In this document: positions 1 through 39,654 of the stretch, in pieces | Layout of the letters: each line of letters opens with the position of its first letter | Position numbering within the stretch: the first letter of the stretch is position 1 | NCBI GenBank assembly: GCA_023256355.1 | Contig: JAGDXJ010000002.1 | Location: 1-39,654 of the forward strand | DNA: 39,654 nt | From: Nitrososphaerales archaeon | GTDB lineage: Archaea > Thermoproteota > Nitrososphaeria > Conexivisphaerales > UBA164 | Direction: 5' to 3' | The notes under the pieces: model-generated | The model's input: the letters and a program-made list of their open reading frames with translations, nothing else | The model's database searches: none | What the model was told of the DNA's origin: nothing | Translations under genes and position numbers: made by a program

Positions 1-406
1 TGATGTATGCCGAACGATAGTTTGAAATCGTGTAAAAACCTATTTTCCCATGTAAACCTTTTTCGTTTGTATATTTTAACACAAGATCTGCTATGCTTTT
101 TATCTCTTGATCATCAAAAAGGTACTCAAAATCTATAAACCTGACGTTTCCTACCTTTTCAAGTCCTATTGTATGTCCCACGTTGAAAATAAGGTCTGCC
201 CCTGTTACGTTTGCCTTGTTTATCTGTAGATCGCACGATCCGTAGGAAGGATCGCCAGATATGAACGTCTTAACTCCTATTGATTCTAGCTTTGAAGCCA
301 AACTGAGTAAAACATCAACTATGCCATCAGGGCCAACTACGATGACAGACTTCGGCCTCTCCTTTTTTACTATTTCTTCTACCTTCTCCCAGTCTACGCG
401 AATCAA
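1..406 (-). CDS. Diphthamide biosynthesis protein Dph2-like, N-terminal part; runs off the left edge
   Basis: Continuous minus-strand frame reading LIRVDWEKVEEIVKKERPKSVIVVGPDGIVDVLL...FISGDPSYGSCDL; the SGDPSYGSCDL motif is Dph2-like. Probable TTG start at 404-406, overlapping the L10e stop region. Confidence 0.6.
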   Translation of the reverse strand, partial: MIRVDWEKVEEIVKKERPKSVIVVGPDGIVDVLLSLASKLESIGVKTFISGDPSYGSCDLQINKANVTGADLIFNVGHTIGLEKVGNVRFIDFEYLFDDQEIKSIADLVLKYTNEKGLHGKIGFYTISNYRSAYI

Positions 407-909
407 GATGAAGCCGGCTGTGCCTGAAGTATTTCCAGTCTAGTTTTCATCGGTAATTTAGACCTTGCTATTCTCATAGCCTCTTTTGCCTTGTCAAGGA
501 ACTCCTTTTTTACATATATCTCCAGCACTGAGTCCCCTGGTTCTATTCTGGCTGCAAGACCTACAGGCTTGCCAAATGCCCTTCTCATTCCTTCTGATAG
601 CCTGTCTGCGCCTGCAGTGGCTATCATCTTGTTTTCTCTCAAAATTACGTGAGGAAACGGAACAAGCCTAAGAAAGTAGTTATCTTCACCTATTTTTTCT
701 ATAACCTTGTTCGCGCCAACCCTGGCTGCTTCCAGCGCGTTCTGCCTGACCTGTACGCTCGATTCAGAAGTTAGCCTTAATACGTAGTCATAGCCGCTCG
801 TTAGCTTTCCCATTGTAAACTTCGCTATCCTTAAGCCTGGTATAGCGTCAATATATTCTCTTCTTACGTAAGGCATACCCTCTGGTCTTCGATAATTTCT
901 TCCTTTCAA
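403..909 (-). CDS. rpl10e: 50S ribosomal protein L10e (L16 family)
   Basis: 168 aa; MKGRNYRRPEGMPYVRREYIDAIPGLRIAKFTMG is typical of L10e. Confidence 0.95.
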   Translation of the reverse strand: MKGRNYRRPEGMPYVRREYIDAIPGLRIAKFTMGKLTSGYDYVLRLTSESSVQVRQNALEAARVGANKVIEKIGEDNYFLRLVPFPHVILRENKMIATAGADRLSEGMRRAFGKPVGLAARIEPGDSVLEIYVKKEFLDKAKEAMRIARSKLPMKTRLEILQAQPASS

Positions 910-953
910 CTTAGCATACCTTTGTTAAGATACATTTAAAAACGTTTTGCGAA

Positions 954-1742
954 CTATGTTAGCAACGCTATAGGTGGTGTTTTTCTCTTGTGCTCGCTTG
1001 TCTTTACCAGCTCTAACACCCTTTCGCCGCTTTTTCCCCACTTTTTTATAAGCTCCTGCTCTGAAACTTTAACGTCTATGAGCTCGTAAAGTATTCTGTC
1101 TGCAACCTCGTACGTTATGCCTAGTTCTTCCTCAGCTGTCTGTCCTGGCCAAAGCCTTGGACTGCTCTCTTTTTTAGTTATGCTTTCAGGAAGCCCGTAA
1201 TGAACAGAAAGCTCCCTTACCTCTGTTTTGTATACGTCGCCTATGGGCAGTATGTCTACACCACCATCACCGTACTTGGTAAAATATCCCAGGTATATCT
1301 CGCTCTTATCGCCTGTGCCTATCACAATAGCATCGTTTGCGTTTGCAAAATAGTATAGTATGCTCATCCTGATCCTGGCCTTAAGGTTTCCCAATGCTTT
1401 TTTGTCCGTAAAATCAAAACCGGCTAAATATGAACTGATAATTCTGTCGATGTGCATCATACGATAGCTTATCCCGAGCCAGGAAGCAAGCGTTAAAGCG
1501 TCCCTTATATCCTCATAAGGCGTGGACGACGAGTCTGGCATTATGAGCCCAAGCACCTTTTCTTTGCCAAGAGAAATCGTAGCTAAATAGGCTGTAAGAG
1601 AAGAATCGATGCCGCCGCTAAGCCCTATGACGGCTTTTTTGTTCCTGACTTCCTCTCTTATAAACTCTGTAACTTTTTCCTTTATTCTTCCATATGATAT
1701 TCCCCTCAGGCTCGTTGTATATGACATAAACTGAATAAACAA
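954..1742 (-). CDS. nadE: NAD+ synthase
   Basis: SGGIDSSLTAYLA PP-loop, GTGDKSEIYLGYFTKYGDGGVDILPIGDVYKTEVREL. True start probably at MSYTTSLRG. Confidence 0.93.
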   Translation of the reverse strand: MFIQFMSYTTSLRGISYGRIKEKVTEFIREEVRNKKAVIGLSGGIDSSLTAYLATISLGKEKVLGLIMPDSSSTPYEDIRDALTLASWLGISYRMMHIDRIISSYLAGFDFTDKKALGNLKARIRMSILYYFANANDAIVIGTGDKSEIYLGYFTKYGDGGVDILPIGDVYKTEVRELSVHYGLPESITKKESSPRLWPGQTAEEELGITYEVADRILYELIDVKVSEQELIKKWGKSGERVLELVKTSEHKRKTPPIALLT

Positions 1743-1836
1743 ACCTCAGTAATTAAATTTTTTCAGTTTTTAGTGCATTTACCGTTATATTTTAGTTTTT
1801 GCCTTATCATATTATCTGATGTTAATGATAAAAACG

Positions 1837-2535
1837 TCATTGCAAAGAAGCTTCCTTTTTTGCGTCATTTAATATTTTTACGAGCATTTCCAGGGTAAGC
1901 TTCTTTGTAAAAGTGTTCTGAGGCGAAGGATGATAAGAACAGATTATGGTTAATGAATCAGCTTTAACTTTGCAGCCATGTGAAAACTTTTGAGCCTTAT
2001 CGGGTTTCTTCCCGAGCGATTCAAGTGTTTTCAGCGTCCACATATAAGCAAAAGATCCAAGAACCACAATAACTCGTGGGTTTATCATCTCGATTTCCCT
2101 TTTGAGAAATTTTTCACTGCACGTTCTGGCTTCCTCTGATGTAGGTTTGTTACCCGGTGGAGCACACTTTACGACAGCAGTTATGTAGGCATGATCTACC
2201 CTAAGCCCATCATTTATGTTGACAGAAAACGGCTTGTTTGAATAACCAGCCCTGTAAAGGGCTTCAAAAAGAAAATCTCCAGATCTGTCGCCAGTAAAAA
2301 CTCTCCCGGTCCTGTTACCGCCCTGAGCGCTTGGCGCCAATCCTATTATCATTATTTTAGAACGCGGGTTGCCAAAGCCTGGGACAGGCTTTTTCCAGTA
2401 ACCGTTTAATGCTTCTTTTACTTCAGGGACAGATTCCCTGTAATTTACAAGCCTTGGACAGGCCTTACATGAGATGATTTCATCATAAAAAATAGATTCT
2501 GCCAATTTTAACCCAACAACCTTTCTACAACCCAT
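1837..2535 (-). CDS. Uracil-DNA glycosylase, family 5-like (UDGb)
   Basis: CKACPRLVNYRE...VPGFGNPRSKIMIIGLAPSAQGGNRTGRVFTGDRSGDFLFEALYRAGY, the UDGb-type motif. Start may lie downstream of the annotated M. Confidence 0.85.
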   Translation of the reverse strand: MGCRKVVGLKLAESIFYDEIISCKACPRLVNYRESVPEVKEALNGYWKKPVPGFGNPRSKIMIIGLAPSAQGGNRTGRVFTGDRSGDFLFEALYRAGYSNKPFSVNINDGLRVDHAYITAVVKCAPPGNKPTSEEARTCSEKFLKREIEMINPRVIVVLGSFAYMWTLKTLESLGKKPDKAQKFSHGCKVKADSLTIICSYHPSPQNTFTKKLTLEMLVKILNDAKKEASLQ

Positions 2536-3392
2536 GAAGGCTTAAAAGGCGTCAGGTCTTCATAGCTCTGCCCTGTGCCAAGGTACATTATGGGTTTCTT
2601 GGTATAAAAAGCGAGGTTCAGTATAGAACCCCCTTTTACTTCAGCATCAACCTTTGTGACTATTGAGTGAGAAAACCCAGGAGTTTGAAGGAACGCCGTT
2701 GCCTGGTTTATCATGTCATACCCGGCCAGCGCATCACCAACAAAAATGTTAAGGTCTGACTTCACAACGTTTACCAGCTTTGTCAATTCATTAAGCAGGG
2801 ACTCATTGGTCTGCATCCTTCCAGCTGTGTCTATAAGAAGGATGTCATGGCCGTTTGAGGTTGCATATTCATAAGCTTCTCTTGAAAGAGCTGCAGGGTC
2901 AACGCCATATTTTTTTGAAAATACTTCTACCCCTATTCTAGACCCATGTTCAGCTAGCTGCTCTATCGCCCCTGTTCTGTAAGTGTCTGCCGCAACCATC
3001 AGCGGCCTGTACTTCAGCTTTTTAAGCGAATAAGCAACTTTTGCCACAGTCGTAGTCTTCCCGGTACCGTTAATCCCCAGAAAAACGGTTACAAATGGCT
3101 TCTTTACAGCTTTTCTGTAGATATCTGGCAGCGTTTCAGTATCCTGAAAAATCTGAATTATTGTCCTTGATAGAAGTTCCCTTATAGTTTCCTGCTTGGT
3201 ACCGTTGGCTTTTATGCTCTTTACTTCTTCTATAAGCTTGCTTTTAAAATAATCTATTACGTCAACAGATACATCTGCTTCTATAAAATCAATCTCCCTT
3301 TCTTTAAAAAATTCTTCTATATCTTTCTCGGTTATCTTGCCCGTTACGCTCGAAATAAAATCAGAAAAAACTTTTTTCAGCTTATCGAACAT
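2508..3392 (-). CDS. ftsY: Signal recognition particle receptor FtsY
   Basis: GINGTGKTTTVAKVAY, AADTYRTGAIEQL, DTAGRMQTNESL, TKVDAEVKGGSIL. Confidence 0.96.
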   Translation of the reverse strand: MFDKLKKVFSDFISSVTGKITEKDIEEFFKEREIDFIEADVSVDVIDYFKSKLIEEVKSIKANGTKQETIRELLSRTIIQIFQDTETLPDIYRKAVKKPFVTVFLGINGTGKTTTVAKVAYSLKKLKYRPLMVAADTYRTGAIEQLAEHGSRIGVEVFSKKYGVDPAALSREAYEYATSNGHDILLIDTAGRMQTNESLLNELTKLVNVVKSDLNIFVGDALAGYDMINQATAFLQTPGFSHSIVTKVDAEVKGGSILNLAFYTKKPIMYLGTGQSYEDLTPFKPSWVVERLLG

Positions 3393-3816
3393 TTTGAGAT
3401 CTCTTTAATAGCTCGTTTAGCTCATACCTTGCCTCTTCGAGCTTGTCTTCCACTGTTTTCTTGTCCTGCTGGGCGCTCGATAAAGCTTTTTCCAGTTCCC
3501 CTATCCTTTCCTTTAAAAAGTTCAAAGCGTCATCTTTTTTCTTGACCATCAGAACCCCTCCGCCAACCTTTAACATTATCTTGCTTGAAGAATCAGCCTT
3601 TGTTTTTAGCAAAACATCGCCGCCCAGAGGAACTACGATTTCTGCTTCTTTGCCCTCAGGAAGGGTTTCTATTGCAGCCTGCGCCGCCTTAGTCTCTTCA
3701 ATCGCCTGACCGATTAGGTAAATCCTTGATATTATGCTTTCATAGTAATTTTCCAAAACCTGTATAGCATTAGCAAGCTCGTTAATTCTGTTTTCAACAT
3801 CAGATTGACTCTGCAA
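3382..3816 (-). CDS. pfdA: Prefoldin alpha subunit
   Basis: 144 aa coiled-coil with central PLGGDVLLKTKADSSSKIMLKVGGGVLMVKK; adjacent to ftsY as often in archaea. Confidence 0.85.
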   Translation of the reverse strand: MQSQSDVENRINELANAIQVLENYYESIISRIYLIGQAIEETKAAQAAIETLPEGKEAEIVVPLGGDVLLKTKADSSSKIMLKVGGGVLMVKKKDDALNFLKERIGELEKALSSAQQDKKTVEDKLEEARYELNELLKRSQNVR

Positions 3817-3872
3817 TTTATGTTAACACCATTAAATTCTTGGTTAATTAACTTATTTATCTTTTTGTTTCG

Positions 3873-4847
3873 CTAAAGGCCAACCATTTCTTTCAGAACA
3901 GACTTAAAGCTCGATATGAGCCTTTTTGATTCTGCATCTGAGTTTCCGACATAAATTCCAAACCCATTAAGGAAGGACTCCACAACGCTGTTTACTGTAA
4001 ACATCTGAATATAATTATGATAATATGTTACTGTTCTTTTGGGAGGAAGTAGGTGAAAGACTATGGCGTAGTCGCTTTTTGAAACGTCGTAAAGGGTCTT
4101 TGAAACTGTGAGCAGCAGAAAGGCAAGGTCCTGCAGCTCTTTTTGCGTGAGCTTTGTTATAGGTTTATAATGCGTAGTGCTGGTGATCCTTATCTCGTTG
4201 ATCCGCGAAGGGGACCACGGGTAGTAAGCTATCCAGTTTTCATTGCTGTATATCAGCTTTGAACCTGATTCTTCAGCCTTTATTACTTCACATAATGGGC
4301 ATGAGTTTTTTTCTTCAAAAGCCTTCATGAACCTGTTCATCTCTTCGTTTATGGTTTTTGGAACAAAAGGCAACCCTATTACGTCAAAATGAGGGTGCCC
4401 CTCCATGTCCTGGCCCTTCGCAGACAGCATTGTAACGCCTATGTATATAACGCGGTTCAGATCAGCCAGCTTTTTATAAGTTTCCTGAATAGCGTACAGC
4501 GCTTCGTATATTTGATCTTTAGAAAGCTCGTGAAACGGCACATGTTCCTTGCCTATGAAAATGGCGTAATGCTTTCCTTTAGCCGGTTCGCTTTTGTATG
4601 GCCAGTCGTTCCATTCTCCTGTATATTTATCATCAACCAGCGGCAACGGATGTTCCCCGACCAGAACGTCCCAGCTTTCTATATCGTCTTTCTTTATCCT
4701 GAGAAAGCTTGACCTGTTTACGCTCTCCTTTGATATAGAAAAAATGGAACTAAATTCATTATTACAAACAGGACACCTTATAGGAAAATTAGCATCCCAT
4801 TGTATGTGGGAAACGCCTGTTATGTTATCGTACCTTATTTGTGGCAT
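3873..4847 (-). CDS. Galactose-1-phosphate uridylyltransferase-like (GalT/HIT superfamily) protein
   Basis: 324 aa; CPVCNNEF and CPLC zinc ligands, GHPHFDVIGLPF (HPH-like). Confidence 0.6.
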   Translation of the reverse strand: MPQIRYDNITGVSHIQWDANFPIRCPVCNNEFSSIFSISKESVNRSSFLRIKKDDIESWDVLVGEHPLPLVDDKYTGEWNDWPYKSEPAKGKHYAIFIGKEHVPFHELSKDQIYEALYAIQETYKKLADLNRVIYIGVTMLSAKGQDMEGHPHFDVIGLPFVPKTINEEMNRFMKAFEEKNSCPLCEVIKAEESGSKLIYSNENWIAYYPWSPSRINEIRITSTTHYKPITKLTQKELQDLAFLLLTVSKTLYDVSKSDYAIVFHLLPPKRTVTYYHNYIQMFTVNSVVESFLNGFGIYVGNSDAESKRLISSFKSVLKEMVGL

Positions 4848-4866
4848 CGTTACTATCTAAAAATCA

Positions 4867-5493
4867 CTACAATAAAAGTTTTTTAAGCTCATACTTCTTT
4901 ATGACGCCGCCTTTATCGTTTATTTCATAAACTATCGGAACTCCTGTTGGAATCTCAACGTTTATTATGTCGTTTGGTGAAATGTTCTCCAGATACATCA
5001 CAATTGACCTAAGGCTGTTTCCGTGCGCTACTACAAGAACGTTCTTTTTATAATAAATTAGGTCCAGCATGACGGTGTTCTTGAAAAAAGGCACAGTTCT
5101 CTTCTGAGTGTCTTCAAGGCTCTCCCCTCCAGGGGGCTTAACGTCATAGCTTCTCCTCCAGAGCTTTACCTGATCCTCTCCATAGATTCTTGCTGTTTCT
5201 GCTTTGTTCAGCCCCTGAAGGTCACCGTAATGCCTCTCGTTAAGGTGATAATCTTTTATAACAGGCACGTTGTCCCCGATTTCCTTCAGTATTATTTCGA
5301 GAGTCTCTATAGCTCTGGAAAGCTGGCTTGTGTAGGCTACGCTGAGCTTTATACCGCTTTCCTTTATGAGTTCGCCTGCACTTTTAGCTTCCTGTCTTCC
5401 TTTTTCAGTTAGCGGAACGTCAACCCAGCCAGTGAACCTGTTTTCCATATTCCATAAAGACTCCCCGTGCCTAACAAGTATCAAATAAACCAT
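4867..5493 (-). CDS. gpmA: 2,3-bisphosphoglycerate-dependent phosphoglycerate mutase-like
   Basis: LVRHGESLWNMENRFTGWVDVPLTEKGRQEA, AHGNSLRSIVMYLE. Confidence 0.9.
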   Translation of the reverse strand: MVYLILVRHGESLWNMENRFTGWVDVPLTEKGRQEAKSAGELIKESGIKLSVAYTSQLSRAIETLEIILKEIGDNVPVIKDYHLNERHYGDLQGLNKAETARIYGEDQVKLWRRSYDVKPPGGESLEDTQKRTVPFFKNTVMLDLIYYKKNVLVVAHGNSLRSIVMYLENISPNDIINVEIPTGVPIVYEINDKGGVIKKYELKKLLL

Positions 5494-5559
5494 GCAAAGG
5501 TTTTAATTGATCAGAAAATAAACTTTTTTCTAAAAGCCATGAAAAGAATTTAAACGATG

Positions 5560-5965
5560 CAAACTTTAGAGCTGACCTTCTTACTATCCTGATACAATCA
5601 TTGTGAACTACCCTTACCTTGCGGTCATGGCTTCCCGGTTCATCGGCACGCTTTAACATGAGGAATGCTTTGTATTCAATCATGTTATTGCAAGATCATC
5701 CTCGAACGTCTTATCTGCGTTCCACAGGCAGAGCCCCTTATCCTTTATCACCAGAGCTGACGCAACATCCCCGTCAAACAAGGAACTGCACGAGGGGCAC
5801 GTGAATTCCTGATCTGACAGCTTCTTGACCACATTACCGCACACCGGACATACCCCTGCTGTCTTAACAACCTGTCAACTTCGATCGGAGTGCTAGCTTT
5901 CCTCTTCAAGACATCGCGGATTCCCTTAGATCTGCAAAGGAAATGGGACTTTCGCCCCATTTGAC
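5560..5965 (-). pseudogene. Decayed TnpB (IS200/IS605/IS1341-like) remnant: C-terminal zinc ribbon plus putative right end
   Basis: Minus strand, with at least one frameshift, reads STPIEVDR / VVKTAGVCPVCGNVVKKLSDQEFTCPSCSSLFDGDVASALVI, the TnpB CxxC...CxxC...D-V-A-A signature. Confidence 0.65.
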
Positions 5966-6022
5966 CCCTGAAAAGTTAAACATTTAAAAAGAGTTTTTAA
6001 ACTCAGAAAAAAAGGTTATTGT

Positions 6023-6643
6023 ATGGTCTTAACTGTATTCTTTGTCAGACACGGACATGCAGAAAACAACAGAGACGGTTTATTTCCCAACGACCTCAAA
6101 AACGATTACAAGCTTACAGAAAAAGGTGTAGAGCAGGCCAAACAGGCAGCTGAATTTTTACTGGATTCAAAGGCCGAAGCAATATTTTCAAGCCCAGTAT
6201 ACAGAGCTTACCAGACAGCAAAGATAATAGGAGAAAAGCTTTCCCTCGAAGTTATGAAAGACGAAAGACTGAGAGAAGTCGAGCTTGGAAACCTTCGAAA
6301 CAGACCCACGAAGGAAATATTTGAAAATGACCCTGACTGGTTCATGGAGTACTTTAACTCAGAAACTGTATATGGACTGGAAAAGTATCAGAAGATTAGG
6401 GAAAGGATGCTGGATTTTGTAAAGAACACTTTTGAACAAGGTTACACAAAAGTCATAGCAGTCAGCCACCTGGAACCGATAAGGGCTCTTCTGACTCTTC
6501 CGCTTAATGTTAACGGAAGAGAAGTCAGGAAGATAGAGATACACAATGCATCAATAAGCACGATGAGGTTTGAGGATCCCGATTTAAAAGAAATACGAAT
6601 ACTTTCAGTAGACTGCGTCCCTTTTAACCGCTTTTTTGCTTGA
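6023..6643 (+). CDS. Histidine phosphatase (phosphoglycerate mutase-like) family protein
   Basis: FFVRHGHAENN...LTEKGVEQAKQAAEFL...AVSHLEPIRALL. Confidence 0.85.
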   Translation: MVLTVFFVRHGHAENNRDGLFPNDLKNDYKLTEKGVEQAKQAAEFLLDSKAEAIFSSPVYRAYQTAKIIGEKLSLEVMKDERLREVELGNLRNRPTKEIFENDPDWFMEYFNSETVYGLEKYQKIRERMLDFVKNTFEQGYTKVIAVSHLEPIRALLTLPLNVNGREVRKIEIHNASISTMRFEDPDLKEIRILSVDCVPFNRFFA

Positions 6644-6693
6644 TGTCAATAACTTCAGCAAAAAATAAAAACGACTAAAACGGTAAAACGTTT

Positions 6694-6948
6694 ATGAAAC
6701 TGGTCCTGTACGGGAGCCTTTCGCGTAAGCTTGGAAAAGAACTGAACATTGAGGTAAATGGACAAAAAAGCCTGAAGGAAATACTTGAAGAGCTTTCCAC
6801 AAAAGAACCCGATTTAAAACCAGACAATCCGAACATTCTGGTTTTTGTAAACGATGCCGAAGCATCCCTAGTAGGGGGTCTTGCTTACAGGCCTAAGAAT
6901 GAAGATAAAGTGCTTGTGTTACCTGTTGCGCATGGCGGTCGTGATTGA
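6694..6948 (+). CDS. MoaD/ThiS-family ubiquitin-like protein with C-terminal ...AHGGRD
   Basis: 84 aa beta-grasp-like sequence; VLVLPVAHGGRD terminus; followed by an E1-like gene. Confidence 0.8.
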   Translation: MKLVLYGSLSRKLGKELNIEVNGQKSLKEILEELSTKEPDLKPDNPNILVFVNDAEASLVGGLAYRPKNEDKVLVLPVAHGGRD

Positions 6949-7280
6949 GGCTGTTGATTGATAAGGAACCAGATGGACCAGTTATTTTCAGGGTTAACCT
7001 GAAGGCTGGATGCATTAAGAAACCCGGCGTTCTTTACCTGGTAGCTTTACAGACGATCTTTGCAATAAAGAAAGGTGAGCTTCTTGCCAAAAAGCCTGAG
7101 ATAGATTTTCTTATGAGGCTGGCAAGAACAGATCAGATTTTTCTGGCCAAAAAAATCTGCGACGGATCAGATCACACTGTTTACATAATAGAGGGCGATG
7201 ATAAAAACGTCGAAAAAATATCTGAAGACGATATAAATGAGGCAGAGCTTTCTGCTCTTGTAAGTGCTGAAAAAAGTTAA
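6945..7280 (+). CDS. KEOPS complex subunit Cgi121-like
   Basis: 111 aa (TTG start); VNLKAGCIKKPGVLYLVALQTIFAIKKG...IDFLMRLARTDQIFLAKKICDGSDHTVYII resembles CGI-121 (Iha..l.Rla.trqI). Confidence 0.55.
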   Translation: MRLLIDKEPDGPVIFRVNLKAGCIKKPGVLYLVALQTIFAIKKGELLAKKPEIDFLMRLARTDQIFLAKKICDGSDHTVYIIEGDDKNVEKISEDDINEAELSALVSAEKS

Positions 7281-7319
7281 AAACGTTTATGTAAACAACA
7301 GTATTGTTTATACAACAGA

Positions 7320-8369
7320 ATGATTGATGAAGAATTTTTAAACCGTTATTCAAGACAGATCGTTCTTAAAGATATAGGCTTGGAGGGCCAGGAAAGGATT
7401 CTAAAATCTAAGGTTACGGTTGTAGGCGTTGGAGGGCTCGGCTCTATGGTTTCTTCGCTACTTGCAAGGATAGGTTTTGGAAAAATCCACATAGTTGACA
7501 GAGATGTCGTATCGTTAAGCGACCTGCACAGACAGATCCTCTATGATGAAGGGGATGTCGGCATACCAAAAGTTTATGCGGCAGAAAAAAAGCTTGAGTT
7601 AATAAATTCTGGGGTTAAGGTTTACCCGCACGCTTTAAGCGCTAACAATTATAATATGATGAAACAGATAATCAATGATTCAGATATAATAATAGATGGG
7701 CTGGACAACATGCGAGCAAGATACAACTTAAACCTTCTGGCGGTAACCCTGGGGAAGCCTTACGTGTTTGCATCGGCTATAGAAAACTACGGAAACCTGA
7801 GCAGCATAGTTCCAGGCAAGACTCCATGTCTTAACGAGTTTTACGGGGATTTTAAAGACCGTGAACTCCCGACGTGTGCTACTTCAGGTGTAAATCCTGC
7901 TATAGTTACATCGATAGCTTCTTTGGAAGTTAACGAAGCGATAAACCTTGTTTTAAATGGAAGCTCGCCGTTTTTTGGAAAGCTTGCTCTGCTCGACCTC
8001 AGCACAGGGAGCCTTGATACAGTCGACCTTAAGAAAGATCCAGAATGCGGTGTTTGCAACATGAAGGCAAAACCAGAGATAGAGCCCCGTATAGAAATTA
8101 GCTGCAGCAAAGACGGGTTTACTACAGTTTTTGTTAATAATTATGTTGATGGTTTAAACCTTGAAACTGTTTCCAGAAATCCCGGGATTAAGGTTGCTTT
8201 AAAAAATGAAAATTATATAACAGGGTTTTATGAAGATTCAAGGTTTACAGTATTCAGCACCGGTTATGCTGTTTTTCAGTTTAAATACTACGATGATGAA
8301 ATAAAAAACAGGGTAGAAAAGATTTATGAGCTCGTCGTTGGGCGAGACTATAATAAAAAGGCTCTCTGA
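7320..8369 (+). CDS. E1-like adenylyltransferase (ThiF/MoeB/HesA family)
   Basis: VVGVGGLGSMVSSLLARIGFGKIHIVDRDVVSLSDLHRQILYDEGDVGIPKV; CGVC zinc ligands. Confidence 0.92.
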   Translation: MIDEEFLNRYSRQIVLKDIGLEGQERILKSKVTVVGVGGLGSMVSSLLARIGFGKIHIVDRDVVSLSDLHRQILYDEGDVGIPKVYAAEKKLELINSGVKVYPHALSANNYNMMKQIINDSDIIIDGLDNMRARYNLNLLAVTLGKPYVFASAIENYGNLSSIVPGKTPCLNEFYGDFKDRELPTCATSGVNPAIVTSIASLEVNEAINLVLNGSSPFFGKLALLDLSTGSLDTVDLKKDPECGVCNMKAKPEIEPRIEISCSKDGFTTVFVNNYVDGLNLETVSRNPGIKVALKNENYITGFYEDSRFTVFSTGYAVFQFKYYDDEIKNRVEKIYELVVGRDYNKKAL

Positions 8370-9009
8370 TGTTTACAGGATAGATAAAGACGAATTTGCA
8401 CCACTCAACTTTAAGGATCCTTTCTTAATACTGATTTCGATCATACTTAGCCAGAACACTACAGACAGAAACGCATTAAAAGCCATGAAAAACCTTGTAG
8501 CCAACGGACTTACAAGCTCCCAGGACTATGTGAAAGCTGGTGCAGATAAAATAAAACCGCTTATAAAGGTAGCAGGTCTGTATGAACAGAAAGCAAAGAC
8601 AATAATCAGCCTAGCGAGCTGGAGCCTCGAAAAATACGGAGGGGATCTTACGAAGCTGAAGCAAGAAGAACCTGAGAAGGTTTACGAGGAGCTTACCGAA
8701 ATAAAGGGCATAGGACCCAAAACTGCTGATGTTTTTCTCATATTTTATCTCAATGCAAGGACATTTCCAATAGATACGCATATAAAAAGAGTAGTAAAAC
8801 GCATAGGAATAGCTGAGGGAAGCTACGACGTAATGAGAAAGAAACTCCTTCAAGTGTTTCCCGATCCGATTAAAGCCCATATATTGCTGATTAAGCACGG
8901 AAGGACAACCTGCACTGCCAGGAAGCCAAAATGTAACCAGTGCGTGATCAATGATATCTGTAAATATTATGCATCTTTAAATCTGAGCAAAAGGATCGAT
9001 GAGGGTTAG
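8326..9009 (+). CDS. nth: Endonuclease III (HhH-GPD with Fe-S cluster)
   Basis: ILSQNTTDRNA, LTEIKGIGPKTADVFLIF, PIDTHIKRV, C-x6-CNQC-x5-C. Confidence 0.93.
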   Translation: MSSSLGETIIKRLSDVYRIDKDEFAPLNFKDPFLILISIILSQNTTDRNALKAMKNLVANGLTSSQDYVKAGADKIKPLIKVAGLYEQKAKTIISLASWSLEKYGGDLTKLKQEEPEKVYEELTEIKGIGPKTADVFLIFYLNARTFPIDTHIKRVVKRIGIAEGSYDVMRKKLLQVFPDPIKAHILLIKHGRTTCTARKPKCNQCVINDICKYYASLNLSKRIDEG

Positions 9010-10365
9010 CTATTTATTTGAATCCATAGCTAAAGTCTCAAAAAGTGAGATGAATGCGTTTTTTGCGCTCTTAAAGTATAAGGCCGAATCCTCAAGCTCT
9101 GAATAACGGTAAACGATCCCTTCAGAGAAATTTTTTGAAATTCCTGCTGGTACGCCCCAGTTTGTCGGGTTAATTTTTAAGTTCTCCAGCACATCTTTAG
9201 CATCGATAAATTTGCCTGGTTCAAATGAATACAAACGCATGTCGTTTTCGACCCAAACGTACCTGTGGCTTTTCAGAAATCCTGTAACGTTTTCAGGAGA
9301 GTAAACGGATGGACCTAACCTTATCTCAAAGTTTCTCTTATCGAACTCAAGAAAAACCGCGATCGTCACCCATGCATCCTGCTCTGAAACTGTAGACCTG
9401 ATAATTCTGTAACCGCTGTTTTTAAACGCGTTTCTTACAGCTTCTTCGGCTTTATAGTACATCCCCCATTTGATGTCCTCCACAAGATCAGGAGCCTTAA
9501 AAGAAACCATAACTACGCTGCCAGATGCTCTGTTTTCAGGCACCGGATGTCTTTCTGTGAAATATATTACATCAGGAGATGTTAAGAAGTTTAGCGCTAA
9601 CACTTTAAGCTTTGCCAAAATCCTGTTCTTAATCGCGAGGGCTAAATTCCTTTTCTGATCGACAGGATCCAGGATTATTACCGGCGTTGTAAAAACTTTT
9701 TTTGGATCATAATCATAAGGCTCAAGCGCCACAACTTCTCCCTGCGTCCAAGCTACAATGTTCTTAAGGATGTCTGCAAATGATCCGTACTTTACTGCAA
9801 GCACTTCGGATACATAACCGCTAAAGCCTCCTACTTTGATTTCAGCACCATAAAGCCCGTTGCTTTTAAGAAACTTTTTAAAGACTCTAATTTCGCCTCT
9901 GAGCTCAGGGTTAAGTTTTTTCAAAAGGTACTCGTTGTGGTATCTGCTTCTGTCCATGCTGGTTATCCACTTTCCAAGCGGAACATCTGCGCACGGTACC
10001 AGGTTGAACTTTACACCGTTTATCATGCCTTCTACGTAGGGATGCTCTGCATAATTCTTCCAGTAATTCAGGCCTTTGGCGACCTCTTCAAGGTCTTTCA
10101 GCCCTTTTTTTCCTATTTCATCAGCTCCCAGAGCCGGGTCGTACAGGACAAAAAAATCAATATCGGCGTCCTCTGGCAACCATGTATCTCTTGCGTAAGA
10201 ACCGCCAAGAATAAATTTTAAACCTCTCTTTCTAAGCCTTTCAGATATAATATTTTCAACTTCTTTAAGCCTCTCTCTATCTTTTTGATTCGGCGTAACC
10301 CGCTCTTTTATGTTTTCTACTAGCTTCTTTATCTCTTCATAGTGTATGTTAAACTCAAAATTCAT
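9010..10365 (-). CDS. cca: Archaeal CCA-adding enzyme
   Basis: FILGGSYARDTWLPEDADIDFFVLYD nucleotidyltransferase motif; 451 aa archaeal architecture. Confidence 0.95.
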   Translation of the reverse strand: MNFEFNIHYEEIKKLVENIKERVTPNQKDRERLKEVENIISERLRKRGLKFILGGSYARDTWLPEDADIDFFVLYDPALGADEIGKKGLKDLEEVAKGLNYWKNYAEHPYVEGMINGVKFNLVPCADVPLGKWITSMDRSRYHNEYLLKKLNPELRGEIRVFKKFLKSNGLYGAEIKVGGFSGYVSEVLAVKYGSFADILKNIVAWTQGEVVALEPYDYDPKKVFTTPVIILDPVDQKRNLALAIKNRILAKLKVLALNFLTSPDVIYFTERHPVPENRASGSVVMVSFKAPDLVEDIKWGMYYKAEEAVRNAFKNSGYRIIRSTVSEQDAWVTIAVFLEFDKRNFEIRLGPSVYSPENVTGFLKSHRYVWVENDMRLYSFEPGKFIDAKDVLENLKINPTNWGVPAGISKNFSEGIVYRYSELEDSALYFKSAKNAFISLFETLAMDSNK

Positions 10366-10436
10366 ACGCTGAAACAGATTAGCCTTGCAAACTATTTTAA
10401 CTTAATGGGGGTAAAAATAACAAAGTTTAAACAGGA

Positions 10437-10958
10437 TTATGCCCATATGGCCAGCGCTATGTTTTTCAGCGCCGTTTCATTATCTTCACCTATTTTCTGT
10501 AAAAGAAAACCTATGCCAAGCATTTTTGCAAGCTCAGCGTTTATCCCTTTTTCAAGCGCTTCTCTGAGTATCCTTTTTGCAGTATCTACATTTCCCCTCT
10601 GATAATGAACAACGGCGACGCAAACTTTTATAATTCTGTGTATATCTTCTTTTTCGTTGCCATCGGCCCTGTGCCACAAATCTTCAAGAAGCTCATGGGC
10701 CTCCCAGCATCTTGCGTTCTTTACAAGGTATTCTAGATCATGGTTACACTTTTCTAACTCGCATTCTTCGACTTTGTTTAGCTTTAAAAGCTGACCGATT
10801 TTTTCACCATCAAACAAATCAGATACGTAATCCACTTCAACGTATTTTCCCACCCTAACATCATTAACCTGTAACCCTTTAGATCTCAATAATCCTTTAA
10901 GTTTCTGTGAATCTGCAAAGCTGTATACGCTGTTTTCAAAAATCGCCAAGCATCTCAT
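10437..10958 (-). CDS. DUF309-like protein
   Basis: ARCWEAHELLEDLWHRADGNEKEDIHRIIKVCVAVVHYQRGN, the DUF309 motif. Confidence 0.75.
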   Translation of the reverse strand: MRCLAIFENSVYSFADSQKLKGLLRSKGLQVNDVRVGKYVEVDYVSDLFDGEKIGQLLKLNKVEECELEKCNHDLEYLVKNARCWEAHELLEDLWHRADGNEKEDIHRIIKVCVAVVHYQRGNVDTAKRILREALEKGINAELAKMLGIGFLLQKIGEDNETALKNIALAIWA

Positions 10959-11020
10959 GTTAATAAATATCTGGAAGATGTTTAAAAGGAAAGAGCCGTT
11001 TTTGATAAATTATTCAAAGA

Positions 11021-12379
11021 TCAAGCTGAATTTATAAATTCGTTGTGCACTGCGCTTATAGCTCTTTTGCAGTCCTGGCTGTTTATAACAAAACCTATGT
11101 TAAGCTCACTCGAACCCTGAGTTATCATTATTATGTTTATCTTTTCCTTTGCGACAGCTCCAAACAGCCTGCTTGCCACACCGGGCGTCCCCTTCATTCC
11201 CTCCCCTATAATTGAGACGGCGCATACGTTGTCAAGTATCCTGTAATCCTGAATCTTTTCACCCATAAACTGGATCTCTATGATGTTCCTGTACCTGTTG
11301 ACGTCGTTTCTGTCTATTATTATGTTGACTTCAGAGCCGGATGCGTTTTGTGTCACTGTATAAAACTTAAGGTTAGAAAGCAAAAAACTGTTGAGAAGGT
11401 TTGGTAAAAGCGACTTCAGCCCGGTACCCATTAACGTGAATATGGCCAGGCTATCAAGGTGCACGACAGCTTTAACTACGTTTGAAGAAACAACGCCTTC
11501 TCCTCTTATTACTGTCCCGCTTTCAAGCGGAGCTTTTATATCGTTTACATAAAGCTCAACGCCTTTGGCTTTTAAAAGTTCCATGGCTTCTGGGTTAAAT
11601 ATGCTCGGGATAAAAGAAAAAATTTCTAAAGCTTCGCTGTAAGACAGTATATCTATTTTTCTTGAACCCTCTATGATTGAAGGATCAGCGCTCATGAGCC
11701 CTTTGACGTTTGTCCACAGATCCAGCCTGTTACTTTCTGAAGATATAACAAGGGAAGAAGCGATAAGATCGGAACCCCCATCCTGAAGCTTAACTATCTT
11801 TTTATCGGAGGTCGAAGCCGTAAGCCCTCCTATAAGCGTTACGCTATCAGCCTCTGCGTTTTTTATAAAATTTTTGCACCTCTGAATTGTCGCGTTAAGC
11901 ATTATTTCGTTCCTTGACTGATCTACTATGATCCCGGATTCATAACCGTTGTAGGTTTTGATTTTTTCGCTTCCGATTTTTTCTGCTAAAAATTTCTTTA
12001 TTGATGAAATGACCATATTCTCAACTGAAAGGTAAATTTGACCTTCAAGCGCAGGGTATGTTTCTTTTATCTTAGATATTAGTTCCAGGATTTCAAGAGC
12101 ACCATTAACTGATTCAAGCGTCTTTTTTTCTTCATAAAAACCTCTGATTTTGAACCTCTCGTATATTTTCTTGAATTGATCTTTAGCCTTCTGATCGTCT
12201 TTCAGGGCTGTGTCGATGGCTCTTTTTATATCTTTTTTTATCGCGGATGGAACAGAAATAACGAAAACGCCAGAGTTTTTGTACCTTTTTTCGATAAGCG
12301 TCCCTATGTTTTCTAGGTTCAGGTCTTCTATGGCGCTGCCGCTTATTTTAGCTATACCTTGCACGAGATTACAAACCAA
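11021..12379 (-). CDS. Aspartate kinase with C-terminal ACT domains
   Basis: TLIGGLTASTSDKKIVKLQDGGSDLIASSLVIS, LWTNVKGLMSADPSII, SIIGEGMKGTPGVASRLFGAVAKEKINIIMITQGSSELNIGFVI. Confidence 0.92.
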   Translation of the reverse strand: MVCNLVQGIAKISGSAIEDLNLENIGTLIEKRYKNSGVFVISVPSAIKKDIKRAIDTALKDDQKAKDQFKKIYERFKIRGFYEEKKTLESVNGALEILELISKIKETYPALEGQIYLSVENMVISSIKKFLAEKIGSEKIKTYNGYESGIIVDQSRNEIMLNATIQRCKNFIKNAEADSVTLIGGLTASTSDKKIVKLQDGGSDLIASSLVISSESNRLDLWTNVKGLMSADPSIIEGSRKIDILSYSEALEIFSFIPSIFNPEAMELLKAKGVELYVNDIKAPLESGTVIRGEGVVSSNVVKAVVHLDSLAIFTLMGTGLKSLLPNLLNSFLLSNLKFYTVTQNASGSEVNIIIDRNDVNRYRNIIEIQFMGEKIQDYRILDNVCAVSIIGEGMKGTPGVASRLFGAVAKEKINIIMITQGSSELNIGFVINSQDCKRAISAVHNEFINSA

Positions 12380-12561
12380 TAACTTAATTTAAATTTTTCT
12401 TGCATAGATCTTTATAGCATAAAACAAGTATGAAAAAAGAATAATATGTGTAGATATACAGAAACCATTTCTTATAATTAACATCCCGGTTAACTTTTTA
12501 TTACATTCTTTTAAGAAAAGTTTTTATATGATAATTTAGAAGTAATCTAAAGTGAAAGCCG

Positions 12562-13044
12562 ATGTCGATGAATTATTCTAAGGTTCGTTTGAAAATTGGT
12601 GTAAACGAGATAGAAATTTATGGAGTAAAAGATGATATGGAATACCTAGGTCAGCTGGCTTTGAAAATTTACGACACTGTATCTAAAAGCCCGAATTCGT
12701 TACAAAGCAAAGTTACAGTTGTAGAAAAAGAGGACGAACAGGCAAAGCGAGCCGAAAACATAATCCAGCTACCAGACATACAGCCAGACCCAAATTCATC
12801 CCTGCCGGCTAACATACTCAAGCTATTCATAAGCGAATGGGGAAAGAAGCCCAGGAGGCTTTCTGAGGTAAAAGAAGTGCTCGACAGCTTTGGCCTTGTC
12901 TATCCAAAACAGACGGTTGCAGTATCTCTTTTGAGGCTTGCAAAAGAAGGAAAGATTAGGCGGTTTAAGAACGAGAGGGGAGAATATGTATATATTTCTG
13001 TTCCTTCGAAGATAATACAGGAGGAACAAGGTGAAATGGCATGA
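12562..13044 (+). CDS. Winged-helix domain protein (upstream member of a tandem pair)
   Basis: 160 aa; N-terminal VRLKIGVNEIEIYGVKDDMEYLGQLALKIYD; C-terminal wHTH-like ...TVAVSLLRLAKEGKIRRFKNERGEYVYI. Confidence 0.6.
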   Translation: MSMNYSKVRLKIGVNEIEIYGVKDDMEYLGQLALKIYDTVSKSPNSLQSKVTVVEKEDEQAKRAENIIQLPDIQPDPNSSLPANILKLFISEWGKKPRRLSEVKEVLDSFGLVYPKQTVAVSLLRLAKEGKIRRFKNERGEYVYISVPSKIIQEEQGEMA

Positions 13045-13544
13045 GTTCTACTCCACTAAAAGTTGATATAAGCTACGGAGAGCTTTCAGCAACATTCAGC
13101 GGCAACCCTGATGACGTGCTCGTTTCAGTGACCAGGTTTCTGGCTTCTAACGTTCCAGCCATAGATGTTGCAAAAAAGGTTCTGCTAAAGTATGATTTGC
13201 AGGAACTGATTCAGATGTTTTCAGATTACGTAAAGATCACCGATGAAGGACCCCGCATACTGGTTAGGGAAAACCTGAGCATAAAACAAAAGATAACCCT
13301 TCAGCTGGTGGGAAACAGGATAGCTTATCTGTTAAACAAGATACAAGATGAGTCTATGACCCTGCAGGATCTAATAAACGTCCTTGGAGTTCCGGGAAAA
13401 TCGATAAGCAGCAGGCTGAGCGAGCTTGTTAAAGCAGGACACGTTACAAGAATTCAGGACTCAAAGACCACAAAATATCAGATATCTACTATGGGGATCA
13501 AATGGTTATCTGATACCCTTACAGGAAAGATCAAAGCGGATTAA
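13041..13544 (+). CDS. Winged-helix domain protein (downstream member of a tandem pair)
   Basis: 167 aa; 4-nt overlap with the upstream gene; VDISYGELSATFSGNPDDVLVSVTRFL; wHTH KSISSRLSELVKAGHVTRIQDSKTTKYQIS. Confidence 0.6.
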   Translation: MSSTPLKVDISYGELSATFSGNPDDVLVSVTRFLASNVPAIDVAKKVLLKYDLQELIQMFSDYVKITDEGPRILVRENLSIKQKITLQLVGNRIAYLLNKIQDESMTLQDLINVLGVPGKSISSRLSELVKAGHVTRIQDSKTTKYQISTMGIKWLSDTLTGKIKAD

Positions 13545-14620
13545 AAAGTTTCTTTTGTATTTATAACTTGAACTTTTCCTTCATTATATTTTTGCTGTAT
13601 AATCTCCCTGAGCTTTTCGAGGTTTATCCCCTTAAGGGCTGATATTTCGACATAATCCTTTATTCTGCTGTCTTGAAATACAAAATCAGTTTTTTTCTGA
13701 TCGATTTTGTTGAGCACAGCTACTACGTTATCCAGGTTCACTTCAAGCTCTTCAAGGACGTTCAGGCTTGCCATGTACTTTCTCCAGAAAAGCTCTTCAT
13801 CCAGACTGTAATCAAGGACAAGAAGTATTAGGTCTGAATATTTTAACTCTTCAAGCGTAGACTTGAAAGACTCGATCAAATAATGGGGAAGCCTTTCTAT
13901 AAATCCAACAGTATCGCTCAGATAAACGTTATTCAATCCGTTTATCTTTCTTATGGTGGTGGTCAAAGTAGTGAACATCTTTCCGGTTACAGTTTTGTTC
14001 TCGTCTGTAAGAGCATTAAAAAGCGTTGTTTTACCGGCCCCCGTATAACCTGCTAGGGCAACTATAAATTTGTCTTCTTCGAGCCTCTTCTGTCTATGTA
14101 GGCTTCTCCTCATTCTTTCTCTCTCAAGCTTTTTTCTTAAGCCGTTTATCTGTCTGTTAAGGAACCTTATGTACTTGTCAACTTCGTAAGCGCCATAACC
14201 CATGGGGCCAGTCTGCTCCCCCATTTTCGCTAACCTGACTGTCTCCCTAATACGTGGTACTTCGTACTGTAATTCTGCAAGCTTTACCTGAAGCTTAGCT
14301 TCAGTTGTCATGGCTCTTTTTTCAAATATATCGAGTATCAGCCTTATCCTGTCTATGGTCTTTACGCCAAGAAGTTTGCTCAAATGATAAATCTGAGAAG
14401 CTGATAGCTGTTCATCGATTATCACGAGTTCCGGGTTCAACTTTTCTGTCAATTTCTTTAACTCTTCTGCCTTACCAGTTGGCAGCCCGTACTTGCCTTC
14501 TCTCATGCTTTTCACTTTGAACGAAACTGATGGGCTGTACCCTGCTGAAGAAACCAGCTCGAGGGCTTCTTGCTCGGAGTAAGGTTCTCTGTAAGTTACA
14601 ACTATGGACCTTTCGTTCAC
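13541..14620 (-). CDS. hflX: GTPase HflX
   Basis: GPMGYGAYEVDKYIRFLNRQINGLRKKLERERMRRSLHRQKR; VALAGYTGAGKTTLFNALT; DTVGFIERLPHYLIESFKSTLEE. Confidence 0.95.
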   Translation of the reverse strand: MNERSIVVTYREPYSEQEALELVSSAGYSPSVSFKVKSMREGKYGLPTGKAEELKKLTEKLNPELVIIDEQLSASQIYHLSKLLGVKTIDRIRLILDIFEKRAMTTEAKLQVKLAELQYEVPRIRETVRLAKMGEQTGPMGYGAYEVDKYIRFLNRQINGLRKKLERERMRRSLHRQKRLEEDKFIVALAGYTGAGKTTLFNALTDENKTVTGKMFTTLTTTIRKINGLNNVYLSDTVGFIERLPHYLIESFKSTLEELKYSDLILLVLDYSLDEELFWRKYMASLNVLEELEVNLDNVVAVLNKIDQKKTDFVFQDSRIKDYVEISALKGINLEKLREIIQQKYNEGKVQVINTKETF

Positions 14621-14994
14621 TTTCTGAGTTTCACCTTTAAACTGTACTCGATCTTCCTCAGAGTTGGATAATCCGGGATGATTTTTTCCTGCTCGATCTT
14701 GGCAAGGAGGGATGGTTTTATTCCTATCTTTCTTCCGAGCTGTTCCTGGGTTAGGTTCATCTTTTCCCTCATTTCTTTTATGATCCTTCCGTAACCGTCT
14801 ATAAGTTCATATTCATCTTCAACCTGATTTCTTGAAGATTTGGCGAAGCCGCTTTCTTTTATGCCGCCGCTTTTGCGTTCGTTCACTATTTTTCCATACT
14901 TAGCACATTCTTCACATACTTTCAAATAAGCGCCATCTACTTCTATGGTTATAGGCTTGCCGAATATCGGTTTACCGCATATTTCGCAATTCAT
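14617..14994 (-). CDS. Multiprotein bridging factor 1-like (Zn ribbon + HTH)
   Basis: CEICGKPIFGKPITIEVDGAYLKVCEECAKYG; GRIIKEMREKMNLTQEQLGRKIGIKPSLLAKIEQEKIIPDYPTLRKIEYSLKVKL. Confidence 0.88.
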   Translation of the reverse strand: MNCEICGKPIFGKPITIEVDGAYLKVCEECAKYGKIVNERKSGGIKESGFAKSSRNQVEDEYELIDGYGRIIKEMREKMNLTQEQLGRKIGIKPSLLAKIEQEKIIPDYPTLRKIEYSLKVKLRK

Positions 14995-15187
14995 TCTTTT
15001 ACCCTAGTTATAATTTTCCGCATATATACGATTTACGCTGACCTCTAAGCTATCTTGAAAGAGAATTTTGAACAACAGAAAATGCTAAGAGTTGAACGCT
15101 GTACATGCTTAAGCTAGCAGCTTTTTACCTTATGGTTTCAAAAATTATAAAAACAGAGCAAACACCAAAAAGTTAATTAAACGGTTA

Positions 15188-15376
15188 ATGCGAACATTTA
15201 ACATGCCTACACACGGCAGTATTACAAAAGCAGGAAAGGTTAGATCACAAACGCCTAAGCTACAGGGTAGAGAAAGGCATAATCCGCCTCCACGCGTATC
15301 TCTAAGAGCTAAGTATGTTAAGAGGGTAGAACTAAAAAGAAACCCAGGACAGAACTGGGTATTTTTAAGAAAGTAA
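15188..15376 (+). CDS. 30S ribosomal protein S30e
   Basis: MPTHGSITKAGKVRSQTPKLQGRERHNPPPRVSLRAKYVKR. Confidence 0.85.
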   Translation: MRTFNMPTHGSITKAGKVRSQTPKLQGRERHNPPPRVSLRAKYVKRVELKRNPGQNWVFLRK

Positions 15377-15383
15377 ATAATTT

Positions 15384-16538
15384 TTATGGTAATACAGAAT
15401 TCAAGAGTTCTTGAAGTTCTATATCTGAAACTCCTTTCGTTAAGCTTACCTGTCTTTTTTCAAGAACCTTTTCCAGCTTGTGAATAGCGTCTACAAGCGA
15501 ATTTCTTATCCCCCAACCTTCACCGGTAACAGAAGTCTTAACGTAAGGACCGTTAACCTGTATCCTTATTATAACGTGCGGTTTGCCCTTTCTCTGTTTT
15601 TGATCCCCACTTACGTAAACTGTTAACGTTGAATTCTGCAAAATCTTAGAGTACTTTCTTGTCAAGCTTACCATCCTGCTTCTTATCGTCTCAGGATCGT
15701 ATTCGAGCTCTTCTATGACTCCTTTCCTTGAGAGCTGAAGGAATATTGCCGGTTCTTTAACTTTTATCGAAGCTATCTGTTTAAGAAGATCCTCTTTTGT
15801 CAATATGCCGCTGAGATGCCCGTTTTTTGTGACAACAACCGATGAAAACCTGAATTTTTTCATCAGCTCAAAAGCTTCAAAAGCGTTGGCATTTTCATCT
15901 ATCGTCTTTACATCCTCTGTCATGATTGATTTAACTGAACCCTCGGCTATGTTTTTCATCTCCCCAATAGGGCTATCCCTTTTCTGCCTGAACTTTGGCT
16001 TGATGACCTTCTGAATTATGTCGTGAAGCGTTACAATTCCAGCTACCTTTCTATCTTTCATAATTATAACTCGTGAAACTCCTGCGTTTCTCATTGTGGA
16101 AAGAAGCTGCCCTATTGTTGAATCTATGTCAAGAGTAACCGGATCGGGCGTCATTATGTCCTTTGCAGCTACGTTCCTGAAGACGCTGCGGCTTTGAGCT
16201 ATTACGTCATCAGCAAAGACTCCACCGCCGAGGCTACCATCCTGCAAAACATATGGCAGCGTTTTAAAACCGCTTTCTACCATAAGCCTGCTTACGTCCT
16301 CTATGTTTTTGTTATCGGATAGCTTCGGCGCTACTTTCATAAGAGTTTTTACTTTGGTAGTAGTAGGATCATAATTAAGCTTGTAAGCAAGGCTTTCGTT
16401 TATTATTCCCTCATAGAACAAACCATCAGAAACAACAATAAGATCCCTCTGTTTTTCAAATAGATCCTGTATTTCCGAAATTGTTTTGTTTTTGTCAACA
16501 GTTATTATATCTTTTTTGATAATGCTCTCAAGGCTCAT
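15384..16538 (-). CDS. Multi-CBS-domain protein with C-terminal HPF/RaiA-like domain
   Basis: Repeated CBS motifs (MKVAPKLSDNKNIEDVSRLM; DIMTPDPVTLDIDSTIGQLLSTMRNAGVSRVIIM; IMTEDVKTIDENANAFEAFELMKKFRFSSVVV); C-terminal HVIIRIQVNGPYVKTSVTGEGWGIRNSLVDAIHKLEKVLEKRQ. Confidence 0.85.
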   Translation of the reverse strand: MSLESIIKKDIITVDKNKTISEIQDLFEKQRDLIVVSDGLFYEGIINESLAYKLNYDPTTTKVKTLMKVAPKLSDNKNIEDVSRLMVESGFKTLPYVLQDGSLGGGVFADDVIAQSRSVFRNVAAKDIMTPDPVTLDIDSTIGQLLSTMRNAGVSRVIIMKDRKVAGIVTLHDIIQKVIKPKFRQKRDSPIGEMKNIAEGSVKSIMTEDVKTIDENANAFEAFELMKKFRFSSVVVTKNGHLSGILTKEDLLKQIASIKVKEPAIFLQLSRKGVIEELEYDPETIRSRMVSLTRKYSKILQNSTLTVYVSGDQKQRKGKPHVIIRIQVNGPYVKTSVTGEGWGIRNSLVDAIHKLEKVLEKRQVSLTKGVSDIELQELLNSVLP

Positions 16539-16571
16539 GTATAAATTATAAACTTCTTAAAATAAAAACGT

Positions 16572-17141
16572 TTACAGACGTTCAAAATCGTTTAAGATCC
16601 TTTCCTGAAGCGCATCAAACTGTTTATATAGCTCTTCAACCGTTATGTATTCATTTACGATCATATAGTCGGCAATCGCTATCACAGAACCGATGCCAAG
16701 CTCGAGCTCGATCTTATCCCTCTCTTTGAATTCGTTAAAGTCTTTTGGATCATCTTCTCTCCCTCTGTTCTTAAGAAGATAAAACCTTCTCCTTGGGCTT
16801 GCATGAAGCGCTAAAATTATTATGCGCGCGTTCTTGCTAAAGAACTCGACTTCATTAGGAGACCTTATACCATCGATTACAATGAGTTTTGAATTGCTTT
16901 TTTCTATCTTGTCGAGCGTAAGCTTTGCTACTATGTCTTTTCCGCCCTGTTCTCGAAGGATCTTTACGACTTTTCTCTGGCCCTCTTTGCTCAGCCCATA
17001 ACCGAGCTCTATGCTCTTTTCTCTGATTACGTTGCCCATAGAAAAAGTTGGTATCCCGAGTTTGCTGGAGACGTAAGAAGCTATCGTGGTCTTACCTGCC
17101 CCCGGCATGCCGGTTATACCTATAATTCTGACATGCTCCAA
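16572..17141 (-). CDS. UPF0200/dephospho-CoA kinase-like P-loop kinase
   Basis: IIGITGMPGAGKTTIASYVSSKLGIPTFSMGNVIREKS...IVIDGIRSPNEVEFF. Confidence 0.85.
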   Translation of the reverse strand: MEHVRIIGITGMPGAGKTTIASYVSSKLGIPTFSMGNVIREKSIELGYGLSKEGQRKVVKILREQGGKDIVAKLTLDKIEKSNSKLIVIDGIRSPNEVEFFSKNARIIILALHASPRRRFYLLKNRGREDDPKDFNEFKERDKIELELGIGSVIAIADYMIVNEYITVEELYKQFDALQERILNDFERL

Positions 17142-17236
17142 CTCATACCCATTATAACAAACTATATTTTAATCGTTCTGTTTGTTCGCGATTTTATAGG
17201 AACCGTTTTATCAGCAAATTATTTAGTTCACTTGGA

Positions 17237-18355
17237 TTGAACCTTCTTGTTACAGCCATAAGAGGCTTTGAAGAATATTCAGCTCACGAAGCTGAACTGC
17301 TTGGTTGCAGGGCAATTGAAACCAGGCAAGCACGGGTTGTTCTTGAAGGAGATTACAGCTGCTTGTATGTGCTGAACAATTTTGCAAGAACCATCAATAA
17401 AGTTCTTTTATTGTTAAGCAGAGAAACTGTCCAGAACCTGGAAGACATATACAGCAAAGCTTTATCACTTGATTACAGCTTCATAAAGCCCGATCAATCC
17501 TTTGCGGTTAGGTCTGAAAGAAGCGGAATACATGAATTCACCTCTATCGACATAGCAAGGGTTGTAGGGCAGTCAATAATAGATTCTTATCAGAGAAGCA
17601 CAGGTAAAAGGCTCAAAGTTAACCTTGATGAGCCGGATATAGAAATAGAAGCTGACCTTATAGGTAACGAGCTCTTCATAAGCTTAAACACTACAGGTAG
17701 TGGGCTTAACTTTAGAGAATACAGAGTTTATAACCATCCTTCTTCGTTAAAGCCAACCCTTGCCTCTTCACTGATCATAATGTCTCAGTGGGAAGGATCA
17801 AGCTTTATAGATCCTTTCACTGGAGGGGCAACTATACCGATTGAAGCTGCGCTTTACGCTAAATCATCGCCAGTAAGGCCATCCGGTGATTTTCTGTACA
17901 AAAAGCTCAGCTTTTACGACGATAAAGACGAAGAAGAAGCATTAAAAAAGATAGGTAAAAAGTTTGACCTTAAAGAGAGAATCGTAGGTATAGAGGTTTC
18001 CCGAAGACACTTTACTGGCGCGTTAAAGAACGTAAGCGCAGCCAACCTTGGCGAAAGCATAGATATTATTCTTGGGGACTCGATAAAGATCGATCTCCAG
18101 AGAAAGTTTAAATTCCTCATTTCAAACCCGCCGTACGGCATAAGAAGCGGCAGAAAAGAAAAGGTGCTTAAGATTTACGAACTTTTTGTAAAAAGGATTG
18201 ATAAAATTCTTGAGGATGACGGCTGTGGAGTAATGATTACAACTGAATATAAAAAGCTTTCAGAACTTTTAGGAGAAAGGGGTTACAAAGTCCTGAAGGT
18301 TAACACGGGGCTTCATGGTAAGCTCTGGGTTGGGGCAGTGCTTTTTAAAGCTTAA
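17237..18355 (+). CDS. THUMP-domain tRNA (guanine-N2)-methyltransferase-like protein
   Basis: 372 aa; FIDPFTGGATIPIEAALYA, FLISNPPYGIRSG (NPPY motif), N-terminal THUMP-like region. Confidence 0.85.
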   Translation: MNLLVTAIRGFEEYSAHEAELLGCRAIETRQARVVLEGDYSCLYVLNNFARTINKVLLLLSRETVQNLEDIYSKALSLDYSFIKPDQSFAVRSERSGIHEFTSIDIARVVGQSIIDSYQRSTGKRLKVNLDEPDIEIEADLIGNELFISLNTTGSGLNFREYRVYNHPSSLKPTLASSLIIMSQWEGSSFIDPFTGGATIPIEAALYAKSSPVRPSGDFLYKKLSFYDDKDEEEALKKIGKKFDLKERIVGIEVSRRHFTGALKNVSAANLGESIDIILGDSIKIDLQRKFKFLISNPPYGIRSGRKEKVLKIYELFVKRIDKILEDDGCGVMITTEYKKLSELLGERGYKVLKVNTGLHGKLWVGAVLFKA

Positions 18356-19890
18356 CCGAGAGATTTCCTTAGCTTGGCCATTTCTGTTATGTTTTTTACG
18401 ATTTCTTCTCTGTTATTTTCAAGCAGAGCGGCAAGAGTTAACGTTGAGAGCAGCCTGTGTTTTAAAACGTCGTATTTTTCGCTTGCTTTCTTCATTCCAA
18501 AGTTTGATTCGATAAAGCTGATGTCGCTTTTAATCTGCTGAACTATCTTCTCGTTTACAATCATTTTATCCTTGAGTATTTTTAAATTTTCGTCAGAAAA
18601 ATAATCTATTGAAGCCTTAAGATCTATATCCAGGAACCTGTAGGTTGAAATTAGCATGTTCCATTCTTCTTCGTTTAACTTATCAAGGGCAGAAGCGCCA
18701 AAAATTTCTGGTGGAAGCCCCAGGCTGTACAGAGAGCTTACAAAAGTTATAGCCCTCGGCAAAGTTACTTTTCCGGCATTTCTTGAATATCCAAAAAGCC
18801 CTATGTGCAGCTTTCTGGCCCTTCTTCTTGGTACAAAGCCTGCGATCTCGTTTATCAGAGGTGCCAGGCCTTCTATAACTGTTTGATATACAGGAGTGTA
18901 CATATCGATTATTTTCTTAAGCGTATTGAGCTCGTCCGCGCTAAAGCTCTCTTTTTCGTAAGGCTTACTTATGTTAAGAAATCTTATTGCGCTTCTGGTT
19001 TCTTCTTCTTTATAGTCATACCTGAAAGCAGATTGTACGGTAAAAGTCCACACCCCCCTGTATTCATTAAAAACGTTTTCAACGTTTAAGGGATTTAAAT
19101 GACCTCTGAACGGAAGGCTTCCTACACCAATTATAGGATATATGGGTATATGATGAAGCTCTTCAACATTCTTCAGTTCGCTAAGCGCGTGCTTTGCCAG
19201 CAGAACCGCAGATACGATGCCATAATTCATGGCTGGATCAGACCTTGCAATAAAGACCCTGAGGTATGAAACCTTGATCGAATTAACGTACCTTTCGATA
19301 ATACTTTTTATGTTAAGAAGCGAATCCTTATCTTCAACCAGAGGAATGATCTCTAGCCACTTAGGTTTTGTCTCTCCTATCAAATCTCTGACGTTAAGGT
19401 TTTCCGTTAGCTGCATGTTTTCTTTGTTTACGACCGCCTTTTCATAGTACCTCGCTAAGGCAATAAGCTGTTCTGAGTGCGTGGTAAAGGGTAAGATGGC
19501 TTCAAAAACAGGAACAGTCACAGCTTCGCCGTAAAATTTTTCACCTACATCGTGGTTTATCGGTATGCTTTCTAAAGTTTCAGCGAAAACCTTTCTATCA
19601 ACCCCCTCGATGAACGGGTTTGGTACCCTGTATGTTAAAAATATATGCTTTCCCAGAACGTTATCCTTAAAGTATTCTGGATACATGGTAAAAAGCTTAC
19701 GCACTACGTGAGTGTCAACGTCTTTTCCTTCTGCATCCCACATTACTTCTTCTACGCCATAAAAAGAGTAAGCTAGATAAGCCTCATAAACCTCATCGTC
19801 TCCCTCTATAGAACCTTTCCCTTTTACCCAGTCCGGGACGTTCGCGTTGTCCGGATGCTGGGTAGCCATTGTCCTCGGGATCTTTCTCAT
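18352..19890 (-). CDS. ppcA: Archaeal-type phosphoenolpyruvate carboxylase
   Basis: RTMATQHPDNANVPDWVKGKGSIEGDDEVYEAY; 512 aa; RKLHIGLFGYSRNAGKVTLPRAITF. Confidence 0.95.
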   Translation of the reverse strand: MRKIPRTMATQHPDNANVPDWVKGKGSIEGDDEVYEAYLAYSFYGVEEVMWDAEGKDVDTHVVRKLFTMYPEYFKDNVLGKHIFLTYRVPNPFIEGVDRKVFAETLESIPINHDVGEKFYGEAVTVPVFEAILPFTTHSEQLIALARYYEKAVVNKENMQLTENLNVRDLIGETKPKWLEIIPLVEDKDSLLNIKSIIERYVNSIKVSYLRVFIARSDPAMNYGIVSAVLLAKHALSELKNVEELHHIPIYPIIGVGSLPFRGHLNPLNVENVFNEYRGVWTFTVQSAFRYDYKEEETRSAIRFLNISKPYEKESFSADELNTLKKIIDMYTPVYQTVIEGLAPLINEIAGFVPRRRARKLHIGLFGYSRNAGKVTLPRAITFVSSLYSLGLPPEIFGASALDKLNEEEWNMLISTYRFLDIDLKASIDYFSDENLKILKDKMIVNEKIVQQIKSDISFIESNFGMKKASEKYDVLKHRLLSTLTLAALLENNREEIVKNITEMAKLRKSLG

Positions 19891-20005
19891 GTTTCCATAA
19901 GATTGTTATGCGTCTATATTTAGCCCTTTCTTTCATCGCTTACTAACATTTAACGCCTGTTCTGTTTTTTTAACTTAACGGGGGTTAATGAGAGCGGAAG
20001 CCCCA

Positions 20006-20578
20006 TTAAACCCATTTATTGAAATGAAAAATTCCTTCTTTGATGACTGACTTTGGTTTTGGAACTGAAGCCGTATGCCCTAATAGTATCATCCACTGGG
20101 GCTCTACATGGTCTGGCAGAATGAACATTTTCTTAAAAATGTCAGGCCTGACAAGAGGAACTGCTCTCCAGTGGGCACCAAGGCCAATACAGTTTGCGGC
20201 TACAAGGATGTTTTCAGCAACCGCTGCAAGGCTCTGAATCCCCATGATCCTTTCGAGTTCGTTTTCTTTCTTCAGCTTTTTTATGTTGAGCAAACCTATT
20301 ATAATAACCTGTGCCGATGAAATTATTTTGCGCGTTCTCTCAGCTTTTTCAATGTCTGCCTTTCCGCTTTTAACGTATTCTTCTTTTAACGTTGAAGCAA
20401 GTCTTTCGATCAGCCGTTTTTCAGTAATTATCAAAAAATCCCATGGCTGCTCGTTATGGGGACTTGGTGCGCTTATTGCGGCCTGCATTATCGCCTTTAT
20501 ATCTTCCTCCTTAACCGGTTTATCAGTAAAATTCCTGATGCTTCTGCGGGTGTAGATACCTTCTAAACAGTCCATCAT
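20006..20578 (-). CDS. Nitroreductase family protein
   Basis: IYTRRSIRNFTDKPVKEEDIKAIMQAAISAPSPHNEQPWDFLII; LGAHWRAVP. Confidence 0.9.
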   Translation of the reverse strand: MMDCLEGIYTRRSIRNFTDKPVKEEDIKAIMQAAISAPSPHNEQPWDFLIITEKRLIERLASTLKEEYVKSGKADIEKAERTRKIISSAQVIIIGLLNIKKLKKENELERIMGIQSLAAVAENILVAANCIGLGAHWRAVPLVRPDIFKKMFILPDHVEPQWMILLGHTASVPKPKSVIKEGIFHFNKWV

Positions 20579-20620
20579 TTTTTTTATAAAGGTTAAATAA
20601 TTAAGTTTTTTAAATAAGTA

Positions 20621-21502
20621 GTGAAATTGAAGCTGGGTTTTGTAGGATTAGGAAAAATGGGACAAGCATTAGCTCTTAGAGCTATACAATCAGGGTATAC
20701 TGTTTACGGCTATAACCGAACTAAATCAAAAGTAGATTCGATAAGAGATAGAGTTGAAATTCTGCCATCCATAAGCGACGTAGTAGAAAAGAGCGATGTA
20801 ATACTCGTAACCGTTACAGATGATGAAGCAGATGAAGATGTTATTCTCGGAAATCACGGCATATCCGATTATATAAGGCCAAATAAAATGATAATAGACT
20901 TCAGTACCATTTCTCCTATAATGTCCAAGTACATAAATGAAAAACTGAAAAGAAAAAACGCATACAGGTTAGAAGTGCCGCTAATAGGAGGACCTGCTAA
21001 AGCTCTCAGGGGTGAACTTATAGCTCTTATAGGAGGAGACAGATCAAAGTATGAAGAAATGTCTGACCTTATAAAGACGTTTGCTATAAGGACAATATAT
21101 GCGGGGAACATAGGAGATGCGCTGTCACTCAAGCTGGCTTTCAATCTTCTCGTTGCAGGGTATGCTGAACTGATAGCTGAGGGATTGGCGTTCGTGCAAA
21201 AGATGAAGGTCGATCCAAGGTTGTTTGTGTATCTTGTAAACGCCAGCGGTTATAAGACAGAGTTCAGCGAAACAAAGGGGCAAAAGATGCTCGTAAGCAA
21301 CTATGAACCGACTTTCTATCTAAAACACATGAAAAAAGACCTTGGATTGATTTCAAAGGTGGCAGATAAATATAACGTTTACCTTCCTGTTCATTCAACT
21401 CTCTGGAGCACGTACACTGCAGCAACCGAATATGGGCTTGCAGAAGAAGATTACAGCGCTATTCTGGAGTATTTACTAAAAATTAATAAATTAAAAGAAT
21501 AA
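20621..21502 (+). CDS. NAD(P)-dependent beta-hydroxyacid dehydrogenase (3-hydroxyisobutyrate dehydrogenase family)
   Basis: GFVGLGKMGQALALRAIQSGYTVYGYNRT; IIDFSTISP; PLIGGPAKALRGELIALIGGD; KLAFNLLVAGYAELIAEGLA; MKKDLGLISKVA. Confidence 0.9.
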   Translation: MKLKLGFVGLGKMGQALALRAIQSGYTVYGYNRTKSKVDSIRDRVEILPSISDVVEKSDVILVTVTDDEADEDVILGNHGISDYIRPNKMIIDFSTISPIMSKYINEKLKRKNAYRLEVPLIGGPAKALRGELIALIGGDRSKYEEMSDLIKTFAIRTIYAGNIGDALSLKLAFNLLVAGYAELIAEGLAFVQKMKVDPRLFVYLVNASGYKTEFSETKGQKMLVSNYEPTFYLKHMKKDLGLISKVADKYNVYLPVHSTLWSTYTAATEYGLAEEDYSAILEYLLKINKLKE

Positions 21503-21513
21503 AACAATCATGA

Positions 21514-21585
21514 GCCGGGGTGCCGGAACGGCCACGGGTGCGGCTGCAGACCGCATTTATGTGGGTTCAAATCCCACCCCCGGCT
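21514..21585 (+). tRNA. tRNA-Cys (GCA)
   Basis: Acceptor GCCGGGG/CCCCGGC+T, anticodon arm TGCGG-CTGCAGA-CCGCA (anticodon GCA), T arm GTGGG-TTCAAAT-CCCAC. Confidence 0.95.
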
Positions 21586-21658
21586 TCCCGGCAACTTGTA
21601 TTTTTACAGTAACAGCCCATAGCTAAAAGATTTATAGCATTTAATCATCGATACTTTA

Positions 21659-22960
21659 TTATAGAACTTCTGCGTTGCTTTCTAGCTTATTTTCAAGCAA
21701 AATTATTGATATGCATCCGAGAACAGAAAGCAGAGAAACAGTAATAGATATATAAGGCCAGGACCGAAGCAAATTTCCTGAAGCGTTAACGAAAACAGGG
21801 ATTCCGAATGATAAAATCAATCCTGTTATAAGCGTCGCTATCTGCAGTGTCCATCCGATTCCTGAATATCTCATGTTAACGGGAAAAACCTTGCTGAGAG
21901 TCACTCCCAGAGCTCCAAACGCTATATAAAGAAAAGCAAACACGCAGACTGCGGCCAAAACTATATAGAGAGTATTTTTTGATTGTAGTATAGGGAAATA
22001 AAAAAAGGAAAATACGGCCAGTCCAGCTCCTCCTGTGACTATCGGGACATAAAGCATGTTAAATCTGTCGTAGAGATAACCTCCAAACAAAACAAAAGGA
22101 AAACCTGCAAATCCGGCAAGTATTGCTGAAAGCATTTCGGTTGAATAAGGGATCCCAAGCGCTTTCATGTAAGAAAGACCCAGAGGGTTAAGGAGAAGGT
22201 TTGCAGCTGCCGTTGGAAAAGCTGATACAAGTATTCCAGCGGCTATGTACCGGGAATACTTTTCCCAGACCTGAAGCGAAGGCGCCTTCAGAACCTTTCC
22301 ACCAAGCTTTAGGGATCTGAAAGCAGGACTTTCAATCATCTTCAGCCTAAGTACTATACCCGCAACAACTACGATACCTCCAAGTATAAAGGGTATCCTC
22401 CATCCATATATTATGAAAGCCTTCCTGCTCATACTTAATTCTGTCAGAAGAAAAACAAGCGGGCCGAGACCGAACCCAACCGGGTTAGCAGCCTGAATAA
22501 AAGATGTCCATAAACCCTTTCTTTTTTCCGCAACTTCATAAATCCATGATATGGCGCCCTGCCATTCACCTCCTATACCAAAGCCTTGCAGAAACCTGAA
22601 CACTAGCAAAAGGACAGGAGCTGCAAGGCCTATAGCTGAATACGGAGGCAGTAATGCTATCGAAAACATGGCAACGCCAACCGTCAAAATAGTGACGATA
22701 AGAGATGATTTTCTGCCGACCCTGTCTCCCAAATGTCCAAATATCAGCGCAGCAAAAGGCCTTGCAAAGTACATAGCTGTATATGAAAGCATAGAAAGCG
22801 CAAACGATACAACAGGGGAAAAAGCCGCAAAGAATACAATCGGCCATATAGTTGAAGCCGCTATTCCTGCTATAACAACATCATACCATTCAATAAAAGT
22901 TCCAAAAAAAGCTGCGTAAACAGCGGTTTTCTGGGATTTGGTTTCAGCTAGGAGCATCAA
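21659..22960 (-). CDS. MFS transporter, metabolite:H+ symporter-like
   Basis: 433 aa; GTFIEWYDVVIAGIAAS, FGHLGDRVGRKSSL, LQGFGIGGEWQGA. Confidence 0.9.
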   Translation of the reverse strand: MMLLAETKSQKTAVYAAFFGTFIEWYDVVIAGIAASTIWPIVFFAAFSPVVSFALSMLSYTAMYFARPFAALIFGHLGDRVGRKSSLIVTILTVGVAMFSIALLPPYSAIGLAAPVLLLVFRFLQGFGIGGEWQGAISWIYEVAEKRKGLWTSFIQAANPVGFGLGPLVFLLTELSMSRKAFIIYGWRIPFILGGIVVVAGIVLRLKMIESPAFRSLKLGGKVLKAPSLQVWEKYSRYIAAGILVSAFPTAAANLLLNPLGLSYMKALGIPYSTEMLSAILAGFAGFPFVLFGGYLYDRFNMLYVPIVTGGAGLAVFSFFYFPILQSKNTLYIVLAAVCVFAFLYIAFGALGVTLSKVFPVNMRYSGIGWTLQIATLITGLILSFGIPVFVNASGNLLRSWPYISITVSLLSVLGCISIILLENKLESNAEVL

Positions 22961-23017
22961 CTGGCTTTGTTTGCTTTTAATTTAAGTTTTTTTATGATGA
23001 GATTTTTTAACCCTTTT

Positions 23018-23878
23018 TTAGATCAATATTGAAATAGCCAAAAATATACTGTACAGAATATATATAATCGAACTTATTTCTACTCCATACAGAAAGCCCT
23101 CTTTTTTAAGTTTGATCAGGCCACGATAGGCGATAGGTAAAGTTAAGAATGTCAGGTTTATTTTAACATTTCCCGTTATTATTGAAACAACGGGTATCCA
23201 GATATAAGAGAATATTACCATTGAATAGAAAAGAAGAGCAGCACGTTCTTTCCCAAGAAGCACAGCCAGCGTTTTCCTTCCAACATCTCTGTCTTTGTCA
23301 ATGTCTCTAGTATTAGCAGCTGTTAGAATAGATGCAACGAGCAAAGAAAGAGGTAAGGATAGAAGATAAACCATCATCACGAGCCTTCCAGCAGAAACAA
23401 GAACTGTAGCAACGATTTCTATAAACCCCATAGTGAGGCCCACTATAACTTCACCAAAGGGTGTCCTTGAAATAGGAACAGGGCCTTCTGAATAAAGAAT
23501 ACCTACAAGAAAAGCTACTATCCCTAGAGTAAGCACTGTAAAACCTCTGCTGATCACTATGGGTATTGCAAGAATTCCCGCTAAAAAGTCAAAGATGACG
23601 GCTATCATAAAAACTTCTCTGGGCGATGCCTCGCCTTTTACTATAAGCCCTGCAAACCCGTGTGATGCATACCTGTCTATACCGTTTACATAATCGCCGT
23701 GTTCATTAAAAACATTTGTCGCGAGCTGCATCAGAAGGGCAACGGCGAACATGTCTGCCCAAAGAATTGGATTAAACGTGTTTAACCTGCTCGCTATAGC
23801 TCCTCCTACCAAAAGCGGTGCTGCAGTGGCGCTAAGGGAAGGTACCCTAATCAAAGATATAAATTGTCTAAGGTTCAA
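23018..23878 (-). CDS. UbiA-family prenyltransferase
   Basis: ATNVFNEHGDYVNGIDRYA and AANTRDIDKDRDVGRKTLAVLLG (two Asp-rich motifs), multiple TM segments. Confidence 0.9.
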   Translation of the reverse strand: MNLRQFISLIRVPSLSATAAPLLVGGAIASRLNTFNPILWADMFAVALLMQLATNVFNEHGDYVNGIDRYASHGFAGLIVKGEASPREVFMIAVIFDFLAGILAIPIVISRGFTVLTLGIVAFLVGILYSEGPVPISRTPFGEVIVGLTMGFIEIVATVLVSAGRLVMMVYLLSLPLSLLVASILTAANTRDIDKDRDVGRKTLAVLLGKERAALLFYSMVIFSYIWIPVVSIITGNVKINLTFLTLPIAYRGLIKLKKEGFLYGVEISSIIYILYSIFLAISILI

Positions 23879-23904
23879 TGCATGAGATAAAATCCTCTTC
23901 CGAT

Positions 23905-24200
23905 TTAAATTATTTGCGCCAGAACAAAGTGAGCCACCTCAACCTCGCAGTTAGGGTTTCTCAATTCATCGCAGCGCTTGCTTCCACGCTAGCTTTTAGA
24001 TTTTGCTTTTGACAGACTTCAGCTTATATGGTCTAACTTCCTGAGATTTTCTCATGAGAAAAGTTTCTTTCCTCTGACCCATTAATTCTTTTCAGGATTA
24101 TACATCAGCCTGTAAAGATTCTGCGCTGAAGGCTTTAAAAAATATTTCTCTATAAGGAGGCTATCTAAAGCTGACAGAAGAGGGCTTTCGCCCCTTAACC
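23905..24200 (-). pseudogene. Second decayed IS605/TnpB-like end remnant (no tnpB ORF)
   Basis: 44-nt segment (23929-23972, minus strand) is alignable without gaps to 5603-5646 (30/44 identities, mostly transitions). A GGGGCGAAAGCCC hairpin near the other side also resembles the one at 5941-5962. Confidence 0.4.
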
Positions 24201-24233
24201 ATATAAAGTTAAAAAAATAAAAACCAAAAAATT

Positions 24234-24680
24234 TTAACTGAGAGCCTTTAATGCCTGGTTTAAAAGATCCTTTACTTTGTTTATCGTTTCCTGCAAACTT
24301 TTTACTTGATCCTCTAAATTTTTAACCTGCTGTGATTGTTCACAGCCAGGCACAGCTACGCTAAACCCTTCACTCTTTAATTTTTCATAGCTTTGCTTTA
24401 TTATCTGCCCGGCCTTGGTTTCCCCCTTTAGGTGTTTTCTTACTGTCGCTTCGGTGACCCCTATTTCGTCCGCTATCTGGCTTGCTGTCATTCCAGCTTT
24501 GTCCCTTGCAAAAGCGGCGGCAGCAACATACAGGGAGTCAACCCAGGTCAAACGTTCATGAGGGTTCCCTATGGCCTGGAGCGTTTCCTGAGAAAAAAAG
24601 GAAATAGTCAAGAGAGCGCTTTCCAGCTTTCTGATATCTTCTTTTCCTAAGGGTTTTAATGGTACAGAATCAGCGCTCAT
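24234..24680 (-). CDS. HTH transcriptional regulator with C-terminal coiled coil
   Basis: 148 aa; KAGMTASQIADEIGVTEATVRKHLKGETKAGQIIKQSYEKLKSEGF then heptad-like QQVKNLEDQVKSLQETINKVKDLLNQ. Confidence 0.7.
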   Translation of the reverse strand: MSADSVPLKPLGKEDIRKLESALLTISFFSQETLQAIGNPHERLTWVDSLYVAAAAFARDKAGMTASQIADEIGVTEATVRKHLKGETKAGQIIKQSYEKLKSEGFSVAVPGCEQSQQVKNLEDQVKSLQETINKVKDLLNQALKALS

Positions 24681-24721
24681 AATATATTTTTATTACCTTA
24701 ATGTTATTAATAAATTTTAAT

Positions 24722-25558
24722 TCAAAACTCTTCCTGAGCCTCGTGTACTCCTTTTTCAGCTTCTTCTACAGCTTTTTTCATTTCCTCCTTTACGTCTGCG
24801 GGCAGCTCATAAATCTTTGCGCCTGCTGGTGATATGTTCAACGATTTATCCCAGAGAACTTTTATACCGTCATCGTTTATTTCCATTGGGTGCCTTACCA
24901 TCGATATTTTTGAATCCCTCATCTTCCAGACTATGATTGATCTGTAAAGTCTTCCTTCAATCTCATCAAGATCGATTCTAACTATTCCATCTACAGCGTG
25001 TTCAACACCAGGACCTCCAAAACCCCTCTCCCCTACAGATATCTGGCTTACAAAGAGCGCTGTGTTCCCCAGCCCCGCAATAATCCTCTTAAGTATCATC
25101 ACCGTGCCCCTTGCAAGGGCTGGTTTTGTAAGATACAGGGTGCTAACAGAATCTATAGCTACTCTTTTTGCCCCTGTGTTCTTTATTGCTGTTCTCAAAA
25201 CATCAACGAGATCCTGCACGCTATCCGGGTCTTTAACCACATAATTTTCTCTCTGTGCTGATGATCCTATACCGGATGTAAACGCATCAACAATCGCAAA
25301 TGCCCCTTCTTTTTCAAATTTTGATATATCCCATGAAAAGTGTGCAAAACTCCTCCTTACTGATACCGGATGTTCTTCAAGCGCAACGAAAACCCCGTGT
25401 TCTCCTTTTAAAAGCCCGTTATACAGAAACTGTTTTGCGAGAATCGATTTGCCTGTTCCAGGACCTCCTGAAACCAGTACTACGTTTCTTTCAGGTATAC
25501 CTCCATAAAGTATTTCGTCAAAGCCCGGTACATAAGTCCTGACCCTGTATATTTTCAT
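24722..25558 (-). CDS. KaiC-like RecA-superfamily ATPase
   Basis: [74 protein letters not shown]. Confidence 0.9.
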
Positions 25559-25632
25559 AACTTTAAAAAGTTATAACTTTTTTATAATCTTTTCCACGCA
25601 GCTAAAATTTTTTAACAGCATTTTATTAAAAA

Positions 25633-26838
25633 TTAAACTTTTATAAAATAAGCGTACTCGTTTGCGAGAAAAGAACCTTCGCCAAGTGACCACAGCCCCA
25701 ACGCTCTTACCTTTTCTCCCACTTTAAAACCTTTTAGTCTGGTTGATAACTCAGCCGTCACAATTATTTTTCCCTCTCCTGAATCATCCCCAATCATCAT
25801 TTCATATTTATCAGATGCCCTCATAACGAGCTCGGACAATACGATAAAATCTAGTGACGTGTATCCTTTTTCAGCTGTAGATATTTTTTGCAGAAGAGGC
25901 TGGTAGTTCAATTTTACGTCATACTTTAAACAATCATCGATGATAAAAACTGGGAACTGAAACCTGGCCTTTTTTACTATTATGGATTCTGAGCCGCTGC
26001 ACGCGCCGTTCAGCTTGGCAGGCCTTACGTTTCCAAATTCATCCAGAAGCAGAACGTTTTCATTTTCTCCAAAAACGGCCATTATGGATGGCGAAATATC
26101 AACAGTGCACGGTTTTAAAAACGATATCTCGTTACCATATTCGCTTTTCCTGACAAAAGCAGGAGCAGCTGTTATCGTCAGACCTTCTTCTATAAAAGCT
26201 TCGCTGTCCCACAGAACGCTCCTGTATTTTAGAGTATTTCTTATAAAAAAGCTTGTGCCGCTGCCTTCTGTTCCGTCTTTTCTTTTGTATGAAACATTTT
26301 TTATTGGTCCTTCGACTATGCCTCTTATTATAAAGTTTTTCGCGTTTGGGCTTCTGGACATTAGCTCTTCCAGCTTTAAAACTTCATTGGTCGCACTTAC
26401 GTTTGACTGTGAGTTTAGATGAATTTCAAGCTGATCGTTGTTGCCCTTTCTAACAAATGCGTTTTTTAAAATTAATTTTGAGCCTACCGGGAAATTTTTG
26501 AAAACATCTTCTTCACCCCAGTAGATACCCCTCATCAAAGCTTCATCATAAAGGTAAAAAACGGTCCTCTTTTCGTATCTTTTATATGATAAAAGGTAGC
26601 CTGTAAGGTTTACGCCTTTCTTCTCTCCTGTTATTTCTGATAGCTTCAGGTATTCATCGAGCTTTATTCCTAGATCGTTCAATATCAGGTAAAGAGCCCC
26701 AAGGTCGGTAAGGTATCCCGCACCTATCTGCTGCTTTTTCTCTTGTATGAGCTCCATCAACCTATCTTTTGTAAGATCCTTTCTTTTTTCTAATACATGG
26801 CCTATTATCTTAGATAGTTTTTCGTTGTCTGTTGTCAT
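25633..26838 (-). CDS. Archaeal RPA-like OB-fold single-stranded DNA-binding protein
   Basis: 401 aa; N-terminal IGHVLEKRKDLTKDRLMELIQEKKQQIGAGYLTDLGALYLILNDLGI typical of archaeal RPA-like proteins. Confidence 0.7.
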   Translation of the reverse strand: MTTDNEKLSKIIGHVLEKRKDLTKDRLMELIQEKKQQIGAGYLTDLGALYLILNDLGIKLDEYLKLSEITGEKKGVNLTGYLLSYKRYEKRTVFYLYDEALMRGIYWGEEDVFKNFPVGSKLILKNAFVRKGNNDQLEIHLNSQSNVSATNEVLKLEELMSRSPNAKNFIIRGIVEGPIKNVSYKRKDGTEGSGTSFFIRNTLKYRSVLWDSEAFIEEGLTITAAPAFVRKSEYGNEISFLKPCTVDISPSIMAVFGENENVLLLDEFGNVRPAKLNGACSGSESIIVKKARFQFPVFIIDDCLKYDVKLNYQPLLQKISTAEKGYTSLDFIVLSELVMRASDKYEMMIGDDSGEGKIIVTAELSTRLKGFKVGEKVRALGLWSLGEGSFLANEYAYFIKV

Positions 26839-27800
26839 TCTTTTTCCTTTATTTCTTGCAGGTACCTCAAAGCATCGAGCGCGGCTTTAGCGCCCATGCC
26901 CGCTGCAGTAACGGCCTGCCTGTAGACAGGATCAGCGATATCGCCTGCCGCAAAAACGCCTTTAACGCTGGTCCCTGTTTCTCCGTAAAGCTTGATGTAT
27001 TTGTTTTCGGTAAGCTCAACCTGTCCTTCAACAAGCATCGTATTGGGCACGTGCCCTATGTCCACAAAAACTCCCTTAACCGGTATGTAACTCACCTCAT
27101 TTGTAATTCTGTTCTTCACCTTGATACCTTCAACTTTACTGTCTCCGACGATCTCCACCACTTCAGTGTTCCATACGAACTTTATGTTCGGAAGCGAGAA
27201 AGCCCTCTTCTGCATTACAGCCTGCGCCCTCAGTTTATCCCTTCTGTGTATAACTGTAACGCTGTTGCATATTTTTGCCAGATATATAGCATCTTCTATC
27301 GCCGTGTCTCCTCCTCCTATAACGGCAACATCCATGTTCTTGAAAAACATACCATCACAGACAGCACAGTAAGAAACCCCTTTGCCTTTGAACTTTCTTT
27401 CCGAAGGTAAACCTAGTTCCCTTGCCGAAGCTCCCATGGCAAGTATCAAAGTTTCAGCAATGTAGGTGTCATCTTCTACTTTGACTTTAAAAGGCCTTTC
27501 TGCCAGGTTTATCTCTGTTGCATCTTTGTCTATTATCTGCGCACCTAATCTTTCAGCTTGCTGTCTCATTCGTTTCATAAGCTCAGGCCCAAGAATAGGT
27601 TCAGGAAATCCAGGAAAGTTTTCGACTTCGCTCGTAAGCATCAACTGACCTCCTGATGAATAACCTCCAACGAGTATTACGTCTGCTCCTCCTCTAACTG
27701 CATAGATTGCTGCGGTCAAGCCTGCAGGACCGCTCCCGATTATTACCATCTCGTGCTTTTCGACCTTTCCGCCTTCAAAGCCAGATAACTTAAAACCCAT
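26835..27800 (-). CDS. trxB: Thioredoxin-disulfide reductase
   Basis: IIGSGPAGLTAAIYAVRGGADVILV; CAVCDG redox motif; GVFAAGDIADPVYRQAVTAAGMGAKAALDA. Confidence 0.95.
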   Translation of the reverse strand: MGFKLSGFEGGKVEKHEMVIIGSGPAGLTAAIYAVRGGADVILVGGYSSGGQLMLTSEVENFPGFPEPILGPELMKRMRQQAERLGAQIIDKDATEINLAERPFKVKVEDDTYIAETLILAMGASARELGLPSERKFKGKGVSYCAVCDGMFFKNMDVAVIGGGDTAIEDAIYLAKICNSVTVIHRRDKLRAQAVMQKRAFSLPNIKFVWNTEVVEIVGDSKVEGIKVKNRITNEVSYIPVKGVFVDIGHVPNTMLVEGQVELTENKYIKLYGETGTSVKGVFAAGDIADPVYRQAVTAAGMGAKAALDALRYLQEIKEKE

Positions 27801-27908
27801 GGTAAAAATAACGTATATTTAAAATAATAAGCGTTATGGAACAATATCTTTATTGCGCGTTCCAAAAAGCTATTAAAAAACAAAATCAAAACCTTAGGGT
27901 GAGAAACA

Positions 27909-29174
27909 ATGAGCTTCGTAACAAAGATGGTTTGTTCAAGGTGCGGAAAAGTTTATGATCCAAAAGAAGGACATGTTATGTGTGATAAAAAAGACCTTGG
28001 TAGGCTTGATATATTCTATGATTACGAAAAGATAAAGGAAAAGCTCACCAAAGAATCCCTTGCAAAAAGATCCCGTGATACATGGAGATGGAGAGAGCTG
28101 ATGCCCGTAGATGAAAAGTATGCGGTAAGACTTGGAGAAGGCGGAACACCCCTGATAAAGGCCACAAGGCTGGCAGAAGCATACGGGCTTAAAGAGCTTT
28201 ATATTAAGGACGAAACAAGAAACCCAACAGGTTCATTTAAGGACAGATCTATGTCTGTTAGCGTAGCAAAAGCCGTTGAGCTGGGCGTGAAGGTTGATAC
28301 GACTGCAAGCAGCGGTAACGCGGCCGCAGCCTTAGCAGCATATTCTGCAAAAGCGGGAATAAAGACTGTGGCTTTTGTCCTTTCAACTGCAAGCGTTTCA
28401 AAGGTTGCCCAGCTAAAACTTTACGGAGCATCGGTCATCAAGGTAAGGGGGATCGAAAAAGGAGAGGATCCAACAGTAAAGATGATGCTTGCGGCTGTTG
28501 AAGAGATGGGCTGGTACCCTTCACCTTCTTTTGGGCCTTTTAACCCTTACCAGGTTGAAGGACCAAAGGGCATATCGTTCGAAGTCGCTGAACAGTTCGA
28601 ATGGAAACCATATGACTGGATGCTAGTTCCCACAGGGAGCAGCTGTCTGCTTGCTGGTATATGGAAAGGCGTTAGGGATCTAAGGGAGATCGGCTTAGCA
28701 AACTATTATCCAAGGCTTGTGCCGGTTCAGCCTGAAGGGAACAGCCCTCTTGTCAGGGCCATAAAAAACAACATACCATTTGAAAAGATTGAGGCTGAAA
28801 AGCATCCGCACACCATAGCATCGGGACTATCAGATCCATACCCCTGGGATGGGGATGCAGCTTTGGAGGGAGTAAAGAAGACCGGAGGTACAGGAGAATC
28901 GGCAAACGACGAAGAAATTGCACAGGCTGTAAAGGACCTTGCAAAGTATGAGGGTATATTCGCTGAACCCAGCGGAGCTGCGGCTCTTGGCGCTGTAAGG
29001 AAGCTTATTGACAACAAAGTGATTGACCGCAGCGACCGTGTGGTTGTTCTTGTTACCGGTTCAGGATTCAAAGACCTTGCTTTTGCGCAGTCGCTTTATA
29101 AAGAGCCTCCAGAAATAGATGCAGACATAAATCAGTTAAAGAAAGCTCTTAAAGAAGAAGGAGTGCCTTTCTAA
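27909..29174 (+). CDS. thrC: Threonine synthase
   Basis: LGEGGTPLIKATRLAEAYGLKELYIKDETRNPTGSFKDRSMSVSVAKA; TTASSGNAAAALAAYSA. Confidence 0.93.
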   Translation: MSFVTKMVCSRCGKVYDPKEGHVMCDKKDLGRLDIFYDYEKIKEKLTKESLAKRSRDTWRWRELMPVDEKYAVRLGEGGTPLIKATRLAEAYGLKELYIKDETRNPTGSFKDRSMSVSVAKAVELGVKVDTTASSGNAAAALAAYSAKAGIKTVAFVLSTASVSKVAQLKLYGASVIKVRGIEKGEDPTVKMMLAAVEEMGWYPSPSFGPFNPYQVEGPKGISFEVAEQFEWKPYDWMLVPTGSSCLLAGIWKGVRDLREIGLANYYPRLVPVQPEGNSPLVRAIKNNIPFEKIEAEKHPHTIASGLSDPYPWDGDAALEGVKKTGGTGESANDEEIAQAVKDLAKYEGIFAEPSGAAALGAVRKLIDNKVIDRSDRVVVLVTGSGFKDLAFAQSLYKEPPEIDADINQLKKALKEEGVPF

Positions 29175-29197
29175 AAAATATTTCAGAAAAATAAATT

Positions 29198-29692
29198 TTA
29201 AGATTTTGTTTCTTTTTTATAGTATTTTTCTGCGTCTTTAACAGCTTCGTATATCTGATAGTATGTGCCACACCTACAAATTACGCCGTTAAGCTCTTTT
29301 TTCAGTTCTTCGCCGTCGACTTCAGGATTCTTGGTAAGCACGTAGTGAGAAGTGACTACAAAGGCAGGCGTGCAAAAACCGCACTGCATAGCTCCATGTT
29401 TGACAAAAGATTCCATCAGCTTCTTTGCTCTTTCGTCAGAATACAGACCTTCAGCTGTAATCACTTCTTTTCCGTCCGTTTCAACCGCAAGGGTCATGCA
29501 GCTCTTCACCGGTATACCATCCAGCAGTACAGTACACAGACCGCATTCTCCTCTCCAGCATGCTGCTTTTACGCTCGTTATACCAAGCTTCTCCCTTAAC
29601 ACGTTAAGCAGCAACTCGTTGTCTTCGACTGTTATCTCTTTTGTTATCCCGTTTACCTTTAGAGATATCGTCTTCATTTTAAGCACCACCAA
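29198..29692 (-). CDS. Molybdenum hydroxylase small (2x[2Fe-2S]) subunit
   Basis: CWRGECGLCTVLLDG...C; MQCGFCTPAFVV...GVICRCGTYYQIYEAV. Confidence 0.95.
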   Translation of the reverse strand: MVVLKMKTISLKVNGITKEITVEDNELLLNVLREKLGITSVKAACWRGECGLCTVLLDGIPVKSCMTLAVETDGKEVITAEGLYSDERAKKLMESFVKHGAMQCGFCTPAFVVTSHYVLTKNPEVDGEELKKELNGVICRCGTYYQIYEAVKDAEKYYKKETKS

Positions 29693-30545
29693 ATACTTCC
29701 TTTAATGCGCGAACAGCAAGCACTTTAGAAACTTCTTTCCTGTATTCTGAGCTAGCAACCGCATCGGACATAGGTTTGACGTTTGAACCTATTATTTCTG
29801 AAGCATTCTTTAAGTTTTCTGAAAGTGAAGCTTCCCACTTCCATTGCAGAGATTTATGATCAAAGTAATAGGGTCTTGGGGCTATTGCCCCTATTACCAC
29901 CGATAGCTTTCTTTCTTTTAAGAGAGCAGATACGGCAACAGTAGCTATTGCTACCTCGCTTGCGTTGATTAACTTCAAATAGGTGCCCTTTAAACCGCTG
30001 CTGTAAGGAACTATTATTTCTGTAATCATTTCATCATCTTTTAAAGAAGTCCTTCCCAAACCAATAACAAGTTCTGAGGCCGGTATAGTCCGCTCTCCGT
30101 CCTGACTTTTTATCCTGAGTAAAGAATCCATCGACATGAGCGCAGGAAGCCCATCAGTACTTGGCATCCCAACGCTTATGTTGCCCCCTATTGTAACAGT
30201 GTGCTGAAGCGTTCGGTCTCCCATATAAGATGCGGCTTTTGCCAGCGCAGGAAGGTTATCCCTGACTATCAAAGAATTTTGCAGTTCAATGGCTGTCACT
30301 GCGCTCCCTATTTTAATTCCGTTTTCTGTTTTGCTGATCTTCTTTAATTCATCTATACCTTTTATATCAATCACGTATTCTGGGAAAATCTGTCTCTCTT
30401 TCATAAGGTTTACAAGCATTATTCCGCCAGCCATAACCTTTGCTTTCCCCTTGTACTGTCTTAGCAAAGATAGAGCGTCTTCGAGTTTTTTAGGTTTAAA
30501 ATAGGTGAATTTTGGAAGCGTAAAATAAGGTGTTGTAAAGCTCAA
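29679..30545 (-). CDS. Molybdenum hydroxylase medium (FAD-binding) subunit
   Basis: FTYFKPKKLEDALSLLRQYKGKAKVMAGGIMLVNLMK; TVTIGGNISVGMPSTDGLPALMSMDS. The ORF extends to 30635, but homology-like sequence begins near a TTG at 30545. Confidence 0.9.
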   Translation of the reverse strand: MSFTTPYFTLPKFTYFKPKKLEDALSLLRQYKGKAKVMAGGIMLVNLMKERQIFPEYVIDIKGIDELKKISKTENGIKIGSAVTAIELQNSLIVRDNLPALAKAASYMGDRTLQHTVTIGGNISVGMPSTDGLPALMSMDSLLRIKSQDGERTIPASELVIGLGRTSLKDDEMITEIIVPYSSGLKGTYLKLINASEVAIATVAVSALLKERKLSVVIGAIAPRPYYFDHKSLQWKWEASLSENLKNASEIIGSNVKPMSDAVASSEYRKEVSKVLAVRALKEVFGGA

Positions 30546-32950
30546 ACCTGCTGCACCTCTTTTATGCCTTCTTCGAAAAACAGTTTCTGAGCCTTTTCTA
30601 TAAGCTCCGGTTTTTGTTCCTTTATAGCTTTCCACAGCTTTTCAGCTGTAATAGGAAGCTGGTTTATCTTTACGCCTGTGGCCCTTAGTATCGCATTTGC
30701 TATAGCAGGCGCAACACCGACCATTACGTGCTCCCCAACTCCTCTTGCCCCAAGCGGTCCGTCCTTCTGAGGCGTTTCTATCATGTAACTCTCCATGCTT
30801 GCTGTCATGTCTTCAAAATGAGGTACATAGTAATTTATCAGGTTCGGGTTTATAACTCTGCCATCCTCGCCAAATTTTAACTCCTCGTAAAGAGCAGAGC
30901 CAAGGCCCATTATAAAGCCACCATCCATTTGCCCTTTAACTAAAAGCGGGTCTATGGCTTTTCCGATGTCATATACCTGTATAGCTCTTAGCACCTTAAC
31001 TTCTCCTGTAAGCAGGTCTATCTCCAGTTCCACCCCAGTTCCGCCGTAAGTATGAAACACTGTGTTTGACCCATGCCCGCTGGCATCAAGGAAGGTGTTA
31101 AGCACAGGCGCATAGCTGCCCCTTCCTATTACTGGAGAGCCAACGGTTGTCCCGTCAGGATACGTGTACCCCATAGCAAATTCCTTTATTTCTTTCCTTA
31201 TCCATGGATGAGACTTTGAGAAAGCGTAACCATCTGAAACTTCCACATCGCTAACGGGCACTTTAAAAACTCTTGAAGCTGTATCCTTTATCTGATTCTT
31301 CGCGTCCTCTATTGCCCTCAAAAGCGCGATGCCATCTGAAAAGAGACCCCTGCTGCCTACGGTCTGCCACGTATATGGGTTGGTATCAGTGCTCACCATT
31401 TCAAGCTGATTGATCTTGACCTTTTCAAGCGGAATACCAAATTCTTCAGCGACTATTACTGCCAGCGATGTAGGTGTTCCCTGTCCCATACTTCCGTTTC
31501 CTGTAAGCACATCTATCGTGCCATCTTCGTTCAGTTTTACAACAGCAGACGATCCTGCGTTAGGAGGCTGAGAAGGAGCCTTTACAAGCAGCGCTATGCC
31601 CTTTGCCCTTACCTTCCATGGCTCTGAAGGTCTATCAACATGATCTGGTTCTAATGCCTGCGCCAGTACTGAAAGAACTTTCTGAGGATCACCTTCATCT
31701 TCCCTTACCCTTTCTCCTGTAGCTCTTACAGACTCACCTGGCTTCAAAAGGTTTCTGCGCCTTATTTCTACCGGATCTATTCCGAGAACGCTTGCCGCTC
31801 TGTCGAGCGTGAGTTCAAGGGCCCAGTGGTTTTCGGGGTGACCAAAGCCCCTCATTGCTGTTGTTGGTATCTTGTTTGTGTATACGGCATAAGATTTTAC
31901 GTGTACGTTTGGAACATCATACGCTCCATCCGCTGAGTACCCGGCTGTTCTTGCAACGTTTATCGTATAATCAGCATAAGCGCCCGCATCAAGGTAGAAG
32001 TCGGCTTGGTAAGCAACAAACCTTCCGTCCCTTTTAAAACCGGCCTTTACTTTGGCTATAAAACCATCCCTTACCGGAGCAGAAGTCATCTGTTCGGCCC
32101 TGCTCAAAACTAGCTTTACCGGTTTTCTTCCTACAAGTTTTGAAAGAAGTGCAACAAGCGGTTCCCATCCAAGCCCGGCTTTTAACCCGAAACCTCCGCC
32201 TGCGGGCGGCGCATGAACTATTATTCTGTTAACTGGCAACCCGATGGCGTCAGCCATCAAAAACCTGGTTGCGAACGGCGACTGTATGCTGGTCCATAGC
32301 TCAACGTAATCGTCAAACCGCCACCATGCAAGCACATTCTGTGTTTCCATGGTTACGTGACTTATCTGGGGTAACCTGTACGTTTCCTCTATGATTACAA
32401 CATCATCTTCTTGAAAAGCTTTCTCGACATCCCCGTGCTTGAGCTCGAATAGATTCGCTATGTTAGTGCCAGGAATAGGATGAAAACCGGGGAAGACCCT
32501 GTACTCCCCGAGCTTCTCATGTATTAACGGAGCATCTTTTTCAAGAGCTCTTTCAACGGTAAGCACTGGTTCAAGCGGCTCATAATCAACCTTAACCTTT
32601 TCTGCTCCTTCTTCGGCAGCCTCCAGAGAGTCAGCTATAACAGCTGCCACAGGATGACCTATCCACCTAACTTTATCAACAGCCAGAACGTCTCTGTCCG
32701 AAAGGTACAAGCCAAGCCTATATGGAAAGTCTTTACCTGTTGCTACCTTAATCACTCCTTTTACCTTTAGAGCTTCAGAAACATCTATGTTCTTGATCTT
32801 TGCATGAGGATACTTGCTTGTTACAAGCTTTGCATAAAGGGTTCCAGGAAAAAATGTGTCGAAGGCGTACTTCAGGGTCCCTGTAACTTTAAGCCAAGAA
32901 TCAGCTTGAGGGACCTCTTTCCCAACATATTTATTACTCATATGTAACAT
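30542..32950 (-). CDS. Molybdenum hydroxylase large (molybdopterin-binding) subunit, xanthine dehydrogenase/aldehyde oxidase superfamily
   Basis: 802 aa; AGGGFGLKAG; TTAMRGFGHPENHWALELTLDRAASVLGIDPVEIRRRNLL; DGPLGARGVGEHVMVGVAPAIANAI. Confidence 0.93.
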   Translation of the reverse strand: MLHMSNKYVGKEVPQADSWLKVTGTLKYAFDTFFPGTLYAKLVTSKYPHAKIKNIDVSEALKVKGVIKVATGKDFPYRLGLYLSDRDVLAVDKVRWIGHPVAAVIADSLEAAEEGAEKVKVDYEPLEPVLTVERALEKDAPLIHEKLGEYRVFPGFHPIPGTNIANLFELKHGDVEKAFQEDDVVIIEETYRLPQISHVTMETQNVLAWWRFDDYVELWTSIQSPFATRFLMADAIGLPVNRIIVHAPPAGGGFGLKAGLGWEPLVALLSKLVGRKPVKLVLSRAEQMTSAPVRDGFIAKVKAGFKRDGRFVAYQADFYLDAGAYADYTINVARTAGYSADGAYDVPNVHVKSYAVYTNKIPTTAMRGFGHPENHWALELTLDRAASVLGIDPVEIRRRNLLKPGESVRATGERVREDEGDPQKVLSVLAQALEPDHVDRPSEPWKVRAKGIALLVKAPSQPPNAGSSAVVKLNEDGTIDVLTGNGSMGQGTPTSLAVIVAEEFGIPLEKVKINQLEMVSTDTNPYTWQTVGSRGLFSDGIALLRAIEDAKNQIKDTASRVFKVPVSDVEVSDGYAFSKSHPWIRKEIKEFAMGYTYPDGTTVGSPVIGRGSYAPVLNTFLDASGHGSNTVFHTYGGTGVELEIDLLTGEVKVLRAIQVYDIGKAIDPLLVKGQMDGGFIMGLGSALYEELKFGEDGRVINPNLINYYVPHFEDMTASMESYMIETPQKDGPLGARGVGEHVMVGVAPAIANAILRATGVKINQLPITAEKLWKAIKEQKPELIEKAQKLFFEEGIKEVQQV

Positions 32951-33136
32951 TATAATGGTAAAGGTGCTTATATAAACTTTTGAACCAAAATACTAAAAAA
33001 TAGATAAACGTCCAAGTTTAGAAGCTAAAAGTACTTTATCAAACATTTTATATTCATTTTTATAAAAAACGTTCAGCCCTAAAAGCTGACATATCTTTGC
33101 CCTAAAGTAAGAAGCTTTCGATCTGCATAAAAATTT

Positions 33137-33892
33137 TTAATCTTCAAGCATTTTTATGTGTTTTACTGGGTTACCCTCAAACTTAAAGACCCTGCTTATA
33201 ATCATGAGCTCAGGCCCGGTCGTGCTTTTTCCTACGATGAGCCCGTTTGTATTTCCCACTATTCCTGAAGCAACAAAAGGCACTCCGCCGTTGATAGAGC
33301 CAACATCTACATCTACGCCTAGAATTTCTCTGGCTTTCTTTAGCTCCTCTTCGTTGGTCATGGGGTGCAGCAGGGCTCCCTTGTTAGTAGCTATGCCCAC
33401 AGCGCCAACCTGAAAGTATCCGGCTATAGGCATTCTGATCAGCTTTATCTTTAAAACTCTGGACGCCTGTTCAACTTCTCTGTCAGAAAGTATTGGAGAA
33501 GCAATGCCGCCGTAGTCGTTTACGAGTAGGAGGTTTCCTACAGATGTATATATAGAATCAAGCCTTTCTACGGGACCGTTGATTGAGTTCTCTAAGCTTA
33601 TTATTTCGTCATCAGTAGCAAACTTCGTTATAAGAGCACCTGAAGTATTTATCGATAGAAGCGGACCGAGGAGTCTGCCTCCTCCTGCGCTGGCATAATA
33701 AAAGTTAACCTTCAGCATTTCTGCCATAAGTTTTCCTTTTCTTTCCGGGTATCCATAAGGTATCAAAAGCGCACGCTCAGATACCTTTAAAAACAATCCC
33801 ACGTTCGGGTTTCTATAAACGTTATACAGGTATATCGACAACTTTTGTTTTTGTAGTTTTTCTGCTTTTAAACCTTTATTTAAATCCAGCAA
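33137..33892 (-). CDS. eif6: Translation initiation factor aIF6
   Basis: YRNPNVGLFLKVSERALLIPYG...TNKGALLHPMTNEEELKKAREILGVDVDVGSINGGVPFVASGIVGNTNGLIVG. Start may be downstream of the annotated M. Confidence 0.93.
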   Translation of the reverse strand: MLDLNKGLKAEKLQKQKLSIYLYNVYRNPNVGLFLKVSERALLIPYGYPERKGKLMAEMLKVNFYYASAGGGRLLGPLLSINTSGALITKFATDDEIISLENSINGPVERLDSIYTSVGNLLLVNDYGGIASPILSDREVEQASRVLKIKLIRMPIAGYFQVGAVGIATNKGALLHPMTNEEELKKAREILGVDVDVGSINGGVPFVASGIVGNTNGLIVGKSTTGPELMIISRVFKFEGNPVKHIKMLED

Positions 33893-33927
33893 AAATTTTT
33901 ATTGTTAAAATCGAAATCTATGACCAG

Positions 33928-34491
33928 ATGCAGGGGATCTTAAACATAGCGCTAATCTTGATTGTAGCGGTACTGTATGTACCTGGAGCAATAGAGGATT
34001 TCAGAAAGAGGGAAGTAGACGATGTGTTCATTTTCATGCCATACATATCATACGTCATTACTTATGCCCTGTTTGGAACAATGATAGTTGCTGTGGGTTT
34101 ATTTATGGCTGCAGTGATAGCTATTGCTTCCTATTTACTGTACAGATACAATTACATAGCAAGCGGTGATCTGCTAGGTCTCCCCGCAATATTCTCTGCC
34201 ATCTACGCGTTAAACTTTATAGCGGTATTTATTTCCCTAATAACAGCGTTTGATCTGTACAGAGTTTATATAAAAAAGAAAGGGCTTAAGGTAAAAAGAG
34301 ACAGTATAGAAAAACGTGAAAAAAATTTCTGGCTGCCTGTTAAAGACAAACTAAGGAAGACGAGCGAAGACCCCAGTGAGAATGATAAAAAGACAGAATC
34401 TTACGAATACGGCGTCCCGCTGTTGGGTTACGCTTTTCTTGCGTGCTTTTTTTCTCTTGTTTCTTACGCAGTTATTGTCTTTTTTGCTTGA
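33928..34491 (+). CDS. A24-family prepilin/preflagellin peptidase-like membrane protein
   Basis: PGAIEDFRKREVDD and GDLLGLPAIFSA (two catalytic Asp motifs), multiple TM segments. Confidence 0.75.
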   Translation: MQGILNIALILIVAVLYVPGAIEDFRKREVDDVFIFMPYISYVITYALFGTMIVAVGLFMAAVIAIASYLLYRYNYIASGDLLGLPAIFSAIYALNFIAVFISLITAFDLYRVYIKKKGLKVKRDSIEKREKNFWLPVKDKLRKTSEDPSENDKKTESYEYGVPLLGYAFLACFFSLVSYAVIVFFA

Positions 34492-34554
34492 AAGTAAAGT
34501 GAGCGTTTTTTACTTCTCCAGTATTAGCTTCAAACTTTATTAAGATTTTAAGAA

Positions 34555-34565
34555 TGGGCCCGGTG
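34555..34565 (+). repeat. Left attachment site core (attL)
   Basis: Exact 11-bp match TGGGCCCGGTG to the tRNA-Met 3' end at 39603-39613, direct orientation. Confidence 0.8.
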
Positions 34566-34613
34566 ACACTATATATAAACTTAACTAAATCTTTATAAAC
34601 AGTTAGACAATAT

Positions 34614-34627
34614 GTTAATCAATTAAC
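34614..34627. promoter_or_regulatory. Candidate operator palindrome GTTAAT-CA-ATTAAC
   Basis: 6-bp inverted repeat about 27 bp downstream of TATA-like TTTATAAA (34592-34599), upstream of the Xis-like gene. Confidence 0.4.
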
Positions 34628-34663
34628 GTATTACTATGCATTAGGTGCTTTATAATCATTGCT

Positions 34664-34846
34664 ATGAGTGGTAAAATGTACACCGTAAAGGAGCTGGCAA
34701 TAATGCTGAACGTTAGCCAGAGCACAGTGCGAAGAATGATCTATAAGGGGCAGATTAAGGCCGTCAGGTTGCCAACCGGCACTTTAAGAATTCCGGAAGA
34801 TGAAGTAGCTAGGTTATTGAGACCAGAAGGGGGTGATAAATCATGA
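34664..34846 (+). CDS. MerR/excisionase-like HTH protein
   Basis: MYTVKELAIMLNVSQSTVRRMIYKGQIKAVRLPTGTLRIPEDEVARLL, the excisionase-family HTH signature. Confidence 0.85.
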   Translation: MSGKMYTVKELAIMLNVSQSTVRRMIYKGQIKAVRLPTGTLRIPEDEVARLLRPEGGDKS

Positions 34847-35208
34847 ATGAAAATAAATCAACTCACATATGGCACATGCCAGGTAATATTACAATAAAAG
34901 AAACAGTTATAGGTACCAGTGAACTTGAATTTGAGCCAGACAACTGCTGTGAACAACTGGAAGCTGAGACCAAGGAACTAAAGGCAGAAATAGATAGGTT
35001 GAAAGCTGAGCTGGTTGCAAAGGATAAGGAGATAGCAGAGCTGAACGATAAATTAAGTGCAATGTTCCCGGTTGAAGAAAAGATAATAGGTGAAACAAAG
35101 CTTGAGAATAACGAAAGCAAACAAGACAAAAAGAAACCGACACAAAAAGACAAAGAAAGCAAATCGGCAAACACGAAAGATGAAGAGGAGTTTGACTTCA
35201 ACTTTTGA
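34843..35208 (+). CDS. Coiled-coil protein with acidic C-terminal tip
   Basis: 4-nt overlap with the HTH gene; EQLEAETKELKAEIDRLKAELVAKDKEIAELNDKL; ends KDEEEFDFNF. Confidence 0.7.
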   Translation: MNENKSTHIWHMPGNITIKETVIGTSELEFEPDNCCEQLEAETKELKAEIDRLKAELVAKDKEIAELNDKLSAMFPVEEKIIGETKLENNESKQDKKKPTQKDKESKSANTKDEEEFDFNF

Positions 35209-35378
35209 ATGCGAGAGATTTAAAAGTAGAAAATGAAAGGCTCAAAGAGGAGCTGAAAGCCAGAGATATTGAAATAAGCGAACTACGAAAGGAAATAGAT
35301 AGGCTCAAGACTAGGATGAGTACAATGCGCGATTTTGACATAAAAATCTATGGAGTAACAAAGCTTGAAGGCGTGTAA
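35205..35378 (+). CDS. Small (57 aa) coiled-coil protein related to the upstream gene
   Basis: TTG start overlapping the upstream TGA; LNARDLKVENERLKEELKARDIEISELRKEIDRLKTRMSTMRDFDIKIYGVTKLEGV. Not in the supplied ORF list (shorter than 60 aa). Confidence 0.6.
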   Translation: MNARDLKVENERLKEELKARDIEISELRKEIDRLKTRMSTMRDFDIKIYGVTKLEGV

Positions 35379-35392
35379 ACCACGCCATTTTT

Positions 35393-36166
35393 TTATTGAT
35401 TGAATGGTGCGGGTTTCATGGTTAAAGTTATCCCTTCGTAGGTGCGCCAGTCAGTTGTTATGATGATCAGTTTTCTAACAAATTTGCGTGCCTCGATCAG
35501 CAGGGCCCTTAGGTTTGTGTCGTCCTTGAACCTGTGCCCTTCCTCAACCACTATAACCCAGGACTGGAGAGCCCCTGAATTCTTGATGAAGTTCAGGTGT
35601 GAAAACAAGGTTGCTGCTTCTGCTTTTGATATTTCAACGTTGCTGTTTGGCACAAAGCGGATCCGCAGGCCATTGGCACTGCCCCAATCTATGCCAAAGA
35701 ATTTGCCCAGGTCTATGCGCTTGAATTCTTGGTATTCATTGTCCACGTCCAGGATAAAGGCGTTCCTTGGTCCGATGGTTGGCGCTGCCGGCCCCGGCCT
35801 TGCATTCATGTAGCGGTCAATGAGAGCCTTTACGGTTGTGGTCTTACCCGAACCGCTTTCGCCAGTTATGATTATCGGTCTGGTGCCGGACCTTTCAAAT
35901 GCCTGCTCATAGTTGGCCACGGGTACAACACCTTCCCTTTCAATCACATTGGCCATGTAAGCTATGACAGAATCAACTGTCCTGAAGCCAAGCTTAATTT
36001 TTAGCGCTTTTACTTTACGCATTGTGCCTAATGAAATGTGGTAATTGGTAAAGACGTTAAGCTCCCTTGGGTCTCCCGGTGGGATCACTTCATTCCAGTA
36101 ACCACGTTTGTGCTTTGACTCTGAATTGCCCTCTGGATTATTAAGCGTCATATACATATAAAGCAC
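35393..36166 (-). CDS. P-loop ATPase (HerA/FtsK-like) with putative N-terminal RHH domain
   Basis: ITGESGSGKTTTVKAL (Walker A), WVIVVEEGHRF (Walker B), LIEARKFVRKLIIITTDWRTYEG; N-terminal YHISLGTMRKVKALKIKLGFRTVDSVIAYMANVIERE. Confidence 0.75.
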   Translation of the reverse strand: MLYMYMTLNNPEGNSESKHKRGYWNEVIPPGDPRELNVFTNYHISLGTMRKVKALKIKLGFRTVDSVIAYMANVIEREGVVPVANYEQAFERSGTRPIIITGESGSGKTTTVKALIDRYMNARPGPAAPTIGPRNAFILDVDNEYQEFKRIDLGKFFGIDWGSANGLRIRFVPNSNVEISKAEAATLFSHLNFIKNSGALQSWVIVVEEGHRFKDDTNLRALLIEARKFVRKLIIITTDWRTYEGITLTMKPAPFNQ

Positions 36167-36249
36167 ATAAATGTTAAATTTTGATTAATAAAATCTTCAA
36201 AATTTATTATTTTTGAATAACATAAATAATTGCAAGAACGATTTGGAAT

Positions 36250-36732
36250 TTAAAACCTCACAAATATAGTATGTGCTAGTTTGTAAAGCGAGTATAAAAT
36301 TGAAAAGATTATTCCTAATTCTAATGTGGTAATAAACCAAGCAAGAGAGTAAGCAAACATTGTGTAGCCAAACGAATATGTTATTGGATAAAAGGAGAAT
36401 TCAGTTACTTGAAAATATGGCACAACGAAAATACCCAGTATGAATGCTAAAACACTTGATATAAAAACCATAGCGAATAACTTTGCAACGTCATATATTT
36501 TGGAAATAAATAGGTAATACCTAAAACCGAACCATAGGCCAGATATAGCGCCTAGGGCATCAATTATATACCAAACATAAATAACTATCGAATTTTGAAT
36601 AAAATAAAGTATAATTGTTGCAAATATCCAAGTGATAAATATTATGAATAATAATTTATTAAATTTGCTAAAAGGTCGTCTGGTATACCTCCTTGGCCTA
36701 TAATGTTTATGATTGTGCCTATATTGCCACAT
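36250..36732 (-). CDS. Multi-pass membrane protein with basic N-terminus
   Basis: 160 aa, 4-5 hydrophobic segments (LLFIIFITWIFATIILYFI, LFAMVFISSVLAFILGIFVV and others); N-terminal HNHKHYRPRRYTRRPF. Confidence 0.65.
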   Translation of the reverse strand: MWQYRHNHKHYRPRRYTRRPFSKFNKLLFIIFITWIFATIILYFIQNSIVIYVWYIIDALGAISGLWFGFRYYLFISKIYDVAKLFAMVFISSVLAFILGIFVVPYFQVTEFSFYPITYSFGYTMFAYSLAWFITTLELGIIFSILYSLYKLAHTIFVRF

Positions 36733-36860
36733 TTTATATTGGTTATTATAAAGAGCGCGCTAATACTATATAAATAATTCTTTACCAAAAAAATCATAAT
36801 CATAAGATAAATGAACTAACAAAAATGGTTAATGGCACCTATTATGGTCAAGATAAACCT

Positions 36861-37028
36861 TTACTTTTTCCTACCTTTTTTAAAATGTATCCCTGCCATA
36901 TCGGCCACGCGTTTAAATGGGTCATTAGCATAAGTGCCGTTCCTATTCCTGTAACGTGAATTAGCAACTCCAAATAAGGCATCCGTGTTTTCTTCCCAGA
37001 CACTGCGTTTAGGCTTTTTATTAGCCAA
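36861..37028 (-). CDS. Small basic protein (55 aa)
   Basis: TTG start immediately after the nuclease stop; LANKKPKRSVWEENTDALFGVANSRYRNRNGTYANDPFKRVADMAGIHFKKGRKK. Not in the supplied ORF list. Confidence 0.5.
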   Translation of the reverse strand: MANKKPKRSVWEENTDALFGVANSRYRNRNGTYANDPFKRVADMAGIHFKKGRKK

Positions 37029-37030
37029 TT

Positions 37031-37591
37031 TTATCCCAACCCCATTCCTTTAGAAAGCTTACGGTCTAATTCTCTCGCTTTTGAAAACAGATCATCGTTA
37101 GAACTTGTTCTGGGTTTCGGCTTGGTTACTTTACCTGGCGACTTGGTTATTACCAAAATCTGCTTTGTTTGAACTTCCCTGAAGCTTCCCCATAATGGGT
37201 CTGGCTTCACATAAGACTTTGATAATTTCTGCATGCTGTACTCCACATCTCTTATAACTCCTTGGCTTACTTTCCCAAGCAGCACAACCAAAACCTTTTC
37301 ATAATCTTCTAAATAATCCTGAACCTGCCCTGTTAATCTGTTTATTTCACTTTTACTGTGCAGATTAAGCTTAAGCTCTATTCCTATTTTCCCGTCAATC
37401 CCAATATCTGCTAAACCCCTTCCATCTTCTGGCCTGATGCGGTGCGTTTTGTTAAGGTGTTTATCCAAAAAACCAATCAAGTCATCCCTGTACTGACGTT
37501 CCTCACGCATATTCCAATCAGGCTGCCATTCATGTTCTATCTTATCACTCACATATTCAAATAATGTCGGCTGGTTGCCGAAATTGAACAT
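37031..37591 (-). CDS. PD-(D/E)XK-like nuclease
   Basis: ADIGIDGKIGIELKLNLHSKSEINRLTGQVQDYLEDYEKVLVVLLG matches the D-x(n)-ELK restriction-endonuclease-like core. Confidence 0.65.
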   Translation of the reverse strand: MFNFGNQPTLFEYVSDKIEHEWQPDWNMREERQYRDDLIGFLDKHLNKTHRIRPEDGRGLADIGIDGKIGIELKLNLHSKSEINRLTGQVQDYLEDYEKVLVVLLGKVSQGVIRDVEYSMQKLSKSYVKPDPLWGSFREVQTKQILVITKSPGKVTKPKPRTSSNDDLFSKARELDRKLSKGMGLG

Positions 37592-37639
37592 ATAATATTA
37601 GTCAATTTGCATAAATATAAGCGTTCTGCTTACTGAGCG

Positions 37640-38167
37640 TTAGTATTTTATCAGCTCATCTGTGTACAAAATCCTTTCATAGCGTAGTGGGCTCGCGTCA
37701 AACACCTGGCCTATGATAGCGAGCGGTACTTTGTGCCTTAGGGCTTTGAAAATGAAATAGTGACGGAAATCTGGTGCCTTGAATTCACTTATCTTTTTGA
37801 TTGAAATCTCAACTGCGCGTGTGCTTACTTTGTAGTTTTTTATGTTTGAGTTAATTTCCTGTTCATGTTCTAGGGAAATTAAGCCGTAGGCTCTTAACAA
37901 GCTCAATGAAATTGTCCTAGTGCCGGCATGGGATTTCCAGAGAGAACGCTTAAGGTTTTGTATGGCAATGAGCTGGCCGTCCTTGTCAAACACTAGGTTG
38001 GCCGGTGTCAATCTGGCAACATCTGCTAGCCTTAGGCCGCAGTCGGACATGAACAGCACGGCCAATTTGACCTTTTTACTCTTTATGCGGTCTATTAGAT
38101 TATTTACCTTATTCTCGTCGAGCTCGCTTATTTGTACAAAGTCTGCCATGCATAGATAAAGCCACAA
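37640..38167 (-). CDS. Short tyrosine recombinase, catalytic domain only
   Basis: DCGLRLADVARL (Arg I), NLKRSLWKSHAGTRTISLS, PDFRHYFIFKALRHKVPLAIIGQVFDASPLRYERILYT (Arg II and candidate Tyr). Probable start MADFVQISEL. Confidence 0.7.
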   Translation of the reverse strand: MWLYLCMADFVQISELDENKVNNLIDRIKSKKVKLAVLFMSDCGLRLADVARLTPANLVFDKDGQLIAIQNLKRSLWKSHAGTRTISLSLLRAYGLISLEHEQEINSNIKNYKVSTRAVEISIKKISEFKAPDFRHYFIFKALRHKVPLAIIGQVFDASPLRYERILYTDELIKY

Positions 38168-38755
38168 AATAGGTCAAAAACGGGTCATTTTTGGGTCAGT
38201 TTTGGCAGTTTATCATCGTTTCATGAGCCATTTTTCATATATGACAAAGCAAAGTGAAATTTGTATTTTTCTATCACATATACGAAAAATCATGAAATGG
38301 ATAAAATTTCGCATATAACACAGAAAAATACGTAAAAACACAGCGAAACACCCCCTAAAGCCGTTCACCATTCTTAATACGCGTACGCGGTTAGCTAACT
38401 ATTTTTTTGTTATACTAAAAAATCAAAAAACCCCACCATGACCGATTTTTTAAAGTCTGCAATCATACCGGTTATCCTGGACCCTGTTTTACTCCATGAC
38501 AGTTATGGTATTTGGGATTGCCAGACCTACCCTCTATGGTCCAATATGCCGGACTTTGGATATAAGGTCAAAGCCGGGCATAGGTCAGGGTATTTCCCAT
38601 TTAGGGGGCAACTAAGCCGGCGTGGTCTAGCTAAACAGAGGGGGTATTTTGTGCCAAAGAGTGTAGGTGTCCAGGTGCCAAATTACCTAGTCAATGCACG
38701 GCCCTGCAGACTTGAGGCCAAGATTCTGGGCTGGTTTGCTGGGCCGGCATAGCAG
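38168..38755. other. Structured non-coding region of the mobile element (candidate origin/recombination/regulatory region)
   Basis: 588 bp between the two recombinase ORFs; AT-rich repeated motifs on the left, inverted and direct repeats on the right; no convincing ORF. Confidence 0.5.
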
Positions 38756-39598
38756 TTAAGACCCTGGAATGGCCTTTGGCGTAATCGACTGCCCAAACTG
38801 GTTGAGAAACAGCGGTTCACTCTTAGGCATTTCGCCGGGCTTAACCGGAAGCATTGCCGGCGTTCCCCTTTTGAGCGTAAGATAATCCCTTATGGCATTG
38901 ACGGCGTCAATGTCAATGAACGTGTAATATTCAATTTCCCTTTTGGGCCTCACCACCTTAATTTTGATTGGACATACTCGACACGTCGACACCTCCCACT
39001 GGTTGGGATCGCTACCCAGTGCATCGGCAAGCTGCAGATAGCCATAATAGTTGAAACTCAAAGCAAGCGTTGAGGCGTCCATGCCACTCTGAAACATTAT
39101 CAGGATTATTGCCCTGTCCCTGATGCCGAGTTTTGCCTTTGTCAGGACCTGTGCCACGTATTCAATGTAATCCTTTGCAGTCACCCTAGTTGAAAGCCAG
39201 TTAGAACCAACCTTTATGCTCAGTGTTTCGTGGGACAGCTCAATGTGGTTGTGCGCATAGAACGACCTTATCCTCTTGTACTGCTTGAGGGCTGTCTCCC
39301 TGCGCCCTTCGTAGGCATTGGCATATTCCAGCGCCTCATTCAGGTGCTTAATCAGTGTCCGGTTGTTGCCGTCAAGGCATTCATTTATCATTTTGTCAGG
39401 GTCAGATTCAAGCCCCCTCGCCTTTCTCCACCTCAGATACCTGGCAAATGAATAAAGGGCCGACACCTGGCTGTCCCCTGAAGCAAGCTTTGTAAGCCAC
39501 AACTTGACGCTCTCTTTCGCTTTCAATTCGTCAAGGTCATTGTAAACTTTGGGATGTCCTCTCATATGATTACTTAAAGCGGAACATGAACTGTTCAT
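38756..39598 (-). CDS. Integrase-like protein truncated before the C-terminal catalytic motifs
   Basis: 280 aa; N-terminal SAM-like region, then AKLGIRDRAIILIMFQSGMDASTLALS and REIEYYTFIDIDAVNAIRDYL...PLFLNQFGQSITPKAI, stopping where HxxR...Y would follow. Start codon lies 5 bp from the tRNA 3' end. Confidence 0.75.
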   Translation of the reverse strand: MNSSCSALSNHMRGHPKVYNDLDELKAKESVKLWLTKLASGDSQVSALYSFARYLRWRKARGLESDPDKMINECLDGNNRTLIKHLNEALEYANAYEGRRETALKQYKRIRSFYAHNHIELSHETLSIKVGSNWLSTRVTAKDYIEYVAQVLTKAKLGIRDRAIILIMFQSGMDASTLALSFNYYGYLQLADALGSDPNQWEVSTCRVCPIKIKVVRPKREIEYYTFIDIDAVNAIRDYLTLKRGTPAMLPVKPGEMPKSEPLFLNQFGQSITPKAIPGS

Positions 39599-39602
39599 AA
39601 TT

Positions 39603-39654
39603 TGGGCCCGGTGGGACTTGAACCCACGACCGCCCGGTTATGAGCCGGGCGCTC
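39603..39654 (-). tRNA. tRNA-Met (CAT), 3' part; the 5' part is outside the window
   Basis: Reverse complement: ...GAGCGCCCGG-CTCATAA-CCGGGCGGTCGTGGGTTCAAGTCCCACCGGGCCCA; anticodon CAT, T arm GTGGG-TTCAAGT-CCCAC, discriminator A. Confidence 0.9.

Follow-up and report, generated by a model that had tools for sequence, protein, structure and literature searches.

A tRNA-Met element in an archaeal genome carries a 3′-truncated integrase, of a family that may have relocated Arg I, and a separate mini-recombinase gene

The DNA analyzed here, referred to as the window, is a stretch of 39,654 nt that makes up one whole contig of a 1.19-Mb archaeal genome, 82% complete. An element of 5.05 kb (34555-39613) lies in it inside a tRNA-Met gene (Table 1). 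The anticodon of this gene is CAT, as in the intact tRNA-Met of the same-genus genome G004, to which the window tRNA is identical at 52 of 52 bases. In G004 the site is empty, tRNA-Met(CAT) following directly after the flanking peptidase gene with no element (L114), and the attR candidate of the window sits where the tRNA gene begins in that empty site. Since the peptidase gene and tRNA-Met are adjacent in G004, and the two copies of TGGGCCCGGTG in the window lie about 5 kb apart, the element measures 5,048 bp. Two marks of a tRNA-integrated mobile element were found: the tRNA 3′ end is repeated directly at the opposite end of the element, and a relative has an empty site. An Rfam scan of 34.5-39.65 kb returned the tRNA and, at those same positions, a plastid match below threshold, and nothing else. 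An att repeat of 28 bp was also tried and was rejected, a single copy being found; the short 11-bp repeat fits.

Table 1. Features of the element and its insertion site, with positions in the window.
Feature	Position	Strand	Evidence or remark
attR candidate TGGGCCCGGTG	34555-34565		Exact 11-bp direct repeat of 39603-39613 (tRNA 3′ end)
HTH_17 (MerR/excisionase-type) DNA-binding protein near attR	34664-34846	+	PF12728, E=7.9e-13
P-loop ATPase (AAA / HerA-like), element backbone	35393-36166	-	PF13401, 8.5e-7; PF01935, 1.1e-4
Nuclease-like protein	37031-37591	-	Probable PD-(D/E)XK motif GIDGKIGIELK, spotted by eye
31-bp conserved block between mini-recombinase B and the nuclease gene	37604-37634	-	29/31 bases identical in G010:C22
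Mini-recombinase B (175 aa), a catalytic domain alone	37640-38167	-	Arg46, Arg135, Tyr168 (or Tyr163)
Imperfect inverted repeat upstream of B	38263-38331		Arms 38263-38287 and 38307-38331
Integrase A, 3′-truncated, 280 aa	38756-39598	-	Core-binding domain plus the first part of the catalytic domain
attL candidate TGGGCCCGGTG	39603-39613		Within tRNA 3′ end
tRNA-Met(CAT), integration target	39603-39654	-	Rfam RF00005, 40.4 bits; 5′ part lost at contig end

The element would have entered the 3′ end of tRNA-Met(CAT) by site-specific recombination across a core of about 11 bp. Thaumarchaeal integrated elements have short att repeats, typically of 8-26 bp (PMC6563490). The element resembles the cryptic members of that group (PMC6563490) in its small size, its position at a tRNA 3′ end, its 11-bp att repeat, and an integrase next to the tRNA; it differs from them in that its 5 kb hold a truncated integrase together with a lineage-specific module of mini-recombinase, nuclease, and ATPase. 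As a small mobile element, it is an ordinary decaying integrant. The HTH_17 protein beside attR is possibly an excisionase or recombination directionality factor. The P-loop ATPase has a homolog in G010:C22 (L109), in the same gene order. A Pfam search of the nuclease-like protein returned no match, and its homolog in G008:C108, 72% identical, adjoins the mini-recombinase there. The 31-bp block between the nuclease gene and B is probably an archaeal promoter with a TATA-like box. The inverted repeat upstream of B pairs at 20 of 25 positions, a value matched by none of 60 first-order Markov shuffles, and is possibly a regulatory or recombinase-binding site and, as such, a candidate target of B. 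Small coiled-coil ORFs, a membrane protein, and a 55-aa ORF complete the list.

A first-pass annotation of this DNA had singled out two recombinase-like ORFs, here called integrase A and mini-recombinase B, and both are present on the minus strand as it described them, A being the one next to the tRNA. Integrase A reads SGMDASTL where GxR is expected, with Asp174 (codon 39077-39079) in place of Arg I, carries Arg217-Pro-Lys219 (R-x-K) in its hairpin, and ends in ITPKAIPGS, before any HxxR, GH, or Tyr. As it stands, with no HxxR, His/Trp, or Tyr nucleophile, it does not qualify as a tyrosine recombinase. Relatives of A occur in 21 of 101 related genomes. The best intact one (L033/L004, JAFLXO010000004.1) has 412 aa, begins 3 bp beyond a tRNA-Thr gene, and is 45% identical to A up to its residue ~278, where the homology stops; its own C-terminus goes on through SHECRD and FLGH to a conserved Tyr. 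The first-pass annotation had named relatives running into a normal HxxR...Y C-terminus as the sign of a pseudogene, and this protein, with HECR, LGH, and Tyr, is such a relative. In alignment A3, K, H, R, H, and Y are invariant, and the intact relatives, the 412-aa protein among them, have Lys, HxxR, GH, and Tyr. Truncation by a stop codon alone was rejected, there being no homology past the stop. The missing C-terminal third was sought in the window and in the rest of the genome and was not found, and at 82% completeness the piece could be unassembled. Integrase A is therefore best described as it appears, a 3′-truncated, decaying integrase. A rearrangement would have removed HxxR, GH, and Tyr and spared the core-binding domain and the N-terminal half of the catalytic domain, and A would be unable to cut DNA because those three elements are lost.

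Archaeal elements in tRNA genes frequently split their integrase on integration, in the manner of the SSV viruses (PMC8371274), and the open frame of A extends upstream into the 3′ half of the tRNA. With a suicidal integrase of this type, Int(N) would lie at one end of the element and Int(C) at the other. Here, however, A and B lie at the same end, A has the N-terminal domain and has lost its C-terminus on the side away from the att site, no C-terminal fragment was found near attR or elsewhere in the genome, and the intact 412-aa relative begins just after its tRNA, so that this origin of A is scarcely credible.

The same genome holds a second 3′-truncated Asp-type integrase (G000:C26, L023 1459-2289, minus strand), 68% identical to A, which adjoins an apparently intron-containing tRNA and is cut after DIDAV, where it is fused to unrelated sequence overlapping a 224-aa ORF. 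The truncation points differ, at ~277 in A and 234 in the second copy. Integrase remnants also occur in G008, G012, and G018, some with stops, those of G008 and G012 with stops or frameshifts. Together these copies show repeated decay. The frame of A has no internal stop, and comparison with the second copy gives a dN/dS of ~0.08. One might ask whether truncated A has been retained as a DNA-binding regulator, for instance one that represses excision or blocks the att site: its 280 codons are free of stops, and the second, independently truncated copy is open as well. The ratio of ~0.08, however, mostly reflects the time that the two spent as full-length genes, the truncation points do not coincide, the sister remnants contain stops, and the end of the second copy is fused to sequence of unrelated origin. 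A regulatory role for A is accordingly rated improbable, and we retain the description of A as a decaying integrase.

Arg I is described as almost invariable among tyrosine recombinases, and Cre does not accept even Lys at that position (PMC4499138). The first-pass annotation had treated its absence from A as a degeneration of the individual protein; instead, it turned out to be a fixed trait of a family with intact members. In all 31 family rows of the alignment the Arg I column holds D, G, or A, and the Arg of GxR is absent. The surrounding residues are nearly identical to those of canonical members (SGMDVSTL versus TGLRVSTL), and in intact members of ~500 aa the Asp is invariant and is accompanied by R-x-K, HxxR, GH, and Y. 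An iterative profile alignment gave D in this column, G in the protein of phage psiM2 and in others, and A in that of Geoglobus pleomorphic virus 1. The R-x-K motif, in which an Arg precedes the Lys of the beta-hairpin by two residues, is present in 30 of the 31 rows without Arg I, against 3 of 31 rows with a normal Arg I, the assignment of both the Arg I column and the hairpin Arg resting on sequence alignment. The lone exception, the Asp-type L020 (G013:C108), reads N-x-K, with RxxK and GK, and has lost HxxR too; with its whole active set altered, it is probably inactive or repurposed. At the Arg I position the residue shifts between D, G, and A, and the Arg of R-x-K stays fixed.

These counts have to be read against the phylogeny. 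In the tree, 30 of the 31 Arg-I-less rows fall in one clade (90/82 support), with psiM2 apart on a long branch. The Fisher value for the association of D/G/A with R-x-K, 7e-13, ignores relatedness, and an independent-pairs test of the association of Asp with R-x-K had one informative pair only, from which no P value was drawn. Because the Arg-I-less rows are essentially one clade, the association comes close to having arisen once in evolution and does not represent many independent events. The clade was seen in tRNA-integrated elements of several families in the phylum, in Geoglobus pleomorphic virus, and in phage psiM2. The integrases of Geoglobus pleomorphic virus 1 (Ala) and of the Methanobacterium phage psiM2 (ORF29, Gly) align with the family of A and share its R-x-K, HxxR, GH, and C-terminal Tyr; they differ from it in belonging to viruses of other archaea and are distant, at 22-29% identity.

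The presence of R-x-K in 30 of 31 rows, against 3 of 31, suggests by analogy that in the family of A the function of Arg I has moved to the Arg of R-x-K. In the CTnDOT integrase, the substitute Arg stands two residues before the catalytic Lys. That integrase has no Arg I, and an Arg farther downstream serves in its place (PMC8138268). Like the IntCTnDOT subgroup (CTnDOT/ERL, Bacteroidetes; PMC8138268), the family of A has no Arg I in the canonical place and is otherwise complete as a recombinase, and where a downstream Arg functionally substitutes in IntCTnDOT, a conserved Arg downstream is a putative counterpart here. Unlike CTnDOT, the family is archaeal, targets tRNA 3′ ends, and has Asp, Gly, or Ala at Arg I; the relocation in it is read from sequence alignment, and no sequence kinship with CTnDOT is claimed. 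The intact relatives are probably active integrases that acquired D, G, or A in place of Arg I, and the Arg of R-x-K may have taken over the charge stabilization of the scissile phosphate, as reported for the CTnDOT integrase. We therefore lean, with some reserve, towards an archaeal recombinase clade that has lost Arg I and would use the hairpin Arg of R-x-K in its place. An AlphaFold model of an intact relative from a four-row alignment (pLDDT 42) was too poor for use, a PDB sequence search gave no usable relative, and scans of viral contigs gave no relative. What is new here is that the unusual residue at Arg I characterizes the family. Active-site arginine relocation has so far been reported for the bacterial CTnDOT group; this, if true, would be an archaeal case. 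A whole archaeal family with Asp, Gly, or Ala at Arg I, complete in other respects, would join CTnDOT as a second natural experiment in the rebuilding of this active site. Motif scans that demand GxR would label intact A-type integrases as degenerate.

The sequence of mini-recombinase B agrees with the first-pass description: it contains CGLRLADVARL (Arg46), PDFRHYF (Arg135, with Pro at the His of HxxR), and the C-terminal block FDASPLRYERILYT. The internal ATG at 38147-38149 is the more probable start, with a product of 169 aa, since the alignment with a relative begins there. Against PF00589, B scores 23.8 bits (E=4.3e-5), just under the curated cut-off of 27.1. Two further genomes of this family, G008 and G010, contain relatives of B, the G008 homolog being 53-56% identical; among 400 genomes of the phylum, matches other than that of the window itself were weak, and the one read fully is a canonical recombinase. 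B was thus found only in archaeal family f1. Arg46, Arg135, and Tyr168 are conserved in the relative L029, and the conserved hairpin Lys (K to R), the His of HxxR (Pro/Thr), and GH (Asp/Ala; Asp/Ser in L029) are absent; one relative is without Arg II too. Against the G008 relative, dN is 0.37 and dS is saturated, so that the reading frame of B is constrained. Its neighborhood is conserved as well: the nuclease-like gene follows B in both G008 and G010, and G010 also keeps the 55-aa ORF and the ATPase in order. A single-sequence AlphaFold model of B (pLDDT 37) was too poor for use.

In alignments, the canonical L032 type is the best match to B. B resembles the archaeal XerA-like / Phage_integr_3 integrases (L032; G000:C7) in its domain and GLR motif, and the G000:C7 protein in its short architecture; unlike them, it is missing the Lys, His, and His/Trp and is the gene of a narrow group of mobile elements. 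Shortness alone does not make B odd, because catalytic-domain-only recombinases with complete motifs exist in the same genus. Could B be an active minimal recombinase, serving the element as resolvase or replacement integrase? Arg I, Arg II, and the C-terminal Tyr are kept across two genomes at ~55% identity under constrained evolution, the 186-aa protein of G000:C7 is a canonical recombinase of the same genus with a catalytic domain only, and an inverted repeat lies upstream of B. On the other side, the Lys (K to R), the His of HxxR (P or T), and GH (D/A or D/S) are altered, a relative has lost Arg II in addition, and a core-binding domain is missing. Activity of B is doubtful because the usual Lys, His, and His/Trp are absent, and we regard an active enzyme as unlikely. 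The first-pass suggestion of a decaying integrase with a compact replacement held in outline, there being a decaying integrase with a compact companion; a replacement role for that companion is unlikely. B is judged to have a recombinase fold with little catalysis or none, and may be regulatory.

Taken side by side, A and B look complementary, a core-binding domain with half a catalytic domain facing a catalytic domain alone, and they lie 588 bp apart in the same orientation, both without stops. The first-pass annotation had accordingly offered a bipartite recombinase, in which A would bind the att site and B would supply the catalytic chemistry in trans, and a catalytic unit with a DNA-binding partner. 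A truncated Int(C) of SSV1/SSV2 is reported to recombine in vitro with reduced efficiency, but Int(N) and Int(C) of SSV2 showed no interaction in solution (PMC8371274). Neither suggestion is supported by comparison with the relatives. Intact relatives of A hold the whole C-terminal catalytic set themselves, and that of B is incomplete, without hairpin Lys, His, and His/Trp. The two proteins come from different integrase subfamilies, B being closest to the canonical L032 type. Asp-type integrases elsewhere occur without B, which is confined to family f1. In G010:C22 (L109/L030), a decayed canonical integrase (GGFRIGEIL) stands beside tRNA-Asp, joined to a B remnant; as the tRNA-side integrase there is this canonical one, B is not tied to A. 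A and B are probably not halves of one enzyme, and the two-part recombinase is very hard to reconcile with these comparisons. We instead consider, with a probability of roughly three in four, that a tRNA-Met element carries a truncated A, whose intact relatives have a putatively relocated Arg I, and a separate gene B that does not complement it. B would then be a lineage-restricted recombinase fold without a core-binding domain, derived from another integrase subfamily and kept together with the nuclease-like gene and the ATPase; it probably works as a DNA-binding protein or a very weak recombinase, and not as the missing half of A.

Elsewhere in the genome, G000:C7 (L037 1450-2010, +) encodes the 186-aa catalytic-domain-only XerA-like recombinase, with complete R, HxxR, GH, and Y, which may be the chromosomal resolvase of the lineage without a core-binding domain. 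Short XerA-like versions are also present in the same-genus genomes G002, G003, and G004, and in G009 and G013.
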